NCBI GenBank assembly: GCA_014323795.1
Contig: JACONK010000018.1
Location: forward strand, 124,001 to 188,000
Source of the DNA: Paracoccaceae bacterium
GTDB lineage: Bacteria > Pseudomonadota > Alphaproteobacteria > Rhodobacterales > Rhodobacteraceae
Direction of reading: 5' to 3'
DNA length: 64,000 bases
The position numbers and the translations under genes were made by a program. Below are positions 1 through 64,000 of the stretch, one piece after another. The first letter of the stretch is position 1; each line of letters starts with the position of its first letter. The notes under the pieces were generated by a model. It made no database searches, was not told the origin of the DNA, and saw only the letters and a list, made by a program, of their open reading frames with translations.

Positions 1-1338
1 GCGAAGCGCGGTGCGGGGACCAAGGCTGGTGCGGATATAATCCTCCACCACCGGCCGGGCGGCAACCCAGATATTCAGGGTCGGGTTCAGGCTGCGACCG
101 ACGCCTTCCACCACCACCATCGTGCGCTGCAAAAGGATCAGTTCTGTCCGGGTTTCCATCCCGAAGCGTTCGGTCACATCGAACAGATACCCCAGCAGCC
201 GCGCCATGGATATTTTTGTGGCGTCCTGGCCAAAAATCGGCTCCCCCACCGACCGCAGTGCCTTGGCGAAAGCCTCCACATCCTGGTCACGCGGCACATA
301 ACCGGCCTCAAAATGCACCTCCGCCACGCGGCGGTAATCGCGTCGAATGAAACCGATCAGAATCTCGGCGTAGACCCGGCGCGTATATTCATCAATCGTG
401 CCCATGATCCCGAAATCAAGCGCGATGATATCTCCGTTTGCCGCCGCCTTCAGGTTACCCTGGTGCATATCAGCGTGGAACAGCCCATCACGCAGGGCCT
501 GGCGCAGAAAGGCCTGCACAATCGCCACGCCCAGCGCGTTCAAATCATGCCCGGCACCGCGCAAGGCCTCCGGGTCACCCATGTTTACGCCTTCGGCCCA
601 TTCCATGGTCATCACCCGCCTGGCGGACAGGGACCAGATGACCTGCGGTACGCGAAATCCCTGATCGTCCAGCGTATTTGCCCGGAACTCATCGGCATTG
701 CCCGCCTCAATGCGCAGGTCCAGTTCGCCCTTCACCACACTTTCGAAATGGCTGATCACATCCGTGGGACGTAAACGGCGGAAGGAGGGAGAGATAAACT
801 CAATCATCCGTGCCGCGAAATGAAAGGCATCGATGTCCTTGCGAAACGCCTGATCGATACCCGGACGCAGCACCTTGACGGCCACTTCCTGCCCTGTTGT
901 ACGCAGCACCGCCCTGTGCACCTGCGCGACAGATGCAGCAGCGACAGGCGCCGAAAACATATCAAAAATACTTTCAGGCGGCCGGCCAAGGTCCGCCTCG
1001 ATCTCTGCCCGCGCTTCCTCCATTGAAAACGGCGGAAGGCTATCCTGCAGCACACGCAATTCGTACGCAAGGTCAGTGCCGACAATGTCCGGTCTGGTGC
1101 TGAGAATTTGCCCGAATTTGATATACGCGGGCCCGAGTGCCGTGATCGCCCGCAAGACTGGTGGCCGGGTCGGATCACCTTTTAACCCCAGCCACTTGAA
1201 GGACCAGCCGAACACCCGGGCGACAATGCGCACCAGACGTGGCGCGTCGAGGGCCTCCAGCGCCTGCCCCATGGCACCCGTCCGCTCAAAGGTCGCACCA
1301 ATGCGGACAAGCCGCCATATGTTGAGAGGACCGCGCAT
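1..1338 (-). CDS. ubiB: UbiB, ABC1/ADCK-family ubiquinone biosynthesis protein (partial, cut by window edge)
   Basis: This family supports ubiquinone synthesis at the inner membrane and has an atypical protein-kinase-like fold. Translating the minus strand from the ATG at 1338 gives an open frame of about 446 codons to the left edge, so the C-terminal end, where the membrane helices lie, is missing. The start reads MRGPLNIWRLVRIG. Family motifs follow in order: the KxGQ motif (YIKFGQILSTRPDI), QVHRA, the invariant lysine in VAVKVLRP, FHADMHQGNL of the catalytic loop and ALDFGIMG as the DFG motif. It lies 61 bp after ubiE on the same strand, a common alphaproteobacterial order, so the two are probably cotranscribed. 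Confidence 0.93.
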   Translation of the reverse strand, partial: MRGPLNIWRLVRIGATFERTGAMGQALEALDAPRLVRIVARVFGWSFKWLGLKGDPTRPPVLRAITALGPAYIKFGQILSTRPDIVGTDLAYELRVLQDSLPPFSMEEARAEIEADLGRPPESIFDMFSAPVAAASVAQVHRAVLRTTGQEVAVKVLRPGIDQAFRKDIDAFHFAARMIEFISPSFRRLRPTDVISHFESVVKGELDLRIEAGNADEFRANTLDDQGFRVPQVIWSLSARRVMTMEWAEGVNMGDPEALRGAGHDLNALGVAIVQAFLRQALRDGLFHADMHQGNLKAAANGDIIALDFGIMGTIDEYTRRVYAEILIGFIRRDYRRVAEVHFEAGYVPRDQDVEAFAKALRSVGEPIFGQDATKISMARLLGYLFDVTERFGMETRTELILLQRTMVVVEGVGRSLNPTLNIWVAARPVVEDYIRTSLGPRTALR

Positions 1339-1399
1339 AAGCCAGGCTATTGCATCCTGTAAGACCCCGGATCAAATCCGGGGCAGGTGGCGCCCGGCT

Positions 1400-2149
1400 T
1401 CACAGCTTCCACCCCGAATGCAGGCAGGCAATGCCCATGGACAGGTTGCGATACTTCACATGATCGAACCCGGCTGCGCGAATCATTTCGGCAAAGTTAT
1501 CCTGATCCGGGAACATGCGGATGCTTTCGACAAGGTACCGGTAGCTGTCCCGATCACCCGTGATCGCCTGTCCCATCGGCGGGATGACATTAAAGGAATA
1601 AAAGTCATAGATGTTCTGCATCATGTCGTTGGATATTTGGCTAAATTCCAGCACCATCAGCCGCCCGCCGAAACTCAGCACCCGATAGGCCTCCGCCAGC
1701 GCATCCTGCGGGCGCGTCACGTTTCGGATGCCAAAACTGATCGTGCAGGTATCGAAGACGTTATCCCCGAACGGCAGCCGCATCGCGTCTCCGCATACCC
1801 AATCGAGCCGGTTGGCAAGGCTTTTCGCTTCCGCCCGTTTGCGCCCTTCCTCAAGCATCGGGACCGTCATGTCCAACACGACCGCACTGGCAGACGGCGC
1901 ACGTTCCAGAAACCGGAAGGCGATATCCCCGGTGCCGCCCGCCACATCCAGCAGGTGCTGCCCGTTCTGCGGCACCAGCCAATCCATCATCGCATCCTTC
2001 CATCTGCGGTGGATGCCAAAGCTCATGGCATCGTTCATGAAGTCGTATCTCGACGCGACAGAACGGAAGACCCCGAGCACCATCCCGGCTTTCTGATCTT
2101 CATCAACGATCCGAAAACCGAAGCGGGCAGTCTTTGCGTCTTCCGTCAT
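1400..2149 (-). CDS. ubiE: UbiE, demethylmenaquinone/2-methoxy-6-polyprenyl-benzoquinol C-methyltransferase
   Basis: This SAM-dependent C-methyltransferase acts in ubiquinone (and menaquinone) synthesis. The protein has 249 residues from the ATG at 2149. Class I motifs are clear: [20 protein letters not shown] near the start, the glycine-rich [35 protein letters not shown] and [11 protein letters not shown]. An in-frame ATG at 2176 would add nine residues, but it has no ribosome binding site, whereas GGTGAT precedes 2149 and the family normally begins near this point. It is followed by ubiB on the same strand and diverges from mutM. Confidence 0.94.
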
Positions 2150-2507
2150 AATATCACCGGGCAGATCGTGCTCCATCTAATCCGTGGCACCGCTTTTGCC
2201 AATGCACAAGGCACCACACAATCGTGCCCGATTAAAAACCGGTCTATGTGCCTTGCCCTGGGAGCGGGCAGATATTTTGTGCGCCCTGCCTCCTTTCGGG
2301 CTGCAAGCAGCCGCCTGGAATGCTCAGGCGTCACACTACACACAACAAATACGGGTGCACGAGTTTTGATGTTTCTTTCGGGATCGGTCATTGCCTGCCG
2401 CACACGGGCGGTCCGTTCCGGCGGTGGCCGCAGGGGAAACAGGGCATACCCTTCAAAGAACCGATTGCTACTGGCAATAATCGCTGACCTGTGGCATGCC
2501 CGGCCCC
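2150..2507. other. Divergent intergenic region between ubiE and mutM, no gene seen
   Basis: About 360 bp separate the two divergent starts. No reading frame here resembles a known protein; the open frames on both strands look like GC-driven chance frames. It must hold the promoters of ubiE-ubiB and of mutM, but I could not pick out convincing -35/-10 pairs. Confidence 0.5.
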
Positions 2508-3368
2508 ATGCCGGAGTTGCCCGAAGTGGAAACAGTGCGCCGCGGGCTCGAACCCGTGCTGGGCGGTGCGTTGATTGTGCGCACGGAGGTCCGCCGGCCG
2601 GACCTGCGGTGGCCGTTTCCGGAACGCCTGGCGGAGCGGCTGACAGGTGCGCGGGTGAATGCACTGCGGCGGCGTTCAAAGTATATTTTGGCAGATTTGG
2701 ATACGGACGAGACACTGCTGATCCACCTCGGCATGTCGGGGCGGATGACAGTTTCGGTACCCGACACCGGCCCCCTGATCCCGGGCGTCTTCGTGCGCGG
2801 CCATCCGCCACAGGAAAAACATGACCATGTGGTGCTGCATACGGACGGGGGCGGGCGGATCACATTCAATGACGCGCGGCGATTTGGGGCAATGGACCTG
2901 TTTCCGACAGCCTGTAGCCACCCGCTCCTGGACGTGCTTGGGGTGGAACCGCTCGGTAATGCCTTCGATGGCCCGATGCTGATCGCAGCCTTCAAGGGCA
3001 GGAACACGCCGGTGAAGGCCGCGCTTCTCGATCAGCGAATCGTTGCGGGGCTGGGCAACATTTACGTCTGCGAATCCCTTTGGCGCACGGGCATCCACCC
3101 GGCTTGCAGGACCGGGCGGATCGGGCGCGCACGGGTTGAAAGCCTCGTCGCCGCTATCCGCGCTGTGCTCAGCGAAGCTATCGATGTCGGCGGTTCCTCC
3201 CTGCGCGATCACCGGCAAACAAGCGGAGATATCGGCTATTTCCAACATTCCCTCGCCGCCTACGACCGCGAAAATCAACCATGCAAAGCCCCTGGCTGTT
3301 CCGGCACCATCAAGCGCATCCTGCAATCGGGCCGGTCATCTTTCTTCTGCCCGATCTGCCAAAGATAG
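2508..3368 (+). CDS. mutM: MutM, formamidopyrimidine-DNA glycosylase
   Basis: This bifunctional glycosylase/AP lyase removes 8-oxoguanine and other oxidised purines in base excision repair. The protein has 286 residues. The start is fixed at 2508, not the in-frame ATG four codons earlier, because the catalytic residue is Pro2 of the processed protein and the family begins [16 protein letters not shown]. Further motifs are HLGMSGRM, the NDARRFG loop and [19 protein letters not shown] of the helix-two-turn-helix. The C-terminal zinc finger has four cysteines (C-x4-C ... C-x2-C, ending FFCPICQR). It diverges from ubiE, and the enoyl-CoA hydratase gene follows after 49 bp. Confidence 0.95.
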
Positions 3369-3417
3369 CTTGCACCCCGCACAGGGCTCAACCACATTTG
3401 CGCAAAAGGAGGCGACC

Positions 3418-4194
3418 ATGGCCTATGATACAATCATCGTGGAAACTGACGGCCGCGTGGGGACGATCACGCTTAATCGGCCTGATGTGCTGAATGCGCT
3501 GAACCTCGCACTGTTGGGCGAACTGGCCGACGTGCTGGCGGTCTTCGACAAGGATGACCAGATAGGCTGCATCGTCCTGACCGGCAACGAAAAGGCCTTT
3601 GCCGCGGGGGCGGACATCAGGCAGATGTCGGAACAATCTTTCGTCGACATGTTCACGACCGATTTCTTCACTGCAGAGACCGAGGCGATCCTGCGGTGCC
3701 GCAAGCCGATCATCGCCGCGGTATCAGGCTACGCGCTCGGCGGCGGGTGCGAACTTGCGATGATGTGCGATTTCATCCTGTGCTCGGACACCGCAAAGTT
3801 CGGCCAGCCGGAGATCAACCTGGGCGTCATTGCGGGTATCGGGGGCAGCCAGCGGTTGACCCGTTTCGCGGGAAAATCGAAGTCGATGGAAATTCATCTG
3901 ACGGGCCGCATGATGGATGCGGAAGAAGCGGAGCGTGCCGGCCTCGTCAGTCGCATCATCCCGGCAGCGGACCTCGTATCGGAAGCTCAGAAGGTCGCCG
4001 CCAAAATCGCCGGTAAGTCGCCCATCACCACACTCGCCGTAAAAGAGGCAGTGAACCGCAGCTACGAGACGACCCTGCGTGAAGGCATACTGTTTGAGCG
4101 CCGCCTGTTTCACTCGCTCTTCGCGACAGAGGACCAGTCGGAGGGGATGACCGCCTTCACGGAAAAGCGGAAACCGGAATTCAGGGGAAAGTGA
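3418..4194 (+). CDS. Enoyl-CoA hydratase (crotonase family)
   Basis: The enzyme adds water to 2-enoyl-CoA esters in beta-oxidation. The protein is 258 residues from an ATG preceded by an AAGGAGG ribosome binding site. Crotonase signatures are present: [18 protein letters not shown] at the start, [11 protein letters not shown] (oxyanion hole), [18 protein letters not shown] with the first catalytic glutamate context, and [20 protein letters not shown] with the second. The C-terminus ends in the usual [17 protein letters not shown]. The open frame continues far upstream through the end of mutM, but that part is antisense-like and not coding. The gene between mutM and rpsT is a typical Rhodobacteraceae arrangement. 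The exact chain-length specificity cannot be read from sequence. Confidence 0.92.
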
Positions 4195-4251
4195 AAATCC
4201 GCACATCGCTGATCCGGCGGCGATACGCCGCGGCCTGCGGCCTTGAGTCCG

Positions 4252-4281
4252 CGCCGTATAAACCCCGGTTAAAATACGGCG
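4252..4281. terminator. Inverted repeat between converging genes, possible bidirectional terminator
   Basis: An 8-bp perfect inverted repeat (CGCCGTAT / ATACGGCG) with a 14-nt AT-flanked loop covers the stop codon of bciA and lies 58 bp after the enoyl-CoA hydratase stop. The two genes converge here, a natural place for a shared terminator. There is no long T-run, so the call is tentative. Confidence 0.35.
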
Positions 4282-5285
4282 TGGGTTCCCAAATCGGCAT
4301 CTGCCTCACCAGCCAAAATCCGGCGGTAGTGCTCCTCAAGCGTATCGCTGCCGAACTCGGGCGTGGCGTCGGCGTCATAGCATTCCCCATTCCAGAGCAA
4401 CATCGACTCCGTCCCATAGTAGTGCCCGACCCGAGCCAGATCGGCCTTTTCCCTGGCTTTGAAGCTCAAAAGCCCGGCCACAGACAGGCCCCCCGTGATG
4501 ACAGACAATATCCCTGCAGGCACACGGCAAAGGGGCACCTCGCGCCCCAGCAGGCGGCCCAGGATCTCCGCCTGATCGACAGGTGTAATCGCCGGCCCCG
4601 GTCCGCCAATGGGCAGAATCCGGTTCTGCAGGGATTTATCTGTCAGGCAGCGCACAACGTAAGCAGCCAGATCCCGGTCGCTAATCGGTTTGCAGGCGGT
4701 CAATCGCCCGTTACCGAACACCATGAACGGCTTGCCCTCGCGCACCCTTGCCACCTGCCCGGACAGGGATTTGAAAAACGCCGTGGGGCGCACGATGGAA
4801 TAGACCATGCCGGAAGATATCAGTGCTTCTTCCATCGCCAGCTTCGCCCGCTGAAAGGCCAACCGAGGCTTCTGTACACAAATGGCTGAAATATAGACAA
4901 ACTGCCGAACGCCCGCACCCGCCGCCACATGCAGGACGTTGAGGTTGGCAGCGTAGTCAATGTCCCACGCTTGCGCTGCGGCACCGGTGCGGGATGCAAG
5001 ACAGCTAACCACCGCATCAAAGACCTCTCCCCGGATACCATCGTAATAGACTGAGGCGGGTGTACTCAAATCGCCTGTGCGTACTTCCATATTCGGCATA
5101 TCAGGCGCGGACCGGCCAAAGCTGACGACCCCGTATCCGGCAGCCGGCAGCACTGCGCCAACTGCCCGCCCGGCCGTGCCGGTTGCCCCCAGCAAAAGCA
5201 CACGTTTTTGATTTTTTTCTCCAGTCACGGCAGAATCAGTCAATTGAGCTGCAAAACACCACAACCAGGCGTAAATAATGCCCAT
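4269..5285 (-). CDS. bciA: Probable BciA, divinyl (proto)chlorophyllide a 8-vinyl reductase
   Basis: The protein (338 residues) is an NAD(P)-binding extended SDR that reduces the C8 vinyl group of the chlorin ring during bacteriochlorophyll synthesis. The nucleotide-binding loop is LLLGATGTAGRAVGAVL. Family features recognised are YISAICVQKPRLAFQRAKL, YSIVRPTAFFKSLSGQ, the GGPGPAITPVDQAEIL block, YDADATPEFGSDTLEEHYRR and the terminal GTHAVF. The first 19 residues are unusual; a GTG at 5228 (V20, before TGEKNQKRVLLLG) is an alternative start, although neither start has a clear ribosome binding site. It is a single gene convergent with the enoyl-CoA hydratase. No other photosynthesis gene is in the window, which is normal because bciA often lies outside the main cluster. 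Confidence 0.8.
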   Translation of the reverse strand: MGIIYAWLWCFAAQLTDSAVTGEKNQKRVLLLGATGTAGRAVGAVLPAAGYGVVSFGRSAPDMPNMEVRTGDLSTPASVYYDGIRGEVFDAVVSCLASRTGAAAQAWDIDYAANLNVLHVAAGAGVRQFVYISAICVQKPRLAFQRAKLAMEEALISSGMVYSIVRPTAFFKSLSGQVARVREGKPFMVFGNGRLTACKPISDRDLAAYVVRCLTDKSLQNRILPIGGPGPAITPVDQAEILGRLLGREVPLCRVPAGILSVITGGLSVAGLLSFKAREKADLARVGHYYGTESMLLWNGECYDADATPEFGSDTLEEHYRRILAGEADADLGTHAVF

Positions 5286-5363
5286 GTGTGCGTTGACATG
5301 TGCATATGGCGGGCATAGGGGTAAGGGCCATATTTCGAAGATGAAAAGATCAGGGATTGTCGC

Positions 5364-5627
5364 ATGGCTAACTCGCCACAGTCGAAAAAACGCGTACGAC
5401 AGATTCTGCGCCGCACCGCGGTCAACAGGGCGCGTCGTTCACGCATTCGTACGTTCATCCGTCGGGTAGAAGAAGCCATTGCCGACGGCGATCAAAAGGT
5501 TGCCCGGGATGCGCTGAAAGCAGCCCAGCCGGAAATTCAGCGCGGGGTGACCAAAGGTGTGATGCACAAGAACACTGCAAGTCGCAAAATTTCGCGCCTG
5601 TCGGCCCGTGTAAAGGCCATGGCCTGA
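5364..5627 (+). CDS. rpsT: 30S ribosomal protein S20
   Basis: S20 binds 16S rRNA in the body of the small subunit. The protein has 87 residues, the normal length, and is very basic and helical. It begins [17 protein letters not shown], continues [19 protein letters not shown], and ends with the conserved [23 protein letters not shown]-type tail. Its position before dnaA is conserved across Rhodobacterales. It is a single plus-strand gene divergent from bciA. Confidence 0.96.
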
Positions 5628-6484
5628 TCTGATCTGGCCATCACCAGGATACATATAAGCCAGCAGCAAAACATGTGATACCCGGTCCGGTGGTCGGCGG
5701 TGCTCTGAAAGGGGCATTTGGCCAGCGCGGATTATTCTGGCTATATGCGGCAATTGGGATCACGGTGCAGGCACTGACATGCCTTAATCCCGGCGAAACC
5801 CGCCAGGCGGTGTGCGCCAGGGTCATGTATGCACCCGCCCTCCCGGTTTTCCTGTGCATCGCTTTCGCTATCCCAGGCGGCAGCACCGGGTCGGTCACTG
5901 TCGGGTTTCCCGTTGATTCTGCCGCGGTGGTATGACCGGAATCGATGCCACTGTTATGACCGGTCGACCTGTCGCATGCGTGGACCAGTAGATTGAGCTG
6001 TTCGCAGCCCTTTGGTGGCACCATCAACCCGCTGTTCCCCTGCACCACCACATTTGCGGTGCCCCGGGCAACAGGCTGATGACACCGGGTGCCTTGGCCT
6101 TCGCCCCCCCGATTCTGCAAGCATCACAGCCGGATTAAGCGGGGCTGTGCGGTCTTTTTGCTTGTCCGGTCCCGTGCCCGGCTCAAAAACATGCGTTGCA
6201 CGGCGATTCTTCCGTGCACGGCTCTTGCGGGAATCATTGCGTTATTCCAGCGTCGGCCCGTGGCACAGGGAATAAAAAAAGAGGCCGGATTTCATCCGTT
6301 TCGCTATATCTGCGGAACACGGTTTTTCGTGTCCAACCCGCCCGAAAGCGGGTGTCCTGATTGTGCAGATCCGCCGGGCGATTACAGTGTCAACCGAAAA
6401 GTTTCGTTGATCCGTTCTTGCCACTCTTGGTACGATTGAAGCGGAAACGGGAAGAACAGACACGGATTCGGAGGACGGGCAGAG
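5628..6484. other. 857-bp intergenic region between rpsT and the rhodanese gene; possible decayed fragment
   Basis: No complete gene is visible. A short plus-strand frame around 5675-5810 (GPVVGGALKGAFGQRGLFWL, then a hydrophobic stretch) vaguely resembles a transmembrane segment of an MFS transporter and may be a decayed remnant, but the match is weak. No perfect DnaA box (TTATNCACA) was found by eye on either strand. The promoter of the rhodanese-dnaA genes should lie near the right end. Confidence 0.35.
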
Positions 6485-6922
6485 ATGACAGTGAGCGTGG
6501 ATGAAATCGGACCAAAAGAAGCCTGGGCACATCTGAAGGCTGACAAGGATGCCGTTCTCGTAGACGTCAGAACCAAAGAGGAATGGTCTTTTGTGGGCAT
6601 TCCGGACCTGTCGTCGATTGACAAGGAAGCTGCCTTTGTTGAATGGGCAACGCTCCCGGGAATGCAACCGAATCACGCTTTCATCGAAGGGATGATGACC
6701 CGTCTGGGCGGTGCTGCGCCGTCCAAAATACTCTTTCTGTGCCGATCGGGTGCCCGGTCCATGGCAGCCGCGCAAAAAGCTGCCGGCGCGTTTGAAAAAG
6801 CAGGTCGGTCGGTCCGGCTGATCAATGTCGCGGAAGGGTTTGAAGGTGACCTCGATGGATCAGGTCACAGGGGTACAACAAATGGTTGGAAGGCACGCGG
6901 TCTGCCGTGGCACCAGTCATGA
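6485..6922 (+). CDS. Rhodanese-like sulfurtransferase domain protein
   Basis: A single rhodanese domain (145 residues) that could carry a persulfide on its active-site cysteine. It begins with the typical VSVDEIGPKEAWAHLKAD, followed by VLVDVRTKEEWSFVGIPDL. The active-site loop is FLCRSGARSMAAA, with the cysteine in place, and the end GFEGDLDGSGHRGTTNGWKA matches the family. A strong GGAGG precedes the ATG. It stops 13 bp before the dnaA start, so it probably shares the dnaA promoter. The physiological substrate cannot be inferred. Confidence 0.88.
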   Translation: MTVSVDEIGPKEAWAHLKADKDAVLVDVRTKEEWSFVGIPDLSSIDKEAAFVEWATLPGMQPNHAFIEGMMTRLGGAAPSKILFLCRSGARSMAAAQKAAGAFEKAGRSVRLINVAEGFEGDLDGSGHRGTTNGWKARGLPWHQS

Positions 6923-6935
6923 AACGGGGACAAAA

Positions 6936-8303
6936 ATGAGTACTGATATTTGGGGATCAGTTTGTAGCGGATTGGAAAAGGACGTCGGAAAAGACGCTTA
7001 TAAAAATTGGATCAAGCCCCTGCATTACGTGGGATATGAAAACGGCGTGGTGAGGTTTCAGGCACCTACCGTGTTTCTCGGCACCTGGGTGTTGCGCAAC
7101 TATTCGGACAAGATCCGCGGCCGTTTCAGCGATGTGGGCATGTCGGTCAAAAGGCTGGAGTTCAGCACTTCCGGGTTTACGGCAGCCTCGAAGGGAAACG
7201 CATCTGTGGCGGACCATACCGCGGCAAAAGACGCGCCCGCTGCAACCGGCATATCCGGGGAAACGCCGGGTGCACCGCTCAATTCCCGCTTCACCTTCGA
7301 TAAATTCGTGGTCGGCAAACCCAACGAACTGGCCTATGCAGCCGCCCGCCGGGCGGCAGAAGGCGGGCAGGTCAAATTCAACCCGCTATTCCTCTACGGC
7401 GGTGTGGGCCTTGGCAAGACGCACCTGATGCACGCGATTGCGTGGGAGGCGAAGCAGCGTGCCCCGACTGCCCGGGTGCTCTACCTGTCGGCGGAGCAAT
7501 TCATGTATCGATTCGTCCAGGCACTGCGCTTCCGCAACACTATCAGTTTCAAGGAGATGTTCCGCTCGGTCGATCTGCTGATGGTTGATGACGTCCAGTT
7601 CATTGCAGGCAAGGAAAGCACTCAGGATGAATTTTTCCATACCTTCAATGCGCTGGTGGACCAGAGCAAGCAGATCGTAATTTCCGCCGACCGGGCACCG
7701 GGCGAAATCAACGGGCTGGAAGAACGGATCAAAAGCCGCCTGCAGTGGGGCCTGGCCGTCGATCTGCATCCGACGGATTATGAACTGCGCCTCGGCATCC
7801 TGCACAACAAGATCGAAATCCATGCCACCAAATACCCTGAGGTGGTGATCGCTGAGGGTGTGCTGGAATATCTGGCTCACCGCATCAGCACCAATGTGCG
7901 GGTGCTGGAAGGATCACTCACCCGGCTGTTCGCCTTTGCCACCCTCGTGGGGCGGGAGATCACGCCTGATGTGGCACAGGAATGCCTCAGCGACATCATC
8001 AGGGTATCCGACAGGCAGGTCACGATTGACGAGATCATGCGCAAGGTGGCGGATCATTACACCATGCGCATGACCGATATGATCGGGCCGCGCCGGTCAC
8101 GCTCCATCGCACGACCACGTCAGGTGGCGATGTACCTGGCCAAAACGCTCACTTCGAAAAGCCTGCCGGAAATCGGCCGTTGCTTCGGCAACCGCGATCA
8201 CACAACCGTGATCCACGCGGTGCGCAAGGTCGAGGCGCTTTTGCAGACCGACGATCAGACCAGCGAAAATGTGAAACTGCTCCGCCGGATGCTGGATGCC
8301 TAA
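6936..8303 (+). CDS. dnaA: DnaA, chromosomal replication initiator
   Basis: DnaA binds origin DnaA boxes and opens the DNA for helicase loading. The protein has 455 residues from the ATG at 6936, which has GGGGA upstream and gives the normal N-terminus (MSTDIWGSVCSGLEKDVGK). In-frame ATGs further upstream lie inside the rhodanese gene. Domain III carries Walker A GGVGLGKTHLMHAI and Walker B LLMVDDVQFIAGKE with the sensor SADRAPGEI. Domain IV holds the DNA-binding signature GNRDHTTVIHAVRKVE near the C-terminus. The linker (domain II, about residues 90-120) is short and rich in Ala/Thr. Confidence 0.97.
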   Translation: MSTDIWGSVCSGLEKDVGKDAYKNWIKPLHYVGYENGVVRFQAPTVFLGTWVLRNYSDKIRGRFSDVGMSVKRLEFSTSGFTAASKGNASVADHTAAKDAPAATGISGETPGAPLNSRFTFDKFVVGKPNELAYAAARRAAEGGQVKFNPLFLYGGVGLGKTHLMHAIAWEAKQRAPTARVLYLSAEQFMYRFVQALRFRNTISFKEMFRSVDLLMVDDVQFIAGKESTQDEFFHTFNALVDQSKQIVISADRAPGEINGLEERIKSRLQWGLAVDLHPTDYELRLGILHNKIEIHATKYPEVVIAEGVLEYLAHRISTNVRVLEGSLTRLFAFATLVGREITPDVAQECLSDIIRVSDRQVTIDEIMRKVADHYTMRMTDMIGPRRSRSIARPRQVAMYLAKTLTSKSLPEIGRCFGNRDHTTVIHAVRKVEALLQTDDQTSENVKLLRRMLDA

Positions 8304-8900
8304 GCGACCCCGAACCACTTGGCGGCGCACCTTTAGCGGTGGGTGTTGCCATCTTTGTTGAGATTCATGTCCGGGGATTCGGTCGCCACCCTGCCACGGA
8401 TCCTGCCGCCGCCGTTCAGCATAAACAAGTCCCGTTTTCCATCACGGTATTGTCTTAAGATGCTGAACCTCGCCGCCCCGGATCCCGGCAGGCGGCAGAT
8501 TATCCCCGTACCAGATACCCCGTGGCTTGCCATCGGATATCCTGTTTTTTGTTCAGGCAGATTCAGCTGCCGGTCCCCCGGTCAGATACTGGAACGCTGG
8601 AACAGGGTTATTCCCGGAGAGACTTTTTTCCGAATCAGGGCAAACCTCCAAAAGTATTTTTGGGGACCTGCACAGCGTATCCTGCAAAGCCCTCAAGAAT
8701 CAGGACCAATATCAGGAAAGCAGGGACGCATCTTAAAATCAAACAGCAGATTGTCTGCCCTGTAATGTCTTAATGAGTTTGAAGGAAATGGGATAACGCG
8801 CACATTTTTCAACTTTCCTGTGGTCAACAAAGGACTTGCGTTTTACAAGGGCGCAGGTAGGGGGTGCACCCCGATTACGGATACATACGGGAGTGGCCCA
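8304..8900. other. Long dnaA-dnaN intergenic region, no gene seen
   Basis: About 600 bp without a plausible gene. Such regions next to dnaA can contain the replication origin, but I found no TTATNCACA-type box; TTATCCCCG near 8496 has two mismatches. The last 150 bp are relatively AT-rich and presumably hold the dnaN promoter. Function is open. Confidence 0.4.
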
Positions 8901-10019
8901 ATGAAAGTAAGCCTTGAACGCAGTGTGCTTTTGAAAGCGATGAGCCAGGCCCAATCGGTGGTGGAGCGTCGCAACACCATCCCTATTCTCGCCAACGTAC
9001 TGATTGAAGCGGACGGATCCACAGCACATTTCCGGGCAACCGACCTCGACATTGAAGTTGTCGAAAAGACAGCCGCCCATGTTGAACGGGGGGGGGGCAC
9101 CACAGTCATTGCTCACACGCTGCACGAAATTGTCCGCAAGCTGCCCGATGGTGCCATGGTGGAAATGACGGATAACGGTGCGACCGGGCGGTTGGAACTG
9201 CGCGCCGGAAGGTCAAACTTTTCGCTCACGACCCTGCCTCGCCAGGACTTTCCTGTCATGGCATCGAGCGAATATGACTGTAACTTTACCGCTAAGGCAG
9301 CTGTGTTGCGGCGGCTGTTCGATAAATCGAAATTTGCGATCTCTACGGAAGAGACGCGCTATTACCTGAACGGCGTCTATATGCATTCCGCCGAAACCGC
9401 GGGTGGCAAGGTACTGCGTTGCGTGGCCACAGATGGCCACCGACTGGCCCGTATCGACGCGGATATGCCAGGTGGTGCTGATGAACTGCCCGGCGTGATC
9501 GTGCCTCGCAAAACCGTAGGCGAACTGCGAAATCTGCTTGAAAACGAAGACGAAGACATCGCGGTCAGCGTGTCGGAAACCAAGGTGCGCTTCGCGACTA
9601 ATAACACTACGCTGACCTCGAAGGTCATTGATGGCACTTTCCCGGACTACACTCGGGTGATCCCTGCGGGAAACACCCGCCGACTGGAGGTTGACGCCGC
9701 AGAATTTGTCAGTGCCGTGGATCGGGTATCGACCGTATCATCCGAGCGCTCCCGTGCGGTCAAACTCGCACTGGATGAAGATCGGTTGATTCTGTCTGTG
9801 AATGCGCCTGACAGCGGGACAGCGGAGGAAGAGCTCGCCGTGGCATACGGCGATGAACAGCTCGATATCGGGTTCAATGCAAAGTACCTTGTGGAAATCG
9901 CAGGCCAGGTGGACCGCGAAAACGCGGTGTTCCTGTTTAACTCTTCCGGCGACCCGACACTGATGCGCGAAGGCAACGACGAAACTGCTATCTACGTCGT
10001 GATGCCGATGCGGGTATGA
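8901..10019 (+). CDS. dnaN: DnaN, DNA polymerase III beta sliding clamp
   Basis: The clamp (372 residues) tethers the replicative polymerase to DNA as a ring dimer. The start at 8901 gives the canonical MKVSLERSVLLKAMSQAQSV and is preceded by a GGGAG site; the frame upstream is not conserved. Conserved blocks are RNTIPILANVLIEA, ATDLDIEV, LPRQDFP, RYYLNGVYMH, VATDGHRLAR, and the C-terminal hydrophobic-pocket segment ending YVVMPMRV. A run of ten G residues (9088-9097) codes for the RGGG segment; such a slippery tract is odd in an essential gene. The frame is intact as given. Confidence 0.97.
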   Translation: MKVSLERSVLLKAMSQAQSVVERRNTIPILANVLIEADGSTAHFRATDLDIEVVEKTAAHVERGGGTTVIAHTLHEIVRKLPDGAMVEMTDNGATGRLELRAGRSNFSLTTLPRQDFPVMASSEYDCNFTAKAAVLRRLFDKSKFAISTEETRYYLNGVYMHSAETAGGKVLRCVATDGHRLARIDADMPGGADELPGVIVPRKTVGELRNLLENEDEDIAVSVSETKVRFATNNTTLTSKVIDGTFPDYTRVIPAGNTRRLEVDAAEFVSAVDRVSTVSSERSRAVKLALDEDRLILSVNAPDSGTAEEELAVAYGDEQLDIGFNAKYLVEIAGQVDRENAVFLFNSSGDPTLMREGNDETAIYVVMPMRV

Positions 10020-10216
10020 ACAAACTCTGCACACTCCTGTGTCAGAAGGGCCAAATCCGGGGCAAAAACTGCCACCCCATCGCCGGATTACCCTCGCGAA
10101 CCGGCGATTAACAGAGACACAGGCAACCAGAAAAATCTTCCTTCAACTGCTTTTGTGGTGTTCCATGGAACTGTCACAGGATCGCTGCTCCCTGGACCGT
10201 CGCCGCTGCTCCGCCC

Positions 10217-11323
10217 ATGACCACGCTTGCCGTAACAGAACTTGCCCTCTCCCATGCACGCTCGTACAAGGGCGCGGTGGTGGAGGCAGACGGGCGCCCT
10301 GTCGCTATCTACGGCGCGAACGGGGCAGGCAAGACGAACATCCTCGAAGCACTCTCTCTGCTCTCCCCCGGGCGCGGGCTGCGCGGCGTAAAGGCAGATG
10401 AGATCACCCGTGCACCGGAAAGGATCGGCTGGAAGATCACCGCGACCTTGCAAAGCCTGGGTCACATCCACGAAGTGGAGGTAACCTACGAAGGCAGCGG
10501 AACCCGCTGCGTCACAATAGACGGCAAGACCACCCCACAGGTCGCGCTCGGACACATCGTGCGTATGGTCTGGCTCGTTCCCGTTATGGATCGTCTCTGG
10601 GTAGAAGGGGCGGAGGGGCGGAGACGGTTCCTCGACCGCGTTGCACTCAGTTTTGAACCGCGCCATGCGGATGTGTCTCTGGCGTATGAAAAAGCCATGC
10701 GGCAGAGGAACCGAATGCTGAAGAACGGCATCACGGATCCGGGTTGGTATCGCGCAGTGGAGGCACAGATGGCTATCGCGGGTGCTGCAATACACACTAA
10801 CCGGCAGCATGCCATCGCACAACTGACGGCAGTACGGGAAGAGGCAGGGACGACATTTCCAACTGCAACGCTCAACCTCAGCCATGCGGAGGGATTTGTC
10901 CTGCCCGATGATGCCGGTGCCTTGGCAGAAGCCTTCGCTGACAGCCGACCACGCGACATTTTCGCCGGGCGCACACTCGTCGGCCCCCATCGCGCTGACT
11001 TTGACGCCACCTACACCGCCAAAAGGCTTCCTGCGCGTCAATGTTCGACAGGCGAGCAGAAGGCGCTTTTGATCTCCCTCATCCTCGCCAATGCCCGTGC
11101 ACTGGCACTGGGTTTCGGCGCACCGCCAATCCTGCTGCTCGACGAGGTGTCCGCCCATTTGGACGCCGGTCGCCGGGCGGCACTTTATGATGAAATCTGC
11201 GCCCTCGGTGCCCAGGCATGGATGACCGGAACCGGGCCGGAACTTTTCAAGGATCTCGGAAACCGGGCGCAGCGGCTGGAGGTTTTCGACATGAATGGAA
11301 CGTCCAAAATCACCGCCCATTGA
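10217..11323 (+). CDS. recF: RecF, DNA replication and repair ABC-type ATPase
   Basis: RecF helps load RecA on gapped DNA together with RecOR. The protein has 368 residues. Walker A is IYGANGAGKTNILEAL, the SMC-like signature is STGEQKALLISLILA, and Walker B is PILLLDEVSAHLD. The arm RRFLDRVALSFEPRHA is typical. It lies between dnaN and gyrB in the classic order, although spacers of about 200 bp (before) and 100 bp (after) suggest separate promoters or read-through. Confidence 0.95.
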   Translation: MTTLAVTELALSHARSYKGAVVEADGRPVAIYGANGAGKTNILEALSLLSPGRGLRGVKADEITRAPERIGWKITATLQSLGHIHEVEVTYEGSGTRCVTIDGKTTPQVALGHIVRMVWLVPVMDRLWVEGAEGRRRFLDRVALSFEPRHADVSLAYEKAMRQRNRMLKNGITDPGWYRAVEAQMAIAGAAIHTNRQHAIAQLTAVREEAGTTFPTATLNLSHAEGFVLPDDAGALAEAFADSRPRDIFAGRTLVGPHRADFDATYTAKRLPARQCSTGEQKALLISLILANARALALGFGAPPILLLDEVSAHLDAGRRAALYDEICALGAQAWMTGTGPELFKDLGNRAQRLEVFDMNGTSKITAH

Positions 11324-11378
11324 GGCCGCAAAGCCACCCGCCAAAACCACAAAATATTGTGTCAAACGGATGACGTGA

Positions 11379-13841
<2,463 letters not shown>

Positions 13842-14159
13842 GCACCGGACCCTGCAATCCCGGCCACTGAACCGGGCCGGCACGCAGCACAGGAGATTCC
13901 GGATCAGGTTCGGAGCCACGTTGCACAAAACCACACATCGCAGGTCTGCCAGGCTGCAGATCCTCCGCTGGTTCCGCAGTACCTATGGCAGCAAGACCCC
14001 CCTGATCTTCCCAAGGTGTTTCTGCCTCGGCAAAATCGCATAGCCCGCAGAACAGCAAGTCGTTTGTCGATCCACAACAAGCACACCCCTGGCGCGACGG
14101 GGCGATTGTGCGCTTTGAATCTGCGCCGGATCTTGCTGCGGGTTAAATCCCGTCGTGCG
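13842..14159. other. Region between converging gyrB and ilvE, nothing recognised
   Basis: About 318 bp between two converging stops. No frame resembles a protein. A weak inverted repeat with CCCGG and CCGGG arms lies just after gyrB (about 13858-13880) but has no T-run, so I do not call it a terminator. Confidence 0.4.
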
Positions 14160-15029
14160 CTACGACCGCACGAGTTTCTCATACGCTTCCGCGATATCAC
14201 GCGTCATGGCACCAACCTCAAAGTTGTAGTCACCGATCTGCCCCACCGGTGTCACCTCCGCTGCGGTGCCGGTCAACCAGCATTGCTCAAATCTCTCCAT
14301 CTCTTCGGGCATGATGTGGCGCTCTTGTACCTCAATCTGGCGATCTTTCAGCAGGCCGATCACCGTCTGGCGCGTAAGGCCGTTCAGGAAGCAGTCCGCC
14401 AGCGGCGTGTGCACAACGCCGTCCTTTACGAAAAATATATTGGCCCCGGTCGCTTCTGCTATATAGCTGCGATAGTCCATAAACAGCGCATCAGAACAGC
14501 CCTTCGCCTCCGCCGCGTGCCTGGAAGTGGTGCATATCATATAAAGCCCTGCCGCCTTCGCGTGGACCGGGATCGTCTCGGGCGACGGGCGCTTCCACCT
14601 GGAGATATCGAGCTTCGCACCCTTCATTTTCGCATCGCCGTAGTAAGCCCCCCATTCCCAGGTCGCAATGGCAACACGCACCGGGTTGCGCGCGGCCGCG
14701 ACCCCCATGTCTTCGCCTGACCCGCGCCAGGCCACGGCGCGTACGTAGGCGTCCTTCTGGCCATTTGCCGCCAGAACCTGTTGTTTGGCCATCTCTATTT
14801 CATCCACCGAATAAGGGATCTCGAAATCGATGTACTCCGCACTTTTTTTCAACCGCTCAGAGTGTGCGCGTGACAGGAAAATCTTGCCATTGTAGGCCCG
14901 CTCGCCCTCAAACACCGAAGAGGCATAGTGCATCGCGTGGCTCAGGATATGTACGTTCGCCGTACGCCAGTCAACCAGTTGACCATCCAGCCAAATCTTG
15001 CCGTCGCGATCATCGTAAGTGCCCGCCAT
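14160..15029 (-). CDS. ilvE: IlvE, branched-chain amino acid aminotransferase
   Basis: This class IV PLP enzyme interconverts leucine, isoleucine and valine with their keto acids. The protein has 289 residues after a GGAGGG site. The N-terminus MAGTYDDRDGKIWLDG and the segment HAMHYASSVFEGERAY are family signatures. The PLP lysine lies in HAKAAGLYMI, and the cofactor-binding block is YIAEATGANIFFVKDG, followed by LNGLTRQTVI and WLTGTAAEVTPV. It is divergent from a MarR/OmpR regulator pair, an arrangement seen repeatedly in Rhodobacteraceae. Confidence 0.95.
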   Translation of the reverse strand: MAGTYDDRDGKIWLDGQLVDWRTANVHILSHAMHYASSVFEGERAYNGKIFLSRAHSERLKKSAEYIDFEIPYSVDEIEMAKQQVLAANGQKDAYVRAVAWRGSGEDMGVAAARNPVRVAIATWEWGAYYGDAKMKGAKLDISRWKRPSPETIPVHAKAAGLYMICTTSRHAAEAKGCSDALFMDYRSYIAEATGANIFFVKDGVVHTPLADCFLNGLTRQTVIGLLKDRQIEVQERHIMPEEMERFEQCWLTGTAAEVTPVGQIGDYNFEVGAMTRDIAEAYEKLVRS

Positions 15030-15184
15030 GATACCCTCCTGTGGTTTTTGGATGTTATGACCTCACCCTTCTTGACAACACGATACTGCGTGAAATCCCC
15101 CGCCGGGTATCAAACAGGTCCTGGAATGTCAATAACACTGACGTACATCGCCCGCAGAAGATGCAACTTGTGAACGCCTGAAAC

Positions 15185-15673
15185 ATGCCGCCCCCGGATC
15201 ACGGCCAGCCAGACTTCCCGACTGACGACGAGCTTCCGCGAACTGTCGAACTTCTGTTTTTTGCCTGTCGTGCGTTCACGTCGGACCCGGATCGCATCCT
15301 GGAAAATCTGGCCTACGGGCGTGCGCATCACCGGGCGATTCATTTCATCAACCGGCAGCCCGGTACAACTGTCAATCGCCTTCCCGATATACCCGGGGTC
15401 ACAAAACAGAGCCTGAACCGTGTGCCCCGCCGGTTAATCAAAGACCGGTTGGTGGAAAACCGGATCGGCATCGTTGACCGGCGGGAGCGACATCTCTGTC
15501 TGACAGCCGCCGGGCGCAGGCCGGAGGCGCAGCTTTCCGCACTTCAACGGGACCGTCTGCGCAAGGCATTTCGTGCGGCCGGGCCAGACGCCCTTTCAGA
15601 TTTTGCGGAAGCCCGTGAAAACATTATGGACCCGGACATGCGGACGCATATAAAGGATCCGGGGAAGGAGTAG
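15185..15673 (+). CDS. MarR-family transcriptional regulator
   Basis: A 162-residue winged-helix protein. The middle carries the MarR-like segment INRQPGTTVNRLPDIPGVTK, then a recognition-helix region and the wing DRRERHLCLTAAGRR, which matches the usual D-R-R-x3-L-x-LTxxG pattern. It is divergent from ilvE and directly followed by a response regulator whose ribosome binding site overlaps this gene's stop, so the two are translationally close. Ligand and targets are unknown. Confidence 0.82.
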   Translation: MPPPDHGQPDFPTDDELPRTVELLFFACRAFTSDPDRILENLAYGRAHHRAIHFINRQPGTTVNRLPDIPGVTKQSLNRVPRRLIKDRLVENRIGIVDRRERHLCLTAAGRRPEAQLSALQRDRLRKAFRAAGPDALSDFAEARENIMDPDMRTHIKDPGKE

Positions 15674-15677
15674 GCCC

Positions 15678-16385
15678 ATGGTGCGCCGGCAAAACGCCGC
15701 ACATATCCTGATAGTCGACGATGACGGACGCATCCGCCCGCTTTTGCAGAAGTTTCTGGTGCGCAGCGGCTTTTTCGTTTCCGGTGCACGGGACGCGGCC
15801 CATGCCCGCCGGCTTTTGGAGGGGATCAATTTTGACCTGATAGTGCTCGATGTCATGATGCCGGGTGAAGACGGACTGACATTTACCCGGGCACTAAGGC
15901 AGAAAATTTCCACGCCGATCGTGTTGTTGACTGCAAAGGGTGAGCCGAGTGAACGGATCAACGGGCTGGAATCCGGAGCAGATGACTACCTGGCAAAACC
16001 CTTTGAACCGAAAGAACTCGTTCTGCGCATCAACGCAATACTGCGGCGGTTGCCAGAGAAACCTGTAGCGGAGGAGCTCCCGAAGTCGCTCGCCCTTGGA
16101 CCCGTGTGCTACGACGTATCGCGCGGGGAGCTTTGGTCCGGCAATCAGCTGATCAGACTGACCGAGACAGAGAGTGCGCTGATGCGGATATTCTCTGCCG
16201 CCCCTAACACTCCGATTTCACGCGGGCAGATGATTGCAGACTTGGGTCGCGATGGGATCCAGACCCAGGAACGTGCGGTGGACGTGCAGATCACGCGCTT
16301 GCGGAGGAAGATTGAGACAAATCCGAAAACCCCGCGGTATATTCAAACAGTGCGCCGTGAAGGATACATGCTGGCACCGGATTGA
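15678..16385 (+). CDS. OmpR-type response regulator (receiver plus winged helix)
   Basis: The protein has 235 residues. The receiver domain (about 1-125) starts HILIVDDDGRIRPLLQKFL, has the phospho-acceptor aspartate in LIVLDVMMPGEDG, the conserved threonine in VLLTAKGE and the lysine in DYLAKPFEPKEL. The C-terminal winged helix (about 135-232) has RLTETESALMRIF, RAVDVQITRLRRKIE and YIQTVRREGYML. AAGGAG precedes the ATG, 4 bp after the marR stop. No partner histidine kinase is adjacent; the nearest kinase is at 22.4 kb. Confidence 0.93.
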   Translation: MVRRQNAAHILIVDDDGRIRPLLQKFLVRSGFFVSGARDAAHARRLLEGINFDLIVLDVMMPGEDGLTFTRALRQKISTPIVLLTAKGEPSERINGLESGADDYLAKPFEPKELVLRINAILRRLPEKPVAEELPKSLALGPVCYDVSRGELWSGNQLIRLTETESALMRIFSAAPNTPISRGQMIADLGRDGIQTQERAVDVQITRLRRKIETNPKTPRYIQTVRREGYMLAPD

Positions 16386-16581
16386 AGTGGCAAATTCGTC
16401 TTGATCCCGCATCAGGGATGCCGGTTCTGAATTTCACCGTTACCAGCCGGATATGCGCCGATGGCTTTCCTGACCATTTTGATATCTTCCCAGGCGACTT
16501 CCGGCTCACCGAATGGCGGTCAGTTCACATGCCACTGCGTACCACATTGAACCTGCACTGCGCGCCTGCTAAAAGGTCGAA

Positions 16582-17502
16582 ATGACCACTGCACTGATCA
16601 CCCACTCCGACTGCCTGAATCACGTTAATCCGCCGGGCCATCCGGAACGGGTTGAGCGGCTGTATGCCATTAATGCCGCGCTCAAAAATGTAAGCGGACT
16701 CACCCGGATTGAGGCCCCCATGGGCACCGACGCGCAGATCGCGACCACTCATCCGGCAGCCTATGTCGAACGCATCAAGGCGAGTGCGCCCGCTGACGGT
16801 TGGACCCGACTGGACGGCGATACATCCATGTCACCCGGATCTCTGACCGCAGCCTATCGTGCTGTTGGCGGGATAGTGGAAGCGGTAGATCAGGTGCTTG
16901 CGGGCAACGTGCGGAACGCCTTCGTCGCCTGCCGCCCTCCGGGCCATCATGCGGAAACGCAGACGCCTATGGGTTTCTGCATTTTCGGTAACGTGGTGAT
17001 CGGTGCCCGCCATGCGCTGGTGAACGGGATCAGCCGTCTGGCCATCGTCGATTTCGATGTCCACCACGGTAACGGCACACAGGATCTTGTCTGGAATGAT
17101 GAGATGATCTTCTTTGTCTCCACGCACCAGATGCCGCTTTACCCCGGCACCGGATTACCAAGTGAACGAGGCACTCACGGCAACGTCATGAACGTCCCCC
17201 TTGAGCCTGGCGCGAACGGTGCGACGCTTCACAAGGCGATGGAGCGGGATATCCTGCCCGCTCTGGAGTCGTATAATCCGGAGATGCTTTTTATATCCGC
17301 CGGATTCGACGCGCATGAACGGGATCCGCTGGCGAACCTGAACTGGACCGACGAAGATTTCGGCACCGTCACCCGCACACTTCTGGATTTTGCCGACACC
17401 CACTGCGGCGGGCGGGTCGTCTCCACGCTCGAAGGCGGGTACGACCTGAAAGGGCTGGCAGGCGGCGTTACCGCCCATGTAACCGCATTGACGGAGGGCT
17501 GA
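16582..17502 (+). CDS. Histone-deacetylase-family (AcuC/HDAC-like) amidohydrolase
   Basis: A zinc amidohydrolase of the arginase/deacetylase fold (306 residues), likely acting on acetylated polyamines or lysines. Signatures are HVNPPGHPERVERL at the start, the tandem-histidine motif RPPGHHAETQTPMGFC, the metal ligands in IVDFDVHHGNGTQD, STHQMPLYPGTG and FISAGFDAHERDPL. The segment LEGGYDLKGLA closes the active site. It overlaps no neighbour but leads directly into xseB-ispA-dxs, the conserved order in this family of bacteria, and is probably in the same transcript. Confidence 0.92.
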   Translation: MTTALITHSDCLNHVNPPGHPERVERLYAINAALKNVSGLTRIEAPMGTDAQIATTHPAAYVERIKASAPADGWTRLDGDTSMSPGSLTAAYRAVGGIVEAVDQVLAGNVRNAFVACRPPGHHAETQTPMGFCIFGNVVIGARHALVNGISRLAIVDFDVHHGNGTQDLVWNDEMIFFVSTHQMPLYPGTGLPSERGTHGNVMNVPLEPGANGATLHKAMERDILPALESYNPEMLFISAGFDAHERDPLANLNWTDEDFGTVTRTLLDFADTHCGGRVVSTLEGGYDLKGLAGGVTAHVTALTEG

Positions 17503-17503
17503 T

Positions 17504-17743
17504 ATGACTAAAGCCCCGGTGGCAGAGATGAGCTTCGAACAGGCCATGGCCGAACTGGAGCAGGTGGTTACCCGACTGGAAGGCAGCCATTTGCCACTGG
17601 AGGATTCCATCAAACTCTATGACCGCGGCGCGGCCCTGAAGGCCCATTGCGAAGTGAAGCTGAAAGAGGCGGAAGAGAAGGTCGCGCAGATCACACTGAA
17701 TGCGGACGGGGAGCCGACGGGCACAAAGCTCCTCAACGACTGA
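17504..17743 (+). CDS. xseB: XseB, exodeoxyribonuclease VII small subunit
   Basis: A 79-residue acidic helical protein that binds XseA to make exonuclease VII. The signature is MSFEQAMAELEQVVTRLEGS, then PLEDSIKLYDRGAALKAHCE and LKEAEEKVAQI. A GGAGGG site overlaps the end of the upstream gene, and the start is 1 bp after that stop. The stop lies at the start of ispA, so translation is likely coupled. Confidence 0.95.
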   Translation: MTKAPVAEMSFEQAMAELEQVVTRLEGSHLPLEDSIKLYDRGAALKAHCEVKLKEAEEKVAQITLNADGEPTGTKLLND

Positions 17744-17745
17744 CC

Positions 17746-18600
17746 TTGCAGGAATTCCTGAAACCCGTGGCGGCAGAGATCGAGCAGACGCTCGAAACCC
17801 TGCTGCCCGCAGACGGCCCCATGGCCGCACCTATGCGTCATGCGGTGATGGCAGGCGGTAAACGCCTGCGCGGTTTTTTATGTGTGCAATCAGCGGTACT
17901 TTACGACGTGGACCGCACACAAGCCCTGCGCACTGCGGCGGCAATCGAATGCCTGCATGCCTACAGCCTCGTCCATGACGACCTGCCATGTATGGACAAC
18001 GACGCCCTGCGGCGCGGCCAGCCCACCGTGCATATGAAGTGGGGCGGGGCAACCGCGATACTTGCCGGCGACGGGCTGCAAACACTTGCGTTTGAAATCA
18101 TCGGCAACCCGGCGACCGGGTCGGGCGACGTGCGCGCACGACTTATGCAAACGCTCGCCAATGCGGCACAAGCCATGGTAACGGGCCAGGCACAAGATAT
18201 CGCGGCACAGACCGCTGCCACACCGCTCACGCTCGACGAAATCATCGCGTTGCAAGCTAATAAAACCGGCAGCCTGATCGAATGGTCGGCGCAGGCAGGT
18301 GTGCGGCTCGCCGGACGGGAAAGCCCGGCGCTTGCCGCCTATTCCAGGGCTATAGGTCTCGCATTCCAGATTCAGGATGACGTGCTCGATATCGCGGGTG
18401 ACGCCGAAATCGCGGGCAAACGCCTGCAAAAGGATACCGGCGCGGGCAAGGCCACTTTTGTCAGCCTGCTGGGGCTCGACACCGCACGGGCGCAAGCAAA
18501 CGCCCTGGTGGATGAGGCTTTGGCCGCTCTTGCAGATTTCGGTGCATGCGCCGACCCTCTGCGCACTGTCGCCCGATACATCGTTGAAAGAGATCGTTGA
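17746..18600 (+). CDS. ispA: IspA, geranyl/farnesyl diphosphate synthase
   Basis: This prenyl transferase makes C15 (or related) diphosphates for quinones, carotenoids and other isoprenoids. The two aspartate-rich motifs are intact: [13 protein letters not shown] and [24 protein letters not shown] and KTGSLIEWS are also typical. No ATG exists where the protein should begin; the best candidates are TTG at 17746 (TTG-CAG-GAA) or CTG at 17740, which overlaps the xseB stop. The first ATG, at 17821, would lose 25 conserved-looking residues. The length from 17746 is 284 residues, close to the family norm. It sits directly between xseB and dxs. Confidence 0.9.
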
Positions 18601-18601
18601 A

Positions 18602-20383
18602 ATGGCCGCACGGCCACCGACCCCGCTTCTTGATCAGATCAAGCAGCCCGCTGACCTGCGCACACTGTCTGACACGCAGCTCCGGCAGGTCGCGAATGAG
18701 CTGCGCGCTGAAACTATCAGCGTGGTCAGTGAAACCGGTGGGCACCTGGGCGCGGGACTTGGTGTGGTGGAACTCACCGTCGCGCTGCACACCGTTTTCG
18801 ACACACCGGGCGACCGGCTGGTTTGGGACGTCAGTCACCAGACCTACCCGCACAAAATCCTGACCGGACGGCGTGACCGGATACGCACCCTGCGGCAGGA
18901 AGGCGGTCTCTCCGGTTTCACCAAACAGTCGGAAAGTGCTTACGATCCTTTCGGCACGGCCCACAGCTCCACCTCCATCTCTGCCGCGCTGGGTTTTCTG
19001 ATGTCGCGCGCTCTCGGCGGGGTGCAGGACACACCAATTGGAGAGGCCATCGCTGTCATCGGCGACGGCGCACTGAGTGCGGGCATGGCCTATGAGGCAC
19101 TCAATAACGCGGGCGGATTGGGGAAGCGGCTGTTCGTGATCCTCAATGACAATGCCATGTCCATTGCCAAACCGGTGGGCGCACTGTCCGCCCACCTTCG
19201 GGAACCGGGCAACCAGTCCATCTTCGAAAATCTGGGGTTTACCTACATCGGCCCCATCGACGGCCACGATATGGACGCGCTGCTGACCACCCTGCGGGCC
19301 GCGAAGAAAACGGCCGACGGTCCAACGCTGATCCACGTCCGCACACGCAAGGGCGCAGGATACGCCCCGGCGGAAACAAGCGCGGACAAGTTTCACGGTG
19401 TGGGCAAATTCGACCCGACCTCTGGTGAGCAGGAAAAGTCATGCCCTAACGTGCCGAGCTACACGTCTGTCTTTTCCAAATCCCTAATCCAACTCGCGGA
19501 TGGCGACGAAAAGATTGTGGCGATCACGGCGGCAATGCCCGACGGCACAGGAATCGATAAATTTGGCAACCGCTTTCCGGCACGCACCTTCGATGTAGGC
19601 ATTGCGGAGCAACACGCCGTCACTTTTGCCGCCGGGCTGGCAGCAGGCGGGATGAAACCCTTCGCGGCACTTTATTCCACTTTTCTGCAGCGTGCCTACG
19701 ACCAGGTTGTGCATGACGTGGCACTCCAGCGCCTGCCAGTGCGCTTTGCCATCGACCGGGCCGGGCTGGTGGGCGCAGACGGCCCGACCCATGCGGGGAT
19801 TTACGACATCGCCTATCTTGGCAATCTGCCCGGCTTCGTTATCATGGCCCCCTCGGACGAGGCAGAGCTGATGCACATGGTCGCGACCGCAGCCGCAATT
19901 GATGACCGGCCCAGCGCGTTTCGCTTTCCACGGGGGGCGGCGGTTGGCAGCCCCTTGCCCGACGCAGGTCAACCTTTGGAAATTGGCAAGGGTCGCCTCA
20001 TCCGCAAAGGAACATGCGTGGCGGTTCTGTCCTATGGTGCGCGGCTGGCGGAATGCCTGCTGGCGACGGAAGAACTGTCGGCGGAAGGCATCACACCCAC
20101 CCTTGCCGACGCACGGTTTGCCAAACCGCTTGATTCGGAACTCATCGGTCGGCTGGCGGCGGAGCACGACGCCCTGATTACCATCGAGGAAGGTGCCATC
20201 GGCGGGTTTGGCAGCCTTGTCGCACAGCACCTGGCAGAAACCGGCATTCTTGATCGTCTCACCTTCCGGTCCATGGTGCTGCCCGACACTTTCATTGAGC
20301 AGGCAACCCCCAAACGGATGTACGAGATCGCCGGCCTAAGTGCCGCCACAATCGCTGCAAAAATCCGCGGCGTGGTCAGCTGA
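18602..20383 (+). CDS. dxs: Dxs, 1-deoxy-D-xylulose-5-phosphate synthase (short linker)
   Basis: This thiamine-diphosphate enzyme makes the first intermediate of the non-mevalonate isoprenoid pathway. Signatures are [68 protein letters not shown] (ThDP motif), [20 protein letters not shown] and [21 protein letters not shown]. The protein is 593 residues, shorter than the usual 620-640. The loss lies after GALSAHL, where the normally long linker before the GTLFEELGF-type segment is reduced to a few residues ([14 protein letters not shown]). The two domains are otherwise complete. It starts 1 bp after ispA. Confidence 0.94.
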
Positions 20384-20431
20384 CCTCCCCTCTTTGATGT
20401 GCCGGATGCCACGCAATCGCAACGGAGGACC

Positions 20432-21819
20432 ATGCACATGAAACGGTTTGATAATCTGTACCCCACAGTGGAACTGCAACGGCTGGATGCAGCCCATCAC
20501 ATGCATCCATTCACTCACAACGATGAAACGGGCAAGAAGGGCGTACGCATCATTACTTCGGCCGAAGGAGCGTGGCTGACAGATAGCGATGGTGTGGACA
20601 TTCTCGATGCAATGGCGGGGCTTTGGTGCGTGAACATTGGCTACGGACGCAGCGAACTGGCCACTGCCGCCGCCCGCCAAATGACCGAACTGCCATGCTG
20701 CAATACCTTCTTCCAAACCTCTCACCCGCCCGCCATTGCGCTGGCTGCCGACTGGCGGAATTGGCCCCGGGAGAACTGAACCACGTCTTCTTTTCCTCCT
20801 CCGGAGCGGAGGCGAATGACACCAACATCCGGCTGGTCCGCCAATACCGGGCCGAAAAGGCCAGCCTTTAAGGAAAATCATCATTAGTCGCAAGAACGCT
20901 TGTCACGGGTCTTCCATGGGGGCCGCCTCGCCGGGCGGAATGCAGGCCATGCACGACCAGGGCGACCTGCCGATCCCCGACATCGTACACATTGACCAGC
21001 CCTGCTGGTATGGCGAAGGCGGCGATATGATGCCAGAGGAATTCGGTCTGGCCCGCGCCCGTGCCCTGGGGGCAGAAATTGACCGGGTCGGTGCCGAAAA
21101 CGTGGCTGCCTTTATCGGCGAGCCTGTGCAGGGTGCCGGCGCGGTGATCATCCCGCCAAAGACCTGTTGGCCCGAAATTCAGCGCATATGCCAGGAACGG
21201 GACATCCTGCTGATCGCAGACGAGGTCATCTGCGGTTTTGGCCGCACGGGCACCTGGTTTGGCAGCCGGACCTTCGGGATCAAACCCGACATCATGATAA
21301 TCGCTAAAGGGCTTTCTTCCGGCTACCAGCCTATTGGCGGATCGATTGTATCCGATAAGGCAGCAGCAGTGATCGACGCGCATGAGTGCAACCACGGCTA
21401 CACCTGTTCCGGCCATCCGGTGGCCTGCGCCGTGGCACTTGAAAACCTTCGAATCATTGAGGAAGAGGGCATCATCAACCACGTTCGCGCCACAGCAGCA
21501 CCTTATCTGGAGAAACGTTGGGCAGGGCTCGGCGACCACCCGCCGGTGGGCGAGGCACGCAGCGTTGGCCTGATGGGTGCGCTGGAACTGACGCCGGACA
21601 AGGCCACCCGCAAATCCTTCCCGGATACAGGCCGCGTCGGTCCGCGTTGTCGTGAGCACTGTCTCGCCAACCGTCTGGTGATGCGTCATGTGCGCGACAC
21701 GATGATCATCTCCCCGCCGCTGATCGTGTCAAAGGCAGAGATTGACATGCTGATCGAACGGGCGGGCACCGCACTTGACGCAACTTTGTGCAGGACTGAA
21801 GCAGGATGGCCTGGTATAA
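20432..21819 (+). pseudogene. Class III (omega) aminotransferase, broken by three frameshifts
   Basis: The remnant covers essentially a whole PLP class III aminotransferase of the aspartate-aminotransferase-family (omega transaminase) type. It begins after a GGAGG site with MHMKRFDNLYPTVELQRLDA. The frame shifts near 20750 (between TSHPPAIALAAD and LAELAPGELNHVFF), again near 20858 (between RQYRAEK and IIISRKNACHGSS), and once more near 21787, after which CAGLKQDGLV ends at a stop. The PLP lysine is retained in IIAKGLSSGYQPIGG and the cofactor aspartate in LLIADEVICGFGRTG. It lies 48 bp after dxs. Homologues of this type are often encoded beside polyamine or guanidine catabolic genes, which fits the nearby speB. 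Confidence 0.85.
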
Positions 21820-22018
21820 TCGCCCCTGGCGGCAGATCGGCTGCGGTATGCGTTCCTGCAGGGATCTCCGCCAGGCATGGTAATCGGTTGCGGCTGGTGC
21901 TTCTTGTGGCCGGGATTTTGGCAAACCGGCCACGTGCACATAACAGGCCAGATATCCGGATGCCAACATGCGCATTCGCAAGCCGTGCCGGTTTTCGGCC
22001 TCGCAAAAGCCGATGCGA

Positions 22019-22246
22019 TCAGAACATCATCTTGTCACGAAATACGTGCCGGACGATTTCGCTGCGCCGGATCCGGTATTTCGCCATTAGCTCTTCGTCG
22101 GACATGGCTTGCAGACGTTCGATCATGTCCATGCGGGACTGCGCATTCGACAGATCAACAAGGAAACGGGCGATGGCGGCAAGGCCATTCGCAACAGCGG
22201 CTGAGACTTTTTCGCCAAATCTGGCGGAGGAGGAGATATAGGCCAT
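22019..22246 (-). CDS. Small DUF1127-family protein
   Basis: The 75-residue protein begins MAYISSSARFGEKVSAAVANG and ends with the DUF1127-like helical region RLQAMSDEELMAKYRIRRSE plus IVRHVFRDKMMF. DUF1127 proteins are small, and some bind RNA or regulators in alphaproteobacteria; the role here is unknown. The ATG at 22246 was chosen over longer starts because GGAGA lies eight bases upstream and the longer N-terminus is not family-like. It diverges from the histidine kinase at 22393. Confidence 0.82.
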   Translation of the reverse strand: MAYISSSARFGEKVSAAVANGLAAIARFLVDLSNAQSRMDMIERLQAMSDEELMAKYRIRRSEIVRHVFRDKMMF

Positions 22247-22392
22247 AACAGGTCTCCATGGCTGGTCATATACGTTGTGCCAAAGATGAGTGCCGACAGG
22301 CCACAGGACAACCGATGTTCCCGAAAGACCGCTATGCATCTGCTGCAATGCGGCACATAGGATGCACACAATGCCCCCGACGGAGGATTCAA

Positions 22393-23442
22393 GTGCCAGA
22401 CAGAAACGTGGAACGGGTTCTGAACGCACTTGGCGTGGCAGTGTTCGTGGTGGACGCCGACATGTGCATCCAGTTTCACAATGGGGCGGCAATCAGCCTG
22501 TTCGGCCACGGCCTGCGCGGCAAGATGCTGGCGACCTTCGTTCCCAACAAACGCTGTATCCGCACGGTGGAGGAGGTGATCGACGGCCGGTCCTCCGCCA
22601 GCGTTTCGATCAAACTGCAGATTGTTGCGCCGACGACCTTTCGGATGACAGCCACGCGATTGGTGCCAATACTAGGGCAGGAGGATGACCCGGGCGTGGT
22701 TGTCAGTTTTGAAGACATCAGCCACGTGCTGGAAGCCAAACAGATGCGATCAGACTTCGTGGCGAACGTGAGCCACGAGCTGCGTTCCCCCCTGACAACG
22801 CTGGGCGGCATGATCGAAACCCTGCAGGGCCATGCACGCTACGACCCGGATGCCATGACCCGGTTTCTGGATCTGATGGAAACCGAGGCAACCCGCATGG
22901 CACGCATCATAGACGACTTGCTGAGCCTGTCAAAACTGCAATCGGTAGAACGTTACGCGCCAACCGAACGGGTGGAACTGCCGCCCGTTATCGATGCGGT
23001 CGTCAAACTGCTGGCCCCGATCATCGACAATGAAAAGGTGACCGTGGAGATGGATTTCACGCCTGATATGAAACCTGTCACCGGCGACCCGCACGAGCTT
23101 GGCCAGGTCTTTCGCAACCTGATCGAAAACGCTGCCAAATACAGCCGCAATGGTGCCGTGATCCGGATTGAGGGGTGCAACGACAGCCGCGAACCGGATA
23201 TGGTCTGCATCGCTGTCAGCGACGAGGGGGACGGCATCGCACCCGAACATATCAGCCGCCTGACAGAACGCTTCTACCGCATCGACAAGGACCGTTCCCG
23301 CGACAAGGGCGGTACCGGATTGGGCCTGGCAATCGTCAAACACATTCTGATGCGTCACCGCGGTCGCCTGCAAATCGATAGCGAAGTGGGCAAAGGCAGC
23401 GTCTTTACCGCCCTCTTGCCGATTGCCGCCGGCCAACTGTGA
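22393..23442 (+). CDS. PhoR-like PAS sensor histidine kinase
   Basis: The 349-residue kinase starts at GTG 22393 (VPDRNVERVLNALGVAVFVV), which has GGAGG nine bases upstream; upstream ATGs lack such a site. A PAS-like domain (about 5-110) is followed by the H-box FVANVSHELRSPLTTLGG, the N-box VFRNLIENAAKYS, and the G-boxes SDEGDGIAPEH and GGTGLGLAIVKHI. No membrane segment is obvious, as in short alphaproteobacterial PhoR. PhoR normally precedes the pst-phoU-phoB genes, but none are here, and the next gene is agmatinase. It could still pair with an OmpR-type regulator elsewhere. Confidence 0.85.
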   Translation: MPDRNVERVLNALGVAVFVVDADMCIQFHNGAAISLFGHGLRGKMLATFVPNKRCIRTVEEVIDGRSSASVSIKLQIVAPTTFRMTATRLVPILGQEDDPGVVVSFEDISHVLEAKQMRSDFVANVSHELRSPLTTLGGMIETLQGHARYDPDAMTRFLDLMETEATRMARIIDDLLSLSKLQSVERYAPTERVELPPVIDAVVKLLAPIIDNEKVTVEMDFTPDMKPVTGDPHELGQVFRNLIENAAKYSRNGAVIRIEGCNDSREPDMVCIAVSDEGDGIAPEHISRLTERFYRIDKDRSRDKGGTGLGLAIVKHILMRHRGRLQIDSEVGKGSVFTALLPIAAGQL

Positions 23443-23714
23443 GCGCAAGCCCGCCGACGCCCGTTTTTCATAAAGTTGCTCCGGTGCCGGCGAATTGTTC
23501 GTATCGGGTCAGAAGATCTGCCCAACCGCAGGCACCCCGGGAGAAAACAAACAGCAAATTAATGTGATTAAGGGATATCTGACGGGTCAAACTATGGGAC
23601 CGTTCACATCATCGGGTCACCTGGGAAAGACCTGACACCAAGAAGCGGGCAGGACGCGGGATTTGCTTGCCATCGTGGTTCTTTTGATAGAAGAAATGAG
23701 CAGAGGAAAATGAC

Positions 23715-24680
23715 ATGGGCTTGCAAAAGGCATTGGAAGAGGTCGATACCGCAATCACCCGAGGCAGTTTTAATGGCCATTCCCACGAGGCGACGTTCAG
23801 CGGCATCACCAGTTTTCTGCGCCGCCCCTACACCAAAAATATCACTGGCGTAGACCTCGCAATCACCGGTATCCCCTTTGACAGTGCTGTGACCAACCGC
23901 CCCGGCACTCGCTTTGGTCCCCGTGCCATACGGGAGGCATCAGCCCTGCAAACCTGCGACGCCCCCTACGGATGGGGCGTGGATCCGATGGTTGATATCG
24001 CCATGGCGGATTACGGAGATCTGGCCTGGGATTACGCCAATGTGGCGGATTTTCCCCGTGTGCTGGAGGCGCATATCACTGGAATTCTGGATCAGGGTGC
24101 GGCCTGCCTGTGTCTGGGCGGGGATCACTTCATCACCTATCCGATCATGAAAGCGCACGCGGCAAAATACGGCTCCCTCGCGCTCGTGCAATTCGATGCC
24201 CATTGCGACACCTGGCCCGACAATACACCCGGGCGGCTCGACCACGGCACAATGTTCTACAAGGCAATCAAGGACGGGATCGTGGATGTGAAACGCTCAG
24301 TTCAGATTGGCATCCGGACGAGCAACGAAGACCCGCTGGGCGTCAATTGGATCGATGCCACCGAATGCCACCGTATCGGGCCGGACGCCGTAGTGGACCG
24401 CATCAAGAACATCATCGGCGACCACCCGACCTATGTGACTTTCGATATTGACGCGCTTGACCCGGCCTATGCACCTGGCACCGGAACGCCCGTCTGGGGT
24501 GGGCTGGCCAGCTGGCAGGCCGCCGCCATGCTGCGCGGACTGGCAGGTATCAACGTAGTCGGCATGGACGTGGTGGAGGTTTCACCCCCTTACGATACCA
24601 CTGGCGCAACAGCGATTGCGGGTGCCCATGTAGCGATGGAACTTGCCTGCCTCTGGGCTGTGCGGCACGGCAGGGGATGA
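23715..24680 (+). CDS. speB: Agmatinase / ureohydrolase
   Basis: A dinuclear-manganese ureohydrolase (321 residues) that splits agmatine or a related guanidino compound into urea and the amine. The ligand motifs are intact: CLCLGGDHFITYPI, VQFDAHCDTW and FDIDALDPAYAPGTGTP. The N-terminal GIPFDSAVTNRPGTRFGPRAIRE is typical of agmatinases. An AGAGGA sequence precedes the ATG. A decayed paralogue lies just downstream and a decayed aminotransferase upstream, so this may be the surviving member of a guanidine/polyamine catabolic set. The substrate is not proven. Confidence 0.9.
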   Translation: MGLQKALEEVDTAITRGSFNGHSHEATFSGITSFLRRPYTKNITGVDLAITGIPFDSAVTNRPGTRFGPRAIREASALQTCDAPYGWGVDPMVDIAMADYGDLAWDYANVADFPRVLEAHITGILDQGAACLCLGGDHFITYPIMKAHAAKYGSLALVQFDAHCDTWPDNTPGRLDHGTMFYKAIKDGIVDVKRSVQIGIRTSNEDPLGVNWIDATECHRIGPDAVVDRIKNIIGDHPTYVTFDIDALDPAYAPGTGTPVWGGLASWQAAAMLRGLAGINVVGMDVVEVSPPYDTTGATAIAGAHVAMELACLWAVRHGRG

Positions 24681-24684
24681 CCCG

Positions 24685-24712
24685 CGCCACACCCCGCCTG
24701 CGCGGTGTGGCG
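24685..24712 (+). terminator. Hairpin after speB, possible terminator
   Basis: Five bases after the speB stop, a 9-bp perfect stem (CGCCACACC / GGTGTGGCG) encloses a 10-nt loop. No T-run follows, so it may be a terminator of weak type, a transcript-stabilising hairpin or chance. Confidence 0.4.
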
Positions 24713-24959
24713 GATGACTGGCTGCGTGGCAAACGCCGACACCCTGACGGCAATCGGACGTGCATTGATAACGACGTGTAACCAATTGCGGGCGTTTCAG
24801 CACTCGCTTGTCGCAGAGACGCTGCAATCGGGCGGGCTGTACACCGCATGCCACTTGACCAGACACCGGAGGCACCGATATGGCCACAGGTTGGCGCAAA
24901 CAGACCATCCGTGCGTTTGTGAGCCGGTAATCTCCGGCTGCCCGGACAGGGAAGACACA

Positions 24960-25966
24960 ATGCCACACCAGCCTATTGGCGGAAACGGGATGCCGCGCCC
25001 TGCCGGGCCAGGCACTTTCATGCGCCTGCCCGCAGCGGAAAGTGCCGCAGGGATCGACGTGGCGTTTGTCGACATTCCGATGGGCATTGTTGCGTCGTGG
25101 CGGTCTGGCACCCGGTTTGGCCCTAAACAGATCCGGGCGGAATCGAATATGCTGTGCCCCTGCAACATGCGGACACGTGCCGCGCCTTTCGATAGCCTTG
25201 CAATGCACGGACCTGGGCGATGTGCCGACCAACACTTCCGACCTGAAAGACACCGTTCGGCGGACAACTGACCACTGCGATACCCCTCTGATACCTGACG
25301 TCACGCCACAACCATCGGGAACGATCACACGCCAGCCTGCACGGTTCTGCGCCACATTGTCAAAAGCACGGGCCGGTTGCGCTGATCCACGTGGACGCCC
25401 ACGCAGACATCAACGAACACATGTTCGGCGAAACTATCGCCCATGGCACAATCCTCCGCCACACCCATGACGGGGGACTGTTGCAGGATGACGCAGTCTT
25501 TCAGATTGGCATGTGTGGTACCGGCTACACCGCCGAGGCTTTTGAGAAGGCCCGGGCCGCCGGCACTTCACAGTAATCCGGGTCGAAGAGTTTTGGCAAG
25601 TCTGTGGTACCTTTGGCGGATCGCATTCGTGCGCACATCTGAGACGCACCGGTTTATGTGATCTTTGACATCGACAGCCTGGGTCCGGCCTGCGCACCTG
25701 GCACCGGAACGCCGGAAATTTGTGGGCTTACCCCACCGCAGGCGGTTGAATTGATTCGCGCACTCAAGGACCCCGGTATCGTGGGAACCGACCCCGTAGA
25801 GGGCTCACGCCCCTATGACCCCTTCGGCAACACCACCCTGGTGACTGGCAGCATTATCCATGAAATGCCGTGTGTTCTGCCAGGCGTGAAAGAGACAGGT
25901 TGCCCCGGCAAAAATGCCGCTTGCCAAGGAAATCCCAGGCTTCCGAGGGGTAATCATCGGGCTTGA
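24960..25966 (+). pseudogene. Second ureohydrolase (guanidinobutyrase/agmatinase-like), decayed
   Basis: Pieces of a ureohydrolase appear in order but in different frames: VDIPMGIVASWRSGTRFGP, then QCTDLGDVPTNTSDLKDTVR, then ALIHVDAHADINEHMFGET, and FDIDSLGPACAPGTGTPEI, ending SRPYDPFGNTTLV. The GGDH ligand segment is unrecognisable, and the second aspartate motif has DSLGP instead of DSLDP, losing a metal ligand. At least three frame changes are needed. It lies about 280 bp after the intact speB. The 3' limit is approximate; family similarity fades near 25890. Confidence 0.82.
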
Positions 25967-26218
25967 TTCCATGGTGAACCCGGCACCCGGGAAGCCGGGC
26001 AGGGCTGTCGCTGTGGTCGGCACCTGTGGTGCGGGCTGAAATCCATCCAGGGCGCAACCAGGTCCGGGGCGACGATAATCATCGCGCCACAAGTGCGCAG
26101 CAAAAATCCCTGTCCGATCTGGTGCCGGGTCAGATTCTTTCTTATGGTTTTATCGCAGGCATGGTTAGCCATCAAAAAGGACGTAAAACCCCATTTTTGA
26201 ATTCATGGGAGGGACTGC

Positions 26219-27823
26219 TTGGATAGTTATGATTTCATCGTTGTAGGTGCCGGGTCAGCCGGATGTGCTGCAGCGGCCCGTCTTTCAGAATCCGGCAAAT
26301 ATTCCGTGGTATTGCTGGAAGCCGGGGGCCGCGATATGAACCCCTGGATTCACATCCCCGTCGGTTACTTTCGGACCATGGGCAACCCGTCGACGGACTG
26401 GATGTACGTCACCCGGCCTGACCCGGGGTTGAACGGGCGCACCATCGACTGGCCCCGCGGCAAGGTGCTGGGCGGGTCATCTTCAATCAACGGCCTGCTC
26501 TACGTCCGCGGCCAGGCACAAGACTATGACAGCTGGTGCCAAATGGGTAACGAAGGCTGGGGCTGGGACGATGTCCTGCCTTTCTTTAAGAAGTCAGAGA
26601 CCTGGACAGGGGATCCCAAAGGGGCGGACCGCGGCACCAATGGCCCGCTGAAAGTATCGTCCATGCGCCTGTCCCGCGCCGTGGCTGACCTTTGGGTTGA
26701 GGCCGCGACCAACGCGGGCTATCAGAAGAACGAAGACTATAATTCCGGCGATCAGGAGGGCGTGGGCTATTTCCAGCAGACCCAATACAACGGGCGTCGC
26801 TGGTCAAGCGCACGGGCATATTTGAGGCCTGCGAGGAACCGCGGGAACCTGCATGTCATCACCTGTGCCCAGGCAGAAAAGATCCTGATCCAGGACGGCC
26901 GCGCAGTGGGTATCCGTGCCCGCATCAAGGGCCGGATGACGGACCTGTGCGCCAATGCAGAGGTTCTGCTGTGCACCGGGGCCATCGGATCACCGCAGAT
27001 GCTGATGCTGTCCGGCATAGGTGATGCGGAAGAATTGGGGAATCACGGAATCAAAGTTACCAAACACCTGCCAGGCGTAGGCAGGAACCTGCAGGACCAC
27101 CTGCAAGCGCGCCCGGTTTATAAGACGACGCTGTCAACGATGAACGTGGAGGTAAACTCGATCTTCAAACAGGGGCTTATCGCGCTGCGTTACGCACTGA
27201 CGCGGACCGGGCCGATGACGCTCGCTGCAAGCCTCGGCACGGGCTTCCTGAAAACGAACGACTTGCTGGAAACCCCGGACATCCAGTTCCATATTCAACC
27301 GTTTTCCGCAGACAAGCCCGCTGACGGGACACATATGTTTTCCGGATTCACCACGTCAGTCCTGCAACTGCGCCCGGAAAGCGCGGGTGAACTGCGGCTC
27401 AAATCCGCCGATATGGACGATCACCCGGACATCTACCCGAACTATCTGGCGACAGAGACCGACCAGCGCACCATCGTGGCAGGCATTCAGGTGGCGCGAA
27501 GGATCAGTGGCACAAGTCCGCTGAAGGAACACATCACCGAGGAGTATGCGCCCGGGCAGGAAATAACTCTCGATGATTACGAAGGTACACTCAATTGGGC
27601 GCGCGATACAGCGGTTACAATCTATCATCCCACCGGAACATGTAAAATGGGAAGGGATAACATGGCTGTCGTGGATCCGCGACTGCGTGTGCACGGGATA
27701 GATCGGCTACGCGTTGCGGATGCCTCCGTCATGCCCCGGATCGTGTCCGGAAATACAAATGCCCCCTGCATCATGATCGGTGAAAAGGTCGCCCATATGA
27801 TGCAGGAAGATGCCCGCCCATGA
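26219..27823 (+). CDS. GMC-family FAD oxidoreductase (choline dehydrogenase-like)
   Basis: A 534-residue flavoprotein of the glucose-methanol-choline family, oxidising an alcohol group of an unknown substrate. It starts at TTG 26219 after a GGGAGGG site. The FAD-binding motif is [20 protein letters not shown] with the acidic end LLEAGG. Signature 1 is [19 protein letters not shown], signature 2 is GAIGSPQMLMLSGIG, and the C-terminal catalytic region has YHPTGTCKMG and GNTNAPCIMIGEKVA. The gene is followed by a TRAP transporter and a decayed aminotransferase, which suggests import and oxidation of an organic acid or amine, but the substrate is unknown. A second GMC enzyme (betA) is at 50-51.7 kb. 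Confidence 0.88.
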   Translation: MDSYDFIVVGAGSAGCAAAARLSESGKYSVVLLEAGGRDMNPWIHIPVGYFRTMGNPSTDWMYVTRPDPGLNGRTIDWPRGKVLGGSSSINGLLYVRGQAQDYDSWCQMGNEGWGWDDVLPFFKKSETWTGDPKGADRGTNGPLKVSSMRLSRAVADLWVEAATNAGYQKNEDYNSGDQEGVGYFQQTQYNGRRWSSARAYLRPARNRGNLHVITCAQAEKILIQDGRAVGIRARIKGRMTDLCANAEVLLCTGAIGSPQMLMLSGIGDAEELGNHGIKVTKHLPGVGRNLQDHLQARPVYKTTLSTMNVEVNSIFKQGLIALRYALTRTGPMTLAASLGTGFLKTNDLLETPDIQFHIQPFSADKPADGTHMFSGFTTSVLQLRPESAGELRLKSADMDDHPDIYPNYLATETDQRTIVAGIQVARRISGTSPLKEHITEEYAPGQEITLDDYEGTLNWARDTAVTIYHPTGTCKMGRDNMAVVDPRLRVHGIDRLRVADASVMPRIVSGNTNAPCIMIGEKVAHMMQEDARP

Positions 27824-28267
27824 TGGGAACAATACCTGGTTTCACGCAGATCATCATGGATATTGAATCTGTTTCTGTCCTTTCTGCTGCCGGTGCCCGG
27901 TTTGGCTTCATTGCCTGTTTGTACCAAACGCTCCCATGATATTGGGCCGGGATGGGCAAAATTAAATACAGGAACCACGAACCTGAAGAGAAACGGGATT
28001 CATAAAACAAATCTTGCGGACGAGGACATAATAGTGCTTGTGTTCGGGCCGGGGCCGGCCATTCTGCTTATGGTGTTTGTTACCGATGCGATCATGCATA
28101 CCCCGACGCGCTACTCTTGGAACAACCGACTTGGCATGATCATGTTGATTACGCGGTAAAATCAAAAGGCTTTGGGTATTTCGAGCCGGAACCCGGGGGC
28201 CATGTGCCTTCGCACCCCGGGAAATCAAACAGATAACGGAAGGCAGCCAAACCAAGGAGGAGTTTTG
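27824..28267. other. 444-bp gap before the TRAP operon, no gene seen
   Basis: No frame resembles a protein. The stretch is somewhat AT-rich around 28100-28160 and should contain the TRAP operon promoter. I could not identify reliable promoter elements or a regulator binding site. Confidence 0.4.
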
Positions 28268-29371
28268 ATGAAACTCGCTAATGTAACCAAGGGCTTCGTC
28301 GCTGCAGCTATTGCGACAGTGCTGATGTCCCCGGCGGCTTTCGCCGAAAAAGTACTTCGCATCCAGTCGGTTTTGCCGACTACGGCTGACGAAGTTGTCA
28401 TGCTGAAGGCGTTCGGCGACGACGTGGCTGCCCTGACGGGTGGTTCACTGACCATCGAAGTATTGCCCGCAGGTGCCGTTGTTGGCCCGCGCGACATCAT
28501 GGACGCGGTTGACGCGGGCCTTGTCGAAGGCGGCTTTGCCTGGACCCATTACTGGGGCGGTAAGCACGTCGCGGCCAACCTCTTCGGCGCACCTGTTGCC
28601 GGTGCTGGTGTCGGTATGGATAATATCGCATTCCTGAGCTGGTTCCAGTTCGGTGGTGGTAAAGAACTCTATGACCGCCTGTGGGAAGAAATGGGCGTGA
28701 ACGTCAAAGGCTTCATGCTGCAACCGGTTGGGCCAGAGGCCCTGGGCTGGTTTCCGAGGCCTATAGAATCCATGGATGACTTCCGTCAGATGCGGTTCCG
28801 TGCACCTCCGGGAATGGTGGGGGCTGCCTACGCAGAAATCGGCGTACCCGCTGTTGCCATGGGCGGCGGCGATATTTTGCCGGCACTGGAAAAAGGCACC
28901 ATCGACGCAGCTGAATGGTGCTGCCCGAAGCCTGATAGCGTCTTCGGTTTCCAGAAGGTGTTGAAGCACTACTACCTGCAGGGTCTGCACCAAGTCGTCG
29001 TGAACGCCGATATGTACGTGAACGGCGACTTCTACAACAGCCTGACCGATCTGGAAAAAAAGGCCCTGGAAGTTGCTGCGAACGCATCGCTTAGCAAATC
29101 CATGTCCTATCGGATCTACGAAAATGGCAAAGCACTGAAAGATCTGACCGACAACCACGGCGTCATCCTGGAAGACACTCCGGCTGACTACTTCACCGAG
29201 TATATGGCTGCTGCGAAAAAATCGCTGGAATCTGCTGCAGCTGAAAACGAATTCTTCGCAGAAGTGTGGCAATCCCAGAAGGATTTTGCCGATATCGCCG
29301 TACCGTTCTGGGCAGGTGCGCAGGCTTCCAACGCGTCGCTGGGTAAAGCTCACGCTGACACGCTGAAGTAA
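28268..29371 (+). CDS. TRAP transporter solute-binding protein (DctP family)
   Basis: A periplasmic binding protein of 367 residues, with a Sec signal peptide at about residues 1-26 (cleavage near SPAAFA-E). Family features are LTGGSLTIEVLPAGAVVGPRD, the ligand-contact segment FRQMRFRAPPGMVGAAYAEIG, and GTIDAAEWCCPKPDSVFGFQ near residue 215, which resembles alpha-keto-acid (TakP-like) binders. AAGGAGG sits before the ATG. It is followed by a terminator hairpin and then the fused permease gene, the usual arrangement giving more binding protein than permease. The substrate is not known. Confidence 0.9.
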   Translation: MKLANVTKGFVAAAIATVLMSPAAFAEKVLRIQSVLPTTADEVVMLKAFGDDVAALTGGSLTIEVLPAGAVVGPRDIMDAVDAGLVEGGFAWTHYWGGKHVAANLFGAPVAGAGVGMDNIAFLSWFQFGGGKELYDRLWEEMGVNVKGFMLQPVGPEALGWFPRPIESMDDFRQMRFRAPPGMVGAAYAEIGVPAVAMGGGDILPALEKGTIDAAEWCCPKPDSVFGFQKVLKHYYLQGLHQVVVNADMYVNGDFYNSLTDLEKKALEVAANASLSKSMSYRIYENGKALKDLTDNHGVILEDTPADYFTEYMAAAKKSLESAAAENEFFAEVWQSQKDFADIAVPFWAGAQASNASLGKAHADTLK

Positions 29372-29385
29372 GCCTGTCAGATTGT

Positions 29386-29416
29386 GCGGGGCCTTTGGGC
29401 CCCGCCCTTCTTTTTT
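29386..29416 (+). terminator. Rho-independent terminator / attenuator inside the TRAP operon
   Basis: A perfect 8-bp GC stem (GCGGGGCC / GGCCCCGC) with a TTTG loop is followed by a T-rich tail with six consecutive T. It lies 14 bp after the binding-protein stop and 68 bp before the permease start, so it probably reduces read-through into the permease. Confidence 0.85.
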
Positions 29417-29483
29417 CGGTGAGCACCGGGGCTTTATTCAAAAAAAATTTGGGTAAATCACACAGCGCGGAAGGGAGGCCGGG

Positions 29484-31949
29484 ATGGCCGCAGATGAACC
29501 AAATCCCGAACATCTCGAAATCGCTGACGAGCTAATTGCGGAACGACGGGCCGAATTGCCGGGAGAAACGCCGGCGGACATGACCGCCTGGCAGCGTCCG
29601 TTCACCAGGGCGATTGATATCATCAACTACCGCGCGGGCCAAATCATCGCGGTGATGATGGTTCCCCTCATCGCCATCGTGGTGTGGGAGATCTTTTCCC
29701 GCAACTCATTCATCATCCTGCAAAACGCGGGGTACGAGGGTTTTGCCCGCACCGTAGGGCTTGGCCCCACCCTGCAAGCCTATGACCTCAGTCGCATGAT
29801 AGCCGGTGTCCTGTGGATGGCGGGCGCAGGTTACGGCCTGATGCGCGGGGTGCATATCCGTGCGGATTTTCTCTATCGCAACTGGTCCGACAGGACCCAG
29901 GCCACCGTCGATGCGGTCGCTTACCTCCTGTTCTACATCCCGTCCATGATTCTCTTCACCGTGGTCTCGGCGCAGTTTTGGTACCTGGCCTATGAATCCG
30001 GGGAGCGCCTGGCACTCGACAGTGCATGGCAGCCGGTCCTCTGGCCCGCACGGATTGCCATGCCTGTCGGAGGTTTTCTTCTTCTATTGCAAGGCTTGCC
30101 GGAAATTTTCCGCGCTTTCCACAAAATGGGCAAAGAGCGGGAACAAATGTTTGTGATGGCACTACCCGCCTATGTGATCGCGCTGCTGTGGATCGGCCTC
30201 GCCGTCTTCACGCCGACCCTCGTACCCGGTGGTACCTGGTTCACCGATATCATGTCGGCCCGGCCGGAACTGTCGAAGCCCGTCATTGGTCTAATCATGC
30301 TGGGTGCGATGCTGTTTGTGATTTTTATTGGTTTCCCGATTTCTTTCACGCTTATCTTCCTGGCGTTTGTCTTCGGTATCTGGGGTGCGAACTTCAGGCT
30401 GACAACGCTTCTGATGACGCTCAACACCAACTCCACCATGCTGAACGACCAGTTGATGGCCGTGCCGCTTTTCGTGCTGATGGGGATCGTCATGGAGTCT
30501 GCCGGACTGATGGAACGCCTCTTCGCATCCATCCAAATGATTATGTCCCGTGTACGCGGGGCACTCTTCATCGCGGTGCTGATCGTGTCCACGATCTTCG
30601 CCGCTGCCACTGGCATCGTGGGTGCATCCGTGACCCTGCTCGGCATCATGGCCGGTGCAACGATGAGCCGGTCCGGCTACGATGTACAGCTTGCTGCGGG
30701 CACTATCACTGCCGGCGGAACGCTGGGTATCCTGATCCCGCCGTCGATCATGCTGATCGTCATGGGCCCGGTGCTGGAGGTTTCGACGCTCGACCTCTTC
30801 CGCGGTGCGTTCATCCCCGGCGCGATCCTGGCCTTGCTCTACCTGCTTTACACGCTCGGACGATGCTGGATTAACCCGGATCTCGGCCCGATCATGGGTA
30901 AGGAAGACCAGCCGGATACGTCGAAATACTACGGTGCTGAGGTGGCGCTCATCTGTCTCGGCATCCTGACAGTCTGCCGCATCTTTGGGCTGGGCTTAAG
31001 CGGCACTTTCGGGGGGATACCCTTCGGCGGGCTATTGGTGCTGACTGTGGTGCTGGGCATCGCATACGCAGCCTATCGCAACATCCGGATCCTGCGGATC
31101 GTAATGCCGATTGCAGTGCTGTTCCACCTCTGCATGATCGGTGCCAACCTGGGAGAAGTCGTACCGACATGGTCCATCATCTTCGCCGCATTCACAGTGC
31201 TTCTGGCGGTGCTGTCCATGCCGATCTACCGATCATGTGCTGACGGGGACTTCTATTTTTCCGATCTGTGGGATGAATTCTTTGCAGGCCTCATGCCGCC
31301 GACGATCCTGATCTCCTTCGCGCTGGGATCGATCCTGCTCGGTTTCGCTACCCCGGCAGAGGCCGCGGCCATGGGCGCTTTCGGTGCGATACTTTTGTCG
31401 CTTGCCTACCGGAAGTTCACTTTCCCCGGCTTCTTCGATAATCTGATCAAGGCACTGGAAATCACCGTGCTGATCATGTTCCTCGTGGCCGCGTCGAACT
31501 TCTTTGGCGCACAGTTCTCTGCCCTTGGTACACCAAAGATGCTGACAGAGATATTGCTCGGCCTCGACATGGCACCCTTGCTGGTGCTGCTTCTGGTGAT
31601 GGCGTTGATCTTCCTCTTGGGTTGGCCGCTTGAATGGGTGCCCATCGTGTTGATCGTTGTACCGATCCTGCTGCCGACGGTCGCCGCGCTCGATATCCAC
31701 GGGCTTGATCGGTATGACCTTATGGTCTGGTTCGGCATCCTTGTGGCGGTGAACCTCCAGACGGCCTGGCTCAGCCCGCCGGTGGCCTTATCGGCCTACT
31801 TTCTAAAAGGCGTGGTGCCGAATTGGGATTTGAAGGACATCTACCTCGGCATGATGCAGTTCATGCTGGTTCAGCTCGCAGGCCTTATCCTGCTGATTCT
31901 CTTCCCGCAACTTGTCTTGTGGTTGCCGGAGGTCATGGGCGGCGGGTAG
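29484..31949 (+). CDS. TRAP transporter fused small and large permease subunits (DctQ-DctM)
   Basis: An 821-residue inner-membrane protein. The first 220 or so residues form the four-helix DctQ part, beginning with an acidic cytoplasmic tail and then IIAVMMVPLIAIVVWEIF. The DctM part follows from about residue 260, with many helices including FVIFIGFPISFTLIFLAFVF, GVMVPPS-like TLGILIPPSIMLIVMGP and LGFATPAEAAAMGAFGA. Fusion of Q and M is known in this family. The DctM half is longer than usual, with extra helices between residues 475 and 575. It pairs with the binding protein upstream. Confidence 0.9.
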   Translation: MAADEPNPEHLEIADELIAERRAELPGETPADMTAWQRPFTRAIDIINYRAGQIIAVMMVPLIAIVVWEIFSRNSFIILQNAGYEGFARTVGLGPTLQAYDLSRMIAGVLWMAGAGYGLMRGVHIRADFLYRNWSDRTQATVDAVAYLLFYIPSMILFTVVSAQFWYLAYESGERLALDSAWQPVLWPARIAMPVGGFLLLLQGLPEIFRAFHKMGKEREQMFVMALPAYVIALLWIGLAVFTPTLVPGGTWFTDIMSARPELSKPVIGLIMLGAMLFVIFIGFPISFTLIFLAFVFGIWGANFRLTTLLMTLNTNSTMLNDQLMAVPLFVLMGIVMESAGLMERLFASIQMIMSRVRGALFIAVLIVSTIFAAATGIVGASVTLLGIMAGATMSRSGYDVQLAAGTITAGGTLGILIPPSIMLIVMGPVLEVSTLDLFRGAFIPGAILALLYLLYTLGRCWINPDLGPIMGKEDQPDTSKYYGAEVALICLGILTVCRIFGLGLSGTFGGIPFGGLLVLTVVLGIAYAAYRNIRILRIVMPIAVLFHLCMIGANLGEVVPTWSIIFAAFTVLLAVLSMPIYRSCADGDFYFSDLWDEFFAGLMPPTILISFALGSILLGFATPAEAAAMGAFGAILLSLAYRKFTFPGFFDNLIKALEITVLIMFLVAASNFFGAQFSALGTPKMLTEILLGLDMAPLLVLLLVMALIFLLGWPLEWVPIVLIVVPILLPTVAALDIHGLDRYDLMVWFGILVAVNLQTAWLSPPVALSAYFLKGVVPNWDLKDIYLGMMQFMLVQLAGLILLILFPQLVLWLPEVMGGG

Positions 31950-31965
31950 GAACGGCAGATATCTT

Positions 31966-33190
31966 ATGCTGTCTGACGAAATTCCGGCACAGGTGCGCAC
32001 CTGCCTTACCCTTGTAAACGAATGTCCGATTGAGGGGCGACGGCGCGTTGACGTTGAAGTCGGTCGTGAAAACGACAACGCATTTTGCGGAGACCCCGGA
32101 TAACCAGGGGCGCGACAACCCGGCGAGTGCCCACCTGATGGCGGTCATCGCCACGGGCCGTGCCGATGCACATACCTTCTTCGGGACGGTCTGCGGACAG
32201 GTGATCCTGGGCGAAAGCGGGACAGAAATTTTATTCCGCCTCATTCGTACGGCCTGCGTGAACGCGGGCACAGGTGCGGTAATCGGATCCACAGTGGAGC
32301 CCCGGCCACCCGCTCCGCAGCGATTCGACGGGCGGATGTCGCGGGGCTTGACTACATCAGGGTGGCCCATGACGCCGAACGCGGGCTGGTGACGCCAGAC
32401 CAATACGCAGCCACAATGCGCCCGGATGTAAAGGTGTCGCCAGTACTGCATACCTCACCCGTCACCGATATGGGTGTGGAACTCACCGGGATTGTGGCGG
32501 CCATCCATGCGGTGGTGCCTGATTGCATCTTGATTATCGACGGTATCCGGTACGCGGCCCACGGGTGCATTGACGTGGATGTGTGTGGCATTGACGGCTA
32601 TGTTATTTCGCCTTACAGGGTTTTTCCCGCCACGGCTATGGGCGCGCATGGCTTTGTGGCGGGATAGGCACCCTGCCCCGCGACATACCGAAAGACGGGC
32701 CGGCACTGAATTGGGAATTCGGCCCCCGCGACACGGGTGCTTATGCTGTGTGGTCCGACGTGGTGGATTATTTTGACTGGCTCGGCGGGGCCGTTGGCGG
32801 CGGGCCGGATCGCCCGGCGCGACTGGCGGCAGCCTGTGCCGCGATCAGGGCGCATGAGGCCGCGCTCTGCGATGCGATGATCAACGGCACCGGCCATCTG
32901 AAAGGGCTGGCGGAGATTCCGGGTGTCACCTGTTCCCGGCGGGGCGACAACCCGGCACGAGAGGGGCTCGTCTCAATCACCGTAGACGGCAGGACCGGGC
33001 AAGAGCTTGTGGAAACCCTGCGCACCCACGGTATCCGCCCCCCCATGTGCGCAAGGCAGACCACCACTCCGGCGGCGGGGGCTGCGCCCCCTGGGTGTGG
33101 AAACCTGCACCCGCGTCAGGCTCTGCCACATACAACAGCCAGGCGAAGATTGCCCGTTTCCTGACTGCCATTGTGGCGATGATTCGCGAC
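31966..33190 (+). pseudogene. Class V aminotransferase (cysteine-desulfurase-like fold), decayed
   Basis: Fragments in at least four frames line up as one PLP class V enzyme: NPASAHLMAVIATGRADAHT, then GQVILGESGTEILFRLIRTA, VAHDAERGLVTPDQYAAT, LHTSPVTDMGVELTGIVAAI, DTGAYAVWSDVVDYFDW, EGLVSITVDGRTGQELVETL and finally NSQAKIARFLTAIVAM. The segment GYVISPYRVFPATAMG has arginine where the PLP lysine should stand (SPYKVF in relatives). Frameshifts near 32090, 32320, 32650 and 33040 break it. It follows the TRAP permease by 16 bp on the same strand, so the enzyme probably once acted on the transported substrate. Confidence 0.85.
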
Positions 33191-33478
33191 AAACCAGCGA
33201 AAGTCTGTGCCAGGCAAGGGGCTGACCTTTGTGCGGCCCAACAAGGCATGCCCGGCAGCCTGGCTTTGTGCACCACATCGCATTCCGGGTTGGCCGCACT
33301 TCCATCCGGCTGGCAGAGAAGGTTCTGAAAGACCCGGGGCCCGGGGCCATCGGTTTGCGCCTTTGCGGCACCGCCGCCAGTCCCGCACGGACAGGCCGGC
33401 ACCAGCCCGCACACTTCGGATTGAACGCGGCACAGCTGCCATTAAAACCGCCGATGCGGCTGACCGGGGGGCAGGGTT
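33191..33478. other. Spacer between decayed aminotransferase and cobO, nothing recognised
   Basis: About 290 bp of GC-rich sequence without a plausible gene; probably eroded coding sequence. The converging gene cobO ends immediately at its right border. Confidence 0.3.
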
Positions 33479-34087
33479 CTAAAACTCCACCCCGATCTGC
33501 GCCTTCATACCCTGGCGGAACGGGTGTTTCACCAGCTCCATCTCGGTAACCATATCGGCGATCTCGATCATGTCTTCCCTGGCGTTGCGGCCGGTGAGCA
33601 CGACGTGGGTCATCTCCGGCTTCTCAATTTTCAGGAACCCTGTCACATCCGCGATGTCAAGATAGTTATAACGCAGGGCAATGTTGATTTCGTCGAGCAG
33701 TACCATGCGGTTGCTTTCATCCCGGATCAGCTCCTTTGCTTTTTCCCAGGCGGCCTGGGCCATATCTGTATCGCGGGTCTTGTCCCGGGTTTCCCAGGTA
33801 AAGCCCTCACCCATCGTATGGAATGAACATAAGTCGCTGAACCTGTCCAGGATCAGGTCACGTTCGCCGGTGCGCATGCCCCCCTTGATGAACTGCACCA
33901 CGGCACATTTCCGCCCGTGGGCGATGTGGCGGAAGATCATGCCGAAGGCTGCGGTCGATTTACCCTTGCCCTTGCCGGTGTTGACGATGATCAGACCCTT
34001 TTCTTTGGTCTTCGTGGTCATAATCCTGTCACGGATAGCCTTCTTTTTGGCCATCTTCATCGCGTGGCGGTCTGCGCTTTCATTCAT
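33479..34087 (-). CDS. cobO: Cob(I)yrinic acid a,c-diamide adenosyltransferase
   Basis: This ATP:corrinoid adenosyltransferase (CobO/BtuR/CobA type) adds the adenosyl group during B12 synthesis or salvage. The protein is 202 residues from the ATG at 34087, which has AAAGGAGA upstream. The P-loop is VNTGKGKGKSTAAFG, followed by VVQFIKGGMRTGERDLI, LLDEINIALRYNYLD and VVLTGRNARED, all family signatures. The last residues HPFRQGMKAQIGVEF match relatives. It stands alone; no other cobalamin gene is in view, and no cobalamin riboswitch was seen upstream. Confidence 0.93.
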   Translation of the reverse strand: MNESADRHAMKMAKKKAIRDRIMTTKTKEKGLIIVNTGKGKGKSTAAFGMIFRHIAHGRKCAVVQFIKGGMRTGERDLILDRFSDLCSFHTMGEGFTWETRDKTRDTDMAQAAWEKAKELIRDESNRMVLLDEINIALRYNYLDIADVTGFLKIEKPEMTHVVLTGRNAREDMIEIADMVTEMELVKHPFRQGMKAQIGVEF

Positions 34088-34317
34088 GTGTGTCTCCTTT
34101 GGTCCGACAATGGTGCCAACATTCACACAAGCCAACCCCGAGGGCGCGGTCGACCTGCGTGTAAACGGCGTTGCGTAAAAAATGCAGAATATGGCGTAAT
34201 CTGCGGCAGTCGCGACGTTTTTACCCTATCGCAGCGGAGGCGTTTTGCGTACACTCTCCCGAGACTGACTCGGATCCCCCATCGGCAGATCCCGAAACCG
34301 GATAAGGAGAAACGCCC

Positions 34318-35079
34318 ATGAAAGTGCTTGTGCCCGTTAAACGCGTGATCGACTACAACGTAAAGGTCCGTGTGAAGGCGGATGGTACCGGCGTCGATTT
34401 GGCTAACGTAAAGATGTCGATGAATCCCTTCGATGAAATCGCTGTGGAAGAGGCAATCCGCCTGAAAGAAACTGGCAAGACTGACGAAATTGTGGCCGTA
34501 TCCATAGGCGTAAAGCAGGCACAGGAAACCCTGCGAACCGCGCTCGCTATGGGGGCTGACCGGGCGATCCTGGTTGTGGCCACTGATGATGTACACACGG
34601 ACATTGAGCCTCTGGCTGTCGCCAAGATCCTGAAAGGCATCGTGGATGAAGAACAACCGGGCCTGGTGATCTGCGGTAAGCAGTCAATCGACAACGACAT
34701 GAACGCCACGGGCCAAATGCTGGCAGCGTTATGCGGCTGGTCTCAGGCAACTTTCGCCAATGCGGTAGATATCAATGGCGACAATGCCACCGTGACCCGC
34801 GAGGTGGATGGCGGCCTGCAAAAGATCAGGGTCAGCATGCCTGCGGTCATTACCACTGACCTGCGTCTGAATGAGCCGCGCTACGCATCCCTGCCCAACA
34901 TCATGAAGGCGAAAAAAAAGCCGCTTGATGAAAAGATACCGTCTGACTATGCCGTTGATGTGTCACCGCGTCTGGCCATCGTAAAAACAGAAGAGCCCGC
35001 CAACCGCGCCACTGGTGTGAAGGTTGGCTCAGTCGATGAACTGATTGCAAAACTCAAGGACGAAGCGGGGGTTATCTAA
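34318..35079 (+). CDS. etfB: EtfB, electron transfer flavoprotein beta subunit
   Basis: The beta subunit (253 residues, AMP-binding) of the soluble flavoprotein that passes electrons from acyl-CoA and other dehydrogenases to ETF-ubiquinone oxidoreductase. It starts [20 protein letters not shown] after an AAGGAG site and contains [24 protein letters not shown] and [20 protein letters not shown]. The recognition loop AKKKPLDEK is present. Its stop codon overlaps the etfA start (TAATG), so the two subunits are translationally coupled. Confidence 0.96.
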
Positions 35080-36005
35080 TGACTGTTCTTCTTGTTGCAG
35101 AGCTATCCGGCGGTGAGCTGGCACTCGACGCAACCGCCAAGGCTGTGACCGCCGCAAGGGAGCTCGGTGATGTGCACGTGCTTTGTGCAGGCAGCAACTG
35201 CCGGGGTGCGGCGGTAGAATCTGCGAAAATCGATGGCGTGACCAAGGTATTGTGCGCTGACGACCCGGCACTTGACAACCAGCTGGCTGAAAACACGGCG
35301 AACCTGATCGTTGGCATGGCCGATGCCTACGACCACATCGTAGCACCCGCAACCAACAGTGCCAAGAACATCCTGCCCCGCGTCGCGGCACTGCTGGATG
35401 TCATGGTGATTTCAGACATCACTGCGGTGGTCGACGGCGACACGTTTGAACGCCCGATCTACGCCGGTAACGCGATCCAGACTGTAAAATCCGGCGATAC
35501 GAAAAAGGTCGTATCCATCCGGACAGCAGGCTTTAACGCTGCAGGGTCTGGCGGGTCTGCCGCCGTGGAAGACGTGGGCGGTGCTGTTGGCTCAGGGCTG
35601 TCTGAATGGATTGAAGACAAGGTTTCTGAAAGCGACCGCCCGGAATTGACATCGGCCAAAATCGTCGTCTCCGGTGGCCGCGGCGTTGGATCGGAGGAAT
35701 CCTTCAAAATCATCGAAGCACTGGCGGACAGACTGAACGCTGCCGTCGGGGCATCCCGTGCCGCCGTCGATTCGGGCTATGCACCGAACGACTGGCAGGT
35801 CGGCCAGACCGGCAAGGCTGTGGCACCGGATCTGTACATCGCCTGCGGTATTTCCGGTGCAATCCAGCACTTGGCTGGCATGAAAGATTCCAGGGTCATC
35901 GTGGCGATCAACAAGGATGAAGAGGCACCGATCTTCCAGGTCGCCGATTACGGTCTGGTGGCAGACCTTTTTGAAGCTGTACCGGAGCTAACCGCCAAAC
36001 TGTGA
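35079..36005 (+). CDS. etfA: EtfA, electron transfer flavoprotein alpha subunit
   Basis: The FAD-carrying alpha subunit, 308 residues. The C-terminal FAD domain is clear: [56 protein letters not shown] and [20 protein letters not shown]. The N-terminal part begins [20 protein letters not shown]. The start overlaps the etfB stop by one base. A 90-bp nested inverted repeat begins 16 bp after the stop. Confidence 0.96.
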
Positions 36006-36021
36006 AATCACCCCGGGGACA

Positions 36022-36111
36022 GCGAAAAACCGGGCATCCGCATCTTTTGGGGGTTATATACCTGACTATACAGCTTCCCCCCGGGCAGAAAGACTGGTGC
36101 CCGGTTTTCGC
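36022..36111. repeat. Large nested inverted repeat downstream of etfA
   Basis: The outer arms are GCGAAAAACCGGGCA (36022-36036) and TGCCCGGTTTTCGC (36098-36111), complementary except for one extra A. Inside, a run of five G (36049-36053) faces six C (36077-36082). It could terminate etfBA transcription, or it could be a mobile or decayed palindromic element, since it opens the eroded region. Confidence 0.55.
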
Positions 36112-36168
36112 CTTAATGTAAATCCAGGGCCAGGCGCAAGGGTCAGATACGGGGGGTAACGCCTCCTT

Positions 36169-36268
36169 TATCGGGCTTTAAGTGCCGATTAACCGGTCGG
36201 TCTTTCACCTTATACGGGCTTGCAGGGATTCAGGACGCAAGAACCCGCCCGCACCGATGACGGGGAAG
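36169..36268 (+). repeat. Direct repeat copy A (about 100 bp)
   Basis: The copy runs from TATCGGGCTTTA to GATGACGGGGAAG and aligns over its whole length with 36652-36750, with scattered substitutions and small indels. Shared blocks include GCCGATTA, CCGGTCGGT and GACGGGGAAG. It contains no gene. Confidence 0.75.
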
Positions 36269-36610
36269 TGCACACACCGGCCCTTGCGCATTAGACAGCG
36301 CGTGAAGGAACCGGAGGGGGTGTGGCGGACGCGGGCACAAATGTATGCGCATGGTGCCCGACCGGCACGGCCATCGTTGCAGGGGATGTGGCAGAAAGTT
36401 TGATGAACCCGGCTATCGGGAACCTGACCATAACCTGCCACGCCCGGACGGCGGGCCGAATGGCTATGCCAGACCGTGTGGTGCCGTGCGGCCCCTGCAA
36501 CACACCCCAAGGCAGCACCTGTACGCTTTCATGGCTGCGCAGGGAAAACAAAAGCAGGGCATGTATGCGGTGAAGGATGCAGTATTCGGGCGTCTAATCA
36601 AATATATAAT

Positions 36611-36644
36611 CCCCTATAAATGGGGGTTTAAACGCCGTTTAAAC
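36611..36644. repeat. Clustered palindromes with a TTAA-N7-TTAA site
   Basis: CCCC-TATAAAT-GGGG (36611-36625) is followed directly by GTTTAAAC-GCC-GTTTAAAC (36626-36644). The second contains TTAA-N7-TTAA at 36628-36642, the consensus spacing of alphaproteobacterial CtrA boxes, although the flanking palindromes could create it by chance. Copy B of the direct repeat starts 8 bp later. Confidence 0.5.
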
Positions 36645-36651
36645 GGTCATG

Positions 36652-36750
36652 TATCGGGCTTTAAAGGCCGATTACCCGGTCGGTTTTTCAGGGTGTTACG
36701 GGCAGGCAAGGGATTCGGGGCGCAAGACCCTGCCGCCGATGACGGGGAAG
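36652..36750 (+). repeat. Direct repeat copy B (about 99 bp)
   Basis: This is the partner of 36169-36268, separated by about 480 bp centre to centre. The start TATCGGGCTTTAAA and the end GCCGATGACGGGGAAG are the best-conserved parts. Confidence 0.75.
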
Positions 36751-37038
36751 CGGGTGCCCTTCCTGCGTGTCAGAGGGTTTGTTTTGCGGGACAAAGACGC
36801 GGGATAAGGCCCATGCCCGCGCCCGGCCAGGCAGCTGTATGCATGCATGCCGGAAACGAATCGCCGGCCCGCAACAGGAGAAATCCCATGTTAAACCACG
36901 TTTATGCTGAACTTTCCGCTTTTCCCGTGCCGGGAGAGTTCATCTGCGCCTGCACTGGCGGGCTGAAAAATAAAAAAAAGGGGGGGGTTCCCGCTGGCCA
37001 GGGTGCCATTGCCCGTGCGGCACCGCCCCCCAGGCCTG

Positions 37039-37527
37039 TCATCGCCGCAGGGGCGCAACGGCCAGGCGGTGCGGCGGCCCAGGCAAACGGGCCACCCCCG
37101 GCGGGATAGCCCGTTGTATTTCTGTTTTGGCCCGGGGTTTCCCTGCCCCGGCCTCGCCACCCGTCATGTCGTCGCCCTTGCTCCCGACCAGCGTGTCGTC
37201 GCCGGTATAGCCATGCAGGGCGTCATCGTCGCGGCCCCCTTTCAGCGTGTCGTTGCCCCCTCGCCATACAGGGCATCCTTACCCGACCCGCCATACAGCA
37301 TGTCGTTGCCGGTATAGCCATCCAGGCGGTCGTTCCCGGCACCTCCGTAGAGCCGGTGGGCACCTTCGAAGCCCGTTCCACGGTCGTCGCTGTCGGTGCC
37401 GCCGGCTTCCAAAACGAGCAGGCCGTTGTAGTAATCTTCGCGGGCTTTCATGAACTCGGCCGTCAATGCACCAGATTCATCGTACCTGTCAGGTCCTGAG
37501 GGGAATACGGGACCGGAATCTTGCCAT
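37039..37527 (-). pseudogene. RTX-type calcium-binding repeat protein, broken
   Basis: An AAGGAG site and an ATG at 37527 open a gene that is frameshifted almost at once (KIPVPYSPQDLTGT in one frame, then YDESGALTAEFMKAREDY in another). RTX nonapeptides follow: LYGGAGNDRLDGYTGNDMLY, shifting frame near 37260 to GEGGNDTLKGGRDDDALHGY and TGDDTLVGSKGDDMTGG before a stop at 37039. It is far shorter than the intact RTX gene at 40486-41757 but has the same kind of leader (AAAGGAGCAA before the ATG), so it is probably a decayed paralogue. Confidence 0.75.
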
Positions 37528-37871
37528 GGTTTTGCTCCTTTTTCAGGTTGGCTTTCGGGTTTGCGATTCGATTCAGGGGGGCAGGAAAAGTTTTTGCCAG
37601 GGTTTGTCAGCCGCTAACGAAGTCAAAGAGGTAACTTTCGCCATTTTCCCCTATGGCGTCTTCCAGCTGCTGCCAGGTCACATTCAGGGTGATGCCCGCA
37701 TCATTTTCCGGTGCGGGGCTACCGGATACGGCAGATGCCGGTGCCGGTGTCCGGCCAGGACCATACCCCCGTCACAGGGGTTTTGGTGGCCGGAAGGCCA
37801 GAGGGGAGAGGAGGCCTGTGAAACCGGGCGTACGCCCCGGGCAACCGCGGGGGGTGCCCTGGCGGCCCCGG
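37528..37871. other. Non-coding spacer between RTX remnant and aldolase remnant
   Basis: No recognisable gene in about 340 bp. The divergent promoter of the RTX remnant probably lay here. The right part likely includes eroded 5' sequence of the aldolase gene. Confidence 0.3.
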
Positions 37872-38410
37872 CGATGCCCATGGCGCGTGTTGCCGGGCCT
37901 GATACCGGGGCACCGGGGATTATCCGCCCGATGATCCGTTTCCGGGCGCAGGTGCCGGCAGGCGTGGCGCGTTACCCGCCGTACGGGTCACGCAGTTTCG
38001 GGCCGGCTTTTATCATGGTCACGGACTATTACGCCAGTGCCAGTGACGCTGTCGTTGTATGCGCACTGATCGGAACGGCGGAGGCGATTGAAACCCTGGA
38101 CGGCATTATCAGCATGCCAGGGCCGGACGACATCTGTATCGGCCCGGCTGATCTGTCGCCGGGGAGCACACAGGGGCAGCCGCCCCCGGGGCCGGACCGG
38201 CAAGAGGCAGACATGCAGGAGCTTATCCGAACCGTTGCCGCCCGGATCCTGGGGCCCGGTTCCTGGGGATTGTGGTTTGGGGGCCGGTATCCCTTGCCTG
38301 TGCAGCAGTATGCGGCACAGGCTGCGGAACGGAGGGTTGGCAGGGTCACTGTCAGCGGGGATGTGCGGCGTTGGCCGCGGCGGCACAGACAATCGGGAAA
38401 GCCGGTGCCT
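37872..38410 (+). pseudogene. HpcH/HpaI-type 2-oxo-acid aldolase, decayed
   Basis: Fragments match class II (HpcH/HpaI) aldolases such as 4-hydroxy-2-oxoheptanedioate aldolase: ARVAGPDTGAPGIIRPMI, RYPPYGSRSFGPAFIMVTDY, VVVCALIGTAEAIETLDGII, then GPDDICIGPADLSPGS and finally VTVSGDVR with AALAAAAQTIGKAGAL in a neighbouring frame. The N-terminal third is unrecognisable, and frameshifts occur before 37900 and near 38365. The metal-binding glutamate in IGTAEAIE is retained, but the sequence around the substrate loop is degraded. Confidence 0.75.
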
Positions 38411-38565
38411 TGCCGGGCAGCGGGCAGAGGTCTGGCCGGGCGGTGCCGCTTGACAGGGCCGTGCGGGCAGGCGCATAAATGCGTTTCGTGCGGCAGGGGC
38501 AGGCGGGCTGAATCCCGGATGCGCATGCCTGGCAGGATGACAGAATTCCGCAACGGAATATCCCG

Positions 38566-39231
38566 ATGAACACCACTCCTGATCACGCCGGTCTGAAGCA
38601 GAAACAACGCGCCCTGCGCGCAGGCTTTCCCGAAACCATGGCCCTGCGTGTGCATCGCACCATCAGCTGGGTCGGGCGGGCCGAAACCTGCGGCAACGAT
38701 CAGGATGCCCGCTTTTTGTTTCTGTGGATCGCTTTCAACGCGGCTTACGCCGATGAAACCGAATTCCAGCCGGCCTTTTCCGGTCAGCGGGCGGCATTCC
38801 GTGACTATTTTGAAAAGATAGTCCGCCTTGACGCGGATCGGCGTATTTATGATGCGCTGTGGCGGCGTTTTCACGGCCCTGTGCGTCTTCTGATGCAGAA
38901 TCGCTATGCTTTCAGTGGTTTCTGGCAGCATCATAACGGGATTGCCGGATGTCAGGATTGGGACGCCCGGTTTGCCGATTCAGCCCGGTCCTTTGCCCGT
39001 GCCTTTCAGGACGGGGACTGCGCACGGGTTCTGTTTTTTGTCTTTGACCGGCTTTATGTGGTGCGCAACCAGCTGGTTCACGGCGGGGCCACATGGAACA
39101 GCCGGGTTAACCGGGCGCAGGTTCGGGACGGGGCAGAAATCCTGGGATTTCTGATGCCGGTATTCACGGACATCATGATGGATAACCCGGCGCAGGATTG
39201 GGGAAAGCCGTTTTATCCTGTGGTTTCCTGA
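38566..39231 (+). CDS. HEPN-domain-like protein of unknown function
   Basis: A 221-residue helical protein. The C-terminal region VLFFVFDRLYVVRNQLVHGG contains R-N-Q-L-V-H, the R-x4-H signature of HEPN ribonuclease folds, in the form seen in Apea-like HEPN proteins. The N-terminal part has RFLFLWIAFNAAYADE, also typical of that group. HEPN proteins are frequent RNase toxins or effectors in defence systems. It lies between the eroded region and an ankyrin gene on the opposite strand, with no partner antitoxin beside it. The frame is intact and codon use looks normal. Confidence 0.65.
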   Translation: MNTTPDHAGLKQKQRALRAGFPETMALRVHRTISWVGRAETCGNDQDARFLFLWIAFNAAYADETEFQPAFSGQRAAFRDYFEKIVRLDADRRIYDALWRRFHGPVRLLMQNRYAFSGFWQHHNGIAGCQDWDARFADSARSFARAFQDGDCARVLFFVFDRLYVVRNQLVHGGATWNSRVNRAQVRDGAEILGFLMPVFTDIMMDNPAQDWGKPFYPVVS

Positions 39232-39348
39232 TCCGTGGCCCAAGCCAACGGTTCCGGCCGGGGGCATTAGTTACCTGCGCCGGTGCCCTGTTCCCCGTCC
39301 GGCAGGTCACCGCCACGGGTATTGGCCGCCTGCGCCGGCCTTTGGGCA

Positions 39349-40353
39349 TTATAGCGCGCCCGTTTCCCGGTGCAGTTTCCAAAACACATCGTGTGTTCTG
39401 ATTTTAGTGTTTCTTTCCGCTATGTCGGTTACTGACAGGCCGTGAGCGGTTTGCGCTTTCAGGCTGGCCCCTGCCTCTATCAGGATGTTCACGATTTCGG
39501 GGGTGCCTTTCCACGCGGCCCAGTGCAGCGGGGTCCATTTGAACCTGCTCAAGGCATCTGTATTGGCCCCTGCCTCTATCAGGGTGGTCACGACCTCGGG
39601 ATTTTCGTATTTGACGGCAACATGCAGCGGGGTATTCTGGGCGAAATCACCCAGTTCTGTGCTGGCCCCGGCCTTGACCAAGGCTGCCATGGCATCCAGG
39701 TTGCCGCTGCTTACGGCCCGGTGCAGGGCGGTTCTTCCGGCACTGTCCCGGGCGTTGACACGGGCCCCGGCCTCCAGCAGGACCGACAGCACGTCGGTGC
39801 TGCCACTGCTTGTGGCCCGGTGCAGGGCGGTTCTTCCGGCACTGTCACGCGCATCTGCATCGACGCCTGCCTTGAGCATGTCGGCTACGATTGTTGTTTG
39901 CCCAAACTCTGCCGCGCAGTGCAGGGGGGATTGGCCACGATTGTTCAGCAGTTCGGTGTTGATGCCCGCGTTGAGCAGCGCGGTCACGATTTCCTTTTGG
40001 CCGAATTTTGCCGCGAAGTGCAGGGCGGTCCAGCCTGCGGTGTTCACCGCGTTAATATCGGCGGCGGCGTTGATCAGTTCCGCCAGGGTATCAAGGTTGC
40101 CCGCGACCGCCGCGAGGTGAAGAGGGGTTCTGCCATCGCGATCCTGCGCATCGACGCGGGCACCTGCGCTGAGCAGCAGCGACATAATTTCACGTGTGCC
40201 GAACCCCGAGACGATATGCAACGGGGTTCTGCTGTCACGGTCCGCGGCCTCGGTATCGGCCCCTTCATCAAGAAGTGCGGCTACCAGTTGCGGTTCGCCA
40301 ATACCTGCGGCAATGTGCAGGGGGGCAAGTGAGCTTTTGATTTGTGTGAGCAC
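39349..40353 (-). CDS. Ankyrin-repeat protein
   Basis: A 334-residue protein made almost wholly of about nine 33-residue ankyrin repeats (pattern GRTPLHLAAVAGNLDTLAEL). The start used is GTG 40353 (reading as MLTQIKSS), but the frame stays open upstream, so the true start is uncertain. No signal peptide or membrane segment is visible. Two neighbouring repeats (DNA 39715-39747 and 39814-39846) are almost identical at the nucleotide level, suggesting recent repeat duplication. Ankyrin proteins mediate protein contacts and are abundant in host-associated bacteria; the partner here is unknown. Confidence 0.88.
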   Translation of the reverse strand: MLTQIKSSLAPLHIAAGIGEPQLVAALLDEGADTEAADRDSRTPLHIVSGFGTREIMSLLLSAGARVDAQDRDGRTPLHLAAVAGNLDTLAELINAAADINAVNTAGWTALHFAAKFGQKEIVTALLNAGINTELLNNRGQSPLHCAAEFGQTTIVADMLKAGVDADARDSAGRTALHRATSSGSTDVLSVLLEAGARVNARDSAGRTALHRAVSSGNLDAMAALVKAGASTELGDFAQNTPLHVAVKYENPEVVTTLIEAGANTDALSRFKWTPLHWAAWKGTPEIVNILIEAGASLKAQTAHGLSVTDIAERNTKIRTHDVFWKLHRETGAL

Positions 40354-40485
40354 TTCTGCATCCGATTCTTTCGCGGTGTCATCGATGGTGGTTTCACCCC
40401 GATATGAAATATACCGGGGTGATAATAATTCAAGGGAAGCGGGGGAAGATCAAGGCGTTTCCCCCCCGGGCAGTACCACGGGAAA

Positions 40486-41757
40486 TCATCCGAACTCCCC
40501 CAGCAGAAAGCTGCCGTCCGCATTGGTGATGTGGAAATCATCCTGTTCCAGGGCCGTGTGATCTATCCCGGTCAGGGTCAGGGTACTTGTTATACCGTCG
40601 CCGCGGTCCAGGGTGATCACCGTATCTTCCCCGCTATCGCCAATGGTCAGGTTATCGCCGTATACGATCCCGTATGGCTTTATCCGGATCGTATCCGTCC
40701 CGAGTTCAAAATCGGTGATGGTCGCCCCGCCAAGGTTGGTTGTGTGGAAGATGAATACATCGCTTCCGCCCCCGCCGGCCAGGGTATCCGCCCCGCCACC
40801 GCCATGGAGGCGGTTATCGGAGGCATCCCCGATCAGGCTGTCGGCATGTTGTGATCCGCGCAGGTTTTCCATATTGCGGAGCACATCGCCCTGGGCATGG
40901 CCCCCGGTGTTGGTCGCCCCGGCGACGAGGCTGACAGTCACCCCCGCGTCCGATTTCCGGTAATTGGCCCAGTCCCGGTCATCCCCGCCATCCAGCGTGT
41001 CGGCCCCGGCTTCGCCCTCAATCTTGTCGCGGCCATCCCCGCCGTTGATGGTATCGGCCCCGGCACCGCCCATGATGCGGTTGGCCTCCCCATTTCCGGT
41101 CAGGCTGTCGGCATGCCGTGACCCGCGCAGATATTCGATATCGATGAGCACATCGCCCTGGGCATGGCCCCCGGTGTTGGCCGCCCCGGCAACGAGGCTG
41201 ACAGTCACCCCCTGTTTGGAGCCGCCATACTGTGCCCAGTCCATGCCTTCACCGCCATTGAGCGTGTCGGCCCCGCTGGCACCGGCCAGTTTATCCAGGC
41301 CTGCCCCGCCCAGCAGGGTATCGTTTCCGGCACCGCCGTGCAGTTTGTCGTTCCCTCTGGCACCGTTCACGGTATCGTTGCCCTGGCGGCCGGAAATCGT
41401 GTCGTCGCCAATCCTGCCCCGCAGCCTGTTGGCTTCCGCATTGCCAAAGATGATGTCGGCCCAATCTGATCCATCAACATTTTCTATATTGACGTAGCGG
41501 TCGCCTTCGGCCCAGCTGCGGCTGCCCGCACCGGTATATTTGTTGTACGCGGGGGCAGTGGCGGTTTCATCCGCCGGGGTTGCCGGGTCATCCACGACAG
41601 GCACACGGGCCGCAAGGTCCACGGTCACCGGGCGAGGCGCATAGTAGTAGCTTACCATATCGGTGCCTGTCAGGCCGTCAATCCATTCCGGCCTCTCTGC
41701 GGCGAGAAACTGGTTAGCGTGCTGGCTGCCTGTTCTGGCTTCGGGGGGCGTTGTCAT
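40486..41757 (-). CDS. RTX calcium-binding repeat protein (hemolysin-type repeats)
   Basis: A 423-residue secreted-type protein, starting after an AAAGGAG site. The N-terminal 70 residues have no recognised domain. From about residue 90 come RTX nonapeptides (GGAGNDTLL, GGAGADTIN, GGDDRDWAN) that bind calcium. Two long modules repeat almost exactly (GVTVSLVAGAANTGGHAQGD and GVTVSLVAGATNTGGHAQGD, about 88 residues apart). The C-terminus has VFIFHTTNLGGATITDFELG and DTIRI, typical of the end of RTX proteins before the type I secretion signal. No HlyB/HlyD secretion genes are near. No catalytic domain is seen. Confidence 0.88.
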   Translation of the reverse strand: MTTPPEARTGSQHANQFLAAERPEWIDGLTGTDMVSYYYAPRPVTVDLAARVPVVDDPATPADETATAPAYNKYTGAGSRSWAEGDRYVNIENVDGSDWADIIFGNAEANRLRGRIGDDTISGRQGNDTVNGARGNDKLHGGAGNDTLLGGAGLDKLAGASGADTLNGGEGMDWAQYGGSKQGVTVSLVAGAANTGGHAQGDVLIDIEYLRGSRHADSLTGNGEANRIMGGAGADTINGGDGRDKIEGEAGADTLDGGDDRDWANYRKSDAGVTVSLVAGATNTGGHAQGDVLRNMENLRGSQHADSLIGDASDNRLHGGGGADTLAGGGGSDVFIFHTTNLGGATITDFELGTDTIRIKPYGIVYGDNLTIGDSGEDTVITLDRGDGITSTLTLTGIDHTALEQDDFHITNADGSFLLGEFG

Positions 41758-42352
41758 GGGGTTGCTCCTTTCGAATTTCGAATTGCGGGTCCGGTTGTGC
41801 CGGATATCGTTTTACGGGCGGGGTTGCAAGCGTTTTAGACGATTTCGGCACGGGGGGGTGATTTTGCGCAGGGGCAGGTGGCAGGCACAGGCCGCAACCG
41901 GCACTTGACACCCCCGCTGACCGGCGGCGATAATTAAGACGCCGGGACGCCGGGACGCCGGGACGCCGGGACGCCGGGACGCCGGGACGCCGGGACGCCG
42001 GGACGCCGGGACGCCGGGACGCCGGGACGCCGGGACGCCGGGACGCCGGGACGCCGGGACGCCCGACCTGTGTGCGGGCCGGGGCCCGTGCGGTATTCTT
42101 TTGGCGTTGCATGCTCATGGGCCACCTATCTGGGGCAGCGGCCGTGCGGCGTCAAGGGGGTTTTGCGGCGGGCGGCTTTTTATGGCTTTTCGTGCGGCAT
42201 TATACGGGAAAGGACTGGCCACCCCCGGCCAGCGAACCCTGGCCGGGCAGGCGGTAAAACCGCGGGACTCATGCGGTGCGCAACCGGGGGTCGATTTTCG
42301 GCACAGAACCCTGGTGCGGGGTGCAGCGGGCGGAACCGGTGCCCCTTTGCCT
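41758..42352. other. Intergenic region around the GACGCCGG microsatellite, no gene seen
   Basis: Divergent space between the RTX gene and the DUF1828-like gene end. Except for the tandem repeat (listed separately) it holds only chance frames, such as proline/arginine-rich translations of the repeat. The 42063-42352 part is GC-rich without a ribosome binding site at any plausible start. Confidence 0.45.
41938..42062. repeat. Octanucleotide tandem repeat (GACGCCGG), about 15 copies
   Basis: A perfect or near-perfect array of the 8-bp unit GACGCCGG over about 125 bp. Because 8 is not a multiple of 3, translation cycles through all frames and gives an artificial 8-residue period (RRPGVPAS). There are no spacers, so this is not a CRISPR array. 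Copy number is expected to vary by slippage. Confidence 0.95.
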
Positions 42353-43156
42353 TCAGGCCGCTTGTGGCAGGCGTAACCGGTGCCCGATTCCGTCCACGGC
42401 GGCTTTTTCATCGCCCCGGAAAATCGGCAGCATCAGGCCACGGTTTTGCGCCCGCTGGAATTTTTTCCTGCTCAGGGGGCGCATGTCCGGCTCTTCAATC
42501 AGCGCAATGATCTGGATGTTTTCCCGCCTGTGACGTTCCGCTTCCATTTGAAGAAGCAGGGCTTCGTTCAGCTTATCGTTGGATGTCGCGAAACAGAGTG
42601 CCCCTGTTTTGGTATCCTGGGCTTTTGGCCGAATGATCAGGTCCGCCGGAAATTCGGAAAATTCGTCATCGACCGATGTATTTTCATCAAGGGTGGCCTG
42701 TGCGCCATACCGCCGGGTCAGTGCCGCCAATGCGTCATCCCGAAAGGTTGAACGAACCGCTTCGCGCGTCGGCAGCTCCAGGTCGCGCACACGGATGAGG
42801 GCGGACAGGAAGCGGATCATGGCCGGGCCCAACCGGCCCCGGTCAAAGGGTTTGCTGCGGATTTCACAGGTGTCCTGATCCCGGAAGGCATCGCCCTGTT
42901 TCAGGATTTCTTCCAGCAGCTTTGCCCGGCCGCCCCCGTCTATGGGAATCCCTGATCCCTTGAGTTGCGCAAGATATGCGCCGTCATCTTCCAGACGAAA
43001 CCCGTCACCGTCTTCAACAACATAGAACCCGATTAGGTCGCCGGACTGATCGGGAAACGGGGTGCCGACAGCGTAACCGCACGGCACCGGATTGACAGAG
43101 ATCGCCGCACAGAATGTTTTGCAAAGATCGTGTTCCAGCCCCTGCGCATCAATCAT
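42353..43156 (-). CDS. DUF1828/DUF1829-like protein of unknown function
   Basis: A 267-residue protein. The central segment LIGFYVVEDGDGFRLEDDGA with YLAQLKGSGI resembles DUF1828, and the C-terminal half (from about residue 150) is DUF1829-like, with FPADLIIRPKAQ and a helical arm. These domains occur in mobile and defence contexts, without a firm biochemical role. The start ATG 43156 overlaps the stop of the upstream gene (ATGA), so translation is coupled. A longer in-frame start exists at 43228 but lies inside the upstream gene. Function is unknown. Confidence 0.75.
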   Translation of the reverse strand: MIDAQGLEHDLCKTFCAAISVNPVPCGYAVGTPFPDQSGDLIGFYVVEDGDGFRLEDDGAYLAQLKGSGIPIDGGGRAKLLEEILKQGDAFRDQDTCEIRSKPFDRGRLGPAMIRFLSALIRVRDLELPTREAVRSTFRDDALAALTRRYGAQATLDENTSVDDEFSEFPADLIIRPKAQDTKTGALCFATSNDKLNEALLLQMEAERHRRENIQIIALIEEPDMRPLSRKKFQRAQNRGLMLPIFRGDEKAAVDGIGHRLRLPQAA

Positions 43157-43626
43157 ATCAGGGTGCCTCTTTGATCCTGAATCCGGAAGAAGGTTTTGGC
43201 CGCTTCCCAAAATCCGTTTTCGGTCCATGCGCTGTTGCGCCGATGATGCCTGCCCGCCGCCGGAATGCGGGCAAGATTATCCAGCCCCGCCGGCCCGGTT
43301 TCAACGCCGCCCCGGTGACAGTGCGCATGGGCGTGAAGCCCCGGATGGGTTCCGTGATGGTCAAGACAGCCTGCCACGGATGCCGTTCCCTTGTCACCTG
43401 ATACCATCAGGATTGCCCGCCAGTTGTCCCTGCCGGGATTGCACCGTGCCGGCAGAACATACCGGTTGGCGGCACAGCGGGCCGTACCGGAACGCCATTG
43501 CCACCCGGCGCGAATCGGTATTGTCCTGGGGAAAACCGGTGCGTGTTTCGGGCCCAGGTCGGTCCTTTTCCACCCCGTGTCAGACAGAAGCGTCTTTTGC
43601 GCTGTTATCAGATGCCGGACGCGCAT
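43153..43626 (-). CDS. Conserved hypothetical protein coupled to the DUF1828-like gene
   Basis: A 157-residue basic protein from the ATG at 43626, which has a strong AAGGGAGG site six bases upstream. The body looks like a real conserved protein: NWRAILMVSGDKGTASVA, LDHHGTHPGLHAHAHCHRGG, GLDNLARIPAAGRHHRR and AWTENGFWEAAKTFF. The histidine-rich HxxxHPGLHxHAHC segment could bind a metal, but I cannot assign a family. It overlaps the DUF1828-like gene by ATGA, so the two form an operon, and it is placed in a defence island. Function is unknown. Confidence 0.65.
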   Translation of the reverse strand: MRVRHLITAQKTLLSDTGWKRTDLGPKHAPVFPRTIPIRAGWQWRSGTARCAANRYVLPARCNPGRDNWRAILMVSGDKGTASVAGCLDHHGTHPGLHAHAHCHRGGVETGPAGLDNLARIPAAGRHHRRNSAWTENGFWEAAKTFFRIQDQRGTLI

Positions 43627-43729
43627 CCGTGCCTCCCTTAATCCATCCCGCACTATTGCGCAATTGTTACACACCAAGGCACCCCCGCAAAAGGTGCAAT
43701 CACGGACTGGTCGCCCGGGTGTGGCAGAA

Positions 43730-43998
43730 TTACGGGCATTTGCGCCGTTTCTTCCTTGCGGGTATGGCTGGCGGCGGGTCTGTTATGGCCGCGTAGCGGC
43801 GGAACAGGTGGTCCACGCGGGCGCGTTCAGACGGGAACGGGGGGCGGGGCGATACAGGCGGTCCACGGCGCGGTCGTTGGCCTGATGCGCCCGGCGCAGG
43901 TTTCGGGGCATGGTGTCGGGGTTATACGGGGCAGCCAAGGTGGTGCCCGGCTGTGCGGCACCGGGTGCAGGAAAATTCGGGAAAGAAAGACGGGCCAT
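43730..43998 (-). pseudogene. C-terminal remnant of an MmeI-like restriction-modification enzyme
   Basis: Only the tail of the gene remains: PYNPDTMPRNLRRAHQANDR with AVDRLYRP, a signature of the C-terminus of MmeI-type (type IIL) enzymes, then a frameshift near 43845 into PSERARVDHLFRRYAAIT and RKKRRKCP before the stop. The large methylase/nuclease part is gone. It is one more sign that restriction genes came and decayed in this island. Confidence 0.7.
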
Positions 43999-44154
43999 TT
44001 GGCACCCTTTCCCGTCAGAAATTTGCGCCTGATAGTGCAGAATACCCTGGATATTTTGGCGATATTACTTTGCATAAAAAAAATTATACTGTCGTATTGA
44101 ATCACGAAAACAACGATTATATCAGACGTTTAACGTAAAGAACCTGAGGAAAAT
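43999..44154. promoter_or_regulatory. AT-rich control region before the methylase operon
   Basis: The stretch is strikingly AT-rich compared with both sides, with A-runs near 44078-44085 and TATACT-like elements. It leads to the ribosome binding site GAGGAAA of the 44155 gene. It presumably drives the 44155-48702 genes, but no exact promoter is assigned. Confidence 0.5.
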
Positions 44155-44376
44155 ATGACGCAGAAACACGAGAAATTCCGCGCCCTTGCCGAGAGCAGGA
44201 CAAACAGGGCCCTTGATGCCATCCTGCGCATCGGGAAGCTTTCAAACCGCCAGAGCTATGAATGGGAGGAGGCCGAGGTGCGCAAAATCGTCAGGGCCCT
44301 GCGCGACGCCGTTGCGGACGTTGAGAAAAAATTCACATCTTCGCAGGGAACTAGGGAAGACATGTTCAAACTGTAG
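44155..44376 (+). CDS. Small protein of unknown function leading the methylase operon
   Basis: A 73-residue helical, charged protein (MTQKHEKFRALAESRTNRAL, then IGKLSNRQSYEWEEAEVRKI). It has a good ribosome binding site. Similar small proteins occur beside DNA methylases, but no fold or motif such as helix-turn-helix is evident. Its TAG stop runs straight into a nine-G tract that precedes the next start. It could be a small regulator or an accessory subunit; this is open. Confidence 0.6.
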   Translation: MTQKHEKFRALAESRTNRALDAILRIGKLSNRQSYEWEEAEVRKIVRALRDAVADVEKKFTSSQGTREDMFKL

Positions 44377-44384
44377 GGGGGGGG
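44376..44384 (+). repeat. Poly-G tract upstream of the adenine methylase
   Basis: Nine G follow the TAG of the small gene, and a second tract of seven G lies at 44427-44433 within the 5' part of the methylase reading frame. Slippage in the second tract would join the ATG at 44390 (MTDETQNLCPARR) with the methylase frame. Confidence 0.7.
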
Positions 44385-44447
44385 TTCGGATGACCGATGA
44401 AACTCAAAATCTGTGCCCGGCGCGGCGGGGGGGCGCACGGGGGAAAC

Positions 44448-45320
44448 ATGTTTGATTTACGCGACGTTCCGGTATCCCGCATACCCGTTGTAAATGTTGC
44501 CACGGTCCCGCAACGCAGCCCCTTGCGCTATCCCGGCGGCAAAACATGGTTAATCCCTCATATTCGGGAATGGCTGGGAAATTCCGGCCCTGATAGTCTG
44601 ATAGAGCCCTTTGCCGGTGGAGGGACCGTTTCCTTAACCGGTGTTATGGAAAACCTGGTTTCGACCGCATTGATGATCGAAATAGACCCGAAGGTTGCCG
44701 CGTTCTGGCGTTCAGTGTTGGAACACGGAACGATTCTTAAAGAGCGGATTCTGCAATTCGAACCGACTATAGAACGCCTAAGGGAAATTGAGCGATCAAC
44801 GCCGTCCTGCGTTTTGGAAAATGGTTTCCGCACGCTGGTTCTGAACCGCACCCGACGCGGCGGCATTCTGGCAAAAGGTGCCTCTTTTACCCGCAGGGGT
44901 GAAAACGGCAAAGGCGTTGTGTCCCGTTGGTATCCTGAAACCCTGGCCGACAGGCTGGCGGCCATTCAGGATCATGCCGCAAGAATTTCATTTACCGAAG
45001 GGGATGCGCTGAATCTGCTGCCGGCCTTGTTGCGGGGCCGGGGGGGAAATGCGGCGGTATTTATCGACCCCCCATATACGGCCGGCGGTGGAAAACGGGC
45101 TGGTTCCCGCCTGTATGACCATTCCTTCGTTGACCATGGGGCGTTGTTTTCGATGATGGCAGACTACAGGCCGAATTTCATGATGACTTATGACGCAGCA
45201 CCCGAAATTGTTGAACTTGCAAGAAAACACGGCTTTCACGCGGCGGCCTTGTCAATGAAAAACGGCCACCATAACCGGATTGCTGAACTCGTCATCACGC
45301 CGGCCCCGATCTTTGTATGA
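44448..45320 (+). CDS. D12-class DNA adenine N6-methyltransferase (Dam-like)
   Basis: The enzyme transfers methyl from SAM to adenine. Motifs are the N-terminal RYPGGKTWLIPHI, IEPFAGGGTVSLTGV (SAM binding), and AVFIDPPYTAGGGKR with the catalytic D-P-P-Y. The protein is 290 residues from ATG 44448 (MFDLRDVPVSR), which has a GGGG site; an alternative ATG at 44397 gives 307 residues with an Arg/Gly-rich leader. The stop overlaps the start of the NotI-like endonuclease (ATGA), a classic restriction-modification pair. The target sequence cannot be read from this. Confidence 0.88.
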   Translation: MFDLRDVPVSRIPVVNVATVPQRSPLRYPGGKTWLIPHIREWLGNSGPDSLIEPFAGGGTVSLTGVMENLVSTALMIEIDPKVAAFWRSVLEHGTILKERILQFEPTIERLREIERSTPSCVLENGFRTLVLNRTRRGGILAKGASFTRRGENGKGVVSRWYPETLADRLAAIQDHAARISFTEGDALNLLPALLRGRGGNAAVFIDPPYTAGGGKRAGSRLYDHSFVDHGALFSMMADYRPNFMMTYDAAPEIVELARKHGFHAAALSMKNGHHNRIAELVITPAPIFV

Positions 45321-46144
45321 GCGTGCGGTATCAGATTGCCGAGTGGTTTGGGCAGCCTTTCCAGAACCTGACAGTGACTGAGCGACAAGCCTTCGCACGC
45401 TCAGCACTGGAAATCGATCCGGTGCCTTGTTGCCCATATCAGGGAGGAACACCGATATGTGGCAAGCGGGGAGGTGTTTGCTCAATACGAAAAGGGTGTG
45501 AAACTCCTGTAATCACCTGCCCGCACCGCTTTGGCCAGGGTGATTTATTGCCTTCATGGTTGTCACGCATCGCAGGGTTCCCGGAAGTTTATTTGGCGAC
45601 TGAAGTACTGTTCATGCGCTCCCCCGCTACCGGCCGGGCGGCCGGGCGTATTGATTTGGTTGTTGCCCGGGACAAGGGCGCAGGTTCGTGGTTTGGCCTG
45701 GAAATACAGGCAGTTTATTTTTCCGGAAAGGGGATGTCAGCAGATTTTGAGGTGCTGCGGAAGAACACGGACATTCCCCCGCCGGAACCAACCGCATTGC
45801 GCCGCCCGGATTGGCGTTCCTCCAGTGCAAAACGACTTATGCCACAATTACAAGTCAAGGCACCGACCTTGCGACGGTGGGGAACAAAACTGGCGGTTGC
45901 GGTTGACCGTCCCTTCTTCGAATCTATAGGCGGGCCATCAGAGACACCATCCCGGGACTTGAATGAAGGCGATATCATCTGGCTCGTCCCCCAAATCACA
46001 GACGATTATCGTCTGGTGGAATATCATTGGGAGGTTCTGTCTCTTGAGGAATCCAGCGACAAGTTGCTTTCTGCCGAAACGATCAAGCGAGATGAATTCG
46101 AACGTGCGTTGCGAACCAGGTTGCGGTGCCTGGGCAAGAAATAG
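45317..46144 (+). CDS. NotI-family type II restriction endonuclease
   Basis: A 275-residue protein with the cysteine-rich centre typical of NotI relatives: VPCCPYQGGTPICGKRGGVC then SIRKGCETPV and CPHRFGQGDLL, which form a metal-binding knot. The PD-(D/E)xK-like core is GRIDLVVARDKGAG followed by WFGLEIQAVYFSG. The C-terminal part has DIIWLVPQI. It overlaps the adenine methylase by 4 bp and its own end overlaps the start region of the next gene, so all three probably form one operon. The recognition site is unknown. Confidence 0.8.
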   Translation: MSVRYQIAEWFGQPFQNLTVTERQAFARSALEIDPVPCCPYQGGTPICGKRGGVCSIRKGCETPVITCPHRFGQGDLLPSWLSRIAGFPEVYLATEVLFMRSPATGRAAGRIDLVVARDKGAGSWFGLEIQAVYFSGKGMSADFEVLRKNTDIPPPEPTALRRPDWRSSSAKRLMPQLQVKAPTLRRWGTKLAVAVDRPFFESIGGPSETPSRDLNEGDIIWLVPQITDDYRLVEYHWEVLSLEESSDKLLSAETIKRDEFERALRTRLRCLGKK

Positions 46145-46155
46145 GGGGTTTTCGG

Positions 46156-48702
46156 ATGACCGATGAAACCAGATGTCTGTGCGAAAAACTCCTTCGGGCT
46201 GATGAGGAAGACGATGTGGTCTCGCTGCTTCAAAAGGCAGGCTATTGGGATGATCACCGCTACTGGCGACACTATGGGGATATTGAGAATAACTGGGGCC
46301 AGAGCGGCAATCAGCAAAGCTTGGCCGAAGCGGCACTGGCCGAAAAGATCGTCAATTCGGTTGATGCGCGGCTGATCAATGAATGCCGGAAGAGAAACAT
46401 GAAACCGGAAGACAATGATGCACCGCCGACGCCCCGCGCCGCTGTGGCCCGTTTCTTTGAAAACAGCACAGGCGAGAAGATCGCGACAGGTGGCTACATC
46501 GAAGATTGGGACGCAAAGAAAACCCGTGACATCGCCAAAGGAATCACATTGACGGCGACGGGCAAACGCCCCAAAGGGCTCAATATCACCGTCTCGGATT
46601 GCGGCGAGGGGCAAAGCCCTGACAAGCTTCCTGACACGATCCTGTCGCTGTCAAAGAACAACAAGCAGTACATTCACTTTGTGCAGGGGCAGTTCAACCA
46701 AGGCGGCACCGGGGCACTGCGCTTCTGCGGAGATCGCAACCTTCAGCTTGTGATTTCCAGGCGCAATCCGGATCTCCTGCCTGATTGTGCAAGCGTACGA
46801 GATCGTGAATGGGGCTTTACCGTCGTGCGTCGTGAATATCCCGACGATACGCGGGATGGGCGGAAGAGTTCAGTCTACACCTATCTTGCACCGGTTGGCA
46901 TTGGCGGGGGTGCGCGGGATCGCTGTGGCAATGTTTTGTCTTTTGCTGCTGAAAGCTTCGGTATCTATCCCGATGATGAAAAGCCCTATGGCCGCGAAGC
47001 GCGTTATGGCACGGCCATCAAGATGTTCGACTACCGGTTTACCGGGGAAAAATCAAACATTTTGCGCGGCCAGAGCCTTCTGAGTCGCCTTGATCTTCTT
47101 CTGCCCGAGATCGCCCTGCCCGTGCGCTTCTACGAATACCGCACTAACAAGGCCGGGAGTTATCTGGATGTTGGCAGCCGGCGCAAAAATCTCTTCGGCC
47201 TGCTTCGCAGGATCAGGGACAGCGACAACGTGGAAAGCGGCTTTCCGGTAAACATTCCGTTCCAGCCCAACGGCGAGAAACTCATCGCCCGTGTCTTTGC
47301 GTTCGTTCAGGCTGGCTCAGCCAAGGAAAAAGATGACGATGATGCCCCTTCAACCGCCAAGAAGCTTGGCGGGGTGCGCAGTTATCGCAAGCGCGAAGGC
47401 ATTGTCTTCATGCGCAACGGTCAGACCCAGGGCAGCCTGCCGAAGGATTTTTTCCGCCGTGAGGCGGTGAAGATGAAACCGCTTGCCGATGATCTTCTGG
47501 TCTTTGTCAACTGCGATGGCCTGTCTAACAAGACACGCGAGAATTTGTTCATGTCAAGCCGTGACAGGCTGACCGACAATGAATTCAAGAAAATGCTTGT
47601 GGATTCACTCGAAAAGACCATCCGTGACTGTTCCGAACTCAAAGCGTTGCGCAACAAACGCCAGCAGGAGCGCACACAAGAACGCCTCGAAGACGACAGG
47701 CCGCTCGCTGATGTTCTGCAATCCCTAAAATCGCCCAACCTGCTGGCCAAGATATTGAACCCTGGACAGAGGATACCAACACCGTTCAGGACCGTCCCGA
47801 CAGGCAGCGATCCGAAAGAGGAGTTCAAGGGAGAATTCTATCCCACCTTTTTCAAAAACAAAGGCGCGGAATACGGCAAAACACTTGACAGGGTATGCCC
47901 GATCAACAATAGGATGCGCCTGACCTTTGAGACGGATGCGCAGAACGACTATTTCACCCGCGCATCCGAGCGCGGCGCGTTTGATCTGACCTGGACAGGC
48001 CGCGACGGGGCCGAGTCCAAGACCAGCCCGGTCGGACCGACCCTGAAAAACGGCATCGCAACCGTCATGGTTGATTTGCCCGGCGAGGCCAAAGTTGGCG
48101 GTGAGATTGAGTTTATCGCCCGCACATATGATACACTTCACCAGTTTGAAAACCGTATCAAGGTGACAATCCAGACCGGGGCTGCACAGCACACGGGCGG
48201 AAGCGGTGGACGCAAGCCGCCGAAGGACAAAGATGGTGCAGAACGGGAACGGCCCGGAAAACTGGCATTGCCGGAGATCGATCCCGTTCATCGTGAACGT
48301 TGGAAAGAACAAGACTTCGATGAATTCACAGCGATGAAAATTAAGAGCCTTGGATATGATAAGAATGAGACATCCGAACTTTATGAGTTCAAGGTTAACA
48401 TGGACAACGAGCCCCTGATGAACGAAGCCAAGGCCAAGCGGCTTTCAAAAGAGGAGGTAAATAACCTGAGAAAGCAATTCATGTATGCCAACGTGCTGAT
48501 TGGCATGTCAATGATATTGGAAGACAAGCATGGCAGCAAGAAGCCTGCAGAGGCCGATGAGGATACGCCGTCTGAGTACGTTGAAGATAAGGTTGAGTGG
48601 ACATGCCGTGCGCTCGCCCCGTTTATTCCGGCACTGATCTCTTTAGGATCGATTGATCTGGAAACCGATGACAGGATCGAAGGACTTGAAGACAGTGCCT
48701 AA
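46156..48702 (+). CDS. MORC/MutL-like GHKL ATPase in a restriction operon
   Basis: An 848-residue protein with GHKL (HSP90-like) ATPase motifs in order: the N-box LAEKIVNSVDARLINE (E63, N67, D70), the D-x-G-x-G motif TVSDCGEGQSP (D148-G152) and the lid motif QFNQGGTGALRF (184-189). A transducer-like region with GIVFMRNGQTQGSLP follows. The last 450 residues have no assigned domain but contain KRLSKEEVNNLRKQFMYAN near the end. Restriction-linked GHKL ATPases related to MORC and MutL are known in bacteria; placement next to methylase and nuclease fits. The ATG at 46156 follows GGGGG and is 11 bp after the endonuclease stop. It meets the opposing methylase with a 4-bp overlap. Confidence 0.8.
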   Translation: MTDETRCLCEKLLRADEEDDVVSLLQKAGYWDDHRYWRHYGDIENNWGQSGNQQSLAEAALAEKIVNSVDARLINECRKRNMKPEDNDAPPTPRAAVARFFENSTGEKIATGGYIEDWDAKKTRDIAKGITLTATGKRPKGLNITVSDCGEGQSPDKLPDTILSLSKNNKQYIHFVQGQFNQGGTGALRFCGDRNLQLVISRRNPDLLPDCASVRDREWGFTVVRREYPDDTRDGRKSSVYTYLAPVGIGGGARDRCGNVLSFAAESFGIYPDDEKPYGREARYGTAIKMFDYRFTGEKSNILRGQSLLSRLDLLLPEIALPVRFYEYRTNKAGSYLDVGSRRKNLFGLLRRIRDSDNVESGFPVNIPFQPNGEKLIARVFAFVQAGSAKEKDDDDAPSTAKKLGGVRSYRKREGIVFMRNGQTQGSLPKDFFRREAVKMKPLADDLLVFVNCDGLSNKTRENLFMSSRDRLTDNEFKKMLVDSLEKTIRDCSELKALRNKRQQERTQERLEDDRPLADVLQSLKSPNLLAKILNPGQRIPTPFRTVPTGSDPKEEFKGEFYPTFFKNKGAEYGKTLDRVCPINNRMRLTFETDAQNDYFTRASERGAFDLTWTGRDGAESKTSPVGPTLKNGIATVMVDLPGEAKVGGEIEFIARTYDTLHQFENRIKVTIQTGAAQHTGGSGGRKPPKDKDGAERERPGKLALPEIDPVHRERWKEQDFDEFTAMKIKSLGYDKNETSELYEFKVNMDNEPLMNEAKAKRLSKEEVNNLRKQFMYANVLIGMSMILEDKHGSKKPAEADEDTPSEYVEDKVEWTCRALAPFIPALISLGSIDLETDDRIEGLEDSA

Positions 48703-49895
48703 CCGCACATCTTTCGATGCACCAGAACAACCTCACGCGCACTTGGTGCATGGGGTTGCTGATGAACATACCAGCCCCGGTTCGGTACATCGCGCCAAAG
48801 CCGGCCATTCTCAGCATCAAGCGACGCATCCCGTGGGCGATACTCTTCCAACCCGCAGCTTTGCATCACCTCCAAGTACTTCCTGAGCTGCCAGTCCGGA
48901 TTTGAAAACCCGACCATCTGGACAATCCTGGTGTCAAAGTCACATATCCGCACCAGTGCCAAAAATATGGATTCCAGGTTGGCAAAATAGGTTTTGAGCT
49001 CTTTTTCGTACCGACCACCCAAGGTGTAATACCGTTCGGCATTCCCGTCCAGTTTGTTTGCGATCCAATACGGGGCCGGGGTTTCCCGCCGACCATTGAT
49101 CTGCCAACGATGATAGCGCACATGAATACCCGGATAGGGCGGGGATGTGACAATCAGCCTGGGGGCACCGGTCTTTGTCACTGGTCCGTGTTCATGAATC
49201 CGGCTGGCATCGCAATTCAGGATCGTTGGGGACGGGATGTTGGGATGATGAACCACCTCCCGCTGCAAATCCTCCATGCCTTTCAGCATTCTATGGAAAT
49301 ACCTGGTGATCCGCCCGCGCAGCTCGCTTATCGTCATGAGGCACTTGCGATTGTCGAGCGATAATTGGGCAGCGCGCAGAACCACGCAGCGGGCGAATTG
49401 TTCCAGCCTTGCGCTGTTCAGGGTTTCGATGTGCCTAAGGGCTGCGGCGATCAGGTTTCTGTGGCGCCAGGTTTCAGTCCCCTCCAGGTGGCGAAAATAT
49501 CCCTGCGCCTGCCAGTTACAATAACGCTGTGCGTCCCGGGATATCCTGAGGGCGCGTTCAAAGCCCGGACGCCAAAGCCTCAATTGCAGGGTTTCATCTT
49601 CGGTCAAAACCGTTGACTTCACCGTGCTGACGAAGATCGCCAGTTCGTTAATGTCGGCCCCGATACAACGCCGCCCGGCCCGCAGGGCCTCAACAGCCGT
49701 GGTGCCGCCGCCAACAAACGGGTCAAGCACCAGGTCGCCCGGTTCCGTGAATACATCAATGGCTTCGCGGGCGAAGCGGGGGGAAAACCTTGCCGGATAG
49801 CGATAGAAATTATGGGTTGCGCCCTGAACCCGCGTCCGATCCTGGGCCGCTGATTTTAGGCGGCTGAAATGCCCGTCTGGTAAAATCCTGTCCAT
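48699..49895 (-). CDS. DNA methyltransferase (N6-adenine or N4-cytosine type)
   Basis: A 398-residue SAM-dependent DNA methylase. The SAM motif LVLDPFVGGGTTAVEALRAG is at about 56-75, and the catalytic motif LIVTSPPYPGIHVRYHRWQ near residue 250. The N-terminal THNFYRYPARFSPRFAREAI is typical of this group. Motif I preceding motif IV fits a non-beta class. The start ATG 49895 has AGAGG upstream; longer starts add low-complexity sequence. Its 3' end overlaps the opposite-strand GHKL gene by 4 bp, so the two may belong to one system transcribed from both sides. The target is unknown. Confidence 0.85.
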   Translation of the reverse strand: MDRILPDGHFSRLKSAAQDRTRVQGATHNFYRYPARFSPRFAREAIDVFTEPGDLVLDPFVGGGTTAVEALRAGRRCIGADINELAIFVSTVKSTVLTEDETLQLRLWRPGFERALRISRDAQRYCNWQAQGYFRHLEGTETWRHRNLIAAALRHIETLNSARLEQFARCVVLRAAQLSLDNRKCLMTISELRGRITRYFHRMLKGMEDLQREVVHHPNIPSPTILNCDASRIHEHGPVTKTGAPRLIVTSPPYPGIHVRYHRWQINGRRETPAPYWIANKLDGNAERYYTLGGRYEKELKTYFANLESIFLALVRICDFDTRIVQMVGFSNPDWQLRKYLEVMQSCGLEEYRPRDASLDAENGRLWRDVPNRGWYVHQQPHAPSAREVVLVHRKMCG

Positions 49896-49978
49896 TTGGC
49901 TGCCTCTTACCGGGAAGGAATCCGCAGGGCAATCCGGGGGCAAGGCCCCGGAAAGGCCCTCCGCCGCGCCCTGACGTT

Positions 49979-51658
49979 TCAGCGTTGCGCGGTTTGCCAG
50001 GCCGGGTGCACCCAGGGCTGTGCGTTGGATGGCGGCAGGGGCGGGCGGCCGAGGATGTGGTCGCCGGCCTTTTCCCCCACCATGATGGACGGGGCGTTGA
50101 GGTTGCCATTGGTGATTTGCGGAAAAACGGAACTGTCCGCCACCCGCAGCCCGGCAACCCCGATCACGCGGCATTCCGGGTCCACCACCGCCCGGCGATC
50201 ATCGGCGGCGCCCATGCGGCAGGTGCCGCAGGGGTGGTAGGCACTTTCCACATGATCGCGCACAAAGGCGTCCTGGGCATCATCGGCCAGAACATCCACC
50301 CCCGGCAGGATTTCACCGCCGTAACAGGGGGCCAGGGCGGGCTGGGCAAAGATTTCCCGCGTCAGGCGGATGCAGGTGCGGAAATCTGCCCAATCCTGCG
50401 GGTCAGACATATAGTTGAACAGTATCCTTGGCGGTTCCCTGTGATCCGCGGAGCGCAGGGTCACCGCCCCGCGGGAGGCACTGCGCATCGGCCCGACATG
50501 GGCCTGGAAGCCGTGGCCCCTGACAGCGGCCCGGCCATCATAGCGCACGGCGAGAGGCAGGAAATGAAACTGGATATCCGGGTATTCCACCCCGGCCCGG
50601 GACCGGATAAACCCGCCGCTTTCAAACTGGTTGGACGCCCCCGGCCCGGTTTTGGCCAGCAGCCAGCGCACCGCCGCGCGCACCTTCCCCGGCAGGGTCC
50701 AGTATTTGTACAGCGACACCGGCTGCCGGGCCCGGGCCTGGATGCAGATTTCCAGGTGATCCTGCAGGTTGTGCCCGGTTCCTGGCCGGTCGGCGCGGAC
50801 CCCTATGCCGTGCCGGCGCAGCTCTTTCGCCGGGCCGATCCCGGACCGCAGAAGAAGCGCGGGGGAATTGAAGGCCCCCGCCGCGATCACCAGTTCGCGC
50901 CCGGCGCGGATGGTTTGCATGCTGCCGCGGATGTCCGCCTCCACCCCGGTTGCCCGCTGCCCGGCAAAGGTGATCCGGGCCGCGAGACCGCGGATCAGGC
51001 GCAGGTTTTTCCGTTTCAGCGCCGGTTTCAGATAGGCACTTGCCGCCGACCAGCGCACGCCGTTGCGGATGGTCTGATCCAGCGGGCCAAAGCCTTCCTG
51101 CCGGGCACCGTTGCAATCATCTGTCAGCGGGTAGCCGGCCTGCCGCCCGGCCGCCACAAAGGCCCTGGTCAGGGGGTTGTCGCGGCGGCCGCGGCGGATA
51201 TGCAGCGGGCCATCCCTGCCGCGCCAGGCCGGATCACCGCCCTGGCCGCAGGCATCCCAGCATTCCATGCGATTGTAATAGGGCAGCACATCCGCCCCGG
51301 CCCAGCCCGCGGCCCCCATGGCCGCCCAGGTGTCAAAATCGCGCATATGGCCGCGCACATAGACCATGCCGTTGATCGAGGATGACCCGCCCACAACCTT
51401 GCCCCGGGGCGCGGCCAGCCGGCGCCCGCCCAGGTGCGGTTCCGGTTCTGTCCGGTAGCCCCAGTCATAGCGGGCCATGTTCATCGGCCAGGACAGGGCA
51501 CCGGGCATCCGGATGAACGGCCCCGCGTCTGTCCCGCCGTATTCGATCACGATGACAGAATATTTTCCATCCTCTGACAGGCGACAGGCCAGGGCGCAGC
51601 CGGCGGACCCGGCACCGATAATCACATAATCCGCCGCGGCGTATGCACCGCCGCTCAT
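49979..51658 (-). CDS. betA: BetA-like choline dehydrogenase (GMC family)
   Basis: A 559-residue FAD oxidoreductase converting choline to betaine aldehyde. The FAD motif is [19 protein letters not shown], with [20 protein letters not shown] and [20 protein letters not shown]. The catalytic end has [12 protein letters not shown] and [16 protein letters not shown]. The start is the ATG at 51658, overlapping the betC stop (ATGA); a longer in-frame reading to 51772 lies inside betC. Coupled to choline sulfatase, it should take choline released from choline-O-sulfate. betB (aldehyde dehydrogenase), betI and a transporter are not in the window. Confidence 0.87.
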
Positions 51659-53178
51659 TCCCCGGACCGGGTTCCAAAGCGGGGAAAGCGCAGGACCCCG
51701 TCCACATCGTTGAGATCCATGTGGTTGCGCATGTAACGTTCCGACGCGATCTTCAGCGGCTGATAATCCCAAGGGAAATAGGCACCGTTGCGCAGGGCCT
51801 CATACACCACCCGGCGCCGGGCCTGGGACTGGCGCACCTCCGCATCATAGGCGGCCAGGTCCCATTGCGCATCGGCGGCCCGGCGCAAGGCCGCGCGCAC
51901 ATCGGCACAGGCCGGGTCCGCGGCCCGGTTATCGGTTTCGTGCGGGTCATCGTGCAGGTTGAACAGCTGTTCGGGATCACGCGCGCATCGGGTGTATTTC
52001 CAGGGCCCTTCCCGCAGGGCTACGATGGGCGCACAGCTGGCCTCGGCGGCATATTCCATCTTTACCGGTGCCTGCCGCACGGCCCCGTTAGCCAGGCGCA
52101 CAAGGCTTTCACCATCCACCCAGGGGGCGATTTCGGCCAGCCCAACCCCCGCCAGCTCTGCCAGGGTCGGGGTCACATCGATGGTGCCCACCGGGGCGGC
52201 AACCGGCCCCGGGGCCATGCCCGGGGCGGCGATCATCAGCGGCACACGGGCGGAGCCCTCATAGAAGCTCATTTTGAACCACAGCCCCCGTTCCCCCAGC
52301 ATATCGCCGTGGTCAGACACAAACAGGATCACCGCGTCCTGCCCGGTGGCCTCCAGGGCCTCCAGCACCTCCCCCATCTTCTGGTCAAGATAGGATATGT
52401 TGCCGAAATAGGCCCGGCGGGCCCGGCGGATATCCCCCGGCCCGATGTCACAGGCCCGCCAGGCGCAGGCCTCCAGGATGCGTTTGGAATGGGGATCATG
52501 ATCCTCAAGGGCCAGGGCCGGGATGGCCGGGTCCAGATGGGCGCACCGCTCGTACAGATCCCAATACCGGGGGCGGGTCACATACGGGTCGTGCGGGTGG
52601 GTAAAGCTGACGGTCAGGCACCAGGGCCGGGCATCGCCGCTGCGGGCCAGGTCATACACCTTTTGCGTGGCGTGCCAGGCGACCTCATCATCGTAATCCA
52701 TCTGATGGGAGGCCACCGCCGTGCCCGCCACCTGCACGGCGGCCAGCGTATGATACCACCAGTCAATCCGCGCATCGGGGGTGCGATAATCCGGCGTCCA
52801 GCCGAAATCCGCCGGATAGATGTCCGTGGTCAGCCGTTCCTCAAACCCGTGCAGCTGATCGGGGCCAACGAAATGCATCTTGCCCGACAGGCAGGTCTGA
52901 TACCCGGCCCGGCGCAGGTGATGGGCATAGGTCGGGATGTCAGAGGCAAACTCGGCGGCATTGTCATACACCCGCGTACGCCGCGGCAGCAGGCCGGACA
53001 TAAACGCCGCCCGCCCCGGCGCGCACAGGGGCGAGGCGGTATAGGCGTTGACAAAGCGCGTGGACCGGGCCGCCAGGCGGCGCAGGTGCGGCACGTGCAG
53101 CCAATCCGCCGGACCATCGGGAAACAGCGTGCCGTTCAGCTGATCAACCATAAGGATCAGGATATTGGGTCGGGTCAT
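51655..53178 (-). CDS. betC: BetC choline-sulfatase
   Basis: The 507-residue enzyme hydrolyses choline-O-sulfate to choline and sulfate. The start [20 protein letters not shown] is typical. The sulfatase active-site motif [14 protein letters not shown] (C52, to be formylglycine, and R56) is intact, as are [33 protein letters not shown] and [20 protein letters not shown]. The C-terminal [20 protein letters not shown] matches choline sulfatases specifically rather than general arylsulfatases. It is the first gene of the betC-betA pair. The osmolyte is common in marine algae and sediments. Confidence 0.93.
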
Positions 53179-53395
53179 GGGGTGTGGTTCGGGGGGCGGG
53201 CGGTCATCCCGTTTCCTCTGTCATCAGGGTTCACATGGGTTTCGGTGGCCGCCTGGCGCGGATCTCTTCGGAAAGGTATTATAGGTGCGGGAAAGTGGCT
53301 GCGGAAGGTCTATTAATTGATGGCCGGATCCGGGTCAGCACCGGGCATGTATCCTTTGCCAGGACACGTTTCAATACGGGTCGAACATGGCTCCG

Positions 53396-53599
53396 TTAAC
53401 GCAGCCGCTTCTTCATGCGCTCTATCTGTTCGGGCGAGCCCTCGAAGGTGTAGCCCTTACGGGTCTTTTTCATCCGCACACCGGGACCGGCAGCCTTTCG
53501 GAGGATGTCTTCGGTGCGCTTTTCCACGCTGTGCGTCAGGGCCCACCGCAATTGGGCGTCGGAGGTGATCTTGCGACCATTAATTTCGAGATATGCCAT
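53396..53599 (-). CDS. Small basic protein of unknown function
   Basis: A 67-residue protein (MAYLEINGRKITSDAQLRWA, ending GSPEQIERMKKRLR) starting after an AAAGGAA site. It is very basic with a short helix at the end. It lies 18 bp after the DUF2188 gene on the same strand, so the two form a small operon divergent from the XRE/ImmA gene. Function unknown. Confidence 0.6.
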   Translation of the reverse strand: MAYLEINGRKITSDAQLRWALTHSVEKRTEDILRKAAGPGVRMKKTRKGYTFEGSPEQIERMKKRLR

Positions 53600-53617
53600 C
53601 GGGTGTTCCTTTTAATG

Positions 53618-53866
53618 TCAACCGTTCGGTGGGAAGGGATCCTTGCCATAGGTGCTGCGGGCGCGGATGCGGCCGTTTTTGCCGTGGATCAGCATCTCGC
53701 TGCCATGACAAATGGCGATTTTACGGGCGGCCGCGATGGCGGCGCGCTGCGTGGGGTGGACAGAAGATGCACGGGCGTTGCCTGCCCCCTTAACGGCCCA
53801 GCCGCGCTTCCGCGGCACAACATGTTGATTTTTATGTTGATTTTTCTTGGGCATTTTCGGCCTCAT
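53618..53866 (-). CDS. DUF2188-domain small protein
   Basis: An 82-residue protein with the DUF2188 pattern: HVVPRKRGWAVKGAGNARAS, then TQRAAIAAARKIAICHGSEM and IHGKNGRIRARSTYG. The start at 53866 has AAGGAG nine bases upstream. An in-frame ATG at 53884 overlaps the predicted -10 element, so it is unlikely to be used. It is the first gene of a two-gene operon facing the XRE/ImmA gene across a palindromic operator. The molecular role of DUF2188 is not established. Confidence 0.75.
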   Translation of the reverse strand: MRPKMPKKNQHKNQHVVPRKRGWAVKGAGNARASSVHPTQRAAIAAARKIAICHGSEMLIHGKNGRIRARSTYGKDPFPPNG

Positions 53867-53884
53867 ACGTTGATACTCCTTCAT

Positions 53885-53928
53885 ATAGTGAGGTTGGTTG
53901 ACGAATCTGTCAACCTTGTGTTTAAAAT
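53885..53928. promoter_or_regulatory. Divergent overlapping promoters for the DUF2188 operon and the XRE/ImmA gene
   Basis: Leftward: TTGACA (complement of 53908-53913), a 17-bp spacer, then CACTAT (complement of 53885-53890). Rightward: TTGACG (53898-53903), a 17-bp spacer to TTTAAA at 53921-53926, or 19 bp to TAAAAT. Both -35 boxes lie in the palindrome at 53896-53915, so one bound repressor could block both. Confidence 0.6.
53896..53915. promoter_or_regulatory. Palindromic operator GGTTGAC-N6-GTCAACC
   Basis: A perfect 7-bp inverted repeat with a 6-bp centre (GGTTGACGAATCTGTCAACC), located in the 115-bp divergent spacer. Its size and position fit a dimeric helix-turn-helix repressor, most simply the XRE-domain protein encoded at 53982. 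Confidence 0.65.
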
Positions 53929-53981
53929 ACGTAGATATAAATAGCGTTTATCAACCAAAATCTGCCAGGCAGAGATAATCC

Positions 53982-55052
53982 ATGTTCGGACAAAGGCTTC
54001 GGCTGGCCCGAAAGCGGGCCGGCCTTTCCATGCAGGCCCTTGCCGGCCGCGTGACCCCGGGCGTATCGGCGCAGGCCATCAGCAAATACGAGACGGGCAA
54101 GATGATGCCGTCCTCGGCAGTGCTGGTCGGCCTGGGCAAAACGCTCGGCGTATCGCTCGACTTCCTGCTGGGCGGACAGGTCGGGGCCTTGCAGAATGTG
54201 GAATGGCGGAAGCATTCAACCGCCCCGGTGCGGGATCGTGCCATGGCGGAAGCGGTCGTTATCGAAAGGCTTGAAGAGTATTTCGCCATTGAAGACATCC
54301 TTGGCCTGCCCCCGATCAAAGACCCTTGCGCCGGGCTGCGGGTGGAGTGTGTCGCCGATGAGGCCGCCATCGATGCCAAGGCGCGGGAAGTGCGGAATAA
54401 ATGGAAGCTTGGGATTGACCCGATCCCGAGCATGACCGCGCTGTTGGAAGACAAGGGATTCAAGGTCATTGAGGTTGACCTGCCGAAACGGGTCAACGGG
54501 CTGGCCTGTCAGGTTGAGCGGGCGGACGGCACCCTGGCCGAAGTGATCGTGGTCGCGCGCCAAACCAATGCGGAGCGCAGGCGATTCAACCTGGCCCATG
54601 AGCTCGCGCACCGGGTTATCACCGGAACCGGCACCCCGGATATCAAACATGAAAAGGCCATGAACCGTTTCGCCGGGGCGTTTCTTGTCCCGCGTGAACA
54701 TCTGGAAGAGAAGGCGGGCGGGAGCCGGCACAGCATGCCCCGGATGGAAATCCTGCGGCTGAAACGCACCTATGGGGTTGCGGCCAGCGCACTGCTGGTT
54801 CGGCTTGGCCAGGCGGACATCATGCCGAAGTCGGCGGTGGAGCGTGTCTTTAAAACCTATGCCCGAACCTGGCGGGGCGAAGAGCCGGAACCGCTGGAAC
54901 ATGACGAAGGCTTCGCGGCCTTTGAAAAACCGCAGCGGTTTGAACGGCTCGTCTGGCAGGCCTTGGGGGAAGAGATGATCTCCCCCGTGCGGGCTGCGCA
55001 CATGCTCCGGTGCCCCCTGGAACAGGTTGAACGCGACATCAGGGGGTCGTAA
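53982..55052 (+). CDS. XRE regulator fused to ImmA/IrrE-type zinc metallopeptidase
   Basis: A 356-residue two-domain protein. An XRE helix-turn-helix occupies about 4-62 (RLRLARKRAGLSMQALAG and ISKYETGKMMPSSAVL). The C-terminal peptidase has the zinc motif FNLAHELAHRVITG (H206-E207-L-A-H210) and FAGAFLVPREHLE, the usual COG2856 pattern. Such proteins act as peptidase-regulated repressors or antitoxins. The PIN-domain gene follows after 3 bp, forming a likely toxin-antitoxin pair. The upstream palindrome is a plausible autoregulatory site. Confidence 0.88.
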   Translation: MFGQRLRLARKRAGLSMQALAGRVTPGVSAQAISKYETGKMMPSSAVLVGLGKTLGVSLDFLLGGQVGALQNVEWRKHSTAPVRDRAMAEAVVIERLEEYFAIEDILGLPPIKDPCAGLRVECVADEAAIDAKAREVRNKWKLGIDPIPSMTALLEDKGFKVIEVDLPKRVNGLACQVERADGTLAEVIVVARQTNAERRRFNLAHELAHRVITGTGTPDIKHEKAMNRFAGAFLVPREHLEEKAGGSRHSMPRMEILRLKRTYGVAASALLVRLGQADIMPKSAVERVFKTYARTWRGEEPEPLEHDEGFAAFEKPQRFERLVWQALGEEMISPVRAAHMLRCPLEQVERDIRGS

Positions 55053-55055
55053 CCG

Positions 55056-55556
55056 GTGGCCTGCGTCGTCTGCGATGCGTCATGCCTGATCGACCTGAAG
55101 AAAGGGCAGGTGCTGGACGCCTTGCAGCGGCTGCCCCATCGGTTCATCGTTCCCCTGCCGATACGTGAAGGGGAGTTGCCCGGCTTTACGGCGCAGGACT
55201 GGCGCATGCTTGATGATGCCGGCATCGACACCTTTGACCTGACAGATGAGCAAGTCACGCAGGTCTTCGCGCTCAAGCAGGCGCACAGCCGCCTTTCAGC
55301 CAATGACTGCTTCGCACTGGTAACAGCCCGCCAGAAGAACAGCATCCTTCTGACCGGCAACAAACTGTTGCGAAAGGTAGCCACCGGCCGCGCGGTGCGC
55401 GCTCACGGTGTGCTTTGGATCATCGATGAACTGTGTGCTGCCGGGGCCTGCCAGGCCGGGGTGCTCCGTTCCGCCCTGCAAATCTGGCGGGCAGATGCTG
55501 CGGTGTTCCTGCCCGTGCGCGAAATAGACAGGCGGCTGTGCTGTTTGGGGGCGTAG
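55056..55556 (+). CDS. PIN-domain protein, candidate toxin
   Basis: A 166-residue protein starting at GTG 55056 after a GGGGG-type site, 3 bp after the XRE/ImmA stop. The PIN fold is suggested by VVCDASCLIDLKKGQVLDAL at the start (Asp7, first acidic ligand), and by LSANDCFALVTARQKNSILL with GNKLLRKVA further on. PIN domains are metal-dependent ribonucleases common as toxins. The coupling to an ImmA-type regulator supports a toxin-antitoxin role. Activity and target are untested. Confidence 0.78.
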   Translation: MACVVCDASCLIDLKKGQVLDALQRLPHRFIVPLPIREGELPGFTAQDWRMLDDAGIDTFDLTDEQVTQVFALKQAHSRLSANDCFALVTARQKNSILLTGNKLLRKVATGRAVRAHGVLWIIDELCAAGACQAGVLRSALQIWRADAAVFLPVREIDRRLCCLGA

Positions 55557-55985
55557 GGTCGGGGCGCAGACAGGCGCACCGGGTAAGACCGGGCGCAAGG
55601 GCCTAGCCGGGGGGCCCCGCAGAACCGGTTTAAACCGCCGTTTCAATACCCTTTACGGCCCCTTTAAACGCCCTGACCGGCGGGTTTTGGCATCCCCCGC
55701 GCCGTGCTCACCTTTATGCAAGACCTGATCCCGCACCTGCGCCGCCGGGCCGATGGCCAGGACATTGCTGCAGATGGAGAGGAAACGCCGGCAGGAACGC
55801 ACCTGCGCCGCCGGGCCGATGGCCAGGACATTGCGGGGCTGGCGGTGTATGAGGACGGCCAGGGCTGACCGCAGCCCGGCGTTTCCCCCTATGCCGCACC
55901 GGCAGAACGGGGCCATATCTGATCTTGCCGCTTGGCGCGCTGATCTGATAGGCTGGCTTGGTGGCCCGTGCGGGGAACTGAACAT
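55557..55985. other. Spacer with a palindrome and a small repeat-containing frame
   Basis: The first part holds a 12-bp perfect palindrome CGGTTTAAACCG (55626-55637) followed by TTTAAACGCC and ACCGGCGGGTTTT, reminiscent of the sequence at 36626-36690. A 51-codon frame with an internal duplication is listed separately. No other gene is apparent. Confidence 0.4.
55716..55868 (+). CDS. Possible 50-residue ORF with an internal 66-bp duplication
   Basis: The frame reads MQDLIPHLRRRADGQDIAAD and ends GLAVYEDGQG. A 37-bp block (55732-55768) recurs exactly at 55798-55834; the 66-bp offset keeps the frame and repeats HLRRRADGQDIA. No clear ribosome binding site precedes it. It could be a small gene or a remnant; similarity to known families was not recognised. 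Confidence 0.3.
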   Translation: MQDLIPHLRRRADGQDIAADGEETPAGTHLRRRADGQDIAGLAVYEDGQG

Positions 55986-56225
55986 ATGACAGATTTTGAT
56001 ACGCTTGCGGCCACCGGCACCATTGAGGCTGCCGGCCTGAACCGCGCCTGGGCGGAGGCCATCGCCGAAGGTGCCGCCAGGGCCAGCCGGACTGGTTACG
56101 GCGACCTTGCCACAAAGGCAGACATGGCGGCTGACCTGCGCTGGATGAAACGCATCGGGGCTGTAATCGTCGCCCTGCTGGCGGTCCCGCTTCTGCGTGA
56201 CACGCTGACAGCACTAACGGGATGA
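55986..56225 (+). CDS. Small membrane-anchored helical protein
   Basis: A 79-residue protein: an alpha-helical N-terminal part (FDTLAATGTIEAAGLNRAWA, then EAIAEGAARASR), a KADMAADLRWMK stretch and one C-terminal membrane helix (IGAVIVALLAVPLLRDTL). The layout resembles DUF1640-like coiled-coil membrane proteins found near mobile and defence genes in proteobacteria. It precedes the Dcm gene by about 180 bp. Function unknown. Confidence 0.6.
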   Translation: MTDFDTLAATGTIEAAGLNRAWAEAIAEGAARASRTGYGDLATKADMAADLRWMKRIGAVIVALLAVPLLRDTLTALTG

Positions 56226-56403
56226 CCCCCGCCCGCACAATCGGGCAGGGCGGGGGTATGCGCAACGCCGATTGCCTGACCGCGCTTGATACCCTGATCC
56301 GGGCCCAGGAAAACACCACCGCCCGGCGCAGCCGCCACACTTGATACGGAAAGAATTATGGAATACCGTCGGTGACAGGGAACGGGCACAGGCGCATGGG
56401 CGC

Positions 56404-57543
56404 ATGAATGTACACCGAGGGGCGGAATGTGCGGGGCTGATGGTGCGCACCGGGCACGACGCCGGAAACCATCGTGCGGATTTCAGATTCGTTGACCTGT
56501 TCGCGGGAATTGGCGGCATGCGTTTGCCCTTTGAGGCTATCGGGGGCCAGTGTGTCTTTACCGCCGAATGGAACCGGTTCAGCCGGCAAACCTACGCGGC
56601 CAACTTCCCCGAGCCCGCCGCTGGCGATCATGTCTTTGCGGAAGACGTGCGGCCCTGGGCAGACGCGCCCGAAGCGATCCCGGCCCATGATGTGCTGCTG
56701 GCCGGTTTTCCGTGTCAGCCCTTCTCGATTGCGGGCGTCAGCAAGAAGAACGCCCTTGGCCGCCCACACGGCTTTTTGTGTGCCACGCAAGGGACGCTGT
56801 TCTTCGATTTGGCCCGGATCCTTGACCATCATCGTCCCCCTGCCTTTTTGCTCGAGAATGTAAAAAATCTTCAGTGCCATGATGGCGGCAAGACCTTTGC
56901 CACGATCCTTCGTGTGCTGGAAAATGATCTGGGCTATCGTATATTTCACCGGGTGATCAGCTCGGCACCCTGGGTACCGCAAAAACGGGAACGTATCTTC
57001 ATCGCCGGCTTCAGGGATCACGGCACCGCGTTCGATTTCGACCGGCTTGCCGTGCCAGAGGGGGACGGCCCGACACTTGGGACGATCCTCGATAGCAATG
57101 TTGATCCGAAATACACGCTCACCGAACACCTGTGGACCTACCTGCAGGGCTACCGGGAAAAGCACCGCCGCGCCGGAAACGGGTTCGGGTATGCGCTGTT
57201 CGGGCCCGATGACGTGGCCCGCACCATGTCCGCTAGGTATTACAAGGATGGTGCCGAAATCCTGATCATACAGAAGGGCAACCGCCCGCGCCGCCTGACG
57301 CCGCGCGAATGTGCACGCCTCATGGGGTTCGAGAAACCCGGACAGGCCAGTTGGAAAATCCCTGTCTCCGATACCCAGGCCTATCGACAGTTCGGCAATG
57401 CCGTTGTCGTGCCGGTCGTTAACGCTGTCGCGCAACTCATGCAGCCGCACATTATGGACGCCATGGCCCTGGATGGGCGCAAGATTCCGGAACCCCTTCA
57501 GATGCAACTCTCATTGCCCGAACCGGGCATAGCAGGGGACTGA
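56404..57543 (+). CDS. dcm: Dcm-type DNA cytosine-5 methyltransferase
   Basis: A C5-cytosine methylase protecting the site cut by the nearby EcoRII-like enzyme, predicted CCWGG. Motif I is FRFVDLFAGIGGMRLPFEAI, the catalytic motif IV is LLAGFPCQPFSIAGVSKKN, then FLLENVKNL, PQKRERIFIAGF and the C-terminal YRQFGNAVVVPVVNAV. The start is uncertain: ATG 56404 gives 379 residues, a TTG at 56341 gives 400, and ATG 56440 is also possible; none has a strong ribosome binding site. Its stop overlaps the vsr start (TGATG). Confidence 0.93.
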   Translation: MNVHRGAECAGLMVRTGHDAGNHRADFRFVDLFAGIGGMRLPFEAIGGQCVFTAEWNRFSRQTYAANFPEPAAGDHVFAEDVRPWADAPEAIPAHDVLLAGFPCQPFSIAGVSKKNALGRPHGFLCATQGTLFFDLARILDHHRPPAFLLENVKNLQCHDGGKTFATILRVLENDLGYRIFHRVISSAPWVPQKRERIFIAGFRDHGTAFDFDRLAVPEGDGPTLGTILDSNVDPKYTLTEHLWTYLQGYREKHRRAGNGFGYALFGPDDVARTMSARYYKDGAEILIIQKGNRPRRLTPRECARLMGFEKPGQASWKIPVSDTQAYRQFGNAVVVPVVNAVAQLMQPHIMDAMALDGRKIPEPLQMQLSLPEPGIAGD

Positions 57544-58016
57544 TGCCGGCCGACATCGTGTCCCCCCGCGTCCGCAGCCGGATGATGGCGGGTGTCAAGG
57601 GAATGAACACCAGACCCGAGCTGGCAATCCGATCCGCACTTCACAGGCGCGGGTTCCGGTTCCGGCTGCATCGCAAGAATCTGCCGGGCAAACCGGACCT
57701 TGTATTCCCCGGCAGAAATGCTGTCATCTTCGTTCACGGCTGTTTCTGGCACGGCCACGGCTGTCACCTGTTCCGATGGCCGAAGAGCCGTGAAGGATTC
57801 TGGCGCGAGAAGATCGGAAAGACAATTGAGCGGGATCAGCAGCAGCTTCAGGCCCTTGCCGAGGCGGGCTGGCGCATCGGCACGGTCCGGGAATGCGCCC
57901 TGAAGGGCAAGGCTTGCCTGCCCTTCGACAGCGTTGTTGATCAATGCGCCGTATGGTTAAAATCAGATACAAAGATGCTGGAGGTCAGCGGGGATGAGGC
58001 GCGGGCAGCTGTCTGA
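57543..58016 (+). CDS. vsr: Vsr, very-short-patch mismatch endonuclease
   Basis: Vsr nicks T:G mismatches that arise by deamination of 5-methylcytosine at Dcm sites. The protein is 157 residues with SRMMAGVKGMNTRPELAIR at the start (D/E context), RLHRKNLPGKPDLVFPGRNA, and FVHGCFWHGHGCHLFRWPKS with the zinc-binding cysteine/histidines. It overlaps dcm by one base upstream and the EcoRII-like gene by 23 bp downstream, so the three are one operon. Confidence 0.95.
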   Translation: MPADIVSPRVRSRMMAGVKGMNTRPELAIRSALHRRGFRFRLHRKNLPGKPDLVFPGRNAVIFVHGCFWHGHGCHLFRWPKSREGFWREKIGKTIERDQQQLQALAEAGWRIGTVRECALKGKACLPFDSVVDQCAVWLKSDTKMLEVSGDEARAAV

Positions 58017-59220
58017 CTATTTCGAGGGTGTCGGGGTCAAGCGCCTGTCGGATGTGGATGCCGAACCAAAAAGATCGAACCAGCACGAGATTGGAACAAC
58101 CGCGAAGATGCGCGGCGATTTTCTGGGCGAGACACATAAACAGTCTTTTAAGGCAATCTACGTCTGGCTGGGCGGTGATCAGGAAGGCTTTACCGAGGAA
58201 GGCCAGGCCACACACTACGACGTGCGGATCAACAAGCCCCGTCCCCCCGAATGGCGGCTCTACTATACTTCAAACCCTGTAACGGAGGCCATGAAGGCCG
58301 GGGATACCCTGTTTCTCGCCAGGCATCGGAACGGCGTTCTGTGGTTCATCGTGTCCCCGAAGGAATCGAGCGGCGAGCGGCAGCTTTTCTGGCTGTTCGG
58401 CCTGCAACCCGAAGGCAGATCTTTCGTATCCCGCGAGTTCTCCGACAAGGAACCGGAGCTGGACTTCGCGGCACATTTCATACTGGACGAAATCGGTATC
58501 GGACTCGAGGAGCCGGAGGCCGAAAATTTGGACAGCATCATCGGGGAATTAGGTACTACGTTCCCGAAAACGGCAGAACTCTCCGACCTGGCCCGCCGTA
58601 CCTTGCCCGAGGTTCGCGCCGAGGATAACCCGGACGACGCCCTGATCGCGTGGCTGGACCACGAGGGAGCCCTTTTCCGGCGACTTGAGCGCCACGTGGT
58701 TTCGGAGCGGCTGAAACAGGGCTTTGTGGCGGCAGAAGGCACAGACGTGGAAGGTTTCATCAGATTTTCGCTAAGCGTCCAGAATCGGCGCAAATCGCGT
58801 ATGGGGCATTCACTGGAAAACCACCTGGAGGCTGTTTTCGAGGCGTACGCCATCCGGCACATCCGGGGAGCCGTGACAGAACATAACCACAAGCCCGATT
58901 TTCTCTTTCCCGATCTGGAAACCTATCAGAAGGCTCCAGCTGCAGGCGATCCGCGCCTGACCATGCTGGGCGCCAAATCCACCTGCAAGGACCGCTGGCG
59001 GCAGGTTCTGGCAGAAGCGAAGAAAATCAGCCAAAAACATCTTCTGACGCTGGAACCGGGAATTTCGGAACCGCAAACTGACCAGATGGCAGCGCACGAC
59101 CTTCAGCTCGTGGTTCCTGCAACTATCCATGAGGGCTACACGGATGCACAGCGCAAGTGGCTTTGGTCTGTCAGGGATTTCATTAATGAGGTACGGGAAC
59201 GGCAGGAACGGGAGAGATGA
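57994..59220 (+). CDS. EcoRII-type restriction endonuclease
   Basis: A 408-residue type IIE enzyme. The N-terminal B3-like effector domain spans about 1-170 (FKAIYVWLGGDQEGFTEEGQ and HYDVRINKPRPP). The C-terminal catalytic domain (about 255-400) closely follows EcoRII: RRKSRMGHSLENHLEAVFEA, HNHKPDFLFPDLETYQKAP, TMLGAKSTCKDRWRQVLAEA and LLTLEPGISEPQTDQM. EcoRII cuts before CCWGG and needs two sites; the same specificity is expected here, consistent with the upstream Dcm. The methylase-Vsr-endonuclease operon appears complete and intact. Confidence 0.92.
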   Translation: MRRGQLSDYFEGVGVKRLSDVDAEPKRSNQHEIGTTAKMRGDFLGETHKQSFKAIYVWLGGDQEGFTEEGQATHYDVRINKPRPPEWRLYYTSNPVTEAMKAGDTLFLARHRNGVLWFIVSPKESSGERQLFWLFGLQPEGRSFVSREFSDKEPELDFAAHFILDEIGIGLEEPEAENLDSIIGELGTTFPKTAELSDLARRTLPEVRAEDNPDDALIAWLDHEGALFRRLERHVVSERLKQGFVAAEGTDVEGFIRFSLSVQNRRKSRMGHSLENHLEAVFEAYAIRHIRGAVTEHNHKPDFLFPDLETYQKAPAAGDPRLTMLGAKSTCKDRWRQVLAEAKKISQKHLLTLEPGISEPQTDQMAAHDLQLVVPATIHEGYTDAQRKWLWSVRDFINEVRERQERER

Positions 59221-59333
59221 TTGTCGTGTGCCGTAACCTTGTGTTCATATGGCTGGGGCGTATCATGCTGCTTGTGCACGGCACGATGCAGCAGCTGTTC
59301 CCCACCCCCTGACCCGCCGGAAAGGACCGCCCC

Positions 59334-59915
59334 ATGCCAACCGCCGCACGCACAGCCCGACCCGGCGCACCCGGCTATCAGGATGTGCTGGACGCACCCC
59401 CCCACATGGTGGCACAGATCATAGAAGGAACACTGCACACCCAACCCCGCCCCGCGCCACCCCACGCCCTGGCAAGCTCAGGCCTGGGGTACGAAGTCAC
59501 CGGCCCGTTTGGCAGGGGTATCGGTGGCCCCGGCGGCTGGTGGATCCTGGATGAGCCCGAACTTCACCTCGGCGCAGACATTCTTGTGCCAGACCTCGCC
59601 GGATGGCGCAGAAAAAACATGCCACGCTTCCCCAAAACCGCCTTCTTCACAACCCCGCCGGATTGGGTGTGCGAGGTGCTGTCGCCGGCCACAAAACACA
59701 TCGACCTCGGCCCCAAACGCGACATCTATGCCCGCGAAGGCGTCAGCCACATCTGGTTCCTCGACCCCGACGCCCGCACCCTGGATGCCTTTCGCCTGCA
59801 CACCCGCCAATGGCACCCCATCGCCGCCCTGGCAGGGGAGGCAGACGTCTCCGTCCCGCCGTTTCAGGCCATCAGCTTCACCCTCGCAGACCTCTGGATC
59901 CCGGAACCCGATTGA
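59334..59915 (+). CDS. Uma2-family (DUF820) putative endonuclease
   Basis: A 193-residue protein with the PD-(D/E)xK fold of the Uma2 family: YQDVLDAPPHMVAQIIEGTL at the start, ILVPDLAGWRRKNMPRFPK (with the D-x-x-G/W core), WVCEVLSPATKHIDLGPKRD, then REGVSHIWFLDPDARTLD. These are common in mobile DNA, and their roles are unclear. It lies 114 bp after the EcoRII-like gene. Confidence 0.88.
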   Translation: MPTAARTARPGAPGYQDVLDAPPHMVAQIIEGTLHTQPRPAPPHALASSGLGYEVTGPFGRGIGGPGGWWILDEPELHLGADILVPDLAGWRRKNMPRFPKTAFFTTPPDWVCEVLSPATKHIDLGPKRDIYAREGVSHIWFLDPDARTLDAFRLHTRQWHPIAALAGEADVSVPPFQAISFTLADLWIPEPD

Positions 59916-60053
59916 ACCGAAAGGACCGCCCCGATGCCAGCCGCCGCCCGCCCCCGGTCGCTAGGGCAGGGTGCGGCCCGCATCCGATGAAGTTTCGCCG
60001 CAAAACCGAATTCCGCGCCGATTTCAGCATCGGACAATCCCGCTTTACCCGCC

Positions 60054-60516
60054 GTTCAGCAGGATGGCAACATCGACACCGTCATCGGCCTGCCGCCCGG
60101 GCTGTTCTGTTCCACGGGCATGTCGGTCTGCATTCCGGTTCTTAAGAAATGCAAGCGGACCGATGATGTGCTGTTCATCAACGCCGCCGAACTTTATCAG
60201 CCGGGCAAACGCCGGAATACCCTGCTGCCCGAACATATCGACAGGATCATCCCCACCTACCGGCACCGGACCGCAGAAGACAGGTTTTCCCGCCTGGCCA
60301 CCCTGGATGAAATCGCCGGTGAACAGGACTTCAACCTCAACATCCCGCGCTACGTCGGCACCGCCCTGCCGGAACAACCGGTTGATCTGTCACGCCGTTC
60401 ACCAGGATCTTTCCGCCCGGCGGAACCAGGCCCGGGATGCGGCCAGGCGGCATAACCGCGCCCTTGTTACCTTGGGCCTGCCGCCGCTGCCGTTCCATCC
60501 GGACCACCCGGATTAA
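60054..60516 (+). pseudogene. hsdM: C-terminal remnant of HsdM (type I methylase subunit)
   Basis: The remaining part matches HsdM: GNIDTVIGLPPGLFCSTGMS, then VLKKCKRTDDVLFINAAE, RRNTLLPEHIDRIIPTYRHR and DFNLNIPRYVGTALPE. Near 60390 a frameshift leads into DLSARRNQARDAARRHNRAL and GLPPLP, the HsdM tail. The whole N-terminal SAM-binding part (NPPFG motif region) is absent. No HsdR or HsdS is present, so the type I system is lost. Confidence 0.85.
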
Positions 60517-60862
60517 CCCCGGCACACGGGCGGGCGACACCTTCCGGCTTAATTCCGCACAGTATGATGGCGTAGCCTGCTATAGTAATGCGCTGACAAG
60601 CCGCGGTTAATCCCGGCCAGTCTTCCGAACGCCCCCGAACGACTTTCGTTCAGCAATCCGTGCGCCCCAAATCCTTGCCAGCGGCGGCGGGCAGCAGATC
60701 CCGGCCATTCGGTCCCGCCCATGCTGAATTTACGGCCACCTGACCAGCGCGACACCGCTGGCACCGCCGCAACGCATGCATAAATGCGGGTCTGTTTAAT
60801 ATCATTAAATTCTAAATGACATCAGGAAATACCACAATTCATACCACACAAGTCTAACGATT
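60517..60862. other. Gap between HsdM remnant and the three-gene operon
   Basis: About 345 bp without a recognisable gene. Composition changes from GC-rich to AT-rich near 60780, marking the entry into the AT-richer block 60780-63120. Confidence 0.4.
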
Positions 60863-61438
60863 TCAGGCTCGGTGCATCCTTTCAACCAAGTAATGTAGCC
60901 CTAAGAGCGTTACCACCAGTAGGCTGGATATCATCCATGTGTAGGCGACCCAAACGCAGGCTCCCGCAAAGGCCCCTAGGTCATCAACCCACATACCACC
61001 AGACGAGTTAACGCTTATATGGGCTAACCAAACGCCGAAGATGTAAATTACAATTGATAAAGTCGCACAGTAGCCGAACAAAACGGCCAAGAAGCGCCTG
61101 CGAGTTAATTTCTCCTTGATCTCTTGATATCCGCGAACGGTCGTAAGCGTCGGCGCTCGCCCCTTCATCACCTGATCTAGATTCTCGTTGGTAAAGCTCG
61201 AAACGGCTGCCAGCGCGGCGATGTAAAAGCCGACCAGGATGCCCATCAGGGAATTGATGTCGCCGACCAGCATTGAGGTATCGTAACTGAGCCACACGCT
61301 TCCAATACAATGAAAGCCAACGAACACAATTACAGAAAGGACCGTTGGATAAATCCACTGATACCAAAAGATATCCACGCTCCTCAACCTGAGGAACGAG
61401 AAGACGGTGAAGACTTTTATATGCTTCCGAAGAGCCAT
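60863..61438 (-). CDS. Four-helix membrane protein of unknown function (third gene of operon)
   Basis: A 191-residue protein with about four membrane segments (YPTVLSVIVFVGFHCIG, INSLMGILVGFYIAALAAV, FLAVLFGYCATLSIVIYIFG, CVWVAYTWMISSLLVVTLLG). The start is 1 bp after the stop of the 61440-62408 gene, so the two are translationally coupled. The fold pattern (N-terminal pair, cytoplasmic loop with EKLTRRRFLA, C-terminal pair) resembles membrane effectors of some anti-phage systems, but no family is recognised. AT-richer than its surroundings, consistent with horizontal transfer. Confidence 0.7.
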   Translation of the reverse strand: MALRKHIKVFTVFSFLRLRSVDIFWYQWIYPTVLSVIVFVGFHCIGSVWLSYDTSMLVGDINSLMGILVGFYIAALAAVSSFTNENLDQVMKGRAPTLTTVRGYQEIKEKLTRRRFLAVLFGYCATLSIVIYIFGVWLAHISVNSSGGMWVDDLGAFAGACVWVAYTWMISSLLVVTLLGLHYLVERMHRA

Positions 61439-61439
61439 T

Positions 61440-62408
61440 TCAATCGCCTACGTTTGCGGCTACTTCCAGCATCTTCCGGATCATGTCATCGCGAAATGCT
61501 TCATAGCGCTGCGAGAGCGGCGGATCGAAGCCGGTGACGATCTCGTTTTGAACAAAAGCCTGCTCTAAAATTTCTTCGCTGTCGAAACTCACTTCGGTAC
61601 GCTTAATCTGGCCGTTTGCAGCCTTAATCCTCACAAACATCTGCGTACCATCAGCTCCACCTCGAAAGTCCTTGAATAAGAAGTTCAGTACCCTCCGGAA
61701 AGACGACATAGCTTGATCTTCTGACACCTTTCTCTTTACCTCGAAGCGTGCTTCATGGACGATCTCCTGAACTATCGGGTCTTCATCCAATCCATCTTCA
61801 TAGTTTTTTTCGTGGCCGACCAACTCTATGTCTTGCAGAACACTGGTCTGCAATGCTTCGCGGATCGTCTGAGATTGGTGTCCTAGCACATCAAGATATG
61901 GCCGGAACGTCTTTGGCTGGCCATCATCGTCATTGACCGTCTTCTGGCAGTTGGCATGGTTGCATGCCCATGTGAAATGATCCTTGATGGACGACAAATA
62001 GATGCCGGGAACTTTCTCTATTAGGGTCAAATAGCGTCCAGCAGCGTCTGGTGCCTTTCTGATAAGGATGTGGGAGGCGTAGTGGCTTCCCTCCTCGTCT
62101 TCCTTCTCAATGTCGCGGGTCGTCATATTTTCAAAGTGCAGAAGAGACATGCCAGTGACGTTCCGGTCGCCAGCCTGAAGGATAAGCCGATGATATTGAT
62201 CGTCCTCGGCCAAATCAGCACACCACATCAGGCGGCTATCCTTGCTGTAACGTCTATGGATGTCGTTGCGGGCGATGCGGTCTGACAAGGCGCCTATGAG
62301 GTCTTGCAGGAAGAAATTCGGGGCGTAACGTGGTGCGTTCTTTCTATTGCGGAGGCGGAGGGCGAGTTTGCCCACTGCGATCCAGCGATGATTGGAGGGT
62401 AATGCCAT
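61440..62408 (-). CDS. Cytoplasmic protein of unknown function (second gene of operon)
   Basis: A 322-residue soluble, charged protein. It starts MALPSNHRWIAVGKLALRLR and contains FLQDLIGALSDRIARNDIHR, SHYASHILIRKAP, HFTWACNHANCQKTVNDDD (two Cys with His) and VQEIVHEARFEVKRKVSED. No catalytic signature is clear to me. It lies between a predicted membrane-anchored coiled-coil protein and a four-helix membrane protein on one strand. The layout suggests a defence or stress system. Unknown function. Confidence 0.7.
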   Translation of the reverse strand: MALPSNHRWIAVGKLALRLRNRKNAPRYAPNFFLQDLIGALSDRIARNDIHRRYSKDSRLMWCADLAEDDQYHRLILQAGDRNVTGMSLLHFENMTTRDIEKEDEEGSHYASHILIRKAPDAAGRYLTLIEKVPGIYLSSIKDHFTWACNHANCQKTVNDDDGQPKTFRPYLDVLGHQSQTIREALQTSVLQDIELVGHEKNYEDGLDEDPIVQEIVHEARFEVKRKVSEDQAMSSFRRVLNFLFKDFRGGADGTQMFVRIKAANGQIKRTEVSFDSEEILEQAFVQNEIVTGFDPPLSQRYEAFRDDMIRKMLEVAANVGD

Positions 62409-62447
62409 AAATTTACTTTCTAAATCATCGTGACCTGCGGTCAGAAG

Positions 62448-62954
62448 TTAGTAGGGAATTCTATACAGGCAATTTTTATCCCAACAAACCGATCCACGAA
62501 AATAATCCAACCGCGCCTGCTCCAACCATGCGTGCTGAGCGGCAAGCTCTTCTTGTTCTCTTCTGACCCGTTCTTCCCCCCTTGCTCGCTCTTCAGCAGC
62601 CAGGAAGCTTTGCCGTTCGGCCTCCTCCTCCTCAGCTTCGCGAACTGCAATATCTGCCTCAGCTTGTTGTATATGCTCCGCCAGATCTGCAAATAAATCA
62701 GTGGAGGGCTCACCCTCTGTATCACGAAAGAATGCGATCTGATCTTTGAATTGCTTTAGTTCGTTGAGACGTCTGCATGGGTCGTCTTTTGTCACGTTGA
62801 GGATTCCTGAAATTCGATCCTGATAACTTACTCTTTTATCGTCTACCCACAGCCGAAGGAGCTTGTCGGGCTTCAACACTGCATATGTGCTGATGGCACC
62901 AAATGCGATGCTTGTGACTAAGCTCAAAATTCCAACGGTTCTTTCATTCATCAA
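62448..62954 (-). CDS. Membrane-anchored coiled-coil protein (first gene of operon)
   Basis: A 168-residue protein with an N-terminal membrane helix (VGILSLVTSIAFGAISTYAV) and a long charged coiled coil at about 85-145 (AEADIAVREAEEEEAERQSF and EERARGEERVRREQEELAA). The C-terminus WDKNCLYRIPY has one Cys, and another Cys lies just before. It is 39 bp upstream of the 62408 start and heads the minus-strand operon. No family recognised. Confidence 0.65.
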   Translation of the reverse strand: MMNERTVGILSLVTSIAFGAISTYAVLKPDKLLRLWVDDKRVSYQDRISGILNVTKDDPCRRLNELKQFKDQIAFFRDTEGEPSTDLFADLAEHIQQAEADIAVREAEEEEAERQSFLAAEERARGEERVRREQEELAAQHAWLEQARLDYFRGSVCWDKNCLYRIPY

Positions 62955-63074
62955 TCAATCTTCAAACTTGGTAATCCAATGAAGAGCCAATTTTATACCG
63001 CACTTTATACCACGCGATGAGCATGACGTAGACCAATCGAAACTCAAGTGCAAAACTAAAATATCCTTATTTTA

Positions 63075-63091
63075 CATGATTATGAATCATG
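63075..63091. promoter_or_regulatory. Perfect palindrome CATGATT-ATG-AATCATG
   Basis: A 7-bp inverted repeat with a 3-bp centre in the AT-rich spacer between tRNA-Ser and the three-gene operon, about 120 bp before the operon's first ATG. It could be an operator for that operon. A direct repeat of GGTATAAA (on the operon's strand, near 62985-63010) lies downstream and may be promoter-related. Confidence 0.4.
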
Positions 63092-63127
63092 TCTCATAGG
63101 GTGGGATGGTCTACAATAAACAGTGGG

Positions 63128-63219
63128 TGGCGGAGACGAAGGGATTCGAACCCTCGAGACGGTTCAACCCGCCTACTCCCTTAGCAGGGGAGCGCCTTCA
63201 GCCACTCGGCCACGTCTCC
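63128..63219 (-). tRNA. tRNA-Ser (anticodon GCU)
   Basis: A 92-nt class II tRNA with encoded CCA. The acceptor stem GGAGACG (from 63219) pairs with CGTCTCC next to the G discriminator and CCA at 63128. The D-arm is GGCCGAGTGG, the anticodon loop CTGCTAA sits in a CCC(C)/GGG(G) stem, the long variable arm is present, and the T-arm is GGGTTCGAATCCC. The GCU anticodon reads AGC/AGU codons. It borders the AT-rich accessory operon, a usual integration point for islands, although no integrase or duplicate 3' end was found. Confidence 0.97.
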
Positions 63220-63361
63220 GCCTGCCTGTTTATGGCGCACACACCGCCGCCACAAGCGAAAACCGCAGGGCATCCGCCACACCGACGCGCCAGCCACACC
63301 CCCCGTGCAGCCGCTGTGGCGCGAACAGTCACACCTGTTCAAAACAAGCCCGAAACCACAA

Positions 63362-64000
63362 TCAACCCGCCGTTTGCACCGCCATGTCACCTTTGGAAAT
63401 ACCCGCCACCTGCACCGGTTTTTTCATCGCATCGCGGCGGAAAGGTTCCCCCAGTTCCTGGTTGATCATCACCTCAATCAGCGTGGTCTTGCCGTGGTTC
63501 ATCTGGTCTTCGATGGCTTTATTAAGGGCCGCCGTCAGCGCATCCTGTGTGCGCGCCTCAACGCCGTGCAAACCACACGCCCGGGCGATACCGGCGTAGG
63601 AGACCTGCTCATCAAGTTCGGTACCCACAAAATTATCGTCAAACCAGAGCGTTGAGTTCCGCTTCTCTGCCCCCCATTGGTAGTTGCGAAAGACGATCTG
63701 GGTAATCGGCGGCCATTCCCGGCGGCCGATGGCCGTCAGCTCATTCACCGCGATACCGAAGGCACCATCCCCGGCGAAGCCGACTACCGGCACATCCGGG
63801 CAACCGATCTTGGCACCGACAATGGCGGGCAGGCCATAGCCGCAGGGGCCGAACAGGCCCGGGGCCAGGTATTTGCGGCCCGCGTCAAAATCCGGGTAGG
63901 CGTTGCCGATGGCACAGTTGTTGCCGATGTCAGAAGAAATGATCGCCTCCCGCGGCAGGGCGGCCTGGATCGCGCGCCAGGCCATGCGCGGCGACATCCA
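63362..64000 (-). CDS. xsc: Xsc, sulfoacetaldehyde acetyltransferase (C-terminal part)
   Basis: The gene enters from the right edge; the last 212 or more residues are present. Xsc uses thiamine diphosphate and phosphate to split sulfoacetaldehyde into sulfite and acetyl phosphate in taurine and other sulfonate catabolism. Recognised segments are SSDIGNNCAIGNAYPDF, the ThDP motif GFAGDGAFGIAVNELTAIG, FRNYQWGAEKRNSTLWFDDN and FVGTELDEQVSYAGIA. The end NQELGEPFRRDAMKKPV is family-typical. The stop is 143 bp before the tRNA-Ser gene. Neighbouring sulfonate genes (tauR, pta) would be outside the window. Confidence 0.93.
   Translation of the reverse strand, partial: WMSPRMAWRAIQAALPREAIISSDIGNNCAIGNAYPDFDAGRKYLAPGLFGPCGYGLPAIVGAKIGCPDVPVVGFAGDGAFGIAVNELTAIGRREWPPITQIVFRNYQWGAEKRNSTLWFDDNFVGTELDEQVSYAGIARACGLHGVEARTQDALTAALNKAIEDQMNHGKTTLIEVMINQELGEPFRRDAMKKPVQVAGISKGDMAVQTAG

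Follow-up and report, generated by a model that had tools for sequence, protein, structure and literature searches.

GHKL-type ATPases encoded beside DNA methylases are known in prokaryotes as the MORC and paraMORC families. Iyer, Abhiman and Aravind (2008; PMC2292703) proposed that these ATPases loop or clamp DNA, and reported an SFII helicase as a neighbour in about 70% of prokaryotic MORC. The locus analysed here lies in a window of 64,000 nucleotides of Paracoccaceae DNA, by which we mean the whole stretch under analysis. It resembles those systems by having a GHKL and S5 ATPase next to a DNA methylase and by moving laterally, but its family lacks the motif GhXhhpXXRhl (0 of 73 relatives), the C-terminus appears Ig-like rather than RE, TIR or HxH, the module adds a small protein upstream, and no SFII helicase family recurs among the clusters of neighbouring genes. 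An N-terminal GHKL ATPase is also part of the defence protein Shedu VcSduA/paraMORC3, which, according to PMC12137116, carries a DUF4263 nuclease, whereas none was found in the window ATPase. A mark-maker with alternative effectors is exemplified by SspABCD phosphorothioation, which works with SspE or SspFGH (PMC8092258); close relatives of the window ATPase pair with a methylase instead, and the Ssp link is limited to three plasmids.

Two further precedents concern the D12–NotI genes of the locus. They share PF12183, a 4-bp overlap and an adenine methylase neighbour with other NotI-family type II R-M pairs (L124–L129, L120, L121, L123), from which they differ in that they appear to be nested inside another module. 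Nobusato et al. (2000), as summarized in PMC3031569, described R-M units that had inserted with a long duplication of their target; the window pair is likewise flanked by what looks like copied target sequence, although the repeat is short (39 nt) and diverged. We think it somewhat better than an even bet (roughly 0.55) that a core of small protein, ATPase and methylase (MT2) holds an autonomous D12–NotI insert, with MT2 marking DNA and an exchangeable ATPase effector acting on DNA that is unmarked.

A recurrent core and the exchange of its ATPase

The core begins with a gene for a small helical protein of 73 residues with the C-terminus FKL (44155–44376, plus strand), assigned by profile match and alignment. 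Its second gene encodes the 848-residue GHKL ATPase (46156–48702, plus strand), assigned from the predicted fold and aligned motifs. The third, MT2 (48699–49895, minus strand; PF01555, E 9.4e-16; A3), runs towards the ATPase gene, overlaps its end by 4 bp and encodes an SPPY-type DNA methylase in which motif I precedes SPPY; TSPPY is intact, and SPPY is kept in all 22 aligned MT2s. The 73-residue ORF, absent from the preliminary description, recurs 5' of the ATPase in other genomes.

For comparison, the 79 loci with the closest ATPases were taken from a genome collection. In 47 of them MT2 and the ATPase converge directly, or in 46 of 67 when only loci reaching 1.3 kb or more past the ATPase are counted, so that the proposed tie of the ATPase to DNA modification holds; 30 of the 79 have no MT2 at E<1e-50, some on contigs that end too early to judge. 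The small ORF was found by profile match immediately 5' of the ATPase in 35 of the 79. With L017–L020, L141, L142, L145, L154 and L155 added, the gap between both genes is at most 183 bp in 44/44 other loci carrying them, and no insertion is present in this interval in any of these loci. The ATPase itself is present in 7/289 genomes of the class and 3/196 of the order, and all three genomes with MT2 at E<=1e-30 among 278 of the class also bear the ATPase; over the 73 rows of the ATPase tree, MT2 is gained or lost three times. Some contigs classed as viral carry the core, and relatives also occur on large plasmids. Integrases lie nearby, as do Hachiman/Mza genes, for example HamB (L032) and MzaA (L072), 10 of the 142 listed neighbours having been scanned. 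No SFII helicase family formed a recurrent cluster in at least three loci; single helicase neighbours are HamB in L032 and a helicase in L036. The core is a horizontally moving module that occurs across bacterial phyla. While homologues of the ATPase mostly stand apart from D12 and NotI, contrary to the grouping first proposed, the association with MT2 persists.

Within this module, the ATPase has been swapped independently of the small protein and MT2. The cleanest case is L154, from the same family as the window genome, which compared with L029–L031 shows 89% identity in the small protein and 84–85% in MT2, against 36% in the ATPase; the DNA similarity ends 2 bp before the stop of the small gene and restarts about 10 bp inside MT2. 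Between the window and L096, the values are 64% for the small protein, 52% for MT2 and 34% for the ATPase, the window ATPase being instead 73–76% identical to those of L029–L031. The window MT2 is uneven, some segments, above all the C-terminus, being closer to L029 than to L096. Replacement of a middle gene would by itself keep both flanks correlated.

Distances between small proteins and MT2s correlate at 0.81 over 29 loci (0.80 over 32, with three further loci), with a partial correlation of 0.78 given the ATPase, against −0.02 for the ATPase and small protein given MT2. The covariation may have no functional cause if the ATPase, as the longest and middle gene, was merely replaced by recombination while its flanks stayed linked, and we consider this a serious possibility, at about one chance in three. 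L154 is exactly such a replacement, and the type of upstream partner shows no preference for the MT2 tree (8 changes, versus 7 on the ATPase tree; 48 loci); by nearest neighbour of the small protein, MT2 is the closer in 12 of 29 loci, the ATPase in 8, with 9 ties. Against it, the partial correlation is still 0.63 in 12 dereplicated loci, a value reached by 7/5000 permutations, and with ATPases that are 36% identical, ordinary homologous recombination within the gene seems unlikely.

The D12–NotI pair and its flanking repeat

Between the small gene and the ATPase lie a D12-class (DPPY) adenine methylase (44448–45320, plus strand; PF02086, E 5.8e-10) and, after an ATGA overlap, a NotI-family restriction endonuclease (45317–46144, plus strand; PF12183, E 8.7e-39, 133.7 bits for a cut-off of 22). 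The D12 ORF could start at 44397 or 44448, and the latter was picked after its 73% identical relative beside NotI (L025/L027). The positions given in the preliminary description for both genes, the ATPase and the converging methylase are confirmed by the ORF map, Pfam bears out the families of D12, NotI and MT2, and the DPPY motif is intact, as is TSPPY in MT2. The NotI residues C39, C48, C55, C68, D113, E129 and Q131 are invariant in 11/11 aligned NotI proteins; the roles of these conserved cysteine, acidic and glutamine positions are presumably those known from the NotI structure. A sequence search of the PDB with the window NotI protein gave no match.

The pair is flanked by a direct repeat of 39 nt and 82% identity (44378–44416 and 46144–46182, plus strand), whose copies differ at 7 bases. 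The left copy contains a ribosome-site-like stretch and a second ATPase-like start, MTDETQNLC, after which the sequence diverges; the intact ATPase begins within the right copy, with MTDETRCLC. The best 39-mer match is 32 in the real stretch, compared with a maximum of 28 in 60 dinucleotide shuffles. This repeat had gone unmentioned before. Since it carries the ATPase start to both edges of D12–NotI, it points to a nested insertion, and on these sequence grounds the locus appears to be a composite of core and insert: a type II R-M pair would have landed between the small gene and the ATPase, leaving a copy of the ATPase start at either edge, and would function independently.

Alternatively, the repeat may be no target duplication: the left copy could stem from the start of an earlier ATPase that was displaced, and the right one from the start of the incoming ATPase. 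We regard this as unlikely, at something under one chance in three: the window ATPase indeed does not share the lineage of the small gene and of most of MT2, and the copies do differ at those 7 positions, but when aligned each appears to resemble the other more than the same place in L096 or L029–L037.

The distribution of the pair is consistent with insertion. NotI occurs in none of the 79 ATPase loci, and a D12 relative in three (L045, weak; L062; L099), never between the small ORF and the ATPase. Conversely, each of the 18 other NotI loci examined has NotI beside a methylase and no ATPase; three of these are plasmids with NotI and a DNA adenine methylase, one of only 4,009 bp; a close relative of the window pair (L027) lies on a 6.5-kb contig. 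The claim that D12 and NotI are parts of the ATPase system is not supported, and the same four-gene set recurs in none of the 79 loci. If the insertion is right, the case advises caution against inferring operons from adjacency alone.

The ATPase family and its putative role

The ATPase matched no NCBIfam or PADLOC model, and in Pfam only HATPase_c_3 below threshold (E 0.064). Its AlphaFold model (mean pLDDT 84.9) shows a GHKL (Bergerat) fold with transducer, as the preliminary description had expected. A GHKL and S5/transducer fold is predicted over residues 42–502, followed by a coiled segment, an Ig-like sandwich at about 560–680 and an alpha/beta-helical C-terminus at about 705–832; the Ig-like structural matches span only residues 10–128 of the 297-residue C-terminus. 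The GHKL motifs are intact, all eight positions (E63, N67, D70, D148, G150, G152, G178 and G183) being kept in 73/73 aligned relatives. The label "MORC-like" is borne out for the fold and not for the MORC-specific S5 motif, which none of the 73 relatives has within residues 231–520, NGQ standing in its place in 72. HxH, the mark of paraMORC5, occurs anywhere in the last 300 residues of only 6/73, and ExxxH, the mark of paraMORC2, in the S5 domain (residues 231–520) of only 16/73. No nuclease was recognised in the ATPase, in comparisons that hardly reached its last 140 residues, or in core modules elsewhere, and 53 C-termini gave no Pfam match to an RE-fold nuclease, as in paraMORC3/Shedu, or to the TIR domain of paraMORC4.

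In the mechanism that we propose, MT2 would mark host DNA, and the ATPase would be the effector, an ATP-driven dimer clamp of MORC/MutL/Hsp90 type acting on DNA without the mark; it may clamp or loop such DNA, or bring in a host nuclease. The small protein may be matched to MT2 by a common target or direct contact, linking it to whichever ATPase is present. The core is best read as a modification-linked defence module, with a putative anti-phage role. Should this be right, an ATPase family without above-threshold Pfam, NCBIfam or PADLOC model would be the exchangeable effector of a cross-phylum DNA-marking system, with the small protein as match-maker, and would offer a simple bacterial system in which to learn how MORC-type ATPases act on DNA.

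About one chance in four falls to a role of the ATPase and MT2 outside defence, in housekeeping of mobile elements or replicons such as mark-dependent repair, segregation or silencing. The lack of a recognised nuclease, the viral-classed contigs and large plasmids and the MutL-/Hsp90-like fold favour it; the patchy presence in class and order and the HamB and MzaA neighbours do not. Slightly more speculative still is a nuclease-free, mark-guided silencing in which MT2 writes a self mark at a site that the small protein also reads, and unmarked DNA is clamped or compacted by the MORC-like ATPase, as a bacterial counterpart of the eukaryotic MORC silencing of mobile DNA, the ATPase being a plug-in effector for methylation or phosphorothioation. 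Very improbable is a hybrid four-gene system in which the ATPase controls or remodels DNA for NotI, both methylases protect, and the insertion was kept because it supplied the ATPase with a nuclease: D12, NotI and ATPase are intact and closely spaced on one strand and the core elsewhere has no recognised nuclease, but the absence of NotI from the 79 ATPase loci and of the ATPase from the 18 other NotI loci, with pairs such as L027 standing alone, leaves it unsupported.

According to PMC8092258, 2,211 of 2,678 sspBCD lack sspE or sspFGH. The five SspB stretches of the class draw held no ATPase; on the three plasmids, distant ATPases lie within 2–5 kb of SspC/SspD genes, and the ATPase would, if our reading is right, be a candidate effector for orphan Ssp modules that lack one.

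Anatomy and recurrence of the core

Re-analysis of the open reading frames and a domain search bore out the coordinates and motifs of the four genes that the preliminary description had proposed as a hybrid restriction system: a D12 methylase (44448–45320), a NotI-family endonuclease (45317–46144), an 848-residue GHKL ATPase (46156–48702) and a converging SPPY methylase, MT2 (48699–49895, minus strand). A 73-codon open frame at 44155–44376 was absent from that gene list; together with the ATPase and MT2 it forms what we call the core. The locus lies on a 318-kb contig of an assembly totalling 2.58 Mb. Two further proteins of the window matched PADLOC entries, namely an HTH and M78 peptidase protein at 53982–55049 (RmrA, E 2.9e-43) and a DUF1828 protein at 42353–43228 (candidate PDC-M24B, E 1.5e-16).

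Motif I of MT2 is located ~190 residues ahead of SPPY, which is the order of alpha-class enzymes. The best PDB matches are N4-cytosine and N6-adenine methylases, over ~50 residues, so the mark of MT2 may be m4C or m6A. An alpha-class m4C enzyme is known (PMC3425538, available text).

Relatives of the ATPase were collected in one genome-collection scan, from which only the best 80 of 378 were taken (79 distinct loci), so the counts concern the closest relatives; MT2 and the small ORF were scored with locally built profiles. Within this set, MT2 was detected at E<1e-50 in 49 of 79 loci and is directly convergent on the ATPase in 47 (46 of the 67 with at least 1.3 kb past the ATPase). Profile searches also place relatives of the small ORF directly upstream of ATPase relatives, with a small ORF 5' of the ATPase in 35 of 79 loci. 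Other upstream partners come from a cluster of 340–430 aa in 11 loci, one of 200 aa in 9 loci and, in 3 loci, one that we take, from its sequence type, to be PIN-like. On the ATPase tree (73 rows), MT2 presence changes 3 times and upstream partner type 22 times. In even draws counting its own genome, the ATPase was present in 7/289 class genomes and, with a different query, in 3/196 order genomes.

The ATPase and MT2 overlap tail-to-tail by 50–95 bp on opposite strands in L036, L037, L053, L059, L061, L068, L071 and L104, which may have an antisense control role. Where one contig of genome G053 begins (L023:74–829), an ATPase-like match overlaps an MT2-like match on the other strand, perhaps an assembly artefact. 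At L057:4611–7154 the core is adjoined by another GHKL protein, which carries two HATPase domains, has relatives in L084, L013 and L015, and is perhaps HEF_HK-like (cf. the available text of PMC8011034).

The D12–NotI pair

NotI was matched by profile in none of the 79 ATPase loci from the best 80 of 378 relatives. A D12 relative occurs in three (L045, E 9e-5; L062; L099), in none of them between the small ORF and the ATPase. The latter genes lie no more than 183 bp apart in each of the 44 other loci that have both; the window has 1,779 bp between them, filled by D12 and NotI. The pair is flanked by a 39-nt repeat (32/39 identical, against a best chance match of 28 in 60 shuffles), and insertion of R-M units with target duplication has already been described (PMC3031569, available text). 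The left copy, after the small ORF stop, resembles an ATPase start (MTDETQNLC), and the right copy holds the MTDETRCLC start of the intact ATPase; a less likely alternative is that they represent a relic ATPase start and a newcomer's start, respectively, instead of a target duplication.

PF12183 was found in 3/278 class and 13/398 phylum genomes, the window counted in both. In 18 other NotI loci inspected (L027, L028, L124–L134 and five of ten plasmid records) a methylase always adjoins NotI: D12 in 10 (L027, L124–L129, L120, L121, L123), a cytosine-type enzyme in 6 (L028, L119, L122, L130, L132, L133; type called from motif, profile or the annotation of the record), and an SPPY-type enzyme in 2 (L131, L134). 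The ATPase profile matched 0/18 of these loci, several on contigs short enough for distant linkage to escape. A close relative of the pair (73%, up to 78%) lies at L027:2592–4241, where NotI is disrupted across three frames and a transposase-like ORF shares 4 bp with the D12 start.

Covariation and exchange within the core

Across 29 loci with all three core genes, distance correlations were 0.81 for small protein–MT2, 0.43 for ATPase–MT2 and 0.34 for ATPase–small protein; the partial correlation of small protein and MT2 given the ATPase was 0.78, and that of ATPase and small protein given MT2 was -0.02. The small protein–MT2 value was 0.77 with the window left out, 0.63 as a partial correlation in 12 dereplicated loci (7 of 5000 permutations as high), and 0.80 in 32 loci once L141, L142 and L154 were added, only L154 being informative among them. 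Against such co-movement, for nearest neighbours by small protein MT2 was closer in 12 of the 29 loci, the ATPase in 8, and 9 were tied; moreover, partner type showed no preference for the MT2 tree over the ATPase tree. Most aligned small proteins share a conserved C-terminal FKL.

L154, from a genome in the window's family, has a small protein and MT2 that are 89% and 84–85% like those of L029–L031, but its ATPase resembles theirs at just 36%. At the DNA level L154 is similar to L029 over 8879–9223, the small ORF stop being at 9225, and again from 11755, MT2 ending at 11744. In the window, the small protein (64%) and MT2 (52%) are nearest to L096, the ATPase is nearest to L029–L031 (73–76%), DNA similarity to L029 extends into MT2 over its final 470 bp, and the middle part of that gene has mixed affinity. 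Judging from these similarities, the window core is a mosaic, its exchange less clean than in L154.

Proposed function and genomic context

For the core, anatomy, recurrence, fold, covariation and exchange are established. We think that MT2 would write a self mark on DNA, the ATPase would act as a clamp on unmarked DNA, and the small protein would match the two to each other. The clamp idea is taken from the available text of Iyer et al. 2008 (PMC2292703), in which DNA looping was proposed for MORCs and for paraMORCs in R-M operons. A GHKL ATPase beside a methylase is an already known kind of arrangement; no prior description of this ATPase family, its small partner or the exchange pattern was found in the literature searched, which covered few subscription papers.

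Distant ATPase relatives (~30%) lie 2–5 kb from SspC/SspD on 3 of 6 plasmids (L011, Hymenobacter; L013, Ensifer; L015, Devosia), with SspB present in the L011 and L015 stretches. SspB occurs in 5/278 genomes of the class draw, with the ATPase in 0/5 of those stretches. Out of 142 core neighbours listed, 20 were scanned in two lists sharing one entry, giving HamB (L032), MzaA (L072), a helicase (L036) and integrases (L082, L104). Seven ATPase relatives were found on viral-classed contigs, 4 with MT2 and 3 with the small ORF. On one viral-classed contig (L143:34–3237), the ATPase and MT2 share a strand, with an integrase-like ORF alongside.
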